Assembly (NCBI RefSeq): GCF_023499255.1 | Contig: NZ_CP092183.1 | Location: forward strand, 1,743,501 to 1,807,500 | DNA length: 64,000 nucleotides | Source: Couchioplanes caeruleus | Lineage (GTDB): Bacteria; Actinomycetota; Actinomycetes; Mycobacteriales; Micromonosporaceae | Direction of reading: 5' to 3' | Part shown: one piece after another, positions 1 to 64,000 of the stretch | How positions within the stretch are numbered: position 1 is the stretch's first letter | Layout: each line of letters starts with the position of its first letter | Notes under the pieces: model-generated | The model's database searches: none | What the model saw: only the letters and a program-made list of their open reading frames with translations | Told to the model about the DNA's origin: nothing | Made by a program: the position numbers and the translations under genes

Positions 1-926
1 TCGACGACCTCAAGGCCGACCACGTCTTCCCGATCGCCGGCCCGCCGTGCTTCCTCGACGACGAGCTGTGGCAGTTCAACGACATCTTCGGCGACGAGGG
101 GAACATTTTCCCCGACCAGTCGGTGTTCATGAGCGAGTACGCGAAGGTCGGCGGCACCAACGGTGTGGTTCTGCTGCCCGGTAGCGTCTCGGAGCTCACC
201 ACGGACAGCATCGACACCACCCACCCGACCGACGTCGACGAGTTCTTCGCCAACAAGAAGGCCCACCTCGAGGAGATGCGCGAGCGCAAGGCGCCGATCA
301 TCGCCGCCGAGAAGGCGTCCTGGCGGCACCCCGAGATCGACGTGCTGGGCGAGCTGAAGAAGCGCATCGAGCCGCTGCTCGAGGAGTCGATCTACCTGGC
401 CAAGGGCGTCGGCGGTCCGGTCCGCTTCGACCTGGTCAGCTACGACGGCGACGCGGTCGAGTCGATCGTGGTGGACTTCCCCGGCAAGCAGGTGCGCCCG
501 TACGCCGACGAGAAGGTCCGCTACCGCTTCCGCACCCAGCGCGAGCTCATCGAGCACCTGATCTTCATCGACGAGGGCGACTGGGTGAACTCGCTCTTCC
601 TCTCGTGCCGCTTCACCGCCGCCCGCATCGGCCAGTACAACGAGTTCGTCTACGCGTTCTTCAAGTGCCTCAGCGAGGAACGCCTGCAGTACGCCGAGGG
701 CTGGTACGACGAGCACGAGAAGTCGGTCGAGTCCGAGGACACCCAGCTCGGCGACTGGACGGTCCAGCGCCGCTGCCCGCACCTGAAGGCGGACCTCAGC
801 CGCTTCGGGATCGTGGACGGCAACGTGCTCACCTGCCAGCTGCACGGATGGAAGTTCGACCTGCCGACCGGCCGCTGCCTCACCAGCGTCGGCCACAAGA
901 TCCGCGCCGAGAAAGCCACTTCATAA
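1..926 (+). CDS. MBL-fold / Rieske [2Fe-2S] protein, C-terminal part
   Basis: The reading frame is open from the window edge (codon phase begins at base 3), so the true start lies upstream and about 307 residues are visible. The last 50 residues hold a Rieske motif: RRCPH (Cys-x-His), then about 20 residues later CQLHGWKFD (Cys-x-x-His), the four ligands of a 2Fe-2S cluster. The earlier part resembles the C-terminal half of metallo-beta-lactamase-fold (UlaG-like) hydrolases, which are joined to a Rieske domain in some actinobacterial proteins; the expected N-terminal metal-binding HxHxDH motif is outside the window. The product is probably a cytosolic hydrolase or oxygenase-like enzyme; the substrate cannot be named. 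A strong hairpin follows the stop. The Rieske call is sure; the MBL part is inferred from overall resemblance. Confidence 0.75.
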   Translation, partial: DDLKADHVFPIAGPPCFLDDELWQFNDIFGDEGNIFPDQSVFMSEYAKVGGTNGVVLLPGSVSELTTDSIDTTHPTDVDEFFANKKAHLEEMRERKAPIIAAEKASWRHPEIDVLGELKKRIEPLLEESIYLAKGVGGPVRFDLVSYDGDAVESIVVDFPGKQVRPYADEKVRYRFRTQRELIEHLIFIDEGDWVNSLFLSCRFTAARIGQYNEFVYAFFKCLSEERLQYAEGWYDEHEKSVESEDTQLGDWTVQRRCPHLKADLSRFGIVDGNVLTCQLHGWKFDLPTGRCLTSVGHKIRAEKATS

Positions 927-977
927 GCAGATGTCGCAGCTCGGTGGGTGGTGCTGACCGTCGCTCACGCCGAGGCC

Positions 978-1020
978 GGGGCCGGGGCCCAGCATTCGCC
1001 GGCCCTGGCCCCTTCATTCT
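978..1020 (+). terminator. Probable transcription terminator after the Rieske gene
   Basis: Arms of 12 bp (978-989 and 1001-1012, one G-T wobble) enclose an 11-nt loop and are followed by TTCATTCT. The hairpin lies 52 bp past the stop codon and ends before the next gene begins, which fits an intrinsic terminator. Confidence 0.6.
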
Positions 1021-1056
1021 GCGTGAGTGGGAGAACACCCGGTAACCTTCGTCGCG

Positions 1057-1836
1057 ATGGATGACCGTGACCTTCTCGCCGCCCGTGACCTCGCCGTCGA
1101 CCTGGCTGTCCGCGCCGGCCGCTTGCAGCTGGAGCGGCGCGACACGCTGCGGATGGGCGCGCCCAAGGCCCACGTCAACGACGTCGTCTCCGACGTCGAC
1201 ATCGCCAGCGAGCGCCTCATCGTGGACGGAATCGTCGCCGCGTGGCCCGGTGACGCCGTCCAGGCCGAGGAGGGGCACGGCCGGGCCGGCTCGACCGGCT
1301 GGTCGTGGATCGTGGACCCGCTCGACGGCACCCGCAACTACGTGAGCCGCACCGGCCCCTGGTCGGTGTGCATCGCGCTGTACCACGACGACCGGGCCCG
1401 GGCGGCGGTCGTGCACGACCCGGCCGCCGGTGAGACGTTCAGCGCCGTCGACGGTGCCGGCGCCCTGCTCAACGGCGAGCCGATCACCGCGCCGGGTGGG
1501 CGGCAGCTGCACGAGGCGCTCGTCGGGGTGAGCTTCCAGCCGAACCCGGCGACCAAGGAGCGCGCCGGCCGGGTGATCCGGAAGCTGCTCCCGGTGTCGG
1601 GCGACATCCGCCGGGTCCCGGCGGCCCTCAACCTGGTGTACCAGGCCGCCGGCCGGCTCGACGGCGGCCTGGCGCTGGACACGAACCTGTGGGACATCGC
1701 GGCGGGCGCCCTGATCGCCCGGGAGGCCGGTGTGGTGCTCGGCGGGCACGGCCCGGACTTCTCCACCGAGCTGACGATCGGCGCGGCCCCGTCGCTGTGG
1801 CCCGCGCTGTCCGAGCTGGTCCGCGCAGTCGCCTGA
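1057..1836 (+). CDS. Inositol monophosphatase family protein
   Basis: A 259-residue protein of the Mg2+-dependent, Li+-sensitive phosphatase superfamily (inositol-1-phosphatase / 3'(2'),5'-bisphosphate nucleotidase). Both signature motifs are present: EE at the first metal site (VQAEEGHG), WIVDPLDGTRNY (motif A), and LWDIAAGALIAREAGG-like (NLWDIAAGALIAREAG, motif B). Length matches the family. I use ATG 1057; an in-frame GTG at 1027 would add ten residues lacking family resemblance. It could be histidinol-phosphatase (HisN), IMPase or CysQ; the sequence does not decide between them. It stands alone between a terminator and the convergent oxidoreductase gene, with only 37 bp between the two stop codons. 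Confidence 0.85.
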   Translation: MDDRDLLAARDLAVDLAVRAGRLQLERRDTLRMGAPKAHVNDVVSDVDIASERLIVDGIVAAWPGDAVQAEEGHGRAGSTGWSWIVDPLDGTRNYVSRTGPWSVCIALYHDDRARAAVVHDPAAGETFSAVDGAGALLNGEPITAPGGRQLHEALVGVSFQPNPATKERAGRVIRKLLPVSGDIRRVPAALNLVYQAAGRLDGGLALDTNLWDIAAGALIAREAGVVLGGHGPDFSTELTIGAAPSLWPALSELVRAVA

Positions 1837-1873
1837 GCCCGGCCGTCCTCGGGAGGCCGACCGGGCGAGGTGG

Positions 1874-3469
1874 TTACCGCCCCAGATCGGCGAGGATGCG
1901 CCGCGCGGCGTTGTGGCCGGCCGCGCCGATGACGCTGCCCGCCGGGTGGGCGCCCGCCGAGCCCGCGTACAGGCCGTCGAGGCCCGTCGCGTACGGCATG
2001 CGCTGGTCGAACGCGACCGTGTTGTCGACGTGGTGGATGTGGCCGCCGCTGATGCCGAAGTGCCGCTCGATGCCCGGCGGGGTCAGCGGCATCATGTCCG
2101 CGACCAGGTCCGACGTGCCGGGGGCGTACCGGTCGACGATCTCCAGCAGCCGCGTCACGTAGCCGGGCAGCGCCTCGTCCCACGTGGTGCCGGCCAGCTC
2201 GTACGGCACCGACTGCACGAACAGCGCCGAGGAGTGGTGCCCGGCATCGTCCTGCAGCGACGGGTCGACGGTGGTGTGCAGGTACCACTCGATAGTCGGC
2301 TCGGCGGGCAGACGCCCGGCCTGGACGTCGGCCCACATGCCCCGCAGCGCCGCCATCGGCGAATCCGACTCCGCCGGCCCGGCGAGGCCCGCGGAGCCCG
2401 GCAGGAGGTGGATGGTCGAGCCGAACGGGGAGGGTGCGTCCGCGGGGAGGCAGGAGAAGCGCGGAAGGCCGGACAGCGCCAGGTTGAGCTTGAGCGTGGT
2501 GCCGGGCCGCTTGACCGCGGCCATGCGCGACGTCAGTTCCTCCGCGAGCGCGCCCTCGGGCACGAGCGACATCAGCTGGTACGGGTCACAGGCACCCAGG
2601 ACGACCCGGGCCTCCACGGAGCGTCCGTCGGCCAGGGCGACCCCGGTGGCAGCCCCCTGGGTGACGGTCACGGCGCTCACCGGCGTACCCGTGAAGATCT
2701 GGGCCCCCGCGGCGCGGGCCGCGCCGGCGAAGGTGCGCGAGACCGTGCCCATGCCGCCGGCCGCGATCATCCACGTGCCGTCCGCACCCGGCAGGCGGCA
2801 CATGTTGTGCACGAGGAAGTTATGGCCGGTGCCGGGGTCGTCGGGGCCCGCGTTCAGCCCGGACAGGCCGTCGGTCACCGCGTACATGCTCATCAGCAGT
2901 TCGCTCTTGAACCCGAAGCGCTGCAGGTAGTCGGCGACCGAGCCGCGGACGAGGTCGACGAAGGTGCTCTGCAGCTGCGGCCGGATGTGCCGGTCGGCGA
3001 TCTCCTCGACGGAGCCGGGCTCCTGCAGCCAGGCGGGTGCGAGATCGGCGCGCAGCGCGGCGATCTCGACCTGCAGCGCCTCGTCGGCGGCGATGTCGCG
3101 CGGCGAGAAGAACCGCTCCATCTGCGCGCGCGTGGCCTCGCGGTCGGTGCCGAACAGCAGATAGGGCGAGCCGGGGCCGCCGGGCGTGGGCAGGAAGTAG
3201 TGCGGGTCGCGACGCAGCACGGGGATGTCGACGTCGAGCGTCGCCAGCAGCTCGGGCGGCATCAGGCCGAGCAGGTACGACCCCGTGGACTGCCCGAGGC
3301 CGGGCACCTTGCCGAACGGGTGCTCGGTGCGGGTGGCGCCGCCGATCACGTCGGCCGCCTCGAGCACGACGACGTCGAGGCCGGCGCGGGCGAGCAGCAC
3401 GGCGGAGACCAGGCCGTTGTGGCCGGAGCCGATGATCACGACGTCGGCGCGGGGCGGCAGAGCGTTCAT
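1874..3469 (-). CDS. Phytoene-dehydrogenase-like FAD-dependent oxidoreductase
   Basis: A 531-residue flavoprotein. The N-terminus carries a classical dinucleotide-binding fold, DVVIIGSGHNGLVSAVLLARAGLDVVVLEA (GxGxxG followed by a terminal acidic residue), and the C-terminus has GLYAGSAGAHPAGSVIGAAGHNAA, the second FAD contact typical of CrtI/phytoene-desaturase-like enzymes. Length fits the CrtI/COG1233 group. No carotenoid genes surround it, so a pigment role is not supported; many actinomycete paralogues are unassigned oxidoreductases. The start is the ATG at 3469 just before the FAD-binding strand; upstream in-frame codons encode an atypical Arg/Gly-rich extension. It is divergent from the MMPL gene across a 216-bp spacer that presumably holds both promoters. 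Confidence 0.85.
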   Translation of the reverse strand: MNALPPRADVVIIGSGHNGLVSAVLLARAGLDVVVLEAADVIGGATRTEHPFGKVPGLGQSTGSYLLGLMPPELLATLDVDIPVLRRDPHYFLPTPGGPGSPYLLFGTDREATRAQMERFFSPRDIAADEALQVEIAALRADLAPAWLQEPGSVEEIADRHIRPQLQSTFVDLVRGSVADYLQRFGFKSELLMSMYAVTDGLSGLNAGPDDPGTGHNFLVHNMCRLPGADGTWMIAAGGMGTVSRTFAGAARAAGAQIFTGTPVSAVTVTQGAATGVALADGRSVEARVVLGACDPYQLMSLVPEGALAEELTSRMAAVKRPGTTLKLNLALSGLPRFSCLPADAPSPFGSTIHLLPGSAGLAGPAESDSPMAALRGMWADVQAGRLPAEPTIEWYLHTTVDPSLQDDAGHHSSALFVQSVPYELAGTTWDEALPGYVTRLLEIVDRYAPGTSDLVADMMPLTPPGIERHFGISGGHIHHVDNTVAFDQRMPYATGLDGLYAGSAGAHPAGSVIGAAGHNAARRILADLGR

Positions 3470-3685
3470 GAGGGCCGACTCTAGCGCGCCGATCGGCGGA
3501 CAGTTCCCCCCAAATCGGTGCCGCCTCGGCGCTGTCCGGCCGACGGCCACCGGGTGCTTTCCGCCTGTCGCGGGTACGACAGGGATGTGGGCGTGGCGGT
3601 CGTCATAGTCGGCGCCATCGAGCCCCGTTCACCCCCTACGGTGAGCGGCGTCTATGCGTAGCGGCTGGGTGCGGGAGGCGGGCGG

Positions 3686-5833
3686 ATGTTCGGCTGGTGG
3701 GGCAGGGCGGTCGTCCGCGTGCGCTGGTGGGTGGTTGCCGCCGCCCTGGCGCTCGTCGTGGCCGGGGCGACCTGGGGCGCCGGTGTCTTCGGCGCGCTCA
3801 CCGGCGGCGGGTACGACGACCCCGGCAGCGAGTCCAACCGCGCCGCCGCGGCGATCTCCCAGCACCTCGGCCAGCGCAACCCCGACCTGCTCGTGCTCTG
3901 GTCCAGTGACACCGCGACCGTGACGGATGAGTCCTTCCGCGGAGCCGTCTCCGCCGCGATCGGCCGGATCCGGGCACAGGCCGACGTCGAGAATGTCGCC
4001 GGCTACACCGACCCCGACGCCTCACCGGCCCTGGTCAGTACCGACAAGCACGCCACGTACGCGGCCGTCCACCTCAAGGCCGGCGGCGAGGACGGCAAGG
4101 CGGCCGCGTACCACCGGCTGGAGCCGGAACTCGCCGCGCCCGGGCTGGAGACCGAGGTCGGCGGCCTGGTCGCCTTCACCGATCAGGCCAACGAGCAGAC
4201 CAAGAAGGACATCACGCGCGCCGAGATCTTCTCGCTGCCGGTGCTGTTCGTGCTGCTCGTGCTGATCTTCCGGGGCCTGATCGCCGCCCTCTCGCCGCTG
4301 CTCGTCGGCGGCATCGCGATCCTCGGCGCGTTCGTCGCGATCCGGGGGCTCACCTACCTCACCGACATCTCGGTGTTCGCGATCAACGTCATCACCCTGC
4401 TCGGGCTCGGCATGGCGGTGGACTACTCGCTGTTCATCGTCAGCCGCTTCCGCGAGGAGCTGGCGCGCGGCAACGACGTGCCCACGGCCATCCGCATCAC
4501 GGTGGCGACGGCCGGCCGTACGGTCATGGTCTCCGGGCTGACGATCGTCCTCGCGCTCTCCAGCCTGCTGATCTTTCCGCAGCCGTTCCTGGGCGGCCTG
4601 GCCATCGGCGGCATGGCCGCCGTGCTGGTCGCGATGCTCGCCGCCCTGACGGTCCTGCCGGCGGTGCTGTCCCTGCTCGGCCACCGCATCGACAAGCTGC
4701 GCATCCCGCTGCCGCAGCGCCGGCGTGGCGACGAGGCGGTCGGGGCATGGGAGCGCCTCGCACGCAGCGTCATGCGGCGTCCCGTCCTGTACGTCGTCGG
4801 CGTGCTCGTCGTCCTCGCGGCGTTCGCGGCGCCGTTCCTGCGGGTCGAGTTCGGCGGCTTCGACGAGCGCGTCCTGCCGCCCGGCAGCGCCGCCCGGGTG
4901 GTGGGGGAGCGGCTCGACGCGGAGTTCCCCGGTGGCGGCCAGGACCCGATCTCGGTCTTCGTCCGGGGCCCCGCCGGCGACCTGGCTCAGCGCATCGCGG
5001 CGCTGCCGGACGTCGGCGGCGCGACCGTCACCGCCCAGCGCGACGCCGCCTCGCTGATCACGGTCACCTACCCGGCGGACCTGCCGAACGCCGACGCCCG
5101 CCGGATCGTCTCCGGCATCCGCGACCTCACTCCGCCACCGGGCGCCGAGGTGCTCGTCGGCGGGCGGCCCGCCGTCGACCTCGACCTGCTGGAGAGCCTC
5201 GCCGCGCGGCTGCCGTACATGGCGCTGATCATGGCGGTCGCCACGATCGTGCTGCTCTTCCTCGCGTTCGGCTCGGTGCTGCTGCCGATCAAGGCCGTCC
5301 TGATGAACCTGGTGTCGATCGGCGCGTCGTTCGGCGTGGTGGTCTGGATCTTCCAGGAGGGCCACTTCGAGAACGTGCTGCGCTTCGAGTCGACCGGCTA
5401 CATCGAGCCGAGCAACATGATCCTCGTGCTCGCCGTGCTGTTCGGGCTGGCCACCGACTACGAGGTGTTCCTGCTCTCCCGCGTCCGCGAGGAGTGGGAC
5501 CGCACCGGGGACAACACCGCCTCCGTCGCGACCGGCATGCAGCACACCGGCGGCATCATCACCGCGGCCGCGCTGCTGCTCATCACCGTCGTGGCGGGCT
5601 TCGCCACCGGTGGCGTGACCGTCATCAAGACCATCGGCGTCGGCATGATCGTCGCGATCGTGGTGGACGCGACGCTGGTCAGGGCGCTGCTCGTTCCGGC
5701 GACGATGCGGCTGCTGGGTCGCTGGAACTGGTGGGCGCCGGGCTTCCTGAGCCGCTTCTACTCCCGGTACGGGATCCACGAGACGCCGGAGCCGCCGGCG
5801 CCCGCTCCGCAGCGGCGTTCCGTGCCCGCCTGA
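3686..5833 (+). CDS. MMPL-family (RND superfamily) membrane transporter
   Basis: A 715-residue polytopic protein with two halves, each made of a first transmembrane helix, a large extracytoplasmic loop and a cluster of about five helices. The first half ends in GLGMAVDYSLFIVSRFREE and the second in FGLATDYEVFLLSRVREE, the conserved Asp-Tyr pairs that form the proton-relay site in MMPL/RND transporters. Length matches actinobacterial MMPL proteins. A GGGAGG ribosome binding site at 3673-3678 supports the ATG at 3686. Mycobacterial relatives export lipids; other actinomycete members export lipids, pigments or antibiotics, and nothing here fixes a cargo. Its last 155 bp are overlapped antisense by the BrkB gene. 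Confidence 0.9.
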   Translation: MFGWWGRAVVRVRWWVVAAALALVVAGATWGAGVFGALTGGGYDDPGSESNRAAAAISQHLGQRNPDLLVLWSSDTATVTDESFRGAVSAAIGRIRAQADVENVAGYTDPDASPALVSTDKHATYAAVHLKAGGEDGKAAAYHRLEPELAAPGLETEVGGLVAFTDQANEQTKKDITRAEIFSLPVLFVLLVLIFRGLIAALSPLLVGGIAILGAFVAIRGLTYLTDISVFAINVITLLGLGMAVDYSLFIVSRFREELARGNDVPTAIRITVATAGRTVMVSGLTIVLALSSLLIFPQPFLGGLAIGGMAAVLVAMLAALTVLPAVLSLLGHRIDKLRIPLPQRRRGDEAVGAWERLARSVMRRPVLYVVGVLVVLAAFAAPFLRVEFGGFDERVLPPGSAARVVGERLDAEFPGGGQDPISVFVRGPAGDLAQRIAALPDVGGATVTAQRDAASLITVTYPADLPNADARRIVSGIRDLTPPPGAEVLVGGRPAVDLDLLESLAARLPYMALIMAVATIVLLFLAFGSVLLPIKAVLMNLVSIGASFGVVVWIFQEGHFENVLRFESTGYIEPSNMILVLAVLFGLATDYEVFLLSRVREEWDRTGDNTASVATGMQHTGGIITAAALLLITVVAGFATGGVTVIKTIGVGMIVAIVVDATLVRALLVPATMRLLGRWNWWAPGFLSRFYSRYGIHETPEPPAPAPQRRSVPA

Positions 5834-6632
5834 GCCGCTGGTACGCGCTCGCGCTCTGGGTGGCGGCGAACCCGGCGAGCACGATGACGTGGAACAGGTA
5901 CAGCCACAGACCCACCGCCACCGTGCCGCCGATCTCGGTGAACCCGCCGAACGGCGCGCCCAGGTCCAGCGGCAGGGAGCAGAAGAGCACGAAGCCGTGC
6001 AGGAACCCGGAGAGGTTCGCGGCGGTGAACGAGCCGACCAGGGTCGTCGCCAGCCACTCCGGTCGCCCGGGCGCGACACCGCGGTAGACCCAGATCACCA
6101 CGGGGGTCAGGACGAGCCAGGCGGCCAGGAAGGACAGGATCACGCCGGCGACCGCGTACCAGCCGCCGCGGACCCAGAGGCCGCTGGTCACCGGCAGCGC
6201 CAGGAACAGCGACAGCAGCAGGGCGGGCGCGGCGGCGAGCAGCGGCAGCCAGAGCAGCCGGCCGCGCCAGCCGACCAGGGACTCGCCGGGATCCCTCAGG
6301 CTCACGAACGCGCGGCGCAGGCCCTCGCCGTACAGGGTGGCGGGCAGCAGGCTGGCCAGCGCGAGCCAGGGCGTCAGGTGCAGGCCCGCGTCGATGAGGC
6401 GTTGCAGAGCGTGCGGGGCGCCGATCGCGTCGGGCAGGGCGTCGATCGTGCGGCCGGTGAGGTGGCGTACGCGGTCGGCCCCGGCGATGAGCCCGGTGAT
6501 CCAGATGGCCAGCAGCGCCACCGGCACCACGGCGATCCCGGCGTAGAAGGTGACCGCGGCGGCGTGCAGCGCGAGGTCACGCCCCCGCAGAGGCCTGAAC
6601 GGGGCGGCCAGCAGCCGGCGCAGTCGTCGCAT
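5679..6632 (-). CDS. YihY/BrkB-family membrane protein
   Basis: A 317-residue inner-membrane protein with about six hydrophobic segments. It begins with the family-typical GRDLALHAAAVTFYAGIAVVPVALL and ends its membrane part at about residue 265. The remaining ~50 residues are an Ala/Pro/Ser/Arg-rich tail that looks disordered. BrkB/YihY proteins were once called ribonuclease BN; most have no defined role. The start ATG at 6632 has AGGGGA just upstream. Its 3' end runs 155 bp into the MMPL gene on the opposite strand, so the low-complexity tail is largely the antisense of the MMPL C-terminal codons. Confidence 0.85.
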   Translation of the reverse strand: MRRLRRLLAAPFRPLRGRDLALHAAAVTFYAGIAVVPVALLAIWITGLIAGADRVRHLTGRTIDALPDAIGAPHALQRLIDAGLHLTPWLALASLLPATLYGEGLRRAFVSLRDPGESLVGWRGRLLWLPLLAAAPALLLSLFLALPVTSGLWVRGGWYAVAGVILSFLAAWLVLTPVVIWVYRGVAPGRPEWLATTLVGSFTAANLSGFLHGFVLFCSLPLDLGAPFGGFTEIGGTVAVGLWLYLFHVIVLAGFAATQSASAYQRLRRARNAAAERAPAAPASRGSRTGSRSGSGSPAPTSSSDPAAASSPERAAP

Positions 6633-6698
6633 TCCCCTGACATACCCATTCGACCGCTACGATCCCGCACCATCCACTGCCCGCAGCGGGAAGGCACC

Positions 6699-7214
6699 AT
6701 GTCCCTGTCCTTCAGCGCCGAGCCGGACGCGCGGCAGATCGCCGAGGCGGTCCGGCACGTGGCGCGCCGGCGGTTCCTGCCCGCCCGGCTCCTCGCCCTG
6801 CCCCTGCTGGTCATCGGGATGACCGGCTACTTCGGCTTCGGCCTGTCGTTCCTCGCGCTGCTGGCCGTGCTGGCACTGATCTTCAGCGTGCTGGGGCCCG
6901 AGGTGGTGATCCGGCGGATGACGCGGGAGGGCGTACGGCTGCTGGCCCGTCCGACCCTCTACCACTTCGACGACGACCGGTTCGGCTTCGCCACCGACCT
7001 CGCCCGTACGGAGGCGGTGTGGGAGCTGCTGAGCGCGTACGACGAGCTTCCTGGCCTGATGGTCGTCCGCCTCGGCAAGGAGCAGTTCTTCCTGATCCCG
7101 ACCGAGGGGCTCGCCGAGGACCGGCTGATGGAGCTCCGCGACCTGCTGGACCGGGCGGTCTTCCGGGCCCGGAACCGGACCGGCCGGCCCGGACCGCCCG
7201 GCGGGCCGGGCTGA
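6699..7214 (+). CDS. YcxB-like membrane protein
   Basis: A 171-residue protein: two close hydrophobic helices at roughly residues 30-72, then a soluble C-terminal region ([43 protein letters not shown]) typical of the YcxB family, whose function is unknown. The ATG at 6699 follows GGGAAGG. An in-frame opening extends far upstream but only because it is antisense to the BrkB gene. The last residues are Pro/Gly-rich. It is divergent from BrkB with 66 bp between starts, and is followed 38 bp later by dxr, so it may be read with that cluster. Confidence 0.75.
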
Positions 7215-7252
7215 GCGCCGCGGGCGTGCGGGCGTCCGGGAAGATGGCAGGC

Positions 7253-8455
7253 ATGCGTGAGCTCGTCCTGCTCGGTTCCACCGGTTCCATCGGCACCCAG
7301 GCCATCGACATCGTCCGGCGCAACCCCGACCGGTTCCGGGTCGTGGCGATCGGGGCGGGCGGCGGCAACGTGGCGCTGCTCGCCGCCCAGGCGCTGGAAC
7401 TGGGCGTCGACGTCGTGGGGGTGGCGCACGCCAGCGCCGTGCAGGACCTGCAACTGGCGTTCTACGCCGAGGCGCAGAAGCGGGGATGGGCGACCGGCGG
7501 CTTCAAGCTGCCGAAGATCGTGGCCGGCCCGGATGCCATGACGGAGCTCGCGCAGTGGCCCTGTGACGTCGTGCTCAACGGGGTGGTCGGCAGCCTCGGG
7601 CTCGCGCCGACGCTGTCCGCGCTGAACGCCGGCCGTACGCTCGCGCTCGCCAACAAGGAATCCCTCGTGGCCGGCGGCCCGCTGGTCAAGGCTGCGGTGA
7701 CGCGGCCGGGGCAGATCGTCCCGGTCGACTCCGAGCACTCGGCGCTCGCCCAGTGCCTGCGTGGCGGCGCGGAGCGAGAGGTGCGCCGGCTGGTCCTCAC
7801 CGCCAGCGGCGGGGCGTTCCGCGACCGCCGGCGCGATGAGTTGACGAACGTCACCCCGGAGGAGGCGCTCAAGCACCCGACGTGGGACATGGGACCGGTC
7901 GTCACGATCAACTCGGCGACGATGGTGAACAAGGGGCTCGAGGTGATCGAGGCGCACGAGCTGTTCGGCGTCGCGTACGACGACATCGAGGTGATGGTGC
8001 ACCCGCAGTCGGTGCTGCACTCGCTGGTCGAGTTCACCGACGGCTCCACGCTCGCCCAGGCCAGCCCGCCCGACATGCGCCTGCCGATCGCGCTCGCCCT
8101 GGCCTGGCCGGACCGCGTCCCCGGGGCCGCCGCCGCGGTGGACTGGACGCTCGCGCACAACTGGGAGCTGCGTCCGCTCGACGCCGAGGCGTTCCCCGCG
8201 GTCGAGCTGGCCAAGGAGGCCGGGCGGACCGGCCGCTGCCGCCCGGCGATCTACAACGCCGCCAACGAAGAGTGTGTGGCCGCGTTCGTGTCCGGTCGGC
8301 TACCTTTTCTGGGCATCGTCGAGACCCTGGCGGCGGTGCTCGCGGCGGCCCCCGATTTCGACGAACCGAGTACGGTCGAAGAGGTGCTGGCCGCGGAGGC
8401 GTGGGCGCGGGCCCAGGCACAGCGGATGATCGCTACTGCGGCTGAAGGAGCCTGA
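7253..8455 (+). CDS. dxr: 1-deoxy-D-xylulose-5-phosphate reductoisomerase
   Basis: This is the MEP-pathway enzyme that converts 1-deoxyxylulose 5-phosphate to 2-C-methyl-D-erythritol 4-phosphate with NADPH and a divalent metal, in the cytosol. Its 400 residues match the family (about 398 in E. coli). Visible motifs are the NADPH site [11 protein letters not shown] at the N-terminus, NKESLVAGG, the metal/substrate motif [12 protein letters not shown] and [19 protein letters not shown]. The ATG at 7253 gives the canonical N-terminus with GGGAAG about 10 bases upstream; an ATG nine bases earlier is possible. Its TGA overlaps the rseP start (TGATG), indicating translational coupling. The order dxr-rseP-ispG is the usual actinobacterial one. 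Confidence 0.97.
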
Positions 8456-9705
8456 TGCTGTACTGGTTGGGGGTAGCGGCGTTCGCGCTCGCCATCTTGA
8501 TCTCGGTGAGCCTGCACGAGCTGGGCCACATGATCACGGCCAAGCGGTTCGGCATGAAGGTCACGAAGTACTTCGTCGGCTTCGGCCCGACGATCTTCTC
8601 CTTCAAGCGCGGCGAGACCGAGTACGGCCTCAAGGCCATCCCGCTCGGCGGCTTCTGCAAGATCGTCGGCATGACGCCGCAGGACGACGACGTCGAGCCG
8701 CAGGACCAGCCGCGGGCCATGTGGCGCTTCCCGGTGTGGAAGCGCACGGTCGTCATGTCGGCCGGCTCCATCACCCACTTCCTGCTGGCGATCGTCGCGA
8801 CCTGGTTCGCCGCCGTCTTCGTCGGCCTGCCCAACCCGGACCTGCCGCAGACCGCCGCCGAGGAGCGGGCCATCCCGGCCAGGATCTCGGTGGGCGAGTG
8901 CGTGCAGCTGGTCATCACCGACCAGCAGGGCTGTGCGCCCACCGATCCCCAGGCCCCGGCTGCCGCGGCCGGCCTCAAGACCGGCGACGTGATCACCCAG
9001 GTCGGTGCCACGCCGATCCAGAACTACGGCCAGCTCACCGACACGATCCGCGCGCTGCCGCCCGGCGAGGTCACGTTCGCGTACACCCGCGACGGCGTGC
9101 CCGGCACCGCCACCGTGAAGCTCCTCGCCGCGCAGCGGGCGCCGCTCGACGACCCGCGGGGCGAGGTCAAGCAGGTCGCGGTCGCCGGCATCGGTCCGCG
9201 GCTCGACATGCCGGGCCTGGTCACGTACGGGCCGGTCGACGGCGTCGGCGCCAGCTTCGACTACGGCTGGAGCCTGGTGAAGGCGTCGTTCGCGGCGATG
9301 AAGCGGATCCCGGAGAAGGTCCCGGCGCTGTGGAATTCCATCACGGGCGACCAGCGCGATCCCGACACCCCGATCAGCGTGGTCGGCGCGAGCCGGCTGG
9401 GCGGCGAGGCGATCGAGGCCGGCGTGCCGCAGGTCTTCCTGATGATCTTCATCTCGCTGAACGTGTTCATCGGGCTCTTCAACCTGCTGCCGCTGCTGCC
9501 GGTGGACGGCGGTCACATAGCCATCGCCTGGTACGAGCGCGCCCGGTCGTGGCTCTACGCTCGACTCAAGAAACCCGACCCCGGCCGCGTCGACTACTAC
9601 AAGCTCATGCCGTTGACCTACGCCGTCATCCTGATCGGCGGCGCGTTCACGCTGCTGACGATCACCGCCGACGTCGTCAACCCGATCTCGATCTTCTCCA
9701 GGTGA
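8455..9705 (+). CDS. rseP: Site-2 intramembrane zinc metalloprotease (RseP/Rip1 family)
   Basis: A 416-residue membrane protease. The zinc motif HELGH lies at about residue 22 in the first helix, with the family-typical [22 protein letters not shown] after it. A PDZ domain ([22 protein letters not shown]) sits at about residues 165-235, and the third metal ligand motif [12 protein letters not shown] at about residue 343. In mycobacteria the orthologue Rip1 cleaves anti-sigma factors and controls envelope stress; the substrates here are unknown. The start overlaps the dxr stop by one base and the stop is 7 bp before ispG, so the three genes look like one operon. Confidence 0.95.
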
Positions 9706-9712
9706 GTGTGAA

Positions 9713-10885
9713 ATGACCGCAGTCAGTCTCGGTATGCCGGCCGTACCCCCGCCGCCGCTCGCGCAGCGGAGGCAGAGCCGCCAGATCAACGTCGGTGGGG
9801 TGCTGGTCGGCGGCGGCGCCCCGGTCAGCGTCCAGTCGATGACCACCACGCTCACCGCCGACGTCAACTCGACGCTGCAGCAGATCGCCGAGCTGACCGC
9901 GTCCGGCTGCCAGATCGTGCGGGTCGCGGTGCCCTCGCAGGACGACGTCGAGGCGCTGCCGGCGATCGCGAAGAAGTCGCAGATCCCGGTGATCGCCGAC
10001 ATCCACTTCCAGCCCAAGTACGTCTTCGCCGCGATCGACGCGGGCTGCGCGGCGGTCCGGGTCAACCCCGGCAACATCCGCCAGTTCGACGACAAGGTGA
10101 AGGAGATCGCCAAGGCGGCCTCCGACGCCCGGGTGCCCATCCGCATCGGCGTCAACGCGGGCTCGCTGGACAAGCGGCTGCTCGAGAAGTACGGCAAGGC
10201 GACCGCGGAGGCCCTGGTCGAGTCGGCGCTGTGGGAATGCTCGCTGTTCGAGGAGCACGGCTTCCGCGACATCAAGATCTCGGTGAAGCACAACGATCCG
10301 GTCGTGATGATCCGCGCGTACCGTCAGCTGGCCGAGCAGTGCGACTACCCGCTGCACCTCGGCGTCACCGAGGCCGGCCCGGCGTTCCAGGGCACGATCA
10401 AGAGTGCGGTGGCGTTCGGCGCGCTGCTCGCCGAGGGCATCGGCGACACCATCCGCGTCTCGCTGTCCGCCCCGCCGGTCGAGGAGATCAAGGTCGGCCA
10501 GGCCATCCTCGAATCCCTCGGCCTGCGCGAACGCGGCCTCGAGATCGTCTCCTGCCCGTCCTGCGGCCGCGCCCAGGTGGACGTCTACACGCTGGCCGAG
10601 CAGGTCACCGCCGCCCTCGAGGGCTTCCCGGTCCCGCTGCGCGTCGCCGTGATGGGCTGCGTCGTGAACGGCCCCGGCGAGGCCCGCGAGGCCGACCTCG
10701 GCGTCGCGTCCGGCAACGGCAAGGGCCAGATCTTCGTGAAGGGCCAGGTCATCAAGACCGTCCCCGAATCGATCATCGTGGAGACCCTGGTCGAGGAGGC
10801 GCTCCGGCTGGCCGACGAGATGGGCGCGGAGCTGCCGGACGAGCTCCGCGAGCTGCTGCCGGGCCCGCAGGTCACGGTCCACTGA
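9713..10885 (+). CDS. ispG: 4-hydroxy-3-methylbut-2-enyl-diphosphate synthase
   Basis: This 390-residue enzyme (GcpE) converts 2-C-methylerythritol 2,4-cyclodiphosphate to HMBPP, the penultimate MEP-pathway step, using a [4Fe-4S] cluster. The cluster ligands are seen as SCPSCGR (two Cys) and [10 protein letters not shown] (third Cys) in the C-terminal domain; the N-terminal TIM barrel starts with [19 protein letters not shown] and holds RVNPGNIR. Length and motifs are complete. It is the last gene of the dxr-rseP-ispG unit. In mycobacteria the next gene is a DUF4081 GNAT; here that GNAT is about 1.4 kb downstream, separated by a repeat array and a padR gene on the other strand. Confidence 0.97.
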
Positions 10886-11479
10886 CGGTCCGGGCCGTCC
10901 GCGGCCCGGCCATTTCTCAGGTACGGCGCGACGTCCCGGACAACCGCACCACCGCGCCGGCCCCGCACACAGGTCCGCCCGCGCGCCCGCCGACCCGCCG
11001 CGTCCCCGGGCACGGCTGCAATCGGTGGCTGGGCGCGTTGTTCGTCACCACCGCGGGTTACTGACCGGCCGCGTCGATCGGCGCGCCCCCATTGTTCCGG
11101 CCGGCCTCTCCGGTCGGCGGCTCGCGCCTGTTGGCCCGTGGCGCCTGCCGGCCCGTGGCGCCTGCCGGCCCGTGGCGCCTGCTGGTCTGTGGCGCTGCCG
11201 GCCCGTGGCGCTGCCGGTCTGTGGTGTCTGCCGGCCCGTGGCGCCCGCCGGCCCGTGGGGCCTGCTGGTCCGTGGTGTCTGCTGGTCCGTGGCGTCGTGT
11301 GACCCGTCGCTCATCGGCAGGAACGGCTGCTTCAGATTCCGCGACGTGATCTTCACATCGCGCGCCGTCGCCACCGCCGGGCCCGTTCCCAGCAGGCCGG
11401 CCGGGGGCGGTGCACCGGGTCGTGCTGTGTGCGGGCGGGGGACGGTGGTGCGGTTGTCGGGTTCGTCGCGCCGTACATG
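10886..11479. other. Intergenic region after ispG
   Basis: No convincing gene. Reading frames here are open only because of GC bias and repeats. It holds the tandem-repeat array 11122-11300 and ends at the padR terminator. The ispG gene has no obvious intrinsic terminator. Confidence 0.7.
11122..11300. repeat. Tandem array of about ten 16-17 bp units
   Basis: The unit is GTGGCGCCTGCCGGCCC with variants (CTGGTCT/CTGGTCC endings, single-base shortening to 16 bp). Two adjacent copies from 11138 are identical; the rest diverge by 1-4 bases. All copies are head to tail. Confidence 0.85.
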
Positions 11480-11511
11480 AAAAAAGGGCGCACCTGGACG
11501 GTGCGCCCTTT
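11480..11511 (-). terminator. Intrinsic terminator of padR
   Basis: Perfect 9-bp arms (GGGCGCACC at 11486-11494 and GGTGCGCCC at 11500-11508) with a 5-nt loop. On the minus strand six T follow (complement of A at 11480-11485), 22 bp past the padR stop. Three T on the other side make it weakly bidirectional. Confidence 0.85.
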
Positions 11512-11533
11512 CCCCGACGGGTTTGCCGGCAGC

Positions 11534-12133
11534 TCACTCGCTGTCGGCGAGGATCGCGTAGAGCTTGCGCTTGGTCTCGTTGAGCACCTCGAGGGCGCGC
11601 TGGCGCTGCTCGGGGGTGCCGCTGAAGCCGACCTGGCGCAGCGCGCTCATGATCCCGACCGCCGCGTCGCGGAAGTCCTGGACCTGCGACATCGTGTCGT
11701 CGCTGAACTGTGCCCACGGCGGGTTCTCCGCGGCCGTCTGCGCCTCCGCGCGGCCGGCCTCGGTGAGCGTGAAGCGCTTCCGGCCGCCGGTCGCCTCGGC
11801 TTCGATCAGGCCCTCGTCCTCCAGGAGCTGGAGGGTCGGGTAGACCGAGCCGGGGCTCGGGCGCCAGATGCCGCCGGTGCGGCTCTCCAGCTCCTGGATC
11901 ATCTCGTAGCCGTGCATCGGGCGCTCCAGCAGGAGCGCGAGCAGGGCGGGGCGGACGTTGGGACGGCTGCCGCGGCCGCCGCGGCGATGGCCGTGACCGC
12001 CGGGGCCCGGGGGTCCCCAGCCCGGGCCGCCGCCGAAGCCGCCGGGACCGCCCTGACCGAACGGGAATCCGGGCGGGAAGCCGAAGCCCCGCATCCGGCC
12101 CTCGTGCAGACGACGCATGTGTTCGTGCCTCAT
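11534..12133 (-). CDS. PadR-family transcriptional regulator
   Basis: A 199-residue regulator. After a Gly/Pro/Phe-rich, His-containing N-terminal stretch of about 55 residues comes the winged-helix domain: RPALLALLLERPMHGYEMIQELE, GSVYPTLQLLEDEGLI and GGRKRFTLTEAGRAE are standard PadR signatures. A C-terminal helical segment follows. The Gly-rich N-terminal arm is often seen in actinobacterial PadR proteins annotated near exporters; here no transporter is adjacent. The ATG at 12133 has GGAG six bases upstream. It sits between ispG and the GNAT gene, opposite to both, with its own promoter (12164-12192) and terminator (11480-11511), and looks like an insertion into a conserved cluster. Confidence 0.9.
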   Translation of the reverse strand: MRHEHMRRLHEGRMRGFGFPPGFPFGQGGPGGFGGGPGWGPPGPGGHGHRRGGRGSRPNVRPALLALLLERPMHGYEMIQELESRTGGIWRPSPGSVYPTLQLLEDEGLIEAEATGGRKRFTLTEAGRAEAQTAAENPPWAQFSDDTMSQVQDFRDAAVGIMSALRQVGFSGTPEQRQRALEVLNETKRKLYAILADSE

Positions 12134-12134
12134 G

Positions 12135-12192
12135 ACTATCTCCGATCTGTTGTCGATAGTTAGACGATATATCGGCAACGTGTCGACGACAA
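12135..12192 (-). promoter_or_regulatory. padR promoter with palindromes
   Basis: On the minus strand TTGTCG (12192-12187) and TATCGT (12169-12164) are spaced 17 bp, a good -35/-10 pair. A 10-bp perfect palindrome CGATATATCG (12165-12174) overlaps the -10, and an inverted repeat ACTATC (12135-12140) / GATAGT (12155-12160) lies in the 5' leader. These could be operators for PadR autoregulation (inference). Confidence 0.5.
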
Positions 12193-12259
12193 GGCCTCTT
12201 CCGAAGTTGCCGGGGGAGCGCCGGGTGTGCGGGCGGTCGGATCTGGCAATCTGATAGCT

Positions 12260-13099
12260 GTGCTGACGGTGCCGATTCGCCAACTCGGTGAGCCCGAGCG
12301 GGCCACGGTCGAGAAGATCCTCGACCAGGACCCGTACGCGGGCGCGCAGATCGCCGAGCGCGTAGCGGCCCACGGGCTGAACTGGTGGCGCTCCGACGGC
12401 CGCATCTACGGCTACGGCACCGGGCGGCGGGTCGAATCGCTGTGCTGGTCCGGCGCCCACCTCGTGCCGGTCTGCGCAACGCCGGCAGCCGTCGCGGCCT
12501 TCGCGGACCTGCTCGGCGCCGATCCCCGCATCTGCTCGTCGATCATCGGCCGCTCGGACGCGGTCCTCGACCTGTGGAACCGCCTCGGCGGCCACTGGGG
12601 CCCGGCCCGCGACGTACGCCCCCACCAGCCCCTGCTCGTCGCCGACCGCGAAGCCCCGGTCGCCCCGGACCCCGACGTACGCCTGGTCGGGCCCGACGAG
12701 GTCGACCAGCTCTTCCCGGCGGCCGTGGCCATGTACACCGAAGAGGTCGGCGTCTCACCGCTGCTCGACGACGGCGGCAGGGGGTACAAGCGCCGCATCG
12801 CCGAGCTGGTCCGGGGCAAGCGAGCGTACGCACGGTTCGTCGGAGACCGGGTCATCTTCAAGGCGGAGCTGGCGATCGTGACGCGGCGGACCACCCAGGT
12901 CCAAGGGGTGTGGGTGGACCCGGAATATCGAGGCCGAGGCATGGCGGCCGCGGCGATGTCGGCGGTGCTGTACGACGCGCTGCACCGGGTCGCGCCTACG
13001 GTGAGCCTGTATGTGAACGACTACAACACTGCTGCTCGGCGGGTCTACGCACGGTGCGGGTTCGTGCAGTGTGGAAGCTTCGCGACGGTGTTGTTCTGA
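12260..13099 (+). CDS. DUF4081 / GNAT acetyltransferase
   Basis: A 279-residue protein: an N-terminal DUF4081-like domain (about 1-120) followed by a GNAT domain whose acetyl-CoA loop is VWVDPEYRGRGMAAAAMSAVL, with the C-terminal LYVNDYNTAARRVYARCGF (Asn and Tyr typical of GNATs). It corresponds to the GNAT next to gcpE in mycobacteria. I prefer GTG 12260, which gives the usual short N-terminus and lies 7 bases after a possible -10 (CAATCT), suggesting a leaderless message; an in-frame ATG at 12227 is an alternative. The stop codon lies inside the first unit of a 29-bp tandem-repeat array. Substrate unknown. Confidence 0.88.
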   Translation: MLTVPIRQLGEPERATVEKILDQDPYAGAQIAERVAAHGLNWWRSDGRIYGYGTGRRVESLCWSGAHLVPVCATPAAVAAFADLLGADPRICSSIIGRSDAVLDLWNRLGGHWGPARDVRPHQPLLVADREAPVAPDPDVRLVGPDEVDQLFPAAVAMYTEEVGVSPLLDDGGRGYKRRIAELVRGKRAYARFVGDRVIFKAELAIVTRRTTQVQGVWVDPEYRGRGMAAAAMSAVLYDALHRVAPTVSLYVNDYNTAARRVYARCGFVQCGSFATVLF

Positions 13100-13235
13100 C
13101 CGACCGGGTCTTTGCCGTGTCGTTCTGCCGGACCGGACCCTGGCCGTGTTGTTCTGACGGACCGGACCCTGGTCGTGTTGTTCTGGCCGACCCGGTTCCG
13201 GCCGTTTTGTTCTGGCCGGCCGGGTCCTGGCTGTG
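13091..13235. repeat. Five-copy 29-bp tandem repeat starting in the GNAT stop region
   Basis: Five consecutive 29-bp units (13091, 13120, 13149, 13178, 13207), each starting TTGTTCTG or TCGTTCTG and ending in a CCGTG-like motif. Spacing is exactly 29 bp. The first unit contains the last Leu-Phe codons and the TGA (13097-13099) of the GNAT gene. Confidence 0.9.
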
Positions 13236-13289
13236 GGTGGGGTGGTCGCCCGGGGATCCTGGTGCCGGTCGCGGGCCTCTCCCGGCAGG

Positions 13290-14270
13290 TCAGCGGCCCA
13301 GCGCGGCGATCAGGTCCGTGAGCGCCTTCGGGCCACCCTTCTCCAGCTCCGGCGTACCGATGAGCGCCATGACCGGAACCTTGACCCCCGCGTCGCCGTA
13401 GCGCTGCACGTGGTCGCGGCACTGTTCCGGCGAGCCGTGCACGATGAGCTCGTCGACGACCTCGTCCGGGATGGCCGCGAGCGCGGCCTTCCGGTCACCC
13501 GCCGCCCATGCGGTCCACATCGGAGCCAGCACCGGCTCGCGACCCAGCCACCGGTGAAATTCCAGGTACGCCGGAACCGTCAGGTACGCGGCGATCATGC
13601 GACGACCCACGGCCCGGGCGTACGCGGCATCCTCCGTCGGGCACACGAAGATGCGGGCGACCACGTCGAAATCCGCGTTGTCGGTCTTCGCTTCCGCCAG
13701 GGCCTGCGGCACGTCGGTGGCCGCGAGCCAGTTGAGGATCACCCCGTCCGCCTCGGCTGCGGCCAGCCGAAGCATCCCGGGGCGCAGGGCGGCCAACAGA
13801 ATCTGGGGCGGAACGGCCGGCGGTCGTTCGAGGCGGAAGCGCCGAACCTGGAACGTCTCGTACGCCTCGTCGACGGTCTGCCCGGCCAGCGCGGCGCGCA
13901 GGAACCGAAGCATGTCACGGCTGCGGGCGTACGGCCGGGCGAACTCGGCCGCGTTCCAATCGCCGACCACCACGGGTGACGAGGAACCGATGCCCAGCTG
14001 GAAACGACCGGGAGCGACCTCGGCAAGAGCCGCCGCGGTCATCGCCAACAGCCCGGGACCGCGGGTGAAGACGGGCGTGATGGCGGTACCGAGGCGAGCG
14101 TCGGGCTGCCAGACGGAGGCGAGGGTGAGTGGCGTGAACGCATCGGTGCCGTTCACTTCGCTCGACCAGAAATCGGTGAACCCGGCATCGGTCAGCGCGG
14201 CGAGAACCGCGGCATGGTCGGCCAGCGGAACCCCGCCGAGCGGAACGGTCATGCCCCATCGCGTCACCAT
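13290..14270 (-). CDS. Luciferase-like (LLM) F420/flavin-dependent oxidoreductase
   Basis: A 326-residue TIM-barrel protein of the bacterial luciferase-like superfamily. Family marks are the N-terminal strand ending ALTDAGFTDFWSSEVNG, LGTAITPVFTRGPGLLAMTAAALAEVAPGRFQLGIGSSSP (the conserved GR-x-LGIG turn), the Trp/Tyr-rich insertion, and the C-terminal HGSPEQCRDHVQRYGDAGV. Actinomycete members mostly use coenzyme F420; cofactor and substrate are inferred only. The start is ATG 14270 (MVTRWGM) with GGCAGGA upstream on the minus strand; GTG 14267 is possible. It is convergent with the GNAT gene across the repeat array. Confidence 0.87.
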   Translation of the reverse strand: MVTRWGMTVPLGGVPLADHAAVLAALTDAGFTDFWSSEVNGTDAFTPLTLASVWQPDARLGTAITPVFTRGPGLLAMTAAALAEVAPGRFQLGIGSSSPVVVGDWNAAEFARPYARSRDMLRFLRAALAGQTVDEAYETFQVRRFRLERPPAVPPQILLAALRPGMLRLAAAEADGVILNWLAATDVPQALAEAKTDNADFDVVARIFVCPTEDAAYARAVGRRMIAAYLTVPAYLEFHRWLGREPVLAPMWTAWAAGDRKAALAAIPDEVVDELIVHGSPEQCRDHVQRYGDAGVKVPVMALIGTPELEKGGPKALTDLIAALGR

Positions 14271-14664
14271 GACTTGATCCTGCCTTGCGGCCGGGGCCCG
14301 GTCCAGCTTGCCGTAGATCGTGAAGGCGGAGTGGGGGTCGTGGATCAGAGGGGTCGGCTGCCTGGCGCGAAGCGTGGCCTGGGATCGGTTCGTCGGAAGC
14401 CGGGGCTTGTAGCACCGTTTCGGAACGGACTCTTGTCGAGGGTGCCCAACCCTCGGTGATCGTTTCGATACGGGTTGACACGACTCTCCCGCGGCCGTCA
14501 GCGTTCGTCGCCGCGTAAGCCGTCGGCATCGACATTGCACACAAGTCGGGCAATTGGCTCTCAGTGGGAGGTGGATGCGGTGAGGTGAGCCACCTTGGCG
14601 TGCATCTATGGCCGAGCCGGGTAAGTATTTGGACTGACCAGTCAGTGCAGAATAGGTACCCATC
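14271..14664. other. Intergenic region between LLM oxidoreductase and ABC cassette
   Basis: Divergent spacer without a credible gene. It holds an inverted repeat CGAGGGT/ACCCTCG (14437-14443, 14449-14455), a CCGTT/AACGG repeat (14415-14428), a TTGACA-like box near 14473, and the TetR-type operator/promoter 14629-14658. Confidence 0.6.
14629..14658 (+). promoter_or_regulatory. Promoter with TetR-type operator for the ABC/YhgE/TetR cassette
   Basis: TTGGAC (14629-14634) and TAGGTA (14653-14658) are 18 bp apart; the expected transcription start falls on the ATG at 14665, so the message is probably leaderless. Between the boxes lie nested inverted repeats: GACTG-2-CAGTC (14632-14643) and ACTGA-4-TCAGT (14633-14646). 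Their position is ideal for repression by the TetR protein encoded as third gene of the cassette (inference). Confidence 0.6.
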
Positions 14665-15915
14665 ATGACGGTTCTGACCGTGACCGCAGCGGGAGTCCGC
14701 GACCGCCGCCGTTGGCTCTTCCAAGACCTCACCGTCACCGCCTCGGCCGGCGACATCGTGGCGATCGTCGGACCGCCGGGCAGCGGCCGCACCACCGTGT
14801 TGCTCGCGCTGGCCAAGCGGTTCCGGCTGTCCTCGGGCCGAGTGGAAGCGTCCGGACCGGCCGCGCTGGGCCACGTGCCTGGCGTGTCGGAACCCGAATC
14901 CGTCCTGACCGTCGCGGAGCACGTACGCGAACGAGCCCTCCTCGCCGGGCGGCGCCGGGCGGCCGATGTGACGTTGCACGGACTCGACCCGGACCTGCGC
15001 GGCTTCGCGCTCAGCCCGTACCAGAGGCAGGTCCTCGGGATAGTCCTGGCGCAGGTGTCGCAACCGGAGATCATCGCGCTCGATGCGGTGGATGAGGGCT
15101 TGGACGCGGGGGAGCGGCAGGCGTTGTGGGCGCTGATCGAGGAGATGGCCGAGGGCGGAACGACGGTTCTGGTGACGGCCCGGGAGGTGGATGAGGCGCG
15201 GGTGTCCACGGTCATCCGGCTGGGAGAGACGGCGGACCGGGAGGCGTTGGTGACGCCGTCTGATGTGGATGGTGGTGGTGCGCTGGGGTTGGTCGCTGTG
15301 CCGGACGATCCGCCGCCCGTGGGGTTGATGGTGATGCCGTCGGCCGAGATGGCGTCCGTGTCGTCAGCTGAGTCGGCGCCCGCGCCGTCAGCGGAGTCGG
15401 CGCCCGTGCGATCTGCCGAGCCGGAAGCGGAGCCCGAAGCTGGGTCGACGGTCGAACTGGGGGCCGAGCCTGGCGCCGAGCTCGAGAGGGAGCCGACGGC
15501 CGAGCGTGGTGTCGACCTTGAAACGGAGGCGACTGCCGAGTCTGACGCTGAGCTCGAAGCTGAGTCGGTGGCCGAGCCCGGAGTTGAGCCGGCGGCCGAG
15601 TCCGGAGCTGAGTCGGCGATCGAGCCCGGAGTTGAGCCGGCGGCCGAGCCCGCAACTGGGCCGAATGCCGGGCTGGAAGCCGAGCCGGCAACCGCGCCCG
15701 AAGCTGAGCCGGTGGCCGAGCCTGGCGCCGAGCTCGAAACGGAGCCGACGGCTGAGCCCGCGACGGGGCCGAATGCCGAGACGGCAACCGCGCCGCTCGG
15801 TGATTCCGCGGCCGTTCCGAGGGCTCGGGTCGCGGTGGCCGATGCGCCTGAGCCCGCGACGACGGTAGCTCTCCAGGACTCGGATTCGACCAAGAATGGT
15901 GGAGAGACCAAGTGA
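14665..15915 (+). CDS. Degenerate ABC ATPase-like protein with repetitive acidic tail
   Basis: A 416-residue protein. Residues 1-195 follow an ABC ATPase fold, but the catalytic residues are altered: Walker A is GPPGSGRTT (Lys to Arg), the Q-loop position reads HVPGVSEP (Gln to Gly), the signature is LSPYQ, Walker B is IIALDAVDEGLD (the Glu after Asp is Ala), and the switch His is replaced in VTAREVDEA. Residues ~230-416 are Glu/Ala/Pro-rich, built partly of eight-residue repeats (24-bp DNA period, about 15568-15760), probably disordered. Its stop overlaps the YhgE gene start (GTGA). I infer a non-hydrolytic partner of the YhgE membrane protein; weak ATP binding remains possible. Confidence 0.8.
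   Translation: MTVLTVTAAGVRDRRRWLFQDLTVTASAGDIVAIVGPPGSGRTTVLLALAKRFRLSSGRVEASGPAALGHVPGVSEPESVLTVAEHVRERALLAGRRRAADVTLHGLDPDLRGFALSPYQRQVLGIVLAQVSQPEIIALDAVDEGLDAGERQALWALIEEMAEGGTTVLVTAREVDEARVSTVIRLGETADREALVTPSDVDGGGALGLVAVPDDPPPVGLMVMPSAEMASVSSAESAPAPSAESAPVRSAEPEAEPEAGSTVELGAEPGAELEREPTAERGVDLETEATAESDAELEAESVAEPGVEPAAESGAESAIEPGVEPAAEPATGPNAGLEAEPATAPEAEPVAEPGAELETEPTAEPATGPNAETATAPLGDSAAVPRARVAVADAPEPATTVALQDSDSTKNGGETK
15568..15760. repeat. 24-bp coding repeats in the ABC-like protein tail
   Basis: About eight in-frame units of 24 bp, each of the type GCCGAGCCCGGAGTTGAG with variation, encode Glu-Pro/Ala-rich octapeptides. Confidence 0.75.
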
Positions 15916-18056
15916 TCGGATTGTCGAGCGTGCGGCTGGCGGGGTTCGAGCTGCGGCGTTTTCTGCGCGGCCGGCTCACCGCCGCCGCCCTGGTCGTCAT
16001 CTGTGTGATTCCGCTGCTGTACGGCGCTCTCTACCTCTATGCGTTCTGGGATCCGTACGGCCGCCTCAACCACATTCCCGCCGCGCTGGTCGTCGAGGAC
16101 ACCGCCGCGACCGCCAGTGACGGCACGAAGGTGCATGCGGGGCAGGACCTTGCCGATGAGCTGGTGCGGCGGGAGGTGTTCGACTGGCACGTGACCGACG
16201 AGAAGGGCGCCGAGAAGGGGCTCGCCGACGGCCGGTATCAGCTGTCGTTGCGCATTCCGCGTACGTTCTCGACGAATCTGACCACCGGGCCGGACGCTGA
16301 TGCCGCTCCGCGCGCGGCGGAGCTTGTCGTCGTCAACGACGATGCCACCAACTACCTGTCGGGCATCTTCTCGCGGACCGCGTTCGAGGAGGTCCGGGCC
16401 GCCGCGGCGCAGAGCGCTCAGTCGGGCTACTTCGACAAGATGCTGATCGGTTTCACGGACCTGAAGCAGCAGACCGACAAAGCGGCCGATGGCGCGCACA
16501 AGCTCGACGACGGCCTCACGGATGCGCACAAGGGAGCTGGTCAGCTTCAATCCGGACTGGTCGATGCCGAGAAGGGCGCGGGCCGGCTGTCGGGAGGGCT
16601 CGGGTCCGCCGCGCAGGGCGCCGACGACCTCGCCGACGGATTGGCAGCGCTGCGGACCGGGGCTGCCCAGCTGGCTACCGGTACGCAGCAGGCCGCGGCC
16701 GGTGGACGGCAACTCGCGAACGCGGTGGATGCCGCCGCCAACCGGGTGGAGCCGGTGCTGCGGGACAACGCCGAGCTCATCGAGGACGCGGCGAATCAAG
16801 TTGCCCGGGGCGCCGACGTGTTGGCGGCCAACGTCAATCGGCTCGATGACGCCGCGGACGACGCCGTACGCAATGCGACGCGGTTGCAGCGCTACCTGAA
16901 CGGCCTGCCGGACGACACGCCGGGCATCGACCAGGCGCGTGCGTCCGCGAAGGAGTTGGTGTCCGCCGCGAAGCGGGTGCAGTCCACGATCGACCGCGCC
17001 GACCTGGACGGGCTGAGCAAGCGGCTGCATACCGTGGCGGCGACCGCGCGAAAGGTGGCGGCGGCCGCGCCGCACCTCGCCGACGATGTCGCGGCCGCCC
17101 GGGCGAAGGTGGACGACCTGGCAGCCGGCCTCGGCGACCTTGCCACGGGCGCGCAGCAGGTCAGCGATGGCGCGTCCGATGCGGCGACCGGTGCGACGCA
17201 GCTGCGCGGCGGCATCTTCCAGCTTGCGTCGGGCGCGCGCCAGCTCGACAACGGACTCGGTACTCTGTCCGACGGCGGTCGTCAGCTTGCCGCCGGTCTC
17301 GGTGACCTGCAGGGTGGCGCCGCGCAGCTCGCGTCCGGGCTGAGGGACGGCGCCGAGCAGATCCCCTCGTACGGCGACGACCCGTCGAACCGTGCCGACC
17401 TGCTCAGCAACCCGGTGCAGGTCGACCGCACCGTGCGACACCCCGCCGGCACCTATGGGGTCGGCTTCGCGCCGTACTTCCTGTCGCTCGCACTGTGGGT
17501 CGGCGCGATGATCACTTACATGGTGATGCGGCCGCTGAACCGGCGTTACGTGGTGTCGGGCGCACCCGCGCACCGGGTCGCGCTGGCCGGGCTGCTGCCC
17601 GCGGTCGCGGTCGGGCTCGCGCAGGCCACGCTGCTCTTCCTGGTCGTGGTGTTCGGACTCGGTCTGAGCCCGCACGATCCGCTGCGCACGCTGGGTCTGC
17701 TGATGCTGACGGCCACGGCGTTCGCCGCGATCATGCAACTGCTGGGCGCGGCCCTCGGCCCCGCCGGGCGGATCATTGCGCTGGCACTGCTGATGCTCCA
17801 GCTCACGTCGTCGGGCGGCACCTATCCGGTGCAGACGACCCCGTGGTTCTTCCAGGCGATTCACCCACTCCTCCCGATGACGTACGTCGTGGAGGCGTTG
17901 CGCCACACGATCGATGGGGGACCGGCGGGTACGGTGGTGACCGGCGTTCTGGCGCTGCTCGCGTACGGCCTCGCCGCCCTGGCGCTGACGGTCGCGGTGG
18001 CCCGCCGCAAACGTCGGCTGACCCGAACGGACCTGCACCCGGAGCTGGTGATCTGA
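15912..18056 (+). CDS. YhgE/Pip-family ABC-2-type membrane protein
   Basis: A 714-residue membrane protein: one transmembrane helix near the N-terminus (about 18-40), a large extracytoplasmic region, and five to six helices at about 515-695, the layout of YhgE/phage-infection-protein (Pip) family members. The extracytoplasmic part (about 185-475) is made of repeats of the form DGA..L..GL (for instance DDGLTDAHKGAGQL, AAQGADDLADGLAALR), predicted to form long helices or coiled coil. Gram-positive relatives include YueB/Pip phage receptors and components linked to type VII secretion; the role in actinomycetes is unknown. The gene overlaps the ABC-like gene by 4 bp and ends 5 bp before tetR, so the three form one operon. 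Confidence 0.87.
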   Translation: MIGLSSVRLAGFELRRFLRGRLTAAALVVICVIPLLYGALYLYAFWDPYGRLNHIPAALVVEDTAATASDGTKVHAGQDLADELVRREVFDWHVTDEKGAEKGLADGRYQLSLRIPRTFSTNLTTGPDADAAPRAAELVVVNDDATNYLSGIFSRTAFEEVRAAAAQSAQSGYFDKMLIGFTDLKQQTDKAADGAHKLDDGLTDAHKGAGQLQSGLVDAEKGAGRLSGGLGSAAQGADDLADGLAALRTGAAQLATGTQQAAAGGRQLANAVDAAANRVEPVLRDNAELIEDAANQVARGADVLAANVNRLDDAADDAVRNATRLQRYLNGLPDDTPGIDQARASAKELVSAAKRVQSTIDRADLDGLSKRLHTVAATARKVAAAAPHLADDVAAARAKVDDLAAGLGDLATGAQQVSDGASDAATGATQLRGGIFQLASGARQLDNGLGTLSDGGRQLAAGLGDLQGGAAQLASGLRDGAEQIPSYGDDPSNRADLLSNPVQVDRTVRHPAGTYGVGFAPYFLSLALWVGAMITYMVMRPLNRRYVVSGAPAHRVALAGLLPAVAVGLAQATLLFLVVVFGLGLSPHDPLRTLGLLMLTATAFAAIMQLLGAALGPAGRIIALALLMLQLTSSGGTYPVQTTPWFFQAIHPLLPMTYVVEALRHTIDGGPAGTVVTGVLALLAYGLAALALTVAVARRKRRLTRTDLHPELVI

Positions 18057-18061
18057 CAACC

Positions 18062-18646
18062 GTGGACGGACGGACCCGCAGACGCGAGGACACCCGCCAG
18101 CGCCTGTACGAGGCAGCGGTGGAACTGATCGCCGAGCAGGGCTTCTCCGCCACGACAGTCGACGACATCGCCCTGCGCGCGAAGGTCGCCAAGGGCACGG
18201 TGTACTACAACTTCGCCTCGAAGACGGCCCTGTTCGAGGAGCTGCTGCGCCACGGCATCGGCCTGCTGACCGACGAGTTCCGCGCTGCCGTCGCTGGTCT
18301 GCCACCGCGGGAAGCCGTCAGGGCCCTGGTGCGGGCGCAACTGGAGTACATCCGGCGCTACCGGGCTTTCGCACAACTTCTCCTCTCCGAGATGTGGCGG
18401 ACGAACCGCGAGTGGCAGCAGACCTTGGTGCTGCTCCGTGAACAAGCGATCGGCGTGATCGCGGAGACGGTGCAGGCCGGCGTGGACTCCGGCGACCTGC
18501 CCGCTGAGCTGGACGTACGAGTGGCGTCGTCAGCCCTCTTCGGTGTCGGTCTGGTGGTGGCGGTCGACTGGCTGGTGTTCCAGCCGGACCGCGCCATCGA
18601 GGACGTGGAGCAGTCGCTGCTGGCGATCGTTCGCAGAGTGGCTTGA
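18062..18646 (+). CDS. TetR-family transcriptional regulator
   Basis: A 194-residue repressor. The N-terminal helix-turn-helix is complete: TRQRLYEAAVELIAEQGFSATTVDDIALRAKVAKGTVYYNFASKTALFEELL. The C-terminal helical ligand-binding domain (about 70-194) has no recognisable ligand signature. I use GTG 18062, five bases after the yhgE stop. As the last gene of the ABC-like/YhgE operon it probably represses its own promoter through the nested palindromes at 14632-14646. Confidence 0.92.
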   Translation: MDGRTRRREDTRQRLYEAAVELIAEQGFSATTVDDIALRAKVAKGTVYYNFASKTALFEELLRHGIGLLTDEFRAAVAGLPPREAVRALVRAQLEYIRRYRAFAQLLLSEMWRTNREWQQTLVLLREQAIGVIAETVQAGVDSGDLPAELDVRVASSALFGVGLVVAVDWLVFQPDRAIEDVEQSLLAIVRRVA

Positions 18647-18844
18647 GGTCGCGCCGGTGCCGAACCGGCCGACGACGATTCTCGGAGCGAAGACGCGTCG
18701 CCAAGCGATCATGACCGCGATGCTTGTGTCGTGCAGTGAACAGGGCCGGCCCCTACGGCCCTCGCCTCGCTGTGTCGTTGGCCGCTGAGTGGATGCCTGC
18801 TCGACGGCGGCCACTGGACCCGCGGCCTGGGCGTCGTGCCTGAC

Positions 18845-19369
18845 TCATCGATTGGCGCCTGACAGCATCACGAGCAGGGGCACAACCCGTTCGCCCGGAA
18901 CCGCGTAGTGCCCGCGGGCGGAGGAGCGGAGCCATCCCGCGCTGACGAGCTGCTTGAGGTGGTGGTACACCTGGCCGGTCGTGCCCAGCCCGTCATCGGC
19001 CGCGAGCTCTGCGGCCGTACGCGTGCCTTGAAGCACCCGGCGCAGCAGTAGGAGCCGGGCGGGATGGCCGAGCGCGCCCAGCGTGCCGGCCCATTCCGAC
19101 CAGTCGGCCTCGAAGAGGTCGTCGACGGTCGTGCCCAACTGCCAGTCGTAGTGCTCACCGGTCGGCAGGTCGACGGTGCCGGTGTAGAGCACTGCGCCCG
19201 AGTTGTCCTCGCCGACGCGTTTCCGCAGGCCATCCAGCGCCCAGTACATATCGGTGTGGTGCTCCGGAGGTGGCGGCTTCTCCTGGGTGATCTTGCTGAT
19301 GAGATCCGCGAAGCGTTGCTCGAGCTCGGAGACGCGGCGCTCGAGCGGATTCGGTTCGGTCGGCGTCAT
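18845..19369 (-). CDS. ArsR-type winged-helix regulator
   Basis: A 174-residue protein. An N-terminal region of about 85 residues starts with a probable coiled coil (ERRVSELEQRFADLISKIT), then comes a winged helix: LGALGHPARLLLLRRVLQGTRTAAELAADDGLGTTGQVYHHLKQLVSAGWLRSSARGHYAVP, the ArsR-like layout. No Cys metal-sensing motif is present, so metal response is unlikely. It starts three bases after the DUF998 gene on the same strand but also has a good promoter of its own within the end of that gene (19378-19405) with an inverted repeat in the spacer, consistent with autoregulation. Confidence 0.85.
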   Translation of the reverse strand: MTPTEPNPLERRVSELEQRFADLISKITQEKPPPPEHHTDMYWALDGLRKRVGEDNSGAVLYTGTVDLPTGEHYDWQLGTTVDDLFEADWSEWAGTLGALGHPARLLLLRRVLQGTRTAAELAADDGLGTTGQVYHHLKQLVSAGWLRSSARGHYAVPGERVVPLLVMLSGANR

Positions 19370-19372
19370 GCC

Positions 19373-20242
19373 CTACACTTTTACGGAAGAACGTAATAAC
19401 GTCAAGAGGGCCGTTCCGGAGAGCCAGCTCACCGCGACGATCAGCAGGATCCGCTCGAGAACGGCGCCGGCCAGGCCTCTGCCCACGAACAGCATGGTCA
19501 GACCCAGGGCGCCGCCCAGCGGGACGGTGAGGACGGTCGCGACGAGCGCGAGTTGCCGCATGACACGCGTGAAAAGGGAGGTGAGAGCGACGGTGAGCAT
19601 GGCGCCGGCCAGCACGGCCATCCCGACGATGCTTGCTGCGGTGTGCACGACATCGCTGACCGTGGTGCTCTCGAAGGGTGGCAGCGGGCACTGGTCGGTG
19701 CACGGCACAGCGCCGGACGTCGCGGCGAGCACCCCCGCGCTGCCGAGCAGCGTCAACAGCAGGCGAGAGGCGGGGCGTAGGGCGACTCCCAGCAGTGCCA
19801 CGCCGGCTGCCAGAAGAACCAGTCCCCATCGGTACGCGGTGGCCAGCGGCGAAACGGCTGTGCCGGCCTCGCTGACGTATCCCTGCAGCCAGGAACCCGG
19901 TGCGTTCACCAGGGCGACGAGCATGATCAGGGCGCCTACGACGACGGCGAAGACGGCGGCGGCGCTCAAGGCGCTGCCAGTGTCATTGCCGGTGGGGTCC
20001 TTGCGACGGGAGCCGGCGTGGTGGTCCGAGTCGGCGTCGCGGTCGGAGTCGGTGTGGCGGATGGATGGGGAACCGCGGTCGGAGTCGGTGTGGCGGATGG
20101 ATGGGGAACCGCGGTCGGCGTCGGTGTGGCGGTTGGAGTTGGCGTCGGGGTCGGGTCCGGCGTCGCGGTCGGGGTCGGCCGGTCGGATCGGCGCGGGCTT
20201 CGGCGTCAACTCTTCGACTCGGGTGTGGGGGCGGTCACCCAT
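19373..20242 (-). CDS. DUF998-family membrane protein with repetitive N-terminus
   Basis: A 289-residue protein. Residues 1-90 are very polar, rich in Asp, Arg, Ser and His, and contain a tandem 12-residue repeat ([12 protein letters not shown] and its copy). Residues 95-285 form about six hydrophobic helices ([36 protein letters not shown] and so on) like DUF998 proteins, whose function is unknown. The start could lie further inside, because the repeat region is unlike the family; the 36-bp DNA repeats keep the frame open. It is transcribed toward the ArsR-type gene. Confidence 0.72.
19378..19405 (-). promoter_or_regulatory. Promoter/operator of the ArsR-type gene
   Basis: On the minus strand TTGACG (19405-19400), a 16-bp spacer and TAAAAG (19383-19378); the start would fall within a few bases of the ATG at 19369. 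The spacer contains TTACG-6-CGTAA (19381-19396), a candidate ArsR-type operator. The promoter lies in the last codons of the upstream DUF998 gene. Confidence 0.5.
20042..20130. repeat. 36-bp coding tandem repeat in the DUF998 gene
   Basis: Two near-identical 36-bp units (20042-20077 and 20078-20113) and the start of a third. The period is a multiple of three, so the repeat adds or removes 12 residues without breaking the frame. Confidence 0.85.
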
Positions 20243-20334
20243 GGGCGTGAGGGAGCCGGCGCTCCGGGGTGGCGGGCCTCATGATCGCGAGCATGCGTTC
20301 CACGCTAGCGCCGGGATGGTGATCGAATGGCGGG

Positions 20335-21189
20335 GTGGCGCGGACCGTGGTGATCACCGGGAGCAGTTCGGGCATCGGCTTGGCGGGGGCTGTCGCGCTG
20401 GCCCGGGCCGGCGACGAGGTCGTGCTGCTCGGACGCCACCCCGAACGGCTCGCCCGAGCGGTCGACGTGGTCCGCGAGGCCGGCGGCCGGACCCCGGCGG
20501 CGTACCGGGCGGACTTCGCCGTGCTGGACGAGGTCCGTGACGTCGGCGTGCGCCTGGCCGGGGAACACGAGCGGATCCACGTGCTGGTCAACAATGCCGG
20601 ACAGCTCGCGTCGGTGCGCCGGCCGACCGTCGACGGCTTCGACCCGACCGTGCAGACGAACCACCTCGCCGGGTTCCTGCTCACGCACCTGCTGCTGGAG
20701 CCGTTGCGCGCGGCGGCGACCGAGGGGACGCCGGCCCGAATCGTCACCACGGGCTCCGCGGCCGAGGCGTGGGGGACGCTCGACGTCGCGCGTCCCGGTC
20801 GGCGTCAGCTCAGCCGATGGCTCGCGTACGGGGCCAGCAAGCAGGCCAACGTGCTGTTCACGATCGAGGCGGCGCGGCGGTGGGCGCCGTACGGGATCGT
20901 GCCGACCTGCTTCTTCCCCGGGTTGATCCGCAGCGGCTTCGGGCGGCGAAGCCCCGCCTTTTCGCTGGCCGGCACGTTACCCCTGCTGTTCCGAAGCGCG
21001 GAGGAGGGCGCCGAGACTCTCGTGTGGCTGGCGAACGATCCGGCCGGTCTGGTGCCGGGCGGGTACTTCGCGTGGCAGCGGCCGTTCGGGGCGACCGGGC
21101 GGTCCACGAATGCGCGGCGCGCTCAGGCGCTGTGGGACTCGAGCCTGGCGGCGGTCGGCCTCGTCGAGAGCGGTCAGCCGAGGAGGTAG
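20335..21189 (+). CDS. Short-chain dehydrogenase/reductase
   Basis: A 284-residue classical SDR: TVVITGSSSGIGLAGAVALA (cofactor-binding TGxxxGIG), NNAG at about residue 85, Ser in TTGSAAE, and catalytic YGASKQAN (Tyr-x-x-x-Lys). The C-terminus is longer than in minimal SDRs and resembles the retinol-dehydrogenase-like/WWOX-type group. The acidic/basic pattern after the first strand (GRHPERL) suggests NADP(H). Start GTG 20335, with a weak ribosome binding site. It is divergent from the DUF998 gene and monocistronic; substrate unknown. Confidence 0.88.
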   Translation: MARTVVITGSSSGIGLAGAVALARAGDEVVLLGRHPERLARAVDVVREAGGRTPAAYRADFAVLDEVRDVGVRLAGEHERIHVLVNNAGQLASVRRPTVDGFDPTVQTNHLAGFLLTHLLLEPLRAAATEGTPARIVTTGSAAEAWGTLDVARPGRRQLSRWLAYGASKQANVLFTIEAARRWAPYGIVPTCFFPGLIRSGFGRRSPAFSLAGTLPLLFRSAEEGAETLVWLANDPAGLVPGGYFAWQRPFGATGRSTNARRAQALWDSSLAAVGLVESGQPRR

Positions 21190-21684
21190 GTCTCTCGGGC
21201 CGCGCCATGCCGGCGACGGCTTGCCCGGCCGGTCGCTGCGGCGCCGGTCGCTGTGCCGGACCGTCGCGCCGCAGGCCGGCCCCGGCCCCGCTCGGTGCGG
21301 CCGCCCGTGCCGTGACGTTCGCCGGGCCGTGACGTTCCGCCCGTGCCGTGACGTTCGCCGGGCCGTGACGTTCCGACAGCACCGAGATGTCCCCCGTGCC
21401 GTGACGTTCGCCCGGGCCGTAAGTGTTTCGCCCCGGCCGTGACTTTCGGCCAGGCCATGACTCCGCCAGGCCATGACTCCGCCAGGCCATGACTCCGCCA
21501 GGCCATGAGTCCGCCCGGCCATGAGTCCGCCCGGTTCGTGACTTCCCGTCCGGGGCGTGGCGTTTCGCGACGCGGGGCCGGACCGCGATGGCGCCTGCCC
21601 ACCGTCGTCCTCCGTGACGCCGCCATGCGATGTCGGTCCGTCGCCGACGCCAGGTGCCGCTGTCGGGTCACCTCGCTGCGGAGA
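21190..21684. other. Intergenic region with repeats between SDR and merR
   Basis: No gene seen. Most of it is the tandem array 21309-21570 between the convergent SDR and merR genes. No clear intrinsic terminator. Confidence 0.65.
21309..21570. repeat. Tandem array of about thirteen 16-19 bp units
   Basis: Head-to-tail units of the forms GCCGTGACGTTCGCCGG and GCCATGACTCCGCCAG. Three copies of the latter (21454, 21470, 21486) are identical, followed by two GCCATGAGTCCGCCCG copies (21502, 21518). Earlier copies are more divergent. Confidence 0.85.
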
Positions 21685-22083
21685 TCAGGGCGCCGAGGGT
21701 GATCGCTCGGAGTTCGGTGAGGGGTAGTAGTGGGTGGTCGCGATGTCGGGGCGGGTCTGGGTCGGGATGTCCGCGTCGTCGTCGGGGGTGAGGGTGCCGC
21801 CCAGGTCGACGATGCGGCGGTGGGCGGCCTCGAGGCGGTCCTCCAGCTTCACGATCCGGCAGGCCGCGGCGAGCGGCATGCCGTCGTTCAGGAGTTGCCT
21901 CACGCGTTCCGCCAGGAGTAGTTGGTGGCGCGAGTAGCGGCGGTGGCCGCCCCCGGAACGTTCCGGCTCGATCAGGCCGGCCGTGCCGAGGCTTCGCAGG
22001 AAGGCAGGTGTCACGCCGATCATGGCGGCGGCCCTGCCCATCGAGTACGCCGGGTAGTCGGCGTCGTCGAACGGGGTGTTCAT
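21685..22083 (-). CDS. MerR-family transcriptional regulator
   Basis: A 132-residue regulator with a MerR helix-turn-helix at about 14-85: YSMGRAAAMIGVTPAFLRSLGTAGLI, then RSGGGHRRYSRHQLLLAERVRQLL. A short helical stretch (VKLEDRLEAAHRRI) could dimerise; there is no effector domain or Cys metal site. The last ~30 residues are polar. ATG 22083 is preceded by GGAAGG. Upstream lies an unusual structured leader (22111-22300) with short translatable frames and a 12-bp hairpin. The gene is divergent from the permease/glutamylation locus about 1 kb away and might regulate it (inference). Confidence 0.87.
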   Translation of the reverse strand: MNTPFDDADYPAYSMGRAAAMIGVTPAFLRSLGTAGLIEPERSGGGHRRYSRHQLLLAERVRQLLNDGMPLAAACRIVKLEDRLEAAHRRIVDLGGTLTPDDDADIPTQTRPDIATTHYYPSPNSERSPSAP

Positions 22084-22113
22084 GGTGCCTTCCGGGGAGG
22101 TCCTGCAGACAAT

Positions 22114-22144
22114 CCAAGGCCCCGGCGGGTTACCGGGGCCTTGG
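22114..22144 (-). terminator. 12-bp hairpin in merR leader (possible attenuator)
   Basis: Perfect inverted repeat CCAAGGCCCCGG (22114-22125) / CCGGGGCCTTGG (22133-22144) with a 7-nt loop, 30 bp upstream of merR. On the transcribed strand it is followed by ATTGTCT, a weak U-stretch, as in many high-GC terminators. An upstream leader segment (AAGGCCTTG, 22176-22184 on the minus strand) can pair with the hairpin's first arm, giving a possible antiterminator. Confidence 0.5.
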
Positions 22145-22197
22145 CTGTTCAATTCTGCGCCGACCGTCGTCGGCAAGGCCTTACCGCCTGCGTGCCG

Positions 22198-22224
22198 CTA
22201 GCGGACGGCCTGAGTGTTGGGCAT
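22198..22224 (-). CDS. Putative leader peptide MPNTQAVR upstream of merR
   Basis: An eight-codon frame, ATG 22224 to TAG 22198. It is preceded by GAGGTGATC, complementary to nine bases of the 16S rRNA 3' end, seven bases before the ATG. It ends about 14 bases before the possible antiterminator segment. A second frame of 33 codons begins at an ATA (22282) five bases after a perfect AAGGAGG and ends with TAA at 22181, at the edge of that segment. Translation is not proven. Confidence 0.4.
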   Translation of the reverse strand: MPNTQAVR

Positions 22225-22321
22225 CGGCTGCGATCACCTCTCGTCGGGTCGGGGACGTGGCGATTTCGCGTTGCTGCGGTATCTCGTCCTCCTTAACCAA
22301 CTCAGCGTCTGTGCCAGTTGC

Positions 22322-22346
22322 GTTGTCGGCTGTGCGTGCCGACAAC
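22322..22346. promoter_or_regulatory. 9-bp inverted repeat upstream of merR
   Basis: GTTGTCGGC (22322-22330) and GCCGACAAC (22338-22346) with a 7-nt spacer, just downstream of TTGACA (22373-22368) on the minus strand. It may be a regulator operator or an RNA stem at the 5' end of the merR message. Confidence 0.45.
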
Positions 22347-23071
22347 CCCGATGTTAGGCCCGTTCGCTGTCAATTTCTAGACTCGCCGCTGTAGATTTTC
22401 TAGCGTGTTGAGTAGGGAACCGACCTTCGTCGAGTAGATGCCCCGGAGGTTCCGTCGCTGCGCCGGATGAGGGTGGCGAGGTATCGCAAGCAGTCGAAGC
22501 CCGGGTCGCGGCGGGAACCGACGTGGCAGCTGGTGACTCGCAGCTGCGGCAATCACGCGAGTCGCAGCGATGGTGGGCGTGGTGGTTCCGGCGAGCGCGG
22601 CGCGGCGGCGAGCGCGGCGTTCCGCGAGGGCGTGCGACTGTTCGCGCGGTAGCGGGCGGGGCTGCCATAGCGGTAGGTGCGGCGGTGCGGGGCGGGCGCA
22701 TGGCACGGCTGTCTGCCGTGTCGAGAGAGAGGTGACCGCGCCCCGCGCCGCCGCGGGATGGGAGCCGGTGTGGTGCTCCCCGGTGTTCGCGATGCCTGCC
22801 GAGGGCTCGCGCGCTTGCTCGTGCGCCGATCCGGGTGGTTCGCCCGGTTGCGCCGGTAGCGTCAGAACACCGGCAGGGCTTTGCCTGATCGGCGGCGGGC
22901 TGTGCCGCGCCGCGCTTTCCGGTGCCCTGTCATGGCTACGAGTGTGCGGGTGGCGTACGAGGGGCGGCAACGCAATTAACACGGCTCATTGACGCGCGTA
23001 ACACCAGGGGGAGATCATCACCGAACGGCGGTGGCCCAGGTCACAGTCGCCCCTCGGTCTAGGGAGCCTTC

Positions 23072-24601
23072 ATGAGTGCCGACCCTGTACCCAGCACCGA
23101 CGAAGAACGACTCGCTCAGCTCGGCTACCAGCAGGAACTGCACCGCCGACTGTCCGGCTTCTCGAACTTCGCGGTCTCCTTCTCCATCATCTCGATCCTC
23201 GCCGGCGCGATCACGTCGTACGGCATCGCCATGACCGCCGGCGGGCCGCTCGCCATCACCGTCGGGTGGCTTTTCGTCGGCGTCATGGTCACCTTCGTGG
23301 CCCTGGCGATGGCGGAGGTGTGTTCGGCGTACCCGACCGCCGGCGCCCTCTACTGGTGGGCCGCCGCGCTCGCGAAACGGAACAAGGCCGCGTGGGCCTG
23401 GTTCGTGGGCTGGTTCAACTTCCTCGGTGAGGTGGCCGTCACCGCCGCGATCGATTTCGGTGCGGCGATCACCACCTCCGCCTTCCTCAGCCTCACGTTC
23501 GACATGGAAGTCACGGCCGGGCGTACGTTCCTGATTTTCCTGGTCATCATCGTGGTGCACGGCCTGCTGAACACGTTCGGTGTCAGCCTGGTCCGGCTCC
23601 TTTCGGACGTCAGCGCGTGGTGGCACCTCATCGGCGTCGCCGTCATCGTCGTGCTGCTCGCCGTCATCCCCGACAGTCACAAGCCGATTTCCGAGGTCTT
23701 CTTCGAGGTACGCAACGAGACCGGCTTCACGTTCGCCGGGGCGGGTGCTTACGCCGTACTCGTCGGATTGTTGATGGCGCAGTACACGTACACGGGATAT
23801 GACGCCTCCGCGCACGTGGCGGAAGAGACGCACGATGCGGCGCGCGCAGCGCCGCGAGGAATTGTGATGTCCGTGGTGGTCTCCGTGATTGCCGGCTTCG
23901 TGCTCCTGGTCGCCATCACGTGGGCGATCCAGGACTACGAGGCGGAGCGTACGACCGATCTCGGCCTGCCTCCCGCGCAGATCTTCATCGACGCGGTCGG
24001 CCACGACCTCGGCACGTTCCTGCTGTTCATCTGCATGGTGGCGCAGTGGTTCTGCGGCATGGCATCGGTCACCGCCAATTCCCGGATGGCGTACGCCTTC
24101 GCTCGCGACGGTGCGTTGCCCGGTTCGCGGATGTGGAAGCAGGTCAACCCCCGCACGGGTACGCCGACGAACTCGATCTGGCTCTGCGTCACAATCAGCA
24201 CGATTCTGGTGCTGCCCTCGCTGTGGAACACCACGGCCTATCTCGCCGCGACGTCCATTGCGGTCATCGGGCTCTACATCGCCTACGTGGGCCCGGTGCT
24301 GTTGCGCCGGCTGAGTCCGGATTTCCAGCCGGGACCGTGGAATCTCGGCCGCTGGAGCGCGCCGATCGGCTGGATCGCGATCGTCTGGGTCGTGGTCATC
24401 TGTGTGATGTTCGTTCTTCCGACCGCCAGCCCGATCACCGCGACGACCTTCAACTACACGATTGTCGCCGTGGTCGTCGTGGTCGGTGCGGCCGCCGTGT
24501 GGTGGTTCGCCAGCGCCCGGAAATGGTTCACCGGACCTCGCCAGAACCTTCTCGAAAAGGCCGCCCACGGGGAGCAGACCATGCCCGCACCGCCTGAGTG
24601 A
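23072..24601 (+). CDS. APC-superfamily amino acid/amine permease
   Basis: A 509-residue transporter with twelve hydrophobic segments. The first helix shows the APC substrate motif FSNFAVSFSIISILAGAITSYGIAM, followed by the conserved VALAMAEVCSAYPTAGALYWWAA; TGYDASAHVAEETHDA in the middle is the usual helix 6/7 loop of amino-acid and amine permeases. ATG 23072 has AGGGAG 8 bases upstream. The next gene, 71 bp downstream on the same strand, encodes a glutamine-synthetase-like ligase, so it probably imports the amine that is glutamylated (ethanolamine, a polyamine or GABA-like compound; inference). Confidence 0.9.
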   Translation: MSADPVPSTDEERLAQLGYQQELHRRLSGFSNFAVSFSIISILAGAITSYGIAMTAGGPLAITVGWLFVGVMVTFVALAMAEVCSAYPTAGALYWWAAALAKRNKAAWAWFVGWFNFLGEVAVTAAIDFGAAITTSAFLSLTFDMEVTAGRTFLIFLVIIVVHGLLNTFGVSLVRLLSDVSAWWHLIGVAVIVVLLAVIPDSHKPISEVFFEVRNETGFTFAGAGAYAVLVGLLMAQYTYTGYDASAHVAEETHDAARAAPRGIVMSVVVSVIAGFVLLVAITWAIQDYEAERTTDLGLPPAQIFIDAVGHDLGTFLLFICMVAQWFCGMASVTANSRMAYAFARDGALPGSRMWKQVNPRTGTPTNSIWLCVTISTILVLPSLWNTTAYLAATSIAVIGLYIAYVGPVLLRRLSPDFQPGPWNLGRWSAPIGWIAIVWVVVICVMFVLPTASPITATTFNYTIVAVVVVVGAAAVWWFASARKWFTGPRQNLLEKAAHGEQTMPAPPE

Positions 24602-24672
24602 TCGTGCTCACAGGGGCCGGGCACCCGCCCGGCCCCCGGAAACTGTCGGTCCCCTGCGATAGGACATCACCC

Positions 24673-26019
24673 ATGAACCTCGAGGACCTCGACGTCGCGG
24701 TCGACAACGGCACCATCGACACCGTCCTGCTCGCGCTCACCGACATGCAGGGCCGCCTGCAGGGCAAACGCCTGCACGGCCGCTACTTCGTGGACGAGGT
24801 CGTCCGGGGCGGCAGCGAAGGCTGCAACTATCTGCTCGCGGTGGACGTCGACATGAACACCGTCGACGGGTACGCGATGAGCTCGTGGGACAGCGGCTAC
24901 GGCGACTTCGTCATGCGGCCCGACTTCACCACGCTGCGGCACGTACCGTGGTTGCCCGGCACCGCGATGGTCCTCGCCGACCTCGAGACCACCGACGGCG
25001 AGGCGGTCTACGCCTCGCCGCGGCAGATCCTGCGCCGCCAGCTCGACCGTCTGGCCGAGCACGGGCTGACCGCCTTCGCCGGGACGGAGCTCGAGTTCGT
25101 GCTCTACAAGGACACCTACGAGCAGGCGTACGCGAAGAACTACCGCGACCTTGTTCCGGCTAATCAGTACAACGTGGACTATTCGCTGCTCGGGACGGCG
25201 CGCGTGGAACCGCTGTTGCGACGCATCCGCAACGAGATGGCCGGCGCGGGCCTGGTCCCGGAGAGCGCCAAGGGCGAGTGCAACCTGGGCCAGCACGAGA
25301 TCGCGTTCCGGTACGCCGACGCGCTGACCGCCGCCGACCACCACGTCGTCTACAAGAACGGCGCCAAGGAGATCGCCGCGCAGGAGGGCATGGCGCTGAC
25401 GTTCATGGCCAAGCCCAACGAGCGGGAGGGCAACTCCTGCCACATCCACTTCTCGCTGCGCGGGGAGGACGGCCGGTCCGCGATGCTCGGTGACGGGCCG
25501 GCGCACCTCTCCCTGATCGGCCAGCAGGTGCTCGCCGGCCTGCTCGCCACGATGCGCGAGTTCAGCCTGCTGTTCGCGCCGAACATCAACTCGTACAAGC
25601 GCTATCAGCCCGGCTCGTTCGCACCGACGGCGCTGCGCTGGGGCGTCGACAACCGGACCTGCTCACTGCGGATAGCCGGGCACGGCCAGGGCATGCGCGT
25701 GGAGAACAGGGTTCCCGGCGGCGACGTCAACCCGTACCTGGCCATCGCGGCGCTGGTCGCGGGCGCGGTGCACGGCATCGAGAACGAGCTGAGCCTGGAG
25801 GACGAGTTCAAGGGCAACGCGTACGACGACAGCAGCGCGCCCCGGGTGCCCACGACACTGCGGGATGCGATGGACCTGTGGGAACGGGGTCCGGTGGCGG
25901 CTGCCGCGTTCGGGGACGACGTGGTGGCCCATTACACGAACATGGCCCGCGTGGAGCTGGCGGCGTTCGACGCGGCGGTGACCGACTGGGAGCTGCGGCG
26001 GGGCTTCGAGCGGATGTGA
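24673..26019 (+). CDS. Glutamine-synthetase-like gamma-glutamylamine ligase (GlnA4 type)
   Basis: A 448-residue protein of the glutamine synthetase superfamily: beta-grasp part about 15-110 (DMQGRLQGKRL), catalytic part with AGTELEFVLYK, ECNLGQHEIAFRYADAL (metal/ammonium site), MAKPNEREGNSCHIHFSL (conserved His) and PGGDVNPYLAIAALVAG. The adenylylation Tyr motif of true GlnA1 (NLYDLP) is absent; the equivalent region reads GNAYDDSSAPRVPTTLRDA, as in GlnA4/GlnA3-like enzymes. Streptomyces GlnA4 is reported to make gamma-glutamylethanolamide and GlnA3 to glutamylate polyamines. The M. tuberculosis counterpart (glnA4) lies in a similar cluster near mapB. The start is ATG 24673. Substrate is inferred from context. 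Confidence 0.88.
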   Translation: MNLEDLDVAVDNGTIDTVLLALTDMQGRLQGKRLHGRYFVDEVVRGGSEGCNYLLAVDVDMNTVDGYAMSSWDSGYGDFVMRPDFTTLRHVPWLPGTAMVLADLETTDGEAVYASPRQILRRQLDRLAEHGLTAFAGTELEFVLYKDTYEQAYAKNYRDLVPANQYNVDYSLLGTARVEPLLRRIRNEMAGAGLVPESAKGECNLGQHEIAFRYADALTAADHHVVYKNGAKEIAAQEGMALTFMAKPNEREGNSCHIHFSLRGEDGRSAMLGDGPAHLSLIGQQVLAGLLATMREFSLLFAPNINSYKRYQPGSFAPTALRWGVDNRTCSLRIAGHGQGMRVENRVPGGDVNPYLAIAALVAGAVHGIENELSLEDEFKGNAYDDSSAPRVPTTLRDAMDLWERGPVAAAAFGDDVVAHYTNMARVELAAFDAAVTDWELRRGFERM

Positions 26020-26373
26020 GCCCGGACCGGGCCCGGGTGGCGCGGTGCGGGCGGGAGGTGCCGGCCGGGCCGGACCGGACCGTGCCGTGCCGCGTCCCGG
26101 ACGGTGGCGGCGGTCTGTCGGGCCCGTGGGGTGCCGCGGTGGCGCTGCGGGAGGCCCGGGGGCGATGGCGGTTCGCGAGGCCCGGGGGCGATGGCGGTGC
26201 GTGACGTTTGTGGGCGCGGTGGCGGTGCGGCGAGCCGGGGGACGATGGCGGTGCGTGAGGCCTGGGGGCGAGATGCCGTGCGCGGGTGATGCGGGGCGGG
26301 AGCTGCGGGGATGTTTGCCGGGGCCGCGCGGTGGGTGGCCGGTGTCGTGTGATGATGCGCGAGGAGGTGGGGC
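26020..26373. other. Intergenic region between glnA-like and aldehyde dehydrogenase genes
   Basis: GC-rich, no gene. Holds the 26-bp tandem array 26151-26283. A GAGGAGG ribosome binding site ends the region (about 26360). Confidence 0.65.
26151..26283. repeat. Five-copy ~26-bp tandem repeat
   Basis: Units begin at 26151, 26177, 26203, 26231 and 26257 and share GGGGGCGATGGCGGTGCGT-like cores; lengths 26-28 bp. The first two differ by two bases. Confidence 0.8.
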
Positions 26374-27735
26374 GTGAACAGCTCTGATGTGATCAATCCT
26401 GCGACCGGGGCGGTGTTCACCGCCGTACCGGCGAACGGGGTTGCCGAGACCGACGCCGCGATCGAGCGTGCGCAGCGGGCCTTCCTGTCGTGGCGGGACG
26501 TGGCGCCCGGGGACCGGGCGCGATTGCTGCGGCGGTTCGCCGCCGTCGTGGACGACCACATCGAGGAGCTGGCCGCGCTCGAGGTGCGCAACTCCGGGCA
26601 CACCATCGGGAACGCCCGCTGGGAGGCCGGCAACGTCCGGGACGTGCTCGACTACTACGCGGGGGCGCCCGAGCGGTTGTCCGGGCGGCAGATCCCCGTC
26701 GCCGGCGGCGTCGATGTGACCTTCCACGAGCCGCTCGGGGTCGTCGGGGTCATCGTGCCGTGGAACTTCCCGATGCCGATCGCCGGATGGGGCTTCGCGC
26801 CGGCGCTGGCCGCCGGCAACACGGTGGTGCTCAAGCCGGCCGAGGTGACGCCGCTCACCGCGATCCGGCTGGGGGAGCTCGCCCTCGAGGCCGGGTTGCC
26901 CGAGGGAGTGTTCACCGTCATCCCCGGCAAGGGCAGCGTCGTGGGACAGCGGTTCGTCGAGCATCCCGCCGTACGCAAGGTCTGCTTCACGGGGTCGACG
27001 CCGGTCGGGAAATCGATCATGGCGGGCTGCGCCGACCAGGTGAAACGGGTGACGCTCGAGCTGGGCGGCAAGAGCGCCAACATCGTGTTCGCCGACGCGG
27101 ACCTGGAGCGGGCCGCGGCGACCGCGCCGGGCGGCGTCTTCGACAACGCCGGCCAGGACTGCTGCGCGCGGTCGCGGCTGCTGGTGCAGGAGTCCGTGTA
27201 CGAGCGGTTCCTGTCGTTGCTGGAACCGGCCGTGAAGGCGTTCCGGGTGCAGGACCCGGCGCTGGACACCGCCGAGATGGGACCGCTGATCTCCGCCGCG
27301 CACCGGGACAAGGTCGCGTCCTACACCGGCGACGCCGAGGTGGCCTTCACCGGGGAGGCGCCCGGCGGCGACGGCTGGTGGTTCCCGCCGACCGTGCTGC
27401 TCGCCCGTTCCTCCAGCGACCGGCACTGGCGCGAGGAGGTGTTCGGTCCGGTGCTGTCGGTCATGCCGTTCCACGACGAGGCCGAGGCGATCGAGCTGGC
27501 CAACGACACCGAGTACGGCCTCTCCGGCTCGATCTGGACGCGGGACGTCGGCCGGGCGCTGCGGGTGTCGCGGGGCGTGCAGAGCGGCAACCTGAGCGTC
27601 AACTCGCACTCCTCGGTGCGCTACTGGACGCCGTTCGGTGGGATGAAGCAGTCCGGGCTCGGCCGCGAGCTGGGGCCCGACGCGCTGCTGAGCTTCACCG
27701 ACGTCAAGAACGTGTTCATCTCGACGGACAGCTGA
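26374..27735 (+). CDS. NAD(P)+-dependent aldehyde dehydrogenase
   Basis: A 453-residue aldehyde dehydrogenase. Catalytic Glu is in LELGGKSAN, catalytic Cys in NAGQDCCARSRL, the cofactor loop is GVVGVIVPWNFPMPIAGW, and CFTGSTPVGKSIM is the Rossmann turn. It is slightly shorter than the usual ~480 residues because the N-terminus is short. GTG 26374 follows GAGGAGG. In the gamma-glutamylation route it would oxidise a gamma-glutamyl amino-aldehyde to the acid (PuuC-like); the M. tuberculosis equivalent is AldC near glnA4. The SDR starts 11 bp downstream, indicating one operon with it and the first hydrolase. Confidence 0.93.
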   Translation: MNSSDVINPATGAVFTAVPANGVAETDAAIERAQRAFLSWRDVAPGDRARLLRRFAAVVDDHIEELAALEVRNSGHTIGNARWEAGNVRDVLDYYAGAPERLSGRQIPVAGGVDVTFHEPLGVVGVIVPWNFPMPIAGWGFAPALAAGNTVVLKPAEVTPLTAIRLGELALEAGLPEGVFTVIPGKGSVVGQRFVEHPAVRKVCFTGSTPVGKSIMAGCADQVKRVTLELGGKSANIVFADADLERAAATAPGGVFDNAGQDCCARSRLLVQESVYERFLSLLEPAVKAFRVQDPALDTAEMGPLISAAHRDKVASYTGDAEVAFTGEAPGGDGWWFPPTVLLARSSSDRHWREEVFGPVLSVMPFHDEAEAIELANDTEYGLSGSIWTRDVGRALRVSRGVQSGNLSVNSHSSVRYWTPFGGMKQSGLGRELGPDALLSFTDVKNVFISTDS

Positions 27736-27746
27736 GAGGGTCGGCA

Positions 27747-28511
27747 GTGGAGCGTTTGCAGGATCGGATCGCCGTCATCACCGGAGCGGGCAGCGGCATC
27801 GGGCTGGCCACCGCGCGGCGGTTCGCCGCCGAGGGTGCCAAGGTGATCTGCGTGGACATCTCGGCCGACGCCGGCAAGGCGGTCGCCGACGAGGTGGGCG
27901 GCGAGTTCGTGGCGTGCGACGTCAGCGACGAGGAGTCGGTGCGTGCCCTGTTCGACGGGGTGGTGGAACGGCACGGGCGGGTGGACGTCGCGTTCAACAA
28001 CGCCGGCATCTCGCCGCCGGACGACGACTCCATCCTGGTCACCGGCATCGAGGCCTGGGAACGGGTGCTCAAGGTCAACACCACGAGCGTCTTCTTCTGC
28101 TGCAAGTACGCGATCCCGCACATGCAGCGTCAGGGCAAGGGCTCGATCATCAACACCGCCTCGTTCGTCGCGCTGCTCGGGGCGGCCACGTCGCAGATCG
28201 CGTACACGGCGAGCAAAGGCGGGGTGCTGGCGATGACCCGTGAGCTCGGTGTGCAGTTCGCCCGGGAGGGCATCCGGATCAACGCGCTGTGCCCCGGCCC
28301 GGTCGCGACGCCGCTGCTCATGGACCTGTTCGCCAAGGATCCCGAGCGGGCGGCGCGGCGGCTCGTGCACGTGCCGATGGGCCGGTTCGCCGAGCCGGAG
28401 GAGATCGCGGCGGCCGTCGCGTTCCTCGCCAGCGACGATGCCTCGTTCATGACCGCCGCGCAGTTCGTGGTGGATGGCGGCATCACCGGCGCGTACGTCA
28501 CCCCGCTGTGA
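27747..28511 (+). CDS. SDR-family oxidoreductase of the gamma-glutamylation locus
   Basis: A 254-residue classical SDR: AVITGAGSGIGLATARRFA, then ICVDIS (Asp favours NAD), NNAGISPP, catalytic Ser in IINTASF, YTASKGG (Tyr-x-x-x-Lys), and the usual C-terminal FLASDDASFMTAAQFVVDGG. GTG 27747 is preceded by GAGAGGG; the long in-frame opening upstream is out of phase with the aldehyde dehydrogenase and not coding. It overlaps the next gene by one base (TGATG). In place of the PuuB oxidase of the E. coli putrescine pathway it could oxidise the hydroxyl of gamma-glutamylethanolamide to the aldehyde (inference). M. tuberculosis Rv2857c is the positional counterpart. Confidence 0.92.
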   Translation: MERLQDRIAVITGAGSGIGLATARRFAAEGAKVICVDISADAGKAVADEVGGEFVACDVSDEESVRALFDGVVERHGRVDVAFNNAGISPPDDDSILVTGIEAWERVLKVNTTSVFFCCKYAIPHMQRQGKGSIINTASFVALLGAATSQIAYTASKGGVLAMTRELGVQFAREGIRINALCPGPVATPLLMDLFAKDPERAARRLVHVPMGRFAEPEEIAAAVAFLASDDASFMTAAQFVVDGGITGAYVTPL

Positions 28512-29227
28512 TGCGTCCCGTCATCGGCGTCACCACCTATGTGGAACCGGCCACCTGGGGAGTCTGGCACGACCTGCCCACCGCGCTGATCCCGTACGAC
28601 TACGTCGCCGCGGTCACCGCCGCCGGAGGCCGGGCCGTGCTCCTTCCCCCCGACGACCTCGACGCCGACGTGCTCGACGTGCTCGACGGCCTGCTGCTCA
28701 GCGGCGGCGCCGACCTCGACCCCGAGCTGTACGGCGAGAGCCCCCAGCCGCTGACCGTCACCCGTCCGGAACGCGACGCGGCGGAACTGCTGCTCGCCCG
28801 GGCGGCACTCGGCCGGGACATGCCAGTGCTCGGCGTGTGCCGCGGTATGCAGCTGCTCACCGTGGCCGCCGGCGGCACCCTGCACCAGCACATCCCCGAC
28901 GTGCTCGGCCACGAGGGACACCGCCCGGCGCCCGCCGTGTACGGGCACCAGGAGGTCGCGTTCACCACGGGCAGCCGGATCGCCCGGCTGATGGGAGAGG
29001 ACCGTCGCGTCCAGTGCTACCACCACCAGGGCGTGGCCGACGCGGGGTCGCTCACGGTGACAGGGTGTACGGAGGACGGGCTGGTGGAGGCGGTGGAGGA
29101 GCCGTCGAAGAGGTTCGTGCTCGGGGTGCAGTGGCATCCGGAGGTGGTGCGGGACAAGCGGCTGTTCGGGGCGCTTGTCGCGGCGGCGGGTGAGTACGGG
29201 GGCCGGCGGGCCGGGTCCAGGCACTGA
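28511..29227 (+). CDS. Gamma-glutamyl-gamma-aminobutyrate hydrolase-like (PuuD family), copy 1
   Basis: A 238-residue class I glutamine-amidotransferase-like hydrolase (peptidase C26). The nucleophile elbow is VLGVCRGMQLL, the catalytic His-Glu is GVQWHPE, and LLSGGADLDPELYGE is typical of PuuD. The enzyme would cleave the gamma-glutamyl bond of an oxidised intermediate, releasing glutamate and the amino acid. Its ATG overlaps the SDR stop (TGATG). A second PuuD paralogue follows 664 bp downstream. Confidence 0.9.
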   Translation: MRPVIGVTTYVEPATWGVWHDLPTALIPYDYVAAVTAAGGRAVLLPPDDLDADVLDVLDGLLLSGGADLDPELYGESPQPLTVTRPERDAAELLLARAALGRDMPVLGVCRGMQLLTVAAGGTLHQHIPDVLGHEGHRPAPAVYGHQEVAFTTGSRIARLMGEDRRVQCYHHQGVADAGSLTVTGCTEDGLVEAVEEPSKRFVLGVQWHPEVVRDKRLFGALVAAAGEYGGRRAGSRH

Positions 29228-29891
29228 GAAGGCTGGCGGCTGCGGCGCGGTAGGCCTGGGCGGTCGTGGCGGCCCAGCCCGTCGCGGCGGGCCCAGCGGA
29301 TCGCGGTGGGCCCAGCCGGTCGCGGCGGGGTTCGGCTGGCGGCGGCCCTGACCGGTGCCGGGAGTCAGCTGATGGCGGTAAGCCGGGGTGGTGGCCGCGC
29401 CCCGCCCGCGCGGCGGTGGAACGGCTCGGGGCGGTGGCCGCGCACGCCTGGGCGGTCGGGGCGGTGGCCGCGCACGCCTGGGCGGTCGCGGAACGGGTCG
29501 GGACGGCGGCGGGCGGTTACCGTTGGAGAGACCACCCGGGCCCTCGTTGGAGTGACGGGCTTGATCGCCGGCATCGAGAAGCGGCGATAATGGTGGAAAC
29601 CCGACCGAACCCGCGATGCAGGTTCGCCGACGACGGCGTCGGTTGACGCGGCTTTGGGACGGACGGCCTGCTCCGGGCCTTCTCAGCATGATTAGTGGGC
29701 CGGAGCCGGGTCATAGACATCATCGTGCCGGCAATGTCGTCGGCCTCGTACCTGTTGATGATCGCCGCCCACCGGTGCGCCGGGCCGGGCCGGTGTCAGA
29801 GCCCTGGCCTGCCACTTTCGCCGGGAATCCCGCTCAGGCGCCGTACCTGCCGGCCGATAGCGAAGATCTGGAGACCGAGGAGGATCGCCGC
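29228..29891. other. Intergenic region between the two puuD-like genes
   Basis: No credible gene. It contains degenerate 18-19 bp repeats at about 29261-29335, a perfect 30-bp tandem duplication (29428-29487), a TTGACG box near 29643 that may belong to a promoter for the second puuD-like gene, and GAGGAGGA just before that gene. Confidence 0.6.
29428..29487. repeat. Perfect 30-bp tandem duplication
   Basis: Bases 29428-29457 are repeated exactly at 29458-29487. Looser 18-19 bp repeats with a CGCGGCGGGCCCAGC core lie at 29261-29335. Confidence 0.9.
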
Positions 29892-30641
29892 ATGCGCAGG
29901 CCCTTGATCGGACTGACCTCGTACGCCGAGCACGTCACGTACAACGGCAACGACGTCATGGCCGGGATGCTGCCCATGTCCTATGTCAAGGCGGTGCACG
30001 CCACCGGTGGTCGCGCAGTCCTGATCACCCCCGATGATCCGGGCACCGACGTGCTGGAATCGCTGGACGGCATCGTGTTCGCCGGCGGCGGGGACATCGA
30101 CCCGTCGCACTGGGGCGCCGGGCAGCATCCGGCCACCGAGTCCGACCCTGGGCGGGACGACGCGGAGCTGATGTTGATGCGGGCCGCTCTGGAGGCCGAC
30201 GTACCCGTGCTCGGTGTGTGCCGGGGCATGCAGGTGATGGCCGTGGCCACCGGGGGTTCGCTGCACCAGCACCTGCCTGATCTGATCGGTCACGAACGGC
30301 ATCGGGCCGCGGCCGGCACCGACCCGCTCGCCGCGGACGCGTCCGCGTTCGGGCGGCACGACGTCGAACTGCAGCGCGGGTCGCGGGCGATGGCCCTGCT
30401 CGGCGCACGGATCACCGTCAACTCGTTCCACCACCAGGCGGTCGACGACCCCGGGACGTTCACGATCAGCGGCTGGTGCCCCGACGACCGGGTCGTCGAG
30501 ATCATCGAGGACCGGGACCGGGCGTTCGCGCTGGGCGTGCAGTGGCATCCCGAGCGCACTGGCGACCTGCGGGTCTTCGCCGCGCTGGCACAGGCGGCAG
30601 CGCGGCGGGCCAGCCTCGGCACGTCGTCCCTCGCCGCCTGA
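29892..30641 (+). CDS. Gamma-glutamyl-gamma-aminobutyrate hydrolase-like (PuuD family), copy 2
   Basis: A 249-residue paralogue of the upstream hydrolase: FAGGGDIDPSHWGAG, nucleophile VLGVCRGMQVM, GGSLHQHLPDLIGHERHR and GVQWHPERTG. It differs by a longer loop (about residues 135-160) near the active site and clearly diverged sequence, so it is not a recent duplicate. ATG 29892 follows GAGGAGGA. It may act on a different gamma-glutamyl intermediate. Its stop is followed within a few bases by a 21-bp repeat array. Confidence 0.9.
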   Translation: MRRPLIGLTSYAEHVTYNGNDVMAGMLPMSYVKAVHATGGRAVLITPDDPGTDVLESLDGIVFAGGGDIDPSHWGAGQHPATESDPGRDDAELMLMRAALEADVPVLGVCRGMQVMAVATGGSLHQHLPDLIGHERHRAAAGTDPLAADASAFGRHDVELQRGSRAMALLGARITVNSFHHQAVDDPGTFTISGWCPDDRVVEIIEDRDRAFALGVQWHPERTGDLRVFAALAQAAARRASLGTSSLAA

Positions 30642-30648
30642 CCACAAA

Positions 30649-30787
30649 CTGAGGCCGACGGACCGCGAGCTGAGGCCGACGGACCACAGACTGAGGCCGA
30701 CGGACCACAGACTGAGGCCGACGGACCGCGAGCGGAGGCCGACGGACCATGAGCTGAGGCCGACGGATCGCGAGCTGAGGCCGACGG
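30649..30787. repeat. Seven-copy 21-bp tandem repeat
   Basis: Six full 21-bp units and one partial, all starting CTGAGGCCGACGGA (one CGGAGG variant) with a variable last seven bases (CCGCGAG, CCACAGA, CCATGAG, TCGCGAG). Units 2 and 3 are identical. It starts 8 bp after the puuD copy 2 stop and ends 8 bp before the HD gene stop. Confidence 0.9.
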
Positions 30788-30794
30788 CGGGGAC

Positions 30795-31361
30795 TCAGAT
30801 CGGGAAAGCCGCCTGAAAAGCGAGCCGCTCATCAGCCCCACCCGCCAGATCCTGGACGAGATCGTCCAGCACCAGGAACGCCTCCCACGGCGCCCCGCCC
30901 AGATGCTCCGCAACCCGAGCCTCCAGCGACTCCACCCGCGCACCCTTCCAGACCTTGTCCGCGAGGCTGACCAGCAGATCCTCCAGCCCCGCCTCGTCCG
31001 ATTCCCACGCCGCGTGCGTCGCCGCGAACCGGGCCAGATAGCTCGGCACGCCGTACCGGATCAGCAGGTCCCGGCCCGCCGCCTCGTGGCGGTGGCCGGG
31101 GCCGGACAGTTCCTCCGGGTGCAGCACCTTGCCGATGTCGTGGGTGGCGGCGCCGAACAGCACCGCCGTCGTGTCGAACGGCAGATCGGGGGCGCGCCGG
31201 CCGAGCCGGTCCGTGACGGACCAGGCCACGTCGTGGACCGCTCGGAGGTGGGCGCCGAGGCGGGGCGGCGCATCCAGGTCGTGCAGGAGTTCCGCCGCCG
31301 CGGACGGCAGGGGGCGCAGGCCCGGTCGGGTGAGGGCTTGCTCGAGACCCGGGGTTGCCAC
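30795..31361 (-). CDS. HD-domain phosphohydrolase-like protein
   Basis: A 188-residue protein with HD-superfamily metal ligands in order: His in RAVHDVA, His-Asp in ATHDIGKVLHPEEL, His in GHRHEAAG and Asp in SLADKVWKG. That is enough for a metal-dependent phosphohydrolase; substrates may be nucleotides or signalling molecules. The GTG at 31361 begins a typical N-terminus; longer in-frame openings run into the sensor gene and are not coding. It is divergent from the sensor gene with 64 bp between starts and convergent with the puuD gene. Confidence 0.82.
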   Translation of the reverse strand: MATPGLEQALTRPGLRPLPSAAAELLHDLDAPPRLGAHLRAVHDVAWSVTDRLGRRAPDLPFDTTAVLFGAATHDIGKVLHPEELSGPGHRHEAAGRDLLIRYGVPSYLARFAATHAAWESDEAGLEDLLVSLADKVWKGARVESLEARVAEHLGGAPWEAFLVLDDLVQDLAGGADERLAFQAAFPI

Positions 31362-31425
31362 GCGCGCAAGGGTAGCTACGGTTACCGTGCAGGTCTCGTT
31401 GGAACGGACACGTCCGGGAGGATGC

Positions 31426-34400
31426 ATGGGCGGCGCCCTGCCGGAGCGGCTGCGGACGGCGTTCGAGCGCGGCGGCGAAATGGGCGGGCGGATGCTCTCC
31501 CTGGACTGGTCCTCGACCCCGCTCGGCGACCCCGCGCAGTGGCCGGCGGAGCTGGTGCACGCCGTGGCGACGATGCTCGCCTCCAAGGCTCAGATCGTCG
31601 TCTTCTGGGGCCCGGACTACTGCGCCCTCTACAACGACGCCTACATCACCACGATGGGCAGCAAGCATCCGAGCCATCTGGCGCGGCCCGGGCGGGAGAT
31701 GTGGGCCGAGATCTGGTGGCTGTTGCAGGAGCTCTTCGACGGGGTGGAGGCCACCGACGAGTCCTACTACGCCGCCGATCACCCGTTCATGCTCGAACGG
31801 TACGGCTTCCTCGAGGAGACGTACTTCGACATCTCGTACGACCCCATCCGCAGCGCCGACGGCGTGGTGACCGGCGTCTTCTGCATCGTGGGCGACACGA
31901 CGCGGCGGGTGCTGGCCGACCGGCGCGTACGCACGCTGAGCCGGCTCGGCTCCCGGCTGGCGGACTCGCCCGATCAGGCGTCGCTGGGCCGGCAGGCCGC
32001 TCAGGTCCTCGGCGAGAACCCCGGTGACGTGCCGTTCGCGGCGCTGTACCTGGACGATCCGGCCGACGGCGGCGAGCTGGGCCTGGCCGGGGTCTGTGGC
32101 GTCGCGGCCGAGGCTCTGCGGCCGCTGGGCGGCGCGGTGCTGCAGACGGTGGAGGACGTGATGCGCGCCGACCGGGCGGGGAAGCTGCCGGTCGCGCTGC
32201 TCACCGATGAGCCACCGGAGTCCGCGGCCGAGCAGGCGCTGGTGTTCCCGGTGGGTGCCGGCACCAGCCGGGTCGGCGTGCTGGTCATCGGCGTCAGCCG
32301 CTATCTGGCCCTGGACGACACCTACCGGGACTTCGTGGACCTCGTCACGTCGCAGATCTCGCGGGCGGTGGCGAACATGCGGGCGTACGAGCAGGAACGC
32401 CGGCGGGCCGCCCAGCTGGCGGCGCTGGACGCAGCGAAGACGAACTTCTTCTCGAACGTCAGCCACGAGTTCCGTACGCCGCTGACGCTGATCCTCGGCC
32501 CGCTGGAGGAACTGCTCAACGACCCGGGTCTCACCGCCGACCAGCGGGAACGGCTGCTGCCCATGCAACGCAACGGGCTGCGCCTGTTGAAGCTGGTCAA
32601 CACCGTGCTGGACTTCTCGCGGCTGGAGTCGGGGCGGCTGCGCGCGGCGTACCGTCCGACGGATCTCGCCGATTACACCGCGCGGCTGGCCAGCACCTTC
32701 CGCTCGGCCGCGGAGCGGGCCGGACTCGCCCTCGTGGTCGACTGCCCGCCGCTGACCCAGCCGGTGCTCGTCGACCGGGAGATGTGGGAGAAGATCGTCT
32801 TCAACCTGCTCTCCAACGCGGTCAAGTACACCGCCTCCGGTGGCATCACCGTGCGCCTGGCCGAGCGGAACGGCTCCGCGGTGCTGGACGTCGAGGACAC
32901 CGGCGTCGGCGTCAGCGCCGAGGAGCAGAAGCTTCTCTTCGACCGTTTCCACCGGGTCACCGGTGCCTGGTCACGCAGCCACGAGGGTACGGGCATCGGC
33001 CTGGCACTGGTCCGCGAGCTGGCCGAGCTGCACGGGGGTACGACCACAGCGCGCAGCGAGCTCGGCGTCGGCAGCACGTTCACGGTCACCGTCCCGCTCG
33101 GCGCCGCGCACCTGCCCGCCGACCGGGTCATCGACGAGCGCACCGCGGCGTCGCCCGACGAGCAGGCGCGGCTGTACGTCGAGGAGGCGCACTGGTGGGT
33201 CGGCGAGCCCGAGCAGCCGTCGGCCGCCCCGGTGAGCCCCGGCGAGGTCAAGGACGCCCGGCGCGGCCGGGTGCTGCTGGTCGACGACGACGCCGACCTG
33301 CGGGATCACGTGGCGCGGCTGCTGACGCCGTACTTCGATGTCACGAAGGCCGTCGACGGCCGCGACGCCCTCGACCGGGCTCAGGAGGATCCCTTCGACC
33401 TGGTCCTGACCGACGTGATGATGCCGCGGCTGGACGGCTTCGGCCTGATCAAGGCGTTGCGTGCCGACGAGCGCACCCGGGACGTGCCGATCGTCGTCCT
33501 GTCGGCCCGTGCGGGCGAGGAGTCCTCGGTGGAAGGTCTGTCCGCGGGCGCCGACGACTACCTGGTCAAGCCGTTCTCGGCCCGCGACCTGATCGCGCGG
33601 GTCCGCGCCAACCTCGAGCTCGGCCAGCTCCGGCGGCAGATCATCAGCCGGCTGCGGGGCCTGGTCGACGCGGCGGCGGCGGTCAACACCGTACGGACGA
33701 CGGCCGAGGTGCTCGCGGTCGCCGCCCGGCACGTGCGCGGCATGACGTCGGCGGGCCGGGTCGTCGTGACCGCACCCGGCGCCCGCGCCGAAGTGGACGG
33801 CGGGGCGCCCTCGTCGGCCGAGCCGGACGCGGTGCTGGTGCTGCCCGACACCTCCGGCGCGCCGCTCGGTGAGCTCAAGGTCTGGTCGGGTCCCGACGGG
33901 TCGGCCGAGCCGGTGCTGCTCACCCAGCTGGCCCGCCTGATCGGGCTGCGCCTGGAGAACGCGCGGCTCTACGAGGCGGAGCACCGCATCGCCAGCACGC
34001 TGCAGCACAGCCTGCTGCCGCAGTCGCTGCCACGGGTGCCGGGAGCCATCGTGGCGAGCCGCTACCTGCCGGGCAGCAGCGAGGCGGAGGTCGGCGGCGA
34101 CTGGTACGACGTCATCACCGCCCCCGACGACCAGCTCGTCCTCGTGATCGGCGACGTGGTCGGCAAGGGGGTGCAGGCCGCCGCGGGCATGGGGCAGCTG
34201 CGCAACGCGCTGCGGGCGTACATCCTCGAGGGCTTCGACTGCGGGGAGGCGCTGACCCGGCTGAACCGGCTGGTGGACAACCTCGGCCGGCGCCAGTTCG
34301 CCACTGTGGTGTGTGTGCGCTTCGACCCCCGTACGCGTGACTTGCGCTTCTCCGCGGCGGGCCACCCGTCGCCGGTGGTCGCCGCGCCCGGCAGGGAGGG

Positions 34401-35064
34401 GCAGTTCCTCTACACGAGCGCGCTGGGCCCGCCCGTGGGCGCGCTCAGCGACTCGGAGTATCCGACGCTGCACACGAAGCTCGAGCCGGGCGACCGTGTG
34501 CTGCTCTACACCGACGGCCTGGTGGAGGACCGGCGGGTCGGCATCGACGCCGGCCTGGCGGAGCTGCGCGCCGACCTGGCGAACCCGGCCGACCACGTGG
34601 AGGACCTGCTCGACAAGCTGCTCGGCAAGGCGGCCCGGCACACCCGCCGCGACGACATCGCCCTGCTGGCGCTGGAGGCCACCGACCCCCGCGAGTTCGT
34701 GCTGCGGCTGCACGCCGATCCGACCCGGCTCAGCGTGCTGCGCCGGCGGCTGGAGGACTTCCTCACCGCCAACGGCGTACCGGAGAACGACGTCTTCGAT
34801 CTGCTGGTGGCGGTGTCGGAGGCGGCGGCGAACGCCATCGAGCACCCGATCGCCCCGGCGGAGCCGGTGGTGACGGTCGAGGTGTCGCTGGACGACGAGG
34901 CGGTGACGGCCACCGTCCGCGACACCGGAAGCTGGCGCCCCGCCGGTGGCGCCGGCTTCCGCGGCCGCGGGCTGGCACTGATCGGCGCCCTGTCGGAGCT
35001 GTCGGTGGCCCGGTCGGAGGCGGGCACCGCGGTGACCCTGCGCCGGGCTCTCAGTCGCCCGTGA
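31426..35064 (+). CDS. Multidomain sensor: PAS/GAF-histidine kinase-receiver-SpoIIE phosphatase-RsbW ATPase
   Basis: A 1212-residue cytosolic signalling protein without transmembrane segments. In order: PAS-like sensor (about 20-160), GAF (about 165-320), HisKA with His347 in [10 protein letters not shown], HATPase_c ([10 protein letters not shown] at about 461, [19 protein letters not shown]), a receiver ([11 protein letters not shown], acceptor Asp663 in LTDVMMP, Lys in VKPFSA), a GAF-like linker, a PP2C/SpoIIE phosphatase (EVGGDWYDV at about 890, ending TRRDDIALL), and an RsbW-type ATPase ([25 protein letters not shown]). GGGAGG precedes ATG 31426. It overlaps by 14 bp the convergent STAS gene, its likely partner-switching target (inference). 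Confidence 0.93.
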
Positions 35065-35368
35065 CCAGCCAGGGCTGGTTGCCCAGCCCGGAGATGTCGA
35101 GGACCCGGCGGACCTGCGGGGACGGGATGACCGACAGCGCCGCGGGGTAGCGCTCGGCGAGCCGGATCACCGCGTGGATGGCGGCCGAGTCGAAGAAGGT
35201 GACGCCGAGCAGGTCGAGGGTGACCGCGGCGGCACCGCCGCCGGTCGCCGCCCGGAACATCTGGTCCGCCGTCGACATGTCGACCTCGCCGGCCACCACC
35301 ACGGTGACACGATCTCCGGCCACCGACGTGGTGGCCGAGAAGATGTTCTCCGGCCCGTCTTGATCCAC
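35051..35368 (-). CDS. STAS-domain anti-sigma-factor antagonist
   Basis: A 105-residue STAS protein: [17 protein letters not shown], then [27 protein letters not shown]; the DS in FFDSAAI is at the usual phosphorylated-serine position of SpoIIAA/RsbV antagonists. When unphosphorylated such proteins bind an anti-sigma factor and free a sigma factor. GTG 35368 lies after a good promoter and appears leaderless. The neighbouring convergent sensor contains both a SpoIIE phosphatase and an RsbW-like kinase domain, so they probably form one partner-switching module. No sigma-factor gene is in the window. Confidence 0.87.
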
Positions 35369-35377
35369 GCAGACACG

Positions 35378-35406
35378 ATTACACAGGGGCCCAGGGGCGG
35401 CAACAA
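35378..35406 (-). promoter_or_regulatory. Promoter of the STAS gene
   Basis: On the minus strand TTGTTG (35406-35401), 17-bp spacer, TGTAAT (35383-35378). The predicted start lies 1-3 bases before the GTG, consistent with a leaderless message. Confidence 0.55.
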
Positions 35407-35456
35407 CCGGTGCACGCTGCTCCGGGCGCCGGCCGGCCCGGCGATAGGCTGGACCC

Positions 35457-35549
35457 ATGACCGACAGCACCGAGCTGCACCTCCCGCCAGCGGCCGCCGG
35501 CCGCGGCGGCGAGGGCCAGGAGGGCCTGCCCAGAAAGGGACGAGCATGA
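35457..35549 (+). CDS. Small 30-residue frame overlapping the map start
   Basis: ATG 35457 to TGA 35547-35549, 30 codons, Gly/Glu/Pro-rich, beginning [11 protein letters not shown]. Six bases before the ATG is TAGGCT (35445-35450), a good -10 for a leaderless message, so this ATG is likely the first start codon of the map transcript. The stop overlaps the map ATG (ATGA), suggesting translational coupling. No relative is known to me; it may be a leader frame rather than a functional protein. Confidence 0.45.
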
Positions 35550-36403
35550 CGGTTCGTGCCCCGCTCACCCCCGGGAAGCTCTCGCCCGTGCGGGCGGTGC
35601 CCCCGCAGATCGCCCGCCCCGAGTACGTCGGTAAGAAGCGCCCGAAAGAGTGGCGTGGATCGCACGTGCAGACGCCGGAGACGATCGAGAAGATGCGGGT
35701 GGCCGGCCGGATCGCCGCCCAGGCCACCCAGCTCGCCGGTGAGCACTGCAAGCCCGGCGTGAGCACCGACGAGATCGACCGGGTGGTGCACGAGTTCCTC
35801 GTCGACCACGGGGCGTACCCGTCGACGCTGGGTTACAAGGGCTTCCCCAAGTCCTGCTGCACGTCGCTCAACGAGGTCATCTGTCACGGCATCCCGGACA
35901 CGACCGTGCTCGAGGACGGCGACATCGTCAACGTGGACGTGACCGCGTACCTCGACGGTGTGCACGGCGACACGGACGCTACGTTCTGCGTGGGCGACGT
36001 CAGCGAGGAGGCCCGGCTGCTCGTCGAGCGCACCCACGAGGCGATGATGCGCGGCATCCGGGCCGTGGCGCCCGGCCGGCCGATCAACGCGATCGGGCGG
36101 GTGATCGAGGCGTACGCGCGCCGCTTCGGTTACGGCGTGGTGCGCGACTTCACCGGCCACGGCATCGGCGAGACGTTCCACAGCGGGCTGTACATCCCGC
36201 ACTACGACAACCCCCGGCTCGACACCGTGATGGAGCCGGGCATGACCTTCACCATCGAGCCGATGATCACCCTCGGCACGCACGAGTACGAGATGTGGGG
36301 CGACGGCTGGACCGTCGTCACGAAGGACCGCAAGTGGACGGCGCAGTTCGAGCACACGCTGGTGGTGACGGAGGACGGGTACGAGATCCTCACCCTCCCG
36401 TGA
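35546..36403 (+). CDS. map: Type I methionine aminopeptidase
   Basis: A 285-residue enzyme that removes the N-terminal Met from nascent proteins. Metal ligands are visible: Asp in [19 protein letters not shown] (two Asp), His in [11 protein letters not shown], Glu in FTIEPMI and Glu in QFEHTLVV. The N-terminal extension of about 40 residues ([22 protein letters not shown]) matches actinobacterial MapB, whose PxxP-like segment is thought to contact the ribosome. ATG 35546 follows AGAAAGGGA and overlaps the preceding 30-codon frame. Its stop overlaps the VIT1-like gene start (GTGA). Confidence 0.96.
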
Positions 36404-37095
36404 CCGCCGTCGAGCACCACCACGCCGACGTCTCGGGCGGCTGGCTGCGCGCGGCCACGTTCGGCGCGATGGACGGCCTGGTGACCAACATCGCCCTGAT
36501 CGCCGGGGTCGGCGGCGGCGGGGTCGGCCGGCACACGCTCATCCTCACCGGCGTCGCGGGCCTGGTGGCCGGCGCGATCTCGATGGGCCTCGGCGAGTAC
36601 ACGAGCGTCCGCACGCAGAACGACCAGGTCGCCGCGGAGCTGGACAAGGAGCTGCGGGAGCTGCGGGAGAACCCCGAGGGCGAGGCCGACGAGCTGGTCG
36701 AGATGTGGACCGCCCGGGGCCTGCCCGAGCACCTGGCGCGCCAGGTGGCCGACGTGCTGAAGGCCGACCCCGAGCAGGCGTTGCGGGTGCACGCGCAGGA
36801 GGAGCTGGGCGTGGTCCCGGACGAGCTGCCCAGCCCGTGGACCGCCGCGGTGTCCTCGTTCGTGTGCTTCTCCATCGGTGCGGTCGTGCCGCTGCTGACG
36901 TACCTGCTGGGGTCGGACAGTCTCGCGCTCGCCCTGGCGGTCGGGGGCGCGGGCCTCTTCGTGGCCGGTGTGATCGTCGCGCGGTTCACCAGTCAGCCGT
37001 GGTGGCGCAGCGGCGTGCGGCAGCTGGTGCTCGGTGCGGCCGCGGCCGGCGCCACGTATGTGATCGGCTCGCTGATCGGTGTCGGGGTCGCCTAA
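36400..37095 (+). CDS. VIT1/CCC1-family metal (Fe2+/Mn2+) transporter
   Basis: A 231-residue membrane protein. Helix 1 is [24 protein letters not shown] with the conserved Asp-Gly, helix 2 ends [18 protein letters not shown] (typical MGxGEYxS), and a charged cytosolic segment (about 75-145; [20 protein letters not shown], Glu-rich, metal-binding in VIT1) precedes three further helices. Relatives move Fe2+ or Mn2+ out of the cytosol. The GTG overlaps the map stop by 4 bp; the stop overlaps the convergent nucleotidyltransferase gene by 4 bp. Confidence 0.9.
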
Positions 37096-37802
37096 TCGAA
37101 CAACGCGTTGAGGGGGCCGTCCACCGGGCGGCCCCGGGCGGTCAGCTCCTCCGCCTGGCTCTTGAGCACCGCGCCCAGCTCGGTCATGTCCGCGCCCGCC
37201 AGTCCGGTGCGTTTCACCGCGTCGGCCCGGTTGCGGAAATACGTGCGGCTCAGCAGGCCGGTCACCATGGCGGTGTGCAGGCGGGCCTCGGCCATCAGCA
37301 CCAGCGCGGCGTCGGTCTCGTACCACTCGGCGAGGCGCACCGCGCGGGCGTGCGCCGCGGAGGCGATGCACCAGTTGCGGCGGGCCAGGCCGCTGAACTC
37401 CCCGGGCCGGGTCTCGGCGAGCTTCGCCAGGTGGCCGTCACGCTGCTGACCGAACCAGCCGCGCGGGTCGTACAGGTCACGCACGGTCAGGTAGCGGTCC
37501 GCCTCCAGCGGCCACCGCGGGGTCAGCTCGCGGGCCCGGCGCAGGCCGTCGTCGCCGGTCACGACGCTGAGATCGACCAGGATGCCGTCGACGCGGCGCA
37601 GCGCCGCCCGGGGACCGGCACCTTGACGGTACGTGACGACGACCAGGTTGATGTCGCTCTGGTCGCTGTCGTCGCCGTGCGCCATCGAACCGTGCACGCC
37701 GATCGCCCGCACCTCGGCGGACCACCGGTGCTGCAGCATGTCACGCAGCCGCGTGGCCAGATACCAGCGCGGATTGCCCAGGTCGATCTCGTCCGTCGAC
37801 AC
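37092..37802 (-). CDS. Nucleotidyltransferase-domain protein with altered metal motif
   Basis: A 236-residue protein. HGSMAHGDDSDQSDINLVVV matches the polymerase-beta-type nucleotidyltransferase motif GSxxxG..SDxD, but the second Asp is Asn (DIN). A third acidic residue may be in GILVDLSVV. The C-terminal half is helical, as in aminoglycoside-nucleotidyltransferase-like proteins. The Asp-to-Asn change may weaken metal binding. GTG 37802 lies 6 bases after a -10 box (promoter 37809-37837), so it is probably leaderless. Confidence 0.75.
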   Translation of the reverse strand: MSTDEIDLGNPRWYLATRLRDMLQHRWSAEVRAIGVHGSMAHGDDSDQSDINLVVVTYRQGAGPRAALRRVDGILVDLSVVTGDDGLRRARELTPRWPLEADRYLTVRDLYDPRGWFGQQRDGHLAKLAETRPGEFSGLARRNWCIASAAHARAVRLAEWYETDAALVLMAEARLHTAMVTGLLSRTYFRNRADAVKRTGLAGADMTELGAVLKSQAEELTARGRPVDGPLNALFD

Positions 37803-37808
37803 CGCTTG

Positions 37809-37837
37809 ATTCTCGGGTACGCCGACCGCACTGTGAA
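37809..37837 (-). promoter_or_regulatory. Promoter of the nucleotidyltransferase gene
   Basis: Minus strand TTCACA (37837-37832), 17-bp spacer, GAGAAT (37814-37809), then 6 bases to the GTG start: a leaderless arrangement. Confidence 0.5.
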
Positions 37838-37935
37838 GAGCTGTCCGTGACCGGCCGCTCACCATTGCGGCCCGGCGGCCGGCGTCGGCCCGGCGCCGTC
37901 CGTGCCGGGTGGCCGGCCGGGCCGCCCGGCGCGCG

Positions 37936-38358
37936 TCAGGGGCGTCCCGGCCAGGGGATGGTCGCCGGTGTCACCGCGCCGAGGCGCCGCCAGCGGGTCG
38001 CGCGGACGGCGGAGTCGATCAGCGCGCTGAGTGCCGTGGCCCGGTCGTCGCCCTCGGTGACCGGCAGGACGGCCCGCCACGCCTGGGCCACCCCGTCCTC
38101 CACCTGGATCGCGAGCTTCAGCGCGCTCTCCCGGCCGGTGATCGCGAACGGGAGGCGGTAACCGGCCGGGGCCGGCGCCGGCGTGGCCCGCAGCTCGGCC
38201 AGGCGGGCGACGAGCACGTCGCGGCGGTCGCGGTGGACTGCCTCGGCGGCACGCGCCTCGGTGCGGTCACCCGTACCGGTGAGCTTCACGCCCAACGCCC
38301 CGTACGCGTAGATCGCCGCCTCCTCGGCCGCCAGGGCGGCCGCCAGCTGGGCGTTCAC
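37936..38358 (-). CDS. Ferritin-like DUF4439 protein
   Basis: A 140-residue helical protein: LAAALAAEEAAIYAYGALGVKL, HRDRRDVLVARLAEL and KLAIQVEDGVAQAWRAVLPVT place Glu and His as in ferritin-like four-helix proteins (DUF4439), a family usually found just upstream of rimP in actinobacteria. The last residues are Pro-rich. GTG 38358 overlaps the stop of the upstream lipoprotein gene (GTGA), so they are translated together. Function unknown. Confidence 0.8.
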   Translation of the reverse strand: MNAQLAAALAAEEAAIYAYGALGVKLTGTGDRTEARAAEAVHRDRRDVLVARLAELRATPAPAPAGYRLPFAITGRESALKLAIQVEDGVAQAWRAVLPVTEGDDRATALSALIDSAVRATRWRRLGAVTPATIPWPGRP

Positions 38359-38825
38359 CGCAACGCCTCGGCGTGCGCGGCCCGTGCGGCCGCGATCGAT
38401 CCGACCAGCGCGACCCGCTGGACGGGAGCCTTGCGGCACGCCGCGACCGCGGTCCTCTGAGCCGACTGCTCGGCCTTGCGCAGCGCCGCCACCGTCTGGG
38501 CCGCGTCCCCGCCGGGCGCCGCCGAGGCGACCGCCGACGGCAGGGTGACGCCGATCAGCGCTGCCAGCGCCGCCGCGTGCGCCCGGTGGTCCTCGGCGAG
38601 CGGGCTCAGCCGTTCCCGCAGGCCCGGCTGGGCGACGGCGACGCGGTCGTACGCCGCGGCCAGCCGGAGGGCCTCGTCCAGCAGCGGCTGCAGCGCGTCG
38701 GGCTGCGGCGCCGGATCGGGGTCGTCGTCGAAGAGCCCGCAGCCCGCGAGCGTGGACGCGGCCACGGCCGTCCCCGCGGCGGCGCCCAGGAGCTGACGTC
38801 TGTCCACCCGGTCAGTCAACACCAT
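38355..38825 (-). CDS. Putative lipoprotein, ferritin-like helical
   Basis: A 156-residue protein with an export signal: [23 protein letters not shown] combines a twin-Arg-like start with a hydrophobic stretch and lipobox LAGC (lipid-modified Cys at about residue 29). The mature part is Ala-rich helices with spaced His/Glu/Asp ([10 protein letters not shown]), suggesting a divergent ferritin-like fold similar to its neighbour. ATG 38825 is chosen; a GTG three bases later is possible. It lies upstream of and overlaps the DUF4439 gene, and is divergent from rimP. Probably anchored to the outer face of the membrane. Confidence 0.75.
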
Positions 38826-39046
38826 CCGTGCCGCCCGCCGGAGGCTCGGTGCGACGCTCGCGCCCGCACGCCGCTGACCTGCGCATGGCGGGGATTCGGT
38901 GCGGCGGCGGCCGGGCCCGGGCCGCGGCGCGTTACGCTCTGCGTCAGCCGCCGGGGAAAACACCCCCGGTGGCATGCCGGTGTTCCCGGCGATCCACCGG
39001 TGAGCGGCGTGCCGCCCGCCGGATTCGAGCAGAAGGGTTGGGGCCG

Positions 39047-39718
39047 ATGACGCAGCGTGGTCGCACCGGTGCCCGGCCGGCGAACCGCCGCTCCGGCAAC
39101 CGGGGCCGGGATGCCTCCGACCAGCAGTCCGCGCCGGCCGCCCCGCGCATCGACCTCGTGGCCGCCCGGGCCCGGGTCCGCGCGGTGATCGAGCCGGTCG
39201 TCGCAGCCGCGGGGTACGACCTCGAAGAGGTGACCATCTCCCGGGCCGGCCGCCGTCACGTGGTACGGGTGCTCGTGGACGCCGACGGCGGGATCAGCCT
39301 CGACGACGTGGCCGTCGTGTCCCGGGACATCTCCACCGCGCTCGACGCGGCAGAGGAGACCGGAGGCGAGGTGCTCGCCGGCGAATATCAGCTCGAGGTG
39401 GGCTCGCCCGGGGTGGACCGCCCCCTGACGCTCCCGCGGCACTGGCGGCGCAACGCCGGCCGGCTCGTCGCGGTGGCCATCGGCGGCCGCTCGGTCACCG
39501 GGCGCGTCACCCAGGCGGGCGACACCGCGGTGGTGCTGGACGTCGACGGCGAGACCCGCGAGGTGGCGTACGCCGACCTCGGCCCCGGCAAGGTCCAGAT
39601 CGAGTTCAAGCGGCTCGACGAGGCGGTCTTCCCGGACGAGGACGACGCCGGCGACGACGATGAAGACGAAGACGAAGACGAAGACGACGACGAGGATGGG
39701 GAGGGCGAGGAGAGGTGA
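39047..39718 (+). CDS. rimP: Ribosome maturation factor RimP
   Basis: A 223-residue protein needed for 30S subunit assembly. After a basic N-terminal extension of about 40 residues comes the RimP core: [72 protein letters not shown]. The last ~25 residues are almost only Asp and Glu (coded by GACGAA-type repeats), much more acidic than usual. ATG 39047 lies after AGAAGGG. The stop overlaps nusA (GTGA). Order rimP-nusA-ylxR-infB is the conserved bacterial arrangement. Confidence 0.95.
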
Positions 39719-40731
39719 ACATCGACCTCGCGGCGCTGCGCGCCCTGGAGCGCGAGCGGGAGATCCCGTTCGAGACGATCCTCGCGGCGATCGAGACGGC
39801 GCTGCTGACCGCGTACCGGCACACCGAGGGCGCGGAGAGTCACGCCCGGGTGGAGATCGACCGCAAGACCGGCGCGGCCTCGGTGTACGCGCAGGAGCTC
39901 GACGCCGACGGCACTGTCGTCCGGGAGTGGGACGACACCCCGCACGACTTCGGGCGCATCGCGGCGATGACCGCCAAGCAGGTCATCCTGCAGCGGCTGC
40001 GCGAGGCGACCGACGAGGCCCACTTCGGTGAGTACGCCGGCCGCGACGGTGACCTGGTCACCGGCATCGTGCAGGCGGACGCGGCGCGGGCCGAGAAGGG
40101 CATCGTGATCGTCGACCTGGGCAAGCTCGAGGCGGTGCTGCCGCAGTCCGAGCAGGTCCCCGGCGAGACGTACGAGCACGGCTCCCGCATCCGCGCCATC
40201 GTCGTGCACGTGGCCAAGGGCTTCCGCGGGCCGCAGATCACGCTGTCCCGCTCGCACCCGGCGCTGGTGAAGAAGCTGTTCGCGCTCGAGGTGCCGGAGA
40301 TCGCCGACGGCACCGTGGAGATCGCGGCCATCGCACGTGAGTCTGGTCACCGTACGAAGATCGCGGTCCGCTCGACCGTGCCCGGCGTCAACGCCAAGGG
40401 CGCCTGCATCGGGCCGATGGGCCAGCGGGTCCGCGCGGTGATGAGCGAGCTGCACGGCGAGAAGATCGACATCATCGACTGGTCGGACGATCCGGCGCAG
40501 TTCGTCGGCAACGCGCTCTCACCGGCGAAGGCCCTGCGTGTGGAGGTGGTGGACGCCGCCTCCCGCACCGCCCGGGTCACCGTGCCCGACTTCCAGCTCT
40601 CCCTGGCGATCGGCCGGGAGGGACAGAACGCCCGGCTCGCGGCCCGGCTGACCGGATGGCGCATCGACATCCGGCCCGACAACGAGCCGGCCACGGCCGG
40701 GGAGCGGGATGCCGCCGAGACGGGAAGCTGA
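39715..40731 (+). CDS. nusA: Transcription termination/antitermination factor NusA
   Basis: A 338-residue NusA: N-terminal RNA-polymerase-binding domain (about 1-105), S1 domain (about 108-180, [32 protein letters not shown]), then two KH domains ([51 protein letters not shown]). Like other actinobacterial NusA proteins it lacks the C-terminal acidic repeats of E. coli NusA. It starts with GTG overlapping the rimP stop by 4 bp and is followed by ylxR 52 bp later. Confidence 0.97.
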
Positions 40732-40783
40732 CCGGATACGCGGACCGCGCGTACGAGGGGTAGACTTTTCGGAGGTCGGCCCG

Positions 40784-41092
40784 GTGCGAACCTGCATCGG
40801 TTGTCGCTCACGCGCGCTGACCTCCCAGTTACTGCGGTTCGTCGTGGTGGGAGCGGGAGATGATCTCCGGCTTCAACCCGATCCGGGCCGCAGACTGCCG
40901 GGTCGGGGAGCGCACCTGCATCCTGATCCGGCTTGCTTCGCGCAGGCGGAGCGGCGACGTGCCTTCGGGCGCGCGTTGCGTCTCACCGGTGTTGCTGACA
41001 CCGGCTTGCTTGCCGAGCACATCCGCGCGGTCACGCCGCCCGGAAAGACCGATGACGAGGCGTCGGAGCCCCGTCACGACCCAGCAAGGTAG
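40784..41092 (+). CDS. ylxR: YlxR (DUF448) RNA-binding protein
   Basis: A 102-residue protein with the YlxR signature RTCIGCRSRALTSQLLRFV and PGRGAHLHPDPACFAQAERRRAFGRALR. Members bind RNA; B. subtilis YlxR/RnpM modulates RNase P activity. GTG 40784 is seven bases after GGAGGT. It lies between nusA and infB, as in most bacteria. A C-terminal polar tail of about 20 residues is extra. Confidence 0.9.
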   Translation: MRTCIGCRSRALTSQLLRFVVVGAGDDLRLQPDPGRRLPGRGAHLHPDPACFAQAERRRAFGRALRLTGVADTGLLAEHIRAVTPPGKTDDEASEPRHDPAR

Positions 41093-41102
41093 GACGACCG
41101 AC

Positions 41103-41154
41103 ATGAGCACACGATGAAGTCCCTGAAATGACCAGGCTTCAAGTGCAGGAGTGA
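41103..41154 (+). other. Three overlapping micro-frames in the infB leader
   Basis: ATG 41103 (MSTR, stop 41115-41117), ATG 41114 (MKSLK, stop 41129-41131) and ATG 41128 (MTRLQVQE, stop 41152-41154) follow one another with ATGA overlaps. They may keep ribosomes moving between ylxR and infB. Coincidence is possible. Confidence 0.35.
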
Positions 41155-41193
41155 GGTCGCTGCGGGTTCGGCTCGCACGACCTCGAAGTGAGG
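41153..41193 (+). promoter_or_regulatory. Hairpin before the infB ribosome binding site
   Basis: Arms GAGGTCG-C-TGCG (41153-41164) and CGCA-CGACCTC (41174-41184) form an 11-bp stem with one bulged base. The same CCTC (41181-41184) could instead pair with GAGG at 41190-41193, the infB ribosome binding site. The last micro-frame's stop overlaps the left arm, so translation could switch the pairing (inference). Confidence 0.4.
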
Positions 41194-41199
41194 AGTGCA

Positions 41200-44100
41200 G
41201 TGCCAGGTAAGGCCCGCGTACACGAGCTCGCGAAGGAGCTCGGGGTCGACAGCAAGACCGTTCTCGCCAAGCTCAAGGAGATGGGCGAGTTCGTCAAGTC
41301 CGCATCCAGCACGGTCGAGGCCCCCGTGGCCCGACGGCTGAGGGGTGCCCTCGACGCCCAGAACGGTGCCGCTGCGGCGGCCCCCGCCACGGCGGCGCCG
41401 AGCGCCCCGGCGCCCAGCGCGCCCCGTCCCAGCCCCACGACCGCCCGGCCGCAGCCGCCGCGCCGGCCTACGGCTCCGGCCGCGGAAGCGCCCAGCGCGC
41501 CCGCGTCCCCGGCGCCGAGCCCCGGCTCGCTGGCCCGGCCCAAGCCGCCGGTTCCGAACCGTCCGGGCCCCACGCCCGGCCCGGTCGCCAAGCCGGCGAG
41601 CGCACACGACATCGAGGTGGCGGCCGCCGAGGCGCGCGCCTCGGCACTGAAGGCCGAGCAGGAAGCCGCGGTGAAGGCGGCCCAGGCCGCCCGTACCCGT
41701 GACGCCGAGCGCCGGGCGCAGCAGCCCCCGGCCGACGGCACCTCCCGGCCGCGGCCTCCGGGCCCCGGCTCGGTCCCGCCGCGTCCCGGCTCTCCCGCGG
41801 CCGCCCGTCCCGGCACGCCGGGCGCTCCGGCCCCGGGTCGTCCCGGCCCGGCCGGTGGCGCTCCGCGCCCGCCGGCCCGCGGTCCCGGCAACAACCCGTT
41901 CGGCGTGTCCGGCGGCGCGAGCGCGCGGCCGACCCCGTCGGCGATGCCGCGTCCCAACCCGGCGGGCATGCCGCCGCGGCCGAGCCCTGCCTCGATGCCG
42001 CCGCGGCCCAGCCCCGCGTCCATGCCCTCGCAGCGTCCCGGCCGTCCGGCCGGACCCGGCGCCGGCCGCCCCGGCGGTCCCGGTGGCGCCGGCCGTGGCG
42101 GTCCCGGTGGCGGCGGTTTCCGTCCCGGTGGCGGCGGCGGTGCCGGTGGCGGCGGTTACCGTGGCGGCCCTGGTGGCGGCGGCGGTGCCGGTGGCGGCGG
42201 TTACCGTGGCGGTCCCGGTGGCGGCGGCGGTGCCGGTGGCGGTTTCCGTCCCGGTGGCGGCGGCGGTGGCCCGGTCGGTGGCGCCCCCGGTCGTCCGGGT
42301 GGCGGCGGCCGCGGTCGTGGCGGCGGTGCCGCGGGTGCCTTCGGGCGTCCCGGTGGCCGGCCGACCCGTGGCCGGAAGTCGAAGAAGCAGCGGCGTCAGG
42401 AGTTCGACAACCTGTCGGCTCCGCAGATGAGCTCGGGCGCCCCGCGCGGTCAGGGTCAGGAGATCCGGCTGTCGCGCGGTGCGTCGCTCTCCGACTTCGC
42501 CGACAAGATCAACGCGAACCCCGGCTCGCTGGTCCAGGAGATGTTCAACCTGGGCGAGATGGTGACGGCGACGCAGTCGTGTTCCGACGACACGCTGCTG
42601 CTGCTCGGCGAGCACCTGGGCTTCAACGTCCAGATCGTCAGCCCCGAGGACGAGGACCGCGAGCTGCTCGCGCAGTTCAACATCGACCTCGACGCCGACG
42701 TCGCCGAGGACCGCCTCGTCACCCGGCCGCCGGTCGTGACCGTCATGGGTCACGTCGACCACGGTAAGACGAAGCTGCTCGACGCGATCCGCAAGACCAA
42801 CGTGGTGGCCGGCGAGGCGGGTGGCATCACCCAGCACATCGGCGCCTACCAGGTGGGCTACGAGCACAACGGCATCGACCGTGCCATCACGTTCCTGGAC
42901 ACCCCGGGTCACGAGGCGTTCACCGCCATGCGTGCCCGTGGCGCCCAGGCGACGGACATCGTCATCCTGGTGGTGGCCGCCGACGACGGCGTCATGCCGC
43001 AGACGGTGGAGGCGCTGAACCACGCCAAGGCGGCCGAGGTGCCGATCGTGGTCGCGGTCAACAAGGTCGACAAGCCGGACGCCAACCCGGAGAAGGTCCG
43101 CCAGCAGCTGGCCGACTACGGGCTGCTCGCCGAGGAGTACGGCGGCGAGACGATGTTCGTCAACGTCGCGGCGAAGCCGGGCATCGGCATCGACGACCTG
43201 CTCGAGGCCGTCCTGCTGACCGCCGACGCGTCGCTGGAGCTGACCGCTCCGATCGACGGCCCCGCCCAGGGTGTCGTGGTCGAGTCGCACCTGGACAAGG
43301 GCCGCGGTGCGGTCGCCACCGTCCTGGTGCAGAAGGGCACGCTCCGGGCCGGCGACTCGATCGTGGCGGGCGGCGCGCACGGCCGCGTCCGCGCCATGCT
43401 CGACGAGAACGGCCAGACCGTGGCCGAGGCCGAGCCGGCTCGTCCGGTCCTGGTGCTGGGTCTGACCTCGGTGCCGGGCGCGGGCGACACGTTCCTCGCC
43501 GCCGAGGACGACCGCACGGTGCGGCAGATCGCCGAGCAGCGGCAGGCACGCCGCCGCGCGGCGAGCTTCGCCAACTCGCGCGGCCGGGCCACCCTCGAGA
43601 CGCTCATGGAGCAGCTCAAGGAGGGCGAGAAGACCTCGCTCACGCTGCTCATCAAGGGTGACTCCTCCGGTTCGGTGGAGGCCCTCGAGGACGCGCTGTT
43701 CAAGATCGAGATTCCGGACGAGATCCAGCTCAAGGTCATCCACCGCGGCGTCGGTGCGATCACCGAGAGCGACGTCAACCTGGCGTCGGCCTCGTCGGAG
43801 CAGATCGCGACGATCATCGGCTTCAACGTCCGGGCCTCGAACAAGGTCAAGGAGATGGCCGACCGCGCCGGCGTGGAGATCCGCTACTACAGCGTGATCT
43901 ACCAGGCCATCGAGGAGATCGAGGCGGCGCTCAAGGGCCTGCTCAAGCCCGAGTACGAAGAGGTCGAGCTGGGCACGGCGGAGATCCGCGAGGTCTTCCG
44001 CTCGTCCAAGATCGGTCTCATCGCGGGTTGTATGGTCCGGTCGGGCCTCATCCGCCGCAACGCCAAGGCGCGCGTCCTGCGCGAGGGTGTCGTGGTGGCG

Positions 44101-44256
44101 GAGAACGTCACGATCAGCTCGCTGAAGCGGTTCAAGGACGACGCCACCGAGGTCCGCGAGGGCTTCGAGTGTGGTCTGACGCTCCAGGGCTTCGGCACGC
44201 CGCAGACGGGCGACGTGATCGAGACCTTCGAGATGCGCGAGAAGCCGCGGGCCTGA
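41200..44256 (+). CDS. infB: Translation initiation factor IF-2
   Basis: A 1018-residue IF-2, the GTPase that brings initiator tRNA to the 30S subunit and drives subunit joining. The N-terminal IF2N domain ([33 protein letters not shown]) is followed by a long Pro/Ala-rich then Gly-rich linker (about 60-400), a second IF2N-like region, and the G domain: G1 GHVDHGKT at about residue 518, G3 DTPGHE at about 567, G4 NKVD at about 622; beta-barrel and C-terminal fMet-tRNA-binding domains are complete. Start GTG 41200 has AGGAG five bases upstream. The linker includes 45-bp repeats. A strong terminator follows the stop. Confidence 0.97.
42146..42262. repeat. 45-bp coding repeats in the infB Gly-rich linker
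   Basis: Two 15-residue units of the type [15 protein letters not shown] and a partial third, encoded by near-identical 45-bp DNA. Confidence 0.8.
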
Positions 44257-44272
44257 TGACCCCGGCATGACC

Positions 44273-44311
44273 ACGGCCCCCGGTGCTCCGGCACCGGGGG
44301 CCGTTGTCTTT
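44273..44311 (+). terminator. Intrinsic terminator of infB
   Basis: Perfect 14-bp arms (44273-44286 and 44291-44304) around TCCG, followed by TGTCTTT, 17 bp past the infB stop. Confidence 0.9.
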
Positions 44312-44320
44312 ACTACTGGG

Positions 44321-45346
44321 ATGTCCCGCTACGCCCTCCTGCTCGCCCCCTCCGCCAACCGCGTCTACGCCGACCAGGCCGGCCGCCTCTCCCGGGCCGA
44401 GCTCGCCGCCTTCTCACCCGTACTGACCGGGTCGCTGAGCGAGATCGACGAGGCCACCATCGGCGGCGTGGGCTACCTGACCTTCACGGGCGACCTCGCC
44501 GACCGGGACATCGCGTACCTGTCGAACCTGTCCGCCGGCTACGCCCTCTTCGAACGGGTCGGCGACGAGCTGCTGCGGCCCGTACCGCTGAGCCCGCTGG
44601 CCCGCTTCGACAGCGACCTCATCACGATCCCGAAGTACGCCGGCAAGACCAACGAGCAGTTCACCAAGCTGCTGCTCAACCTCACCCTGCTCGCCTCCGC
44701 CTCCGCGCAGCGCATGCTCGACAAGCAGCTCACTGTCTGCGACCCGCTGGCGGGTCGCGGGACCACGCTCAACCAGGCCCTCATGTACGGGTACGACGCG
44801 CTGGGCGTGGAGATCGACGGCAAGGACGTGGAGGCGTACAAGCTGTTCCTGCAGACGTGGCTGAAGCGCAAACGCCTCAAGCACACCGCGGAGCTCGTCC
44901 CCGTACGCCGCCAGGGGCGCCGGGCCGCCCGCCGTCTCGAGGTGACGCTGGCGGCCAGCAAGGAGGACCACAAGGCGGGCGCCGTGCAGAAGGTCACGGT
45001 GCTGCACGCCGACACCACCCAGCTCGACGGCCTGCTGCGCGCCAACTGCGCCGACGTGGTCGTGGCGGACCTGCCGTACGGCGTCGCCCACGGCAGCTAC
45101 GACGACGAGGGCGGCATCTCCCGCCGGCCGCTGGACCTGCTCGAACGCGCCGTACCGCAGTGGGCCGCCCTGCTGCGGCCCGGCGGAGCCATCGGCCTGT
45201 CCTGGAACACCAAGGTCGCCAGGCGCGAGCTCGCCGAGGACGTCCTGCTCGCCAACGGCCTGCAGATCGTGGCCCACGACACCCTGAGCCACCGGGTCGA
45301 CCAGGGCATCGAGCGGGACGTCGTGGTGGCCCGGAAACCCGGGTGA
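44321..45346 (+). CDS. SAM-dependent (TRM11/RlmL-like) methyltransferase
   Basis: A 341-residue protein. The N-terminal ~130 residues are THUMP-like or a spacer; the C-terminal Rossmann domain has motif I VCDPLAGRGTTLNQALMYGYDALGVEID (D-P-x-x-G-x-G) and the catalytic motif IV DLPYG (D/N-P-P-Y type with Leu) in VVVADLPYGVAHGSYDD. This matches N2-guanine or N6-adenine nucleic-acid methyltransferases of the TRM11 group; target RNA unknown. I use ATG 44321: the in-frame ATG at 44267 would run through the infB terminator. Confidence 0.83.
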   Translation: MSRYALLLAPSANRVYADQAGRLSRAELAAFSPVLTGSLSEIDEATIGGVGYLTFTGDLADRDIAYLSNLSAGYALFERVGDELLRPVPLSPLARFDSDLITIPKYAGKTNEQFTKLLLNLTLLASASAQRMLDKQLTVCDPLAGRGTTLNQALMYGYDALGVEIDGKDVEAYKLFLQTWLKRKRLKHTAELVPVRRQGRRAARRLEVTLAASKEDHKAGAVQKVTVLHADTTQLDGLLRANCADVVVADLPYGVAHGSYDDEGGISRRPLDLLERAVPQWAALLRPGGAIGLSWNTKVARRELAEDVLLANGLQIVAHDTLSHRVDQGIERDVVVARKPG

Positions 45347-45379
45347 TCGTGTCGGTGGGCGGGCGTACGCTGCTCCCTG

Positions 45380-45673
45380 ATGTATACGGAGACTGCGGTA
45401 TTCGACCTGCTCCTGCCCGGTGACTCCCGCTCGCTCAAGCAGAAGCGCGGCTACGTACGGCCGATCATCGCTCTGCTGAAGAAGTTCGAGGTGAGCGTCG
45501 CCGAGGTGGGGATGCACGACCTGCACGGGCGGGCGCTGATCGGGGTGGCGGCGGTTGCGGGGGAGCCCGGGCATGCTCGGGCTGTGGTGGATACCTGTGA
45601 GAACCAGGTTGCTGGGCGGCCTGAGGTTGAGGTGTTGTCCGTGCGACGGCGGTTGTTCGGGGATGACGACTGA
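45380..45673 (+). CDS. DUF503 family protein (YlxP-like)
   Basis: A 97-residue protein: LLLPGDSRSLKQKRGYVRPIIALLKKFEVSVAEVGMHDLHGRALIGVAAVAGEPGHARAVVDTCENQVA is a full DUF503 domain (ferredoxin-like fold). The family gene (ylxP) lies beside infB/rbfA in many Gram-positive bacteria and is presumed ribosome- or RNA-related. ATG 45380 has no strong ribosome binding site. Confidence 0.88.
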   Translation: MYTETAVFDLLLPGDSRSLKQKRGYVRPIIALLKKFEVSVAEVGMHDLHGRALIGVAAVAGEPGHARAVVDTCENQVAGRPEVEVLSVRRRLFGDDD

Positions 45674-46184
45674 GGTTTTTGGTTGGTGCGCCCCCGAAGC
45701 CGTTGTGGTCCCGGTGGGTGAGGCGTGGCACGCGGCCGGGTGGACGTGCGGCCTCCCGTGGTGATGCGGGCATTGTGGAGCCGGCAGCGCGGCTGTCGCC
45801 GAGCTTCGCCTCTGCTGTTCCGCCGGCCGGCAGCGCCGCGGCCGGATTGAGCCACTGCCCTGTCCGTTGGACGGGGGAGCGCCGCCGGCGCCGTCGGTCG
45901 GCAGCGCTGGGTGGCCCGCGTTGTCAGGGGCCAACCGCGGCAAGCCCCGGCGGCCGACCACGGCGGCCGGCCGCGTCTGGCCGTGGCTGAGTGCGGCGGT
46001 TGGCTTCGGCGGGCGGCGGGGGTTGCCGGCTGCGGTGGGGCGGGGTGGGGATGGGCTGGTGGCGCGGGGTGGGAGCGGGACGGACCGGCGGGACGTTCGG
46101 GCGGCCGCGGTCGTGGGTAGGCTCTCAGACGTTGGGCGGGGGTTCGGTCCCGGCCCTGAGGCACGGTTGTCGGAGGTGGGCGAT
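45674..46184. other. Intergenic region between DUF503 and rbfA
   Basis: GC- and G-rich 511 bp with several open frames but none with family resemblance, coding-like composition or a ribosome binding site. CGGAGGTGGG at 46171-46180 serves rbfA. No structured element stands out. Confidence 0.55.
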
Positions 46185-46649
46185 ATGTCGGACCCGGCCA
46201 AGACGCGCCGGCACGCGGAGCGTGTCCGGGAGTTGGTGGCTTCGCTGGTGCGCGAGATCAAGGATCCCCGGCTCGGCATGGTGACGATCACGGACGCCCG
46301 GATCACGGGTGACCTGCGCGACGCCCACGTGTACTACACCGTGCTGGGTGATCAGACCGAGCAGGCCTCGACCGCCGCCGCGCTGGAGAGCGCCAAGGGC
46401 ATGTTGCGCAGCCGGGTGGGTCACGCGCTCGGGCTGCGGCACTCGCCGAGCCTCGCCTTCGTCCTGGACAACGTGCTGGACCACGCCAAGGAGATCGACG
46501 ACCTGCTGGCCGCGGCTCGCCATCGGGATGCCGAGGTGCAGCGGCTGGCCGCCGGGAAGCAGTATGCCGGCGATCCGGACCCGTACAAGGCGGAGCCGGA
46601 GGACGAGGACGAGGCCGACGAGCGGGTGGGCGCCGAGGAGAAACGGTGA
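46185..46649 (+). CDS. rbfA: Ribosome-binding factor A
   Basis: A 154-residue 30S assembly factor with a KH-like fold: RHAERVRELVASLVREIKDPRLGMVTITDARITGDLRDAHVYYTVLG and RSRVGHALGLRHSPSLAFVLDN. The C-terminal ~35 residues are acidic and extra relative to E. coli. ATG 46185 follows CGGAGG. The stop overlaps the DHH gene (GTGA). Confidence 0.95.
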   Translation: MSDPAKTRRHAERVRELVASLVREIKDPRLGMVTITDARITGDLRDAHVYYTVLGDQTEQASTAAALESAKGMLRSRVGHALGLRHSPSLAFVLDNVLDHAKEIDDLLAAARHRDAEVQRLAAGKQYAGDPDPYKAEPEDEDEADERVGAEEKR

Positions 46650-47809
46650 CGGAGGCGGTCGCGGCGGCCCTCCCGGTGCCGGGTGGGCGAACTCCCGCGG
46701 CCCGGCCCGCCGCGGCGGAGACCCCGGCCTCGAACCAGGCCGCGGCGGGTCCCGAAGCGGGCCCGGCGCCGGCCGTCGGCTCGGAGGCGGATCAGGCCGC
46801 GGTGGCGATCTCGGACGCTGACTGGGGTGCCGCGGTGCGTACGGTGCGGGAGCTCGCTCCTGAGGGCCGGGTGCTGCTGGTCTGCCACGTGAATCCCGAC
46901 GGCGACGCGCTGGGCAGCATGCTCGGGTTCGCGCTCGGGCTGCGGCGGCTGGGCGTGCGCCGGATGCAGGCGACCTTCCCCGGCCCGTTCGAGGTGCCCG
47001 AGCCGTTCACCGCGCTGCCCGGCCTCGAGCTGCTGGTGCCGGAGCAGGAGGCGTACGCGAATCCGGATCTGGCCCTGGTCTTCGACGTGGCGGCGGAGTC
47101 TCGCATGGGCGCCCTGGCGGACCGGGTGAGCGCCGCGGGTGCGACGGTCGTGCTGGACCATCACGCCTCGAACACCGGTTTCGGCGACGTGAACCTGGTC
47201 GACGCCACCGCGGCCGCCACGTCGGTGGTCGTCGAGGAGCTGCTGCGGCGGCTGGGCGTGCCGCTGGACGTGGAGATCGCCGAGTGCCTGTACGTGGCGC
47301 TGGCGACGGACACCGGCTCGTTCCGGTTCGACATGACGACGCCGCGGGTGCACGAGATGGCGGCCCGGCTGATCGCGACCGGGCTGCGGCCGGGGGAGAT
47401 CTCGCGGCGCATCTTCGACAGCCGGCCGTTCGGGGCGATGAAGCTGTTCGCCGACGTCCTGGGGCGGGCGCAGCTGGATCCGACGGCCGCGGCCGGGCAC
47501 GGCATGGTGTGGACGTACGCGACGCTCGAGGACCTCGAGCGGCACGGGCAGCGGCCGTACGTGCTCGACGCGCTGATCGATCCGGTGCGGTCGGTGGCGG
47601 AGGTGGACGTGGCGGTGGTCGTGAAGCAGACCGGCGACGCCGAATGGGCGGTGTCCATGCGCAGCAAAGGTGCCGTGGACGTGAGCGCGGTGGCGGTGGC
47701 GCTGGGCGGTGGCGGGCACCGGCTGGCGGCGGGCTTCACCGGGTACGGGACCCCCGGCGATGTCGTCTTCTCCGTACGGGAGCAATTGACCGCGCATCTG
47801 CTCACCTAG
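46646..47809 (+). CDS. DHH-family phosphoesterase (NrnA-like)
   Basis: A 387-residue bifunctional oligoribonuclease/phosphatase-like protein. After an Ala/Pro-rich N-terminal ~55 residues come the DHH motifs: CHVNPDGDALGSMLG (DxD), LVFDVAAESRMG, VLDHHASNTGFGD (the DHH itself) and a DHHA1 domain with the substrate motif GGGGHRLAAGF. Such enzymes degrade nano-RNA, pAp or cyclic dinucleotide products; M. tuberculosis Rv2837c at the same locus hydrolyses c-di-AMP/pApA. The GTG overlaps the rbfA stop by 4 bp. A terminator follows 15 bp after the stop. Confidence 0.92.
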   Translation: MTEAVAAALPVPGGRTPAARPAAAETPASNQAAAGPEAGPAPAVGSEADQAAVAISDADWGAAVRTVRELAPEGRVLLVCHVNPDGDALGSMLGFALGLRRLGVRRMQATFPGPFEVPEPFTALPGLELLVPEQEAYANPDLALVFDVAAESRMGALADRVSAAGATVVLDHHASNTGFGDVNLVDATAAATSVVVEELLRRLGVPLDVEIAECLYVALATDTGSFRFDMTTPRVHEMAARLIATGLRPGEISRRIFDSRPFGAMKLFADVLGRAQLDPTAAAGHGMVWTYATLEDLERHGQRPYVLDALIDPVRSVAEVDVAVVVKQTGDAEWAVSMRSKGAVDVSAVAVALGGGGHRLAAGFTGYGTPGDVVFSVREQLTAHLLT

Positions 47810-47824
47810 GGCGACGGATCAGCG

Positions 47825-47859
47825 GACAGGCCGGCCTTCGGGCCGGCCTGTCGTGTTTT
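47825..47859 (+). terminator. Intrinsic terminator after the DHH gene
   Basis: Perfect 12-bp arms GACAGGCCGGCC (47825-47836) and GGCCGGCCTGTC (47841-47852) with a TTCG loop, followed by GTGTTTT. Confidence 0.9.
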
Positions 47860-48085
47860 GGCGTCCCGCTCTACGGGATGTGCGGGGCACACAGCGGGAC
47901 TGAACGATAGTTTGAGTTAACGGTGATTTGGTTTTTGCACGGTCACGACCACGGGCCGCCGTGAAGACCTCGAGCCACCCGGATGCACCCATCCGGGCCG
48001 CGTTGCCCCCGCGCCGCCTCCGGTGATCCCGGACCGGCCCTCGCGACGCCCCGCTCGACCGATCCCTGTGGAAGGACCCAGTCAG
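47860..48085. other. Spacer with AT-rich promoter-like segment and hairpin
   Basis: Relatively AT-rich stretch 47905-47940 (GATAGTTTGAGTTAACGG, TTTGGTTTTTG), the least GC-rich spot nearby and probably a promoter, then an 8-bp inverted repeat CCCGGATG/CATCCGGG (47978-47985 and 47990-47997). It leads to a small gene at 48086. Confidence 0.5.
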
Positions 48086-48175
48086 ATGGCTGCCAAGCCG
48101 AAGCCCCAGCCCACCGAAGACGCCCGCGAGCAGGCCCGCCGCGCCCTGCAGACGTCCCTGGACACGCGCCAGTAG
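48086..48175 (+). CDS. Small 29-residue protein
   Basis: ATG 48086 to TAG 48173-48175 encodes 29 residues beginning MAAKPKPQPTEDAREQ; the second half (EQARRALQTSLDTRQ) could be an amphipathic helix. GGAAGGA stands nine bases before the ATG, stronger than at most genes here, and an AT-rich promoter-like region precedes it after a terminator, so it looks like its own transcription unit. No recognised family. Confidence 0.55.
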   Translation: MAAKPKPQPTEDAREQARRALQTSLDTRQ

Positions 48176-48253
48176 GACACCCCCAGCCGGCCGGTGGGTA
48201 ACCGGCCGATGCGCGTTGCGATCCTTACGGCAGGGCGGGCATCATGAGGTTCC

Positions 48254-49573
48254 ATGAGCCCGTCCGCCGTGGTCGCCGACCGCACCCTGACCGGGCGCAT
48301 CGCTGCGCTCGCCGTGCCGGCGCTGGTCGTGCTGGCGGCCGAGCCGCTCTACGTGCTGGTCGACACGGCCGTCGTGGGCCACCTCGGCCGGGTGCCCCTC
48401 GCCGCGGTTGCCGTCGGCGGCACGGTGATGTCGCTCGCCGTCTGGTTCGGCACGCTGATGGCGTACGGCACGACCGGCCGCGCCGCCCGCAGGTTCGGCG
48501 CCGGCGACCGCACGGCGGCCGTCGCCGAAGGGGTCCAGGCGTCCTGGCTGGCGCTGACCACCGGCGTGCTGCTGGCGCTGCTCGCCCAGCTCTTCGCCGG
48601 CCCGCTCACCCGGGCCCTCGCGAGCGATCCGGCAACGGCGCAGGCGGCCGCCGGATGGCTGCGCATCGCCGTGCTGGGTGCGCCGGGTCTGCTCCTCGCC
48701 GCGGCCGGGAACGGCTGGATGCGCGGCGTGCAGGACACCCGCCGCCCGCTGTATTTCGTGCTCGGCGCGAACGTGCTCTCCGCCGTGCTCTGCCCCCTGC
48801 TGGTGTACCTGGCCGGATGGGGCCTGACCGGCTCCGCCGTGGCCAACGTCGTCGCCCAGAGCCTCTCCGGCGGCCTGTTCCTGTGGGCGCTGGTCCGCGA
48901 GCGCACACCCCTGCGGCCCGACGTCGCGGTGATCGGTAACCAGCTGGTCCTGGGGCGTGACCTGCTGATCCGCGGCGCGGCGTTCCAGGCCTGCTGGCTG
49001 TCGGCGACGGCCGTGGCCGCCCGGTTCGGGGTCGCCGCCGTCGGCGCCCATCAGATCGCCCTGCAGCTGTGGTTCTTCGCCGCGCTGACGCTGGACGCGG
49101 TCGCCATCGCCGCGCAGTCGCTGGTCGGCGCCGCGCTCGGGGCCGGGGACCACGTGGCGGCACGCGAGGTGGCCCGCCGGGTGACCATCGTGGGCGGAAT
49201 CGCCGGCCTGGCGTTCGCGGTGCTGGCCGCGGCGGGCGCCGACGTGATCCCCGGGTTGTTCACCGGTGACCGGGCCGTCCACGACCAGGCCGCGGTCGTG
49301 TGGCCCTGGTTCGTCGGCATGCTGCCGTTCGCCGGTGTCGTCTACGCCCTCGACGGGGTGATGATCGGCGCGGGCGACGTCGGCTACCTGCGCACGATGA
49401 CCCTGGTGGGCGCGCTCGGCGGTTTCCTGCCGCTGATCTGGCTCGCGTACGCGTTCCGCTGGGGCCTGCCCGGCATCTGGGCCGGCCTCGCCGTGTTCAC
49501 GCTGGTCCGCCTCGTCGCCCTGCTCGTGCGGTGGCGGGGCTCGCGCTGGGCGGTCCTGGGCGTCACCCGCTGA
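48254..49573 (+). CDS. MATE-family efflux transporter (DinF-like)
   Basis: A 439-residue protein with twelve hydrophobic helices in two similar halves, beginning GRIAALAVPALVVLAAEPLYVLVDTAVVGHLG, the standard MATE helix 1 with conserved Pro, and second-half AVGAHQIALQLWFFAALTLDAVAIAAQSLVGAALGAGD. It belongs to the DinF group; M. tuberculosis dinF lies at the same place after the DHH gene. Such proteins export organic cations or drugs using H+ or Na+. ATG 48254; truB follows closely. Confidence 0.93.
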   Translation: MSPSAVVADRTLTGRIAALAVPALVVLAAEPLYVLVDTAVVGHLGRVPLAAVAVGGTVMSLAVWFGTLMAYGTTGRAARRFGAGDRTAAVAEGVQASWLALTTGVLLALLAQLFAGPLTRALASDPATAQAAAGWLRIAVLGAPGLLLAAAGNGWMRGVQDTRRPLYFVLGANVLSAVLCPLLVYLAGWGLTGSAVANVVAQSLSGGLFLWALVRERTPLRPDVAVIGNQLVLGRDLLIRGAAFQACWLSATAVAARFGVAAVGAHQIALQLWFFAALTLDAVAIAAQSLVGAALGAGDHVAAREVARRVTIVGGIAGLAFAVLAAAGADVIPGLFTGDRAVHDQAAVVWPWFVGMLPFAGVVYALDGVMIGAGDVGYLRTMTLVGALGGFLPLIWLAYAFRWGLPGIWAGLAVFTLVRLVALLVRWRGSRWAVLGVTR

Positions 49574-49597
49574 CCGCCGTCTGGTTGGGTGGACGCC

Positions 49598-50479
49598 GTG
49601 AACACCGACGGTCTCATCGTTGTGGACAAGCCGGCCGGGATGACCTCCCACGACGTCGTGGCGCGGATCCGGCGGCTGGCCAAGACCCGCAGGGTGGGGC
49701 ACGGCGGCACGCTGGACCCGATGGCCACCGGCGTTCTCGTCATCGGCGTCAACCGGGCTACCCGGCTGCTGACGTACGTGATCGGCTCCCGCAAGAGCTA
49801 CCTCGCGACGATCCGGCTGGGCCAGTCGACCGTCACCGACGACGCCGAGGGTGACGTGACCGCCACGATCTCGGCGGCGGAGGTCACCGAGGAGGCGGTA
49901 CGGGCCGGGCTGGCGGCTCAGGTCGGCGAGATCGACCAGGTGCCCAGCGCGGTCAGCGCGATCAAGGTGAACGGGCAGCGGGCGTACAAGCGGGTCCGCG
50001 ACGGCGAGGAGGTCGAGCTCGCCGCGCGCCGGATCACGATCCACAGCCTCGACGTGCTGGACGTGCGGCACTCCGGTGACGTGGTCGACGTCGACGTGGA
50101 CGTCACCTGCTCGAGCGGTACGTACATCCGGGCGATCGCCCGGGACCTGGGCCGGGGGCTGGGCGTCGGGGGCCACCTCACCGCGCTGCGGCGTACGGCG
50201 GTGGGCGCGATGACGCTGGCCGAGGCGTCGACGCTGGAGCAGCTCGAGCAGCGGGCGCCGGACGTCGTGTCGCTGTCCCTGGCCGAGGCCGCCGGGCGGG
50301 CGTTCCCGCGCCGCGACGCCACGGTGGACGAGGTGCGGGTGCTCAGCCACGGCGGCCCGCTGGAGCCGGTCGGCATCGAGGGCCCGTACGCCGTCTTCGA
50401 CCCGGCGGGCGAGGTCCTGGCCGTCGTCTCCGAGCGCGGCGGCAGGGCCCGCGCCGAGATCGTGCTGGCCCCGGCCTAG
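49598..50479 (+). CDS. truB: tRNA pseudouridine(55) synthase
   Basis: A 293-residue enzyme that converts U55 in the T-loop of tRNA to pseudouridine. Catalytic Asp is in GHGGTLDPMATGVLVIG; DKPAGMTSHDVV, the RKSYLATIRLGQSTVTDDAEG segment and CSSGTYIRAIARDLG are complete. I use GTG 49598 (MNTDGLIVVDKPAG), preceded by GGGTGG; GTG 49589 would add three residues. The stop overlaps by 3 bp the end of the convergent response-regulator gene. Confidence 0.95.
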   Translation: MNTDGLIVVDKPAGMTSHDVVARIRRLAKTRRVGHGGTLDPMATGVLVIGVNRATRLLTYVIGSRKSYLATIRLGQSTVTDDAEGDVTATISAAEVTEEAVRAGLAAQVGEIDQVPSAVSAIKVNGQRAYKRVRDGEEVELAARRITIHSLDVLDVRHSGDVVDVDVDVTCSSGTYIRAIARDLGRGLGVGGHLTALRRTAVGAMTLAEASTLEQLEQRAPDVVSLSLAEAAGRAFPRRDATVDEVRVLSHGGPLEPVGIEGPYAVFDPAGEVLAVVSERGGRARAEIVLAPA

Positions 50480-50883
50480 CGCTTCGGCAGGTGCTCGGCG
50501 ACGACGGCGACCAGGTCGGCGGCCGCGTACGGCTTGTCGAGGAACCCGTCGCAGCCCGCCTCCAGCGCCGCCGCCCGGTCCTGGGGGAGCACGCTGGCAG
50601 TGACCGCCACCACGGCCGGTCGCCGGCGCCCGGCCGTCGCCGTACCGTCCGCCAGCTCGCCGGCGAGTGACAGGCCGTTGCCGTCCGGCAGGTTCATGTC
50701 GAGCAGGACCAGGTCGACGTCCTCCGCGTCCAGCCGGCTCCGCGCCGCGGCCAGGGTCGGCGCCTCCAGCACCTCGGCCGCCCGGACGGCGGCCACCTCG
50801 GCCCGGGCGAGTACCGCCTTGACCAGCGTGCGGTTCAGCTCCTCGTCCTCGACGAGCAGAATTCGCGGGTTCTCGGCCGTCAC
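50476..50883 (-). CDS. Single-domain response regulator
   Basis: A 135-residue CheY-like receiver without output domain: RILLVEDEELNRTLVKAV, phosphoacceptor Asp62 in VLLDMNLPDG, Thr in VVAVTASV, Lys in CDGFLDKPY. GTG 50883 overlaps the upstream hybrid-kinase stop (GTGA) with AAGGAG in the kinase's last codons, so the two are translated together. It probably takes a phosphate from that kinase and acts through protein contacts. Confidence 0.92.
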   Translation of the reverse strand: MTAENPRILLVEDEELNRTLVKAVLARAEVAAVRAAEVLEAPTLAAARSRLDAEDVDLVLLDMNLPDGNGLSLAGELADGTATAGRRRPAVVAVTASVLPQDRAAALEAGCDGFLDKPYAAADLVAVVAEHLPKR

Positions 50884-53498
50884 CGTTGCTCCTTGTCGAC
50901 GTCGGTGCGCACGCCCAGCAGCGGCGCGAATCCCTGCGTGCCGGTGCCGCCGGCCATCGTTGTCGCCACCACGCCGCCGGCCAGCGCCATCAGCGAGGCG
51001 TCGCCGGCGGCCTGGGTCAGGCCCACCACCGGCACGTCGCGGGTCGCGGGGTCCTGCTCGAGCGCGGCGATCATGTCGAAGCCGTCGTCCTCGTGGGTCT
51101 GCAGCTCGCAGACGATGAGGTCGAAGCGGCTCTCCCGGCTCTTGGCGAGCCCGTCGCGCCCGTCGGCGACGGCGACCACGTCGGCGCCCCCGGCGCGCAG
51201 GCCGTCCTCGATCGCCCGGCGCACGGCGTCGTCGTGGTCGACCACGAGCACCCGCGGGGTGGGCCGGGTCGCGATCGCCCTGGCCAGCGCGCCGAGCAAC
51301 GCCGCCTGGTCGATCGGCTTCACGAAGTAGTCGTCGGCGCCCAGCGCGATCCCGGCCTGCCGCTCGTCGATGATGGTGGCGAAGAACACCGGAATGCCGG
51401 CCAGCCCGGGGTCGGCTTTGAGCCGCCGGAGCACCTCGAAGCCGTCGATGCCGGGCAGCGCCACGTCGAGCACGATCGCGTCCGGTGGGCGTTCGGCGGC
51501 GGCGGACAGGGCGGCCTCGCCGGTCGCGATGACGTCGACGTGGTAGCCCGCGTTGCCCAGCTGGGTGCTCAGCAGCTCCGCCGCCTGCGGGTCGTCCTCC
51601 ACCAGCAGCACCCGTGCGCCCTCGCCGGGGCGGCTCTCCGTCACGGGCCGGCCCTCGGGCGCCGCGGGCAGCCGTACGGTGAAGGAACTGCCCTCTCCCG
51701 GCGCCGAGTGCAGCGAGATCTCCCCGTCGTGGGCCTCGACGAGGCGCTTGGTGAGCGCGAGCCCGAGGCCGGTGCCGGCGCGCTGCCGGTCCGGGTCGCC
51801 GACCTGCTGGAACTCCTCGAACACCCGGTGGTGGTCGGCCGCCGCGATCCCGACGCCGGTGTCCGAGACGATGACCGCCACCCGGTCGTCCTCGACGGAG
51901 GTCGCGACGGTGATCCGGCCGCCCGCGGGGGTGAACTTGATCGCGTTCGACAGCAGGTTCTCGACGATCTGCCGGAAGCGCACCCGGTCGGCGTTCGCGG
52001 TGGCCGGCCGCAGCGCCGTGACGACCTCCAGCCCTTTCGTGCCGATGAGCGGCGACAGGCTGGTGAGCAGCTCGGCCACGGCGGTGTCCACGCGCAGCGG
52101 CGCCAGGCGCAGGTCCAGCCGCCCGGCCTCCACCTTGGCCAGGTCCAGGATGTCGTTGATGAGCCCCAGCAGGTGCCGCCCGCTGGTGTGGATGTGCTCG
52201 ACCCAGTCGGCGGGAACGCGGCGCCGGTCGCCGTCCGGCTCCTCCAGCCGCATCAGGTCGCTGAAGCCGATGATCGCGTTGAGCGGGGTCCGCAGCTCGT
52301 GGCTCATGTTGGCCAGGAACGCGCTCTTCGCCTGGCTCGCCCGGGTCAGGGCCTCCACCGACGCGCTCAGCTCCGCGGCCATCCGGTGCTGTGCCGCCAG
52401 GACGGCCTGCCGCTCGGCGAGGATGCCGGCCTGGCCGCCGAGCAGCGCGAGCAGCCGCAGGTCGTCGTCGCTGAACAGGCTGCGGTGCCGGTTGAACAGC
52501 AGCACCGCGCCCTCCGCGTCCGGCGGCACCGGCATGCTCATCAGCGTCACGAAGTCGTCGCCGAGGTCGTCGCCGAAGTGCCGGACCAGGGCGTCGCCGC
52601 CCTCGCGCAGGCGGGCCGGCCGGCCGGCGCGGATGAGCGCGGTGAGGTCGGTCGCGCCGAGCTCGGCCGGCATGCTGATCGACGGCCCGGCATAGCCGAT
52701 CGGCGCGAGCTGGCCGTCCGGTCGCGGCATGAGGACGGCGACCGCGTCGGCCCCGGTCTGCACGCGCATGATCTCCGCGTACGTCTGCCAGACCTGGTCC
52801 GGGGTCTCGACGTGGGCGTGCAGCAGGCGCTCGGTCACCGACTGCGCCGCGGAGGCGGAGAAGGCCCGGCGCAGCCAGCGCGGCGGCAGGAACGCGATGA
52901 GGTAGCCGATGCCGGAGAGCAGGGCCAGCACCCGGTTGGTGACGCCGAAAGCCGGGTCCGCGTGGGGCAGTGCGGCGATGCCGATCAGCACGATCATCAC
53001 CGCGAACGCCACGGTGGCCCCGGAGGCGATCGTGAGCCGTGCGCGGTTGGCGCCGGACCGGGTGCGGGCCTTGCCGTACAGCAGCGCCGCCGCCATGAGC
53101 TCGCTGCAGAAGAAGCTGCCGACCGCGAAGATCAGCCAGCCGACCGGCAGCGGCCGGGGCACGAACAGCATGGGTACGGCCACCGCGAGGAACGTCGCGA
53201 ACATGGCGACGTGCAGCCACCGCGGCACCCCGCGCAGCCGGCTCGCGAGCCGCACGGTCAGGTACGGCTGGGCGAGCAGCACGGTCAGTGTGACCATGCT
53301 GACCCACGCGGGCAGGTCCGCGTTCAGCCGCCGCGCCACGTCGGCGCAGAAGAGCAGCGTGCAGGGCAGGAAGACCAGGGTCGCGTCCCGTTGCAGAGGG
53401 TCGCGTCCGCGCAGGTAGCCGAGGAGCGCCCGCGCGAAAAGGACGACGAAGGTGAATTCCGCCGTCAGCAGGATGAAAGCACTCCAGTCGATGTGCAT
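50880..53498 (-). CDS. Membrane hybrid histidine kinase with two receivers, second degenerate
   Basis: An 872-residue sensor. Seven hydrophobic segments fill residues 1-215 (from AFILLTAEFTFVVLFARALL to VLALLSGIGYLIAFLPP). A GAF domain (about 235-375), HisKA with His400 in NMSHELRTPLNAII, HATPase_c (NLLSNAIKFT, DTGVGIAAAD, GTGLGLALT), then two receivers. The first is intact (VEDDPQAAE, Asp678 in VLDVALPG, Lys in VKPID); in the second the acceptor position is Glu798 (IVCELQTH), so it cannot be phosphorylated normally. The partner single-domain regulator overlaps its stop. Divergent from ribF over an 80-bp spacer. Confidence 0.92.
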   Translation of the reverse strand: MHIDWSAFILLTAEFTFVVLFARALLGYLRGRDPLQRDATLVFLPCTLLFCADVARRLNADLPAWVSMVTLTVLLAQPYLTVRLASRLRGVPRWLHVAMFATFLAVAVPMLFVPRPLPVGWLIFAVGSFFCSELMAAALLYGKARTRSGANRARLTIASGATVAFAVMIVLIGIAALPHADPAFGVTNRVLALLSGIGYLIAFLPPRWLRRAFSASAAQSVTERLLHAHVETPDQVWQTYAEIMRVQTGADAVAVLMPRPDGQLAPIGYAGPSISMPAELGATDLTALIRAGRPARLREGGDALVRHFGDDLGDDFVTLMSMPVPPDAEGAVLLFNRHRSLFSDDDLRLLALLGGQAGILAERQAVLAAQHRMAAELSASVEALTRASQAKSAFLANMSHELRTPLNAIIGFSDLMRLEEPDGDRRRVPADWVEHIHTSGRHLLGLINDILDLAKVEAGRLDLRLAPLRVDTAVAELLTSLSPLIGTKGLEVVTALRPATANADRVRFRQIVENLLSNAIKFTPAGGRITVATSVEDDRVAVIVSDTGVGIAAADHHRVFEEFQQVGDPDRQRAGTGLGLALTKRLVEAHDGEISLHSAPGEGSSFTVRLPAAPEGRPVTESRPGEGARVLLVEDDPQAAELLSTQLGNAGYHVDVIATGEAALSAAAERPPDAIVLDVALPGIDGFEVLRRLKADPGLAGIPVFFATIIDERQAGIALGADDYFVKPIDQAALLGALARAIATRPTPRVLVVDHDDAVRRAIEDGLRAGGADVVAVADGRDGLAKSRESRFDLIVCELQTHEDDGFDMIAALEQDPATRDVPVVGLTQAAGDASLMALAGGVVATTMAGGTGTQGFAPLLGVRTDVDKEQR

Positions 53499-53577
53499 AT
53501 CGGGATCAACTGTAGCGTTTCAGGCAGTCGTGCAGACCGATACTCTTACGCCCGGGACGCACAGGGGAGGCGCGGGA

Positions 53578-54510
53578 ATGCAGCGGTGGCGCGGCTACGA
53601 GGCGGTGCCGGGCGGGTTCGGCCGGTCCGTGGTGACGATCGGGGTCTTCGACGGCGTGCACCGCGGCCACCAGGCGATCATCGGCTACACCGTGAAGCGC
53701 GCCCGCGACATGGGGCTGCAGTCGGTCGTCGTGACGTTCGACCCGCACCCCGCGGAGGTCGTACGGCCCGGCTCCCACCCGGCCGTGCTGACCGAGCCGG
53801 TGCGCAAGGCGGAGCTGCTCGAGCAACTCGGCGTCGACGCGCTCTGCGTGGTCCCGTTCACCCCGGCCTTCTCGCACCTCGGCCCGGAGGAGTTCGTGCA
53901 CGACGTGCTCGTGGACGCGCTGCACGCCGCGGTGGTGGTCGAGGGGGACAACTTCCGCTTCGGTCACAAGGCGGCCGGCGACCTGCCGCTGCTCGCCCGG
54001 CTGGGCCGCACGTTCGGGTTCACCGTCGAGGAGGCGCCGCTCGTGGCCGAGGACGGGCTCGTCTTCTCGTCCACGTACATCCGCAGTTGCGTCGACGCCG
54101 GGGACGTCGCGGCCGCCGCCGCCGCGCTCGGCCGCCCGCACCGCCTGGCCGGCGTGGTGGTCCGCGGCGATCAGCGCGGCCGTGAGCTGGGCTTTCCCAC
54201 CGCCAACCTGATGTGCCACCGCTATGCGGCCATCCCGGCCGACGGCGTGTACGCGGCCTGGCTGGTGCGCGGCGGTGACCGCGGCGGCCCGCTGCCGGCG
54301 TCCGTCTCGGTCGGCACCAACCCCACGTTCTCCGGCAGGGAGCGCCGGGTCGAGGCCTACGTCCTCGACTTCGACGGCGACCTGTACGGCGAACGGGTGA
54401 GCCTCGACTTCGTCGCCCATCTGCGGGAGCAGCGCACATATACCGGCATCGAGCCGCTGGTCGCGCAGATCCGCCTGGACGTGGAGGAGACCCGCGCGCT
54501 GCTGCGTTAG
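53578..54510 (+). CDS. ribF: Bifunctional riboflavin kinase / FAD synthetase
   Basis: A 310-residue enzyme that makes FMN from riboflavin and FAD from FMN. The N-terminal adenylyltransferase domain shows VVTIGVFDGVHRGHQAIIG (HxGH-type) and SSTYIRSCVDAGDV; the C-terminal riboflavin-kinase domain has RGRELGFPTANLM (PTAN motif), VSVGTNPTF and EAYVLDFDGDLYG. ATG 53578 has GGGGAGG upstream. It lies upstream of rpsO as in other actinobacteria. No FMN riboswitch is seen upstream. Confidence 0.96.
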   Translation: MQRWRGYEAVPGGFGRSVVTIGVFDGVHRGHQAIIGYTVKRARDMGLQSVVVTFDPHPAEVVRPGSHPAVLTEPVRKAELLEQLGVDALCVVPFTPAFSHLGPEEFVHDVLVDALHAAVVVEGDNFRFGHKAAGDLPLLARLGRTFGFTVEEAPLVAEDGLVFSSTYIRSCVDAGDVAAAAAALGRPHRLAGVVVRGDQRGRELGFPTANLMCHRYAAIPADGVYAAWLVRGGDRGGPLPASVSVGTNPTFSGRERRVEAYVLDFDGDLYGERVSLDFVAHLREQRTYTGIEPLVAQIRLDVEETRALLR

Positions 54511-54669
54511 AGGCCTTCAGTCCGGTCGTGGGTGGCGGGCGGGGCGATCGGATGGGGCTGGTAGGGTTGAATCCGGATGGGCTTATTCCGTCCACGGTCC
54601 CGCCTGCCTGCCCGACGCCGCGGGCCGCGGGGACACCGCATTCACCGGCAACACAGAATCACGGAGAAC

Positions 54670-54939
54670 ATGGCGCTCGACCAAGAGACCAAGACCAAGA
54701 TCATGGGCGAGTACGCGACCCAGGAGGGCGACACCGGCTCTCCCGAGGTTCAGGTCGCGATGCTCACCAAGCGGATCGCCGACCTCACCGAGCACCTCAA
54801 GGTGCACAAGCACGACCACCACAGCCGTCGTGGTCTGCTGCTGCTGGTGGGTCGTCGCCGCCGCCTCCTCAACTACGTGCAGAAGAAGGACATCGCGCGC
54901 TACCGGACGCTGATCGAGCGTCTCGGCCTGCGCCGATGA
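54670..54939 (+). CDS. rpsO: 30S ribosomal protein S15
   Basis: An 89-residue S15: [70 protein letters not shown] is the full family sequence; it binds 16S rRNA helices h20-h22. ATG 54670 follows CGGAGAA. TAGGGT at 54562-54567 may be the -10 of its promoter, leaving a leader of about 100 nt. A terminator-like hairpin follows, then pnp. Confidence 0.97.
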
Positions 54940-54944
54940 CCTGA

Positions 54945-54980
54945 CGGGGGAGTGGCCGAGGTGGCCGCTCCCCCGAGCTT
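54945..54980 (+). terminator. Terminator-like hairpin after rpsO
   Basis: Arms GGGGGAG and CTCCCCC (about 54946-54975) with inner GGCC/GGCC pairing, followed by GAGCTTTA, a few bases past the rpsO stop. Readthrough into pnp is likely partial. Confidence 0.65.
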
Positions 54981-55017
54981 TACCACCGGACCCGCGCGGC
55001 CGCAGTAAGAGACGGCA

Positions 55018-55073
55018 CCGGTCCTCGGTAGTGGTTCCCGGGCTGAATCCCGGGCACTTCGATCGAAGACCGG
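55018..55073 (+). promoter_or_regulatory. Structured pnp leader RNA
   Basis: Outer arms CCGGTC (55018-55023) and GACCGG (55068-55073) enclose a hairpin CCCGGG-6-CCCGGG (55037-55054) and the 12-bp palindrome CTTCGATCGAAG (55057-55068). In E. coli and Streptomyces the pnp leader hairpin is cut by RNase III for autoregulation; this is a candidate equivalent (inference). Confidence 0.45.
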
Positions 55074-55132
55074 CCACGCTGTAACCGCGCTGTAGAGACC
55101 GCCGGGTCCTCGACGAAGGAGTACCGCACCAC

Positions 55133-57463
55133 ATGACAGAGCAGAAAGCTCTCGGCACCGAAACTCGCACCGCCGTCATCGACAACGGCTCGTTCGGCAC
55201 CCGCGAGGTCGTCTTCTCCACCGGCCGGCTGGCCAAGCAGGCCGCCGGCTCGGTGATCGTCCAGCTGGGCGAGACCACGGTCCTGTCGGCCACCACGGCC
55301 GGCAAGACGCCCAAGGAGCACTTCGACTTCTTCCCGCTCACGGTGGACGTCGAGGAGCGGATGTACGCGGTCGGGCGCATCCCCGGCTCGTTCTTCCGCC
55401 GCGAGGGCCGCCCCAGCGAGGACGCCATCCTCACCTGCCGCCTGATCGACCGGCCGCTGCGCCCGTCGTTCACCAAGGGCCTGCGCAACGAGGTCCAGGT
55501 CGTCGAGACCATCCTCGCGCTCGACCCGCAGCACCCGTACGACGTCGTCGCCATGAACGGCGCCTCGATGTCGACCAAGCTCTCCGGCCTGCCGTTCAGC
55601 GGCCCGGTCGGCTCGACCCGCGTCGCGCACGTCGAGGGCCAGTGGGTCGCCTTCCCGACCCTCGAGGAGCTCGAGCGCGCCACCTTCGACATGGTGGTCG
55701 CGGGCCGGGTCACCGCCGACGGCGATGTCGCGATCATGATGGTCGAGGCCGAGGCCACCCCGCAGGCGGTCAAGCTGATCCAGGCCGGCGCCACCGCGCC
55801 GACCGAGGAGGTCGTCGCCAGCGGGCTCGAGGCCGCCAAGCCGGCCATCCGCGAGCTGTGCCGCGCGCAGAGCGAGCTCGCCGAGGTCGCCGCGAAGCCG
55901 GTCCAGGAGTTCCCGGTCTTCCTCGACTACCAGGACGACGTCTACGCCGCCGTGGTCGAGGCTGTCCGCGAGGAGACCGCCGAGGCGCTCAAGATCGCCG
56001 GTAAGCAGGAGCGCGAGGAGGCCCTCGACCGGGTCAAGGCCAAGGCGCACGAGCTGCTCGACGAGCGGTTCGAGGGCCGGGAGAAGGAGATCAGCGCGGC
56101 GTTCCGCTCGGTCACCAAGTCCGAGGTCCGCCAGCGCGTGCTGCGCGAGCAGGTCCGCATCGACGGCCGCGGCCCGCGCGACATCCGCCCGCTGACCGCC
56201 GAGGTCGGCATCCTCCCGCGGGTGCACGGCTCGGCGCTGTTCGAGCGGGGCGAGACCCAGATCATGGGCGTCACCACGCTGAACATGCTGCGCATGGAGC
56301 AGGCCCTGGACACGCTCGCCCCCGAGAAGTCCAAGCGCTACATGCACAACTACAACTTCCCGCCGTACTCGACCGGTGAGACCGGCCGGGTGGGCTCGCC
56401 GAAGCGCCGCGAGATCGGCCACGGCGCGCTGGCCGAGCGGGCCCTCGTGCCCGTGCTGCCGTCGCGCGAGGAGTTCCCGTACGCGATCCGCCAGGTCTCC
56501 GAGGCGCTGGGCTCCAACGGCTCGACCTCGATGGGCTCGGTCTGCGCCTCCACGCTGTCGCTGCTGAGCGCCGGCGTGCCGCTCAAGGCGCCGGTCGCCG
56601 GCATCGCGATGGGCCTGATCTCGGACGAGGTCGACGGCAAGACGCAGTACGTCGCGCTGACCGACATCCTCGGCGCTGAGGACGCGTTCGGCGACATGGA
56701 CTTCAAGGTCGCCGGCACCAGCGAGTTCGTCACCGCGCTGCAGCTCGACACCAAGCTCGACGGCATCCCGTCGGACGTGCTGGCCGGCGCGCTGCAGCAG
56801 GCCCACGACGCCCGGGCCACGATCCTCGAGGTCATGGACCAGGCGATCAACAGCCCGGCCGAGATGAGCCAGTACGCGCCGCGGGTCACCAGCGTGAAGA
56901 TCCCGGTCGACAAGATCGGCATGGTCATCGGCCCGAAGGGCCAGACGATCAACGCGATCCAGGACGAGACCGGCGCCGACATCTCCATCGAGGACGACGG
57001 CACGATCTACGTCGGCGCGACCAACGGCCCGGCCGCCGAGGCCGCGGTCGAGCGGATCAACGCCATCGCGAACCCGACCCTGCCGAAGGTGGGGGACAAG
57101 TTCCTCGGCACGGTGGTGAAGACGGCCGCGTTCGGCGCGTTCATCTCGCTGCTGCCCGGCCGCGACGGCCTGCTGCACATCTCCAAGGTGGGCGACGGCA
57201 AGCGCGTCGACAAGGTCGAGGACTTCCTCAACGTCGGCGACAAGGTCGAGGTCTCGATCGCGGACATCGACAACCGGGGCAAGATCTACCTCGACAAGGT
57301 CCGCCCCGAGGGCGAGGCGGCTCCCGAGGGCGCTGCGGCTCCCGCGGCGTCGGACAAGCCCCGCGAGGAGCGCGCTCCCCGCGGTGACCGGGGCGAGGGT
57401 GGCGACGCGCCGCGCCGGCGCCGGTCGCGTCCGAGCGGCGACCGCGGTGGCGACCGCGGCTAA
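55133..57463 (+). CDS. pnp: Polyribonucleotide nucleotidyltransferase (PNPase)
   Basis: A 776-residue 3'-5' phosphorolytic exoribonuclease/polymerase. Two RNase PH-like domains (about 10-230 and 330-560; [27 protein letters not shown], and the second with [19 protein letters not shown]), a KH domain ([36 protein letters not shown], about 595-640) and an S1 domain ([30 protein letters not shown], about 660-725). The tail is Arg/Gly/Asp-rich. ATG 55133 follows GAAGGAG. Known in mycobacteria as GpsI. Confidence 0.97.
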
Positions 57464-57487
57464 TTGCCACAGATGACAGTGAACAAC

Positions 57488-57515
57488 CGCGGGCCGGCCG
57501 AAAGGCCGGCCCGCG
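57488..57515 (+). terminator. 12-bp GAAA-loop hairpin after pnp
   Basis: Perfect arms CGCGGGCCGGCC (57488-57499) and GGCCGGCCCGCG (57504-57515) with a GAAA tetraloop, 25 bp past the pnp stop and two bases before ATG 57518. No U-tract. It looks like a terminator or processing/stabilising stem at the pnp 3' end. Confidence 0.65.
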
Positions 57516-57517
57516 TC

Positions 57518-58804
57518 ATGACAAAGACCCTGCAGGACGGCGTACGCCGTACAGTCCTGCCCAGTGGTCTGCGCATCGTGACCGAGGCGATCCCGACCAC
57601 CCGCAGCGCTGCGCTCGGCGTGTGGGTGGGGGTGGGCTCCCGCGACGAGACCCCGACGCTCTCCGGTGCCTCGCACTTCCTCGAGCACCTGCTCTTCAAG
57701 GGCACCGAGAAGCGTTCGGCCCTCGACATCTCCGCCGAGATCGAGGCCGTCGGCGGCGAGACCAACGCCTTCACCACGAAGGAATACACCTGCTACTACG
57801 CGCGGGTGCTCGACGCCGACCTCCCGCTCGCCGTGGACGTGATCTGCGACGCCGTGGCCAACTCGGTGCTCGCCCCCGCCGACGTGGAGACCGAGCGCGG
57901 GGTCATCCTCGAAGAGATCGCCATGCACGACGACGAGCCCGGCGACGAGGTCCACGACGTCTTCACCGAGGCCCTCTTCGGGGCGGACACCCCGCTCGGG
58001 CGGCTGATCTCGGGCACCGAGGCGACCATCTCGCCGATGACCCGTACGCAGATCCACCGCTTCTACCGCAGCCGGTACAAAGCCTCGAACATCGTCATCA
58101 CCGCCGCGGGCAACCTCGAGCACGGCAAGGTGGTCCGGCTCATCCGGCGCGCGCTGGCCGGGACGCCGCTGGACGGCCCCGGGGAGCCCGGCGGCCTGCG
58201 CCCGGCCGCCCGGCACCGGATCAAGCCGCCCACCACGGTGGTCCGCAACCGCGACACCGAGCAGGCCCACCTCGTGCTCGGCTGCGAGGGCATCGGCCGG
58301 CTCGACGAGCGCCGGTTCGCCCTCGGCGTGCTCAACAACGTGCTCGGCGGTGGCATGTCCAGCCGGCTGTTCCAGGAGATCCGGGAGAAGCGCGGGCTCG
58401 CGTACTCGGTCTACTCGTACGGCAGCCAGTACGCCGACGCGGGCGTCTTCGCGGTCTACGCCGGCTGCGCCCCGGGCAAGGCCGAGGAGGTGCTCGCGCT
58501 GATCCGCGCCGAGCTCGCCACGGTCGCCACCGAGGGCGTCACCGCTGCCGAACTGGCCCGCGGCAAGGGCATGGTCAAGGGCTCGTACGTCCTCGGCCTC
58601 GAGGACACCGGCTCGCGGATGAGCCGGCTGGCCAAGTCCGAGCTGCTCTACGGCGACCTGATGAGCGTCGACGAGCTGCTCGCCGAGGTGGACGCGGTCA
58701 CCCTCGAGCAGGTCAACGGGCTCGCCGCCGACCTGCTCGCCAAGCCCATGTCGCTCGCCGTGGTCGGCCCGTTCGACGACGGCGCGTTTTCGCCCGCCCG
58801 CTAG
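57518..58804 (+). CDS. M16-family zinc peptidase (PepR/processing-peptidase-like)
   Basis: A 428-residue metallopeptidase: the inverted zinc motif HxxEH is in SHFLEHLLFKGTEKRSA (about residue 53-57), with the distal Glu in TERGVILEEIAMHDDEPGDEV; the C-terminal half shows the R-Y-like GGGMSSRLFQEIREKRGLAYSVYSY. Full length for single-chain members such as mycobacterial PepR, also found after pnp. The start is uncertain: ATG 57518 avoids translating the hairpin at 57488-57515; ATG 57473 would include it and lies 6 bases after a TAATTG -10-like box. Confidence 0.88.
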   Translation: MTKTLQDGVRRTVLPSGLRIVTEAIPTTRSAALGVWVGVGSRDETPTLSGASHFLEHLLFKGTEKRSALDISAEIEAVGGETNAFTTKEYTCYYARVLDADLPLAVDVICDAVANSVLAPADVETERGVILEEIAMHDDEPGDEVHDVFTEALFGADTPLGRLISGTEATISPMTRTQIHRFYRSRYKASNIVITAAGNLEHGKVVRLIRRALAGTPLDGPGEPGGLRPAARHRIKPPTTVVRNRDTEQAHLVLGCEGIGRLDERRFALGVLNNVLGGGMSSRLFQEIREKRGLAYSVYSYGSQYADAGVFAVYAGCAPGKAEEVLALIRAELATVATEGVTAAELARGKGMVKGSYVLGLEDTGSRMSRLAKSELLYGDLMSVDELLAEVDAVTLEQVNGLAADLLAKPMSLAVVGPFDDGAFSPAR

Positions 58805-58815
58805 CCTGGGACGCC

Positions 58816-60523
<1,708 letters not shown>

Positions 60524-60527
60524 CCCG

Positions 60528-61082
60528 CTACAGCGCGGCGTGCAGCCGGAGCTGGTTGACCAGCATGTCGTCCACGTCCAGCGCGCGGGCGGCACCGTCG
60601 GGCTCCCAGCCGGCCGAGGTCAGGAACTTCTTCATCGCCTCGTCGGCGTCGTACGCCCACGCCACCGCGGACGTGAAACCGTCCTCGCGCCACAGGTCGA
60701 CGACCGCCGACAGCAGGCGGCTGCCGTGCCCGCGGCGGCCCCACCGCGGCTCGACCAGCAGGTCGGTGACCGCCGCGACGCTGTCCGGCAGCGGCGGCTC
60801 CTCGGGCGCCAGCGCCTGCTCGTCGGCGGGGCCGGCCGCCGCGAAGCCGACGACCGTGTCCGCCGTCGCGGTCTGCTCCACGGCGATCAGCACCCGGTGC
60901 CGCCCGGAGGGCGCCGCCTCGATCGCCTCGGCCCAGCCCCGGGTGAGGTAGGCCTCGTCGAGGCTCGCGAGCACGTGCGCCGGGAACATCCGGCGGTACG
61001 CGGTGCGCCACGTGGTCAACTGAATGCGGGCGACCTCCGCGGCGTCCTCGGGACGGGCGGGGCGGACGAAGCCGAGAGCCAT
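60528..61082 (-). CDS. GNAT-family N-acetyltransferase
   Basis: A 184-residue GNAT: VRPARPEDAAEVARIQLTTWRTAYR at the start and the acetyl-CoA loop VTDLLVEPRWGRRGHGSRLLSAVVDLWR (Q/R-x-x-G-x-G/A type), then AVAWAYDADEAMKKFLTSAGWEPDG. ATG 61082; the longer upstream opening lies in the next gene's antisense region. Convergent with dapB (4 bp apart). Substrate unknown. Confidence 0.87.
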   Translation of the reverse strand: MALGFVRPARPEDAAEVARIQLTTWRTAYRRMFPAHVLASLDEAYLTRGWAEAIEAAPSGRHRVLIAVEQTATADTVVGFAAAGPADEQALAPEEPPLPDSVAAVTDLLVEPRWGRRGHGSRLLSAVVDLWREDGFTSAVAWAYDADEAMKKFLTSAGWEPDGAARALDVDDMLVNQLRLHAAL

Positions 61083-61092
61083 GCGGGGCAGC

Positions 61093-61599
61093 CTACAGAG
61101 CCTTCGCGTAGCGCAGTTCGGGCAGATCCACTGTTGTGCCGCGGGGCCGCCACAGATCCCTCTCACCGTCGGGGTGCAGGCCCGCGCGCTCATAGAATCG
61201 GCGCGCCCGGTGGTTCTCCTCCAGGACGAACAGCCGCATGTCCGGATACATGCCGGACAGCTCCCGTTCGGCCGCCGCGATCAACGCGCGGCCCGCGCCA
61301 GTGTTCCACCGTTCGGGCGCGACGTAGAGGGCGTAGAGCTCGCCGTGCGCGGGGTTCCGGCTGCCGTCGTCCTCCCTGTACGGCCCGATGTGGGCGAAGC
61401 CGATGATCGTGTCGTCCTCGACCGCCACCAGCGTCGTCCCGTGCTCGTCCTCACGGCGGCGGGCGGCGAACACCTCGGGCTGCAGCGCGTCGAGGAACTC
61501 TGCGGGGACGATGCCGGCGTAGGCGATCTGCCAGGTGCGCAGATGCACGGCGGCCACCGTGTCGATGTCGGCGTCGGTCTGGGGGCGGATGACGAGCAT
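61093..61599 (-). CDS. GNAT-family N-acetyltransferase
   Basis: A 168-residue GNAT: IRPQTDADIDTVAAVHLRTWQIAYAGIVP, then ELYALYVAPERWNTGAGRALIAAAE (acetyl-CoA loop) and LFVLEENHRARRFYERAGLHPDGE (Asn/Tyr). It lies 10 bp upstream of the other GNAT gene on the same strand, so the two are likely co-transcribed; they share about a third of residues and may be an old tandem duplication. Confidence 0.9.
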   Translation of the reverse strand: MLVIRPQTDADIDTVAAVHLRTWQIAYAGIVPAEFLDALQPEVFAARRREDEHGTTLVAVEDDTIIGFAHIGPYREDDGSRNPAHGELYALYVAPERWNTGAGRALIAAAERELSGMYPDMRLFVLEENHRARRFYERAGLHPDGERDLWRPRGTTVDLPELRYAKAL

Positions 61600-61658
61600 G
61601 CCTCGATCCTCGCCGACTCCGCGGTTTTTGTCGTACCCCTGGATTAGCGTGCTCGTCG

Positions 61659-62882
61659 ATGGCCGTACCGGAATCTCTCTCAGTCGCGCAGGCCCGGCGC
61701 ATCGCGCTGGCCGCGCAGGGCTTCACCGACCCCGCGCCCGGCGGGGCCACCGACCTGCGCCACCTGCGCCGCGTCCTGCGCCGCCTGCACCTCATCCAGA
61801 TGGACTCGGTCAACGTGCTGCAACGGGCGCACTTCATGCCGCTCTACAGCCGTCTCGGGCCGTACGATCCGGGTCTGCTGGAGCGGGCCGCCTACCGCAG
61901 ACCCCGCGAGCTCTTCGAGTTCTGGGGGCACGAGGCGTCGCTGATCACCGTCGACCTGCAACCGCTGTTCCGCTGGCGGATGGAGCGCGCGAAGGACTAC
62001 GCGTGGGGCGGCATGGTGCGCATCGCCACCCAGCAGCCGGAGCTCGTCGCCCGCGTCCTCGCCGAGGTCCGCGACCGCGGCCCGATCACCGCCGCCGAGA
62101 TCGAGCACGACGCGCCGCGTACCAAGGACCACTGGGGCTGGAACTGGTCCTCGGTCAAACAGGCCCTCGAGTGGCTCTTCTACACCGGCCAGATCACGGC
62201 GGCCGAACGCACCACGTCATTCGCCCGGCGCTACGACCTGCCCGAACGCGTCCTGCCCCGCGAGGTCCTGAACACGCCGACGCCCGCGCCGCAGGACGCC
62301 TTCCGCGCGCTGGTCGAGATGTCGGCCCGTTCCCTGGGCGTCGCGGCCGAGCCGGAGCTGCGCGACTACTTCCGGCTCCCGGTCGCGGGCTTCCGGCAGG
62401 CGGTGGCCGAGCTCATCGAGGACAAGGTGCTGCTGCCGGTGACGGTCCGCGGCTGGAAGGGCCCGACGTACGTACACCACGAGGCAAGACTGCCCCGCTG
62501 GGTGCGCGCGGCGACGCTGGTGAGCCCGTTCGACCCGCTCATCTGGGAACGCGCCCGCACCGAGCGCCTCTTCGACATGAACTACCGCATCGAGATCTAC
62601 GTGCCCGCCGCCCAGCGCCTGTACGGCTACTACGTGCTGCCGTTCCTGCTCGGCGACCGGTTCGCCGCCCGCCTCGACCTCAAGGCGGACCGAAAGGCGG
62701 GCGTGCTCCAGATCCCGGCGGCCTGGCTGGAGCCCACCGCCGACCAGGAGGAGACGGCCGGCGCGCTCGCGCTCGAGCTGCGGCGGCTGGCCGGCTGGTT
62801 GGGCCTCACCGACATCGCCCCACCCCAGCGCGGCGACTTCGCCGGCCCGCTCACCGAGGCGCTCAAGCTGGCGGCGTCATGA
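61659..62882 (+). CDS. YcaQ/AlkZ-family (HTH_42) DNA glycosylase
   Basis: A 407-residue winged-helix protein of the HTH_42 superfamily. HLIQMDSVNVLQRAHFMPLYSRLG has the QxD catalytic motif of the YcaQ branch (AlkZ/YcaQ enzymes excise alkylated bases or unhook interstrand crosslinks); ELFEFWGHEASL, WGWNWSSVKQALEWLFYTG and FDPLIWERARTERLFDMNYRIEIYVPAAQRLYGYYVLPFLLGDRFAARLDLKADR complete the fold. No toxin or antibiotic genes are adjacent, so it is probably a general repair enzyme. ATG 61659. Confidence 0.88.
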   Translation: MAVPESLSVAQARRIALAAQGFTDPAPGGATDLRHLRRVLRRLHLIQMDSVNVLQRAHFMPLYSRLGPYDPGLLERAAYRRPRELFEFWGHEASLITVDLQPLFRWRMERAKDYAWGGMVRIATQQPELVARVLAEVRDRGPITAAEIEHDAPRTKDHWGWNWSSVKQALEWLFYTGQITAAERTTSFARRYDLPERVLPREVLNTPTPAPQDAFRALVEMSARSLGVAAEPELRDYFRLPVAGFRQAVAELIEDKVLLPVTVRGWKGPTYVHHEARLPRWVRAATLVSPFDPLIWERARTERLFDMNYRIEIYVPAAQRLYGYYVLPFLLGDRFAARLDLKADRKAGVLQIPAAWLEPTADQEETAGALALELRRLAGWLGLTDIAPPQRGDFAGPLTEALKLAAS

Positions 62883-62931
62883 CCGCTCCGGGCATGCCGC
62901 ACGGTGTCCTCACCGGTGTACCGTGGCGGCC

Positions 62932-63636
62932 ATGAGCAGCGCGACCGAGCCGGTGGCTCCCCTCGCCGCGGACCCGTCGCAGCCGGCCGCCTCCGAGCCC
63001 GGCTCCCTCCCGTCAGGCTCTCTTCCGGCGGCCGCTGTCTTGTCCGGCTCCCGTTCGTCGGGCGCTGTCTCCGCCGGCTCTTTGCCGCCGGGTGTTTTCG
63101 CACCGGGCGCCCCCGGGCCGGAGTCCTGGCAGTCGGACGGGCAGCCCGTGCCGGCGTGGGCGGGTCACCCGCACTACCAGCAGCCCCAGCAGGACCGCGT
63201 CACCCGCTTCATCCAGCGCAGCTGGCGCAACTCCCCGCTCTGGGTCGCCCCGACGGCGATGCTGGTCTGCATGGCCGGCGCGGTCGGCTACACCCTGGCC
63301 ACCCACCCCACCGAGGCCAACGCCGGCGCGGCCCCCAGCTGCCTGCTCAAGTACACGACCGGCTTCGTCTGCCCGGGCTGCGGCGGCACCCGCGCGGCCT
63401 GGTACCTCCTGCACGGCGACATCCCGGCGGCGGCCCGCCACCACGCCCTGTTCGTCTTCGCGGTCCCGTTCCTGCTCTACATGTACGTCGCCTGGGCCGG
63501 GAAGCGCCTGTTCAACTGGAAACTTCCGGAACTCACCCTGTCCCCGGGCGTGATCGGCGCGTTCATTGCCGTCTGGGGCGTCTTCAGCGTCCTCCGCAAC
63601 CTTCCCTGGGCACCCTTCACCGCCTTCTACGTCTGA
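62932..63636 (+). CDS. DUF2752 membrane protein
   Basis: A 234-residue protein. Residues 1-100 are Ser/Pro/Ala/Gly-rich with repeated SGSLP-like motifs, probably disordered; then three hydrophobic helices and the DUF2752 signature TTGFVCPGCGGTRAAWYLLHGDIPAAARHHALF (CPxCGxTR). Function unknown. ATG 62932 lies 7 bases after TACCGT, a possible leaderless -10; GTG 62923 is an alternative. Confidence 0.87.
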   Translation: MSSATEPVAPLAADPSQPAASEPGSLPSGSLPAAAVLSGSRSSGAVSAGSLPPGVFAPGAPGPESWQSDGQPVPAWAGHPHYQQPQQDRVTRFIQRSWRNSPLWVAPTAMLVCMAGAVGYTLATHPTEANAGAAPSCLLKYTTGFVCPGCGGTRAAWYLLHGDIPAAARHHALFVFAVPFLLYMYVAWAGKRLFNWKLPELTLSPGVIGAFIAVWGVFSVLRNLPWAPFTAFYV

Positions 63637-64000
63637 CCCCACCCGCACCGACGACCGCAGCCCCGGAATCAGCCGGAAGCCCGCTCCGCCGAGGCCCGGC
63701 AGCCCGACAAGCCGCAGCGCGACAAGCCGCAGAGCGGCACCGGCGGTGCGTCCAGCGGCGGAGCGTTATGACCGACGGGCGGACACACGGAGCGTGCTGC
63801 GACGAGCGGCAAGACGCCGCAGTGCAGCAGTGCAGCAGGGCAGCAGGCGGCATCCTGCTCCGGCCGGCGGCGGAGGTCGCAGCTCTCGACTCGGTGGGCC
63901 CGGCGGCACGAGCGGCGGAGCGGGCCGGCGACGTAACGACAGATCTCAGGCGCGCGGCGTGACGGTTCTGAGTGTGCGGCTTAGCGGTTTTGAGTGCGCG
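63637..64000. other. Terminal region without a gene
   Basis: No credible gene. It contains short repeats of CGACAAGCCGCAG (about 63697-63730) and, at the end, two copies of a CGGTTCTGAGTG / CGGTTTTGAGTG motif that may begin another tandem array outside the window. Confidence 0.5.

Follow-up and report, generated by a model that had tools for sequence, protein, structure and literature searches.

A structured, probably regulatory RNA upstream of merR in Couchioplanes caeruleus and its sister RNA in other actinobacterial families

In ribosome-controlled attenuators such as those of whiB7 and erm, short frames are combined with a Shine-Dalgarno-like tract and a terminator-like hairpin, while infC-type leaders are marked by a rare start codon. 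Rli55, a riboswitch-containing small RNA, is leader-like and terminator-ended and can act without a downstream gene. BldC is described as a MerR-related protein of 68 residues that lacks a classical effector domain (PMC5859096). The locus analyzed here, a merR gene and its leader, lies in a stretch of 64,000 nucleotides of Couchioplanes caeruleus DNA (the window), and the leader had been read in the initial annotation as a translation-coupled attenuator. We favor a different reading, to which we assign a probability of roughly 0.55: the merR leader would be a regulatory RNA, structured and probably non-coding, that is made from a promoter of its own, controls passage into merR and also exists in stand-alone copies. 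This reading is based on the conservation of the leader, its covarying hairpins, a shared promoter box, the linkage to merR, and the survival of the RNA in places where merR is absent.

All features named by the initial annotation were recovered in place on the minus strand. Together with the other elements of the locus they are, from the promoter box to the gene:

22373 to 22398, minus strand: promoter box AAATCT-N12-CTAGAAAT, dyad-like
22322 to 22346, minus strand: 5′ hairpin GTTGTCGGC/GCCGACAAC, a perfect inverted repeat near the inferred transcript start
22294 to 22288, minus strand: AAGGAGG, read from the sequence
22251 to 22292, minus strand: helix Psd, in which a AGGAGGACG-type strand (22292-22285) pairs with CGTCCCC (22257-22251) and which contains the Shine-Dalgarno-like tract
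22232 to 22283, minus strand: candidate pseudoknot, GATACC (22283-22278) with GGTGATC (22238-22232), recognized by eye
22282 to 22280, minus strand: ATA codon opening a frame of 33 codons that ends with TAA at 22183-22181
22224 to 22198, minus strand: MPNTQAVR frame of eight codons, preceded by GAGGTGATC at 22240-22232
22177 to 22210, minus strand: hairpin P3, overlapping the MPNTQAVR frame at its end and AAGGCCTTG in part
22183 to 22175, minus strand: AAGGCCTTG
22159 to 22174, minus strand: hairpin P4, GCCGAC/GTCGGC
22114 to 22144, minus strand: hairpin T, a terminator-like perfect 12-bp hairpin with no T run after it
21685 to 22083, minus strand: merR, encoding a MerR-type regulator of 132 amino acids (PF13411, E 3.9e-14) and beginning 30 nt past hairpin T

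As judged by eye, the 5′ hairpin has counterparts in relatives, and the candidate pseudoknot would join the ATA start to the 16S rRNA match; the sister RNAs described below carry GACACC and GGTGGTC at apparently equivalent places, again by eye. The window leader occurs once in its genome, a single contig of 8,421,026 bases. An amino-acid permease gene (PF13520; 23072-24601, plus strand) is oriented divergently to merR at a distance of about 990 nt, and the minus strand at 21300-21530, just downstream of merR, contains runs of short repeats, first of the GGCGGACTCATGGCC type and then of the GAACGTCACGGC type.

RNAs with the core CGTCCCC..CGACAA..GGTGATCGC are referred to as type A. This core was present in all 67 genomes of the genus, which we infer to be Actinoplanes in the wide sense. 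Allowing up to three mismatches, the core pattern gave 69 matches, two of which are extra places with three mismatches, versus seven for a reversed control pattern. Among 150 Micromonosporaceae genomes from 44 genera, 16 genomes and two genera had the core at up to two mismatches. The merR gene adjoins the type A leader in 64 of the 67 genus genomes.

The leader at 22340-22103 folds with a z-score of -4.31, and none of 200 shuffles was equally stable. Its secondary structure also has covariation support in 66 distinct type A leaders, compared with 500 shuffles in each case. The pairing of P3 was reached by no shuffle, the double changes of its five inner pairs by two and those of the next pair by none, while for P4 neither pairing nor double changes were reached by any. 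Hairpin T, the terminator-like hairpin that precedes merR, was paired in 791 of 792 cells with 19 double-changed cells, again matched by 0/500 shuffles. Helix Psd is present both in the type A consensus fold and in the fold of the window leader; since it is nearly invariant, covariation neither supports nor refutes it. The initial annotation had called for an alignment of the leader among relatives to look for covariation of both of its stems; the terminator-like stem covaries, and the core is present in 67/67 genomes. A further pairing, of GAGGUGAU with AUCACUC, was dropped, as changes in its second strand appeared by eye to be uncompensated.

A longer sister RNA of 236 positions, here called type M, is located before related merR genes of other genera and is present in two copies in the genome of the window. 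It follows the type A plan, with promoter box, 5′ domain, purine tract, branched core, hairpin T and merR in this order. In an alignment of 43 copies, which omits 3 of 46 sequences (L139, L146 and L147, with L146 cut by a contig end), 96.9% of the cells pair, and all five covariation measures were reached by 0/500 shuffles. In a larger alignment of 53 sequences from several families, which was fitted to the model and leans towards it (A4), 40 of 58 pairs are double-changed, with 248 such cells versus 74.5 after shuffling, and pairing amounts to 94.6% versus 36-44% in slid controls. Helix P1, by which the core of type M is closed next to T, has the Shine-Dalgarno-like purine tract as its first strand, and in the 53 sequences P1 itself changes on both sides.

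With strict patterns the sister RNA seemed to be restricted to Micromonosporaceae: the search gave 107 stretches, of which the 80 among the matches listed belong to genera that we take to be Micromonosporaceae, and the strict pattern was found in 1 of 296 class genomes (G000). This restriction was overturned by covariance-model matches in other families. At E ≤0.001, hits of the covariance model R1 were obtained in 80 of 150 genomes of the family, representing 28 of 44 genera; this count includes a tail of weak hits. Across the class, R1 hits occurred in 20 of 118 genomes, reaching E ≤1e-10 in 17, and the families concerned are f1, f18, f19, f20 and f21; the other 98, including the Micromonosporaceae genome G003, gave no R1 match. 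Matches to R1 below about 35 bits were mostly a palindromic hairpin and were disregarded. A distant DNA search with the RNA and the start of merR matched 73 plasmid records (60 from Streptomyces, 9 from Rhodococcus and 4 others); among the 20 plasmid matches listed, 19 are annotated with a MerR regulator and one record is unannotated. No match was obtained in the phage records searched.

Several particulars of these loci were recorded alongside. Contig 1 of genome G248 (9,170,506 bases) has four sister RNAs, at 113454, 165898, 494788 and 8998225, all towards the contig ends. In one plasmid (L366, NZ_CP108584.1, locus 2870-5268), about 2.4 kb before merR, RNA included, holds no listed gene, in a gene table that is incomplete. 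In copies of the Streptomyces type, the RNA is preceded by CAGTA-rich repeats. Further leader types of the same layout, with poor or no R1 match, were also seen before merR in other genera (L023, L026, L094, L095 and L018-L022).

Type A and type M RNAs have the promoter box, hairpin T and a merR gene in common. R1 scores the window RNA at the correct place and strand with 17.4 bits (E 0.0023), and two other R1 searches gave no match; because the score is only this high, the two types may be analogues. Searched with the covariance models of Rfam 15, T-box included, the RNAs showed no match at E ≤1, and four weak Rfam matches fall outside the RNA and under their gathering scores. A T-box reading, suggested by GGGGTGGTCGCC in some relatives, was dropped because of the missing Rfam match. 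Our search of the literature and Rfam returned no account of this RNA, and in the main text of an Actinoplanes RNA-seq study the terms MerR, ncRNA and small RNA have no occurrence (PMC7682106).

The promoter box, in the form AAATCT-N12-STAGANWT, is common to types A and M. Within the window box, TAGAAA sits by eye 17 nt before TAACAT (22356-22351), and the two are likely a -35/-10 pair; the Actinoplanes consensus for the -10 element is given as TAnnnT (PMC7682106). Of the 67 type A leaders, 62 are preceded by the strict box. Ten genomes, selected as carriers of the RNAs, contain 25 box sites versus none for reversed controls, and all 25 precede an RNA of this layout (6 type A, 17 type M and 2 related types). 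Three of these sites are in the genome of the window: that of the window itself, one before a type M RNA with merR and one before a type M RNA without it. Among copies with at least 500 nt upstream, 59 of the 83 rows linked to merR have the box, as do 14 of the 17 rows without merR, counts that contain duplicates. At one locus (L097), a merR gene has the box with no RNA in between. The box is altered in two of the three type A loci without merR (L063 and L067, but not L087) versus 3 of 64 with merR, a hint that the MerR-type protein may read the box; the altered boxes can alternatively mean that the RNA is decaying at these loci.

The RNA was also found in places where merR is missing. Among 82 distinct type M copies, which come from 104 rows with duplicates, 68 are linked to merR and 14 are not, a share that overstates the merR-less copies because 14 places were fetched since they looked unlinked. 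In three of them (L201, L204 and L206) merR was looked for within about 620 nt, and for the remaining 11 the search extended over the entire locus fetched (L168 as L198, L151 as L197). The unlinked copies keep 71-82 of 82 near-invariant columns defined on 57 linked copies, with 12 of the 14 keeping at least 78, and 11 of the 14 retain the promoter box. At least 11 changes between presence and absence of merR are needed on the type M RNA tree; an earlier tree with duplicates required 9, three of them forced by well-supported branches. Among type A leaders, 3 of 67 (L063, L067 and L087) have no merR within 900 nt and are followed instead by a different frame, by eye a sensor histidine kinase; the type A tree needs three changes, at least two of them forced.

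These observations, together with the distances of 22 and 11 nt between hairpin T and predicted convergent frames in L195 and L196, speak for an independent small RNA gene that acts in trans, with merR reached by read-through or from an internal promoter. However, the distance from T to merR in linked type M copies is 8-73 nt with a median of 29, mostly too short for another promoter, and all 20 loci from other families have merR. We regard an independent small RNA gene as unlikely, while giving it more weight than the alternatives that follow. Two further observations concern the unlinked copies. In L194 and L199, a second small hairpin of the CCTCGTC..GACGAGG type follows right after T, where linked copies have the ribosome site of merR; this hairpin, recognized by eye, is perhaps a remnant. 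L195 and L197 (upstream) and L203 (downstream) are near one type of frame (MDLDDVLL..PVDAV..) that by eye looks like a phosphatase-like regulator.

In the attenuator originally proposed, the choice between an antiterminator and T would depend on translation, either of the AUA frame or of MPNTQAVR. The leaders examined do have a strong Shine-Dalgarno-like tract, and ATA is conserved in 64 of 65 parsed leaders, with ATC in one; the two unparsed leaders of the 67 (L069 and L081) both have ATA by eye. In 48 of the 65 leaders, the window not among them, the ATA frame stops just before T at a shared TGA (in AGAAYTGA). Since the ATA and the common TGA are conserved, the leader could still be translated. 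Nevertheless, the ATA frame showed no codon-position bias: in 60 of the 67 sequences (7 left out), the synonymous share of changes was 0.309 versus 0.280 expected. Conservation of the eight-codon MPNTQAVR frame held in part, the frame being intact in 63 of 67 leaders and broken in L044, L050, L061 and L084. Its synonymous share (11/28 = 0.393 versus 0.259) is a small excess within a covarying stem, and by eye ATG is missing from this site in L017, a type A leader from a different genus.

The postulated alternative pairing with the terminator arm turned out not to be conserved, as four of the 67 leaders, including that of the window, contained a complement of at least 7 bases, versus 2.0 expected from shuffled spacers. 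In the minimum-energy fold of the window leader, the GGCC of the antiterminator-complement stretch closes a different hairpin. Moreover, the Shine-Dalgarno-like tract can be base-paired in both the consensus and the window fold, and the start is absent from the sister RNAs, which by eye have ACACC at the position of the type A AUACC. On present evidence, the merR leader thus does not appear to be a peptide-coupled attenuator, and we consider this alternative improbable. What stands of the initial annotation is a conserved RNA leader with a covarying terminator-like hairpin directly upstream of merR, while ribosome control is unsupported. Control at the DNA level only, by a conserved operator and a terminator with the intervening stretch kept for protein-DNA binding, can hardly be right: the box is conserved and stands before the L097 merR that lacks the RNA, but DNA binding would not be expected to produce compensatory changes in so many helices.

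Returning to the structured regulatory RNA that we prefer, the leader would fold during transcription and hairpin T would halt much of it; as no T run follows, T may not be a terminator. Through some ligand, protein or RNA, the fold would set the share of polymerases that pass into merR about 30 nt onward. The MerR-type protein is predicted to be the likely reader of the promoter box, which would close a loop, and copies without merR might function as RNAs themselves, as a decoy or a trans RNA. The simplest model fitting all observations would be an aptamer-like RNA governing passage past T into merR.

More tentatively, and at odds below even, types A and M may represent an unnamed actinobacterial class of non-coding RNA that forms a module with a dedicated MerR-type protein. 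In such a module the protein would read the box, the RNA would gate the gene of the protein, and the RNA could outlive the gene and act alone. The module would be spread over the chromosomes of at least five families and over Streptomyces plasmids, with the window RNA as a divergent branch. The L097 locus and the altered boxes led us to judge it slightly less probable. An RNA of 236 positions with a near-invariant core, present in five families and on plasmids of Streptomyces and others and matching nothing in Rfam 15, would be a new RNA class, and would account for the control of small MerR-type genes that form a multi-copy family. The stand-alone copies of this RNA raise the question of whether the leader of a gene can turn into an independent RNA.

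Compared with the described systems, the merR leader has a tract, short frames and a terminator-like hairpin in common with the whiB7 and erm attenuators, but it shows neither a codon signal nor a conserved antiterminator. With infC-type leaders it shares a conserved AUA well spaced from AAGGAGG, although here the AUA may be base-paired and by eye is replaced by ACA in the sister RNAs. The protein resembles BldC as a short MerR-type protein, but has 132 amino acids, and its binding to the box is a prediction. In riboswitch-type leaders with a terminator platform, too, a highly conserved 5′ RNA fold stands ahead of a G+C-rich hairpin and a gene, whereas in the present case there is one type of downstream gene, some copies have no gene, Rfam gives no match and the ligand is postulated. 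A bound protein or ligand is similarly a postulate when the comparison is made with Rli55, with which the merR-leader RNA shares its leader-like form, its terminator-like end and its geneless copies.
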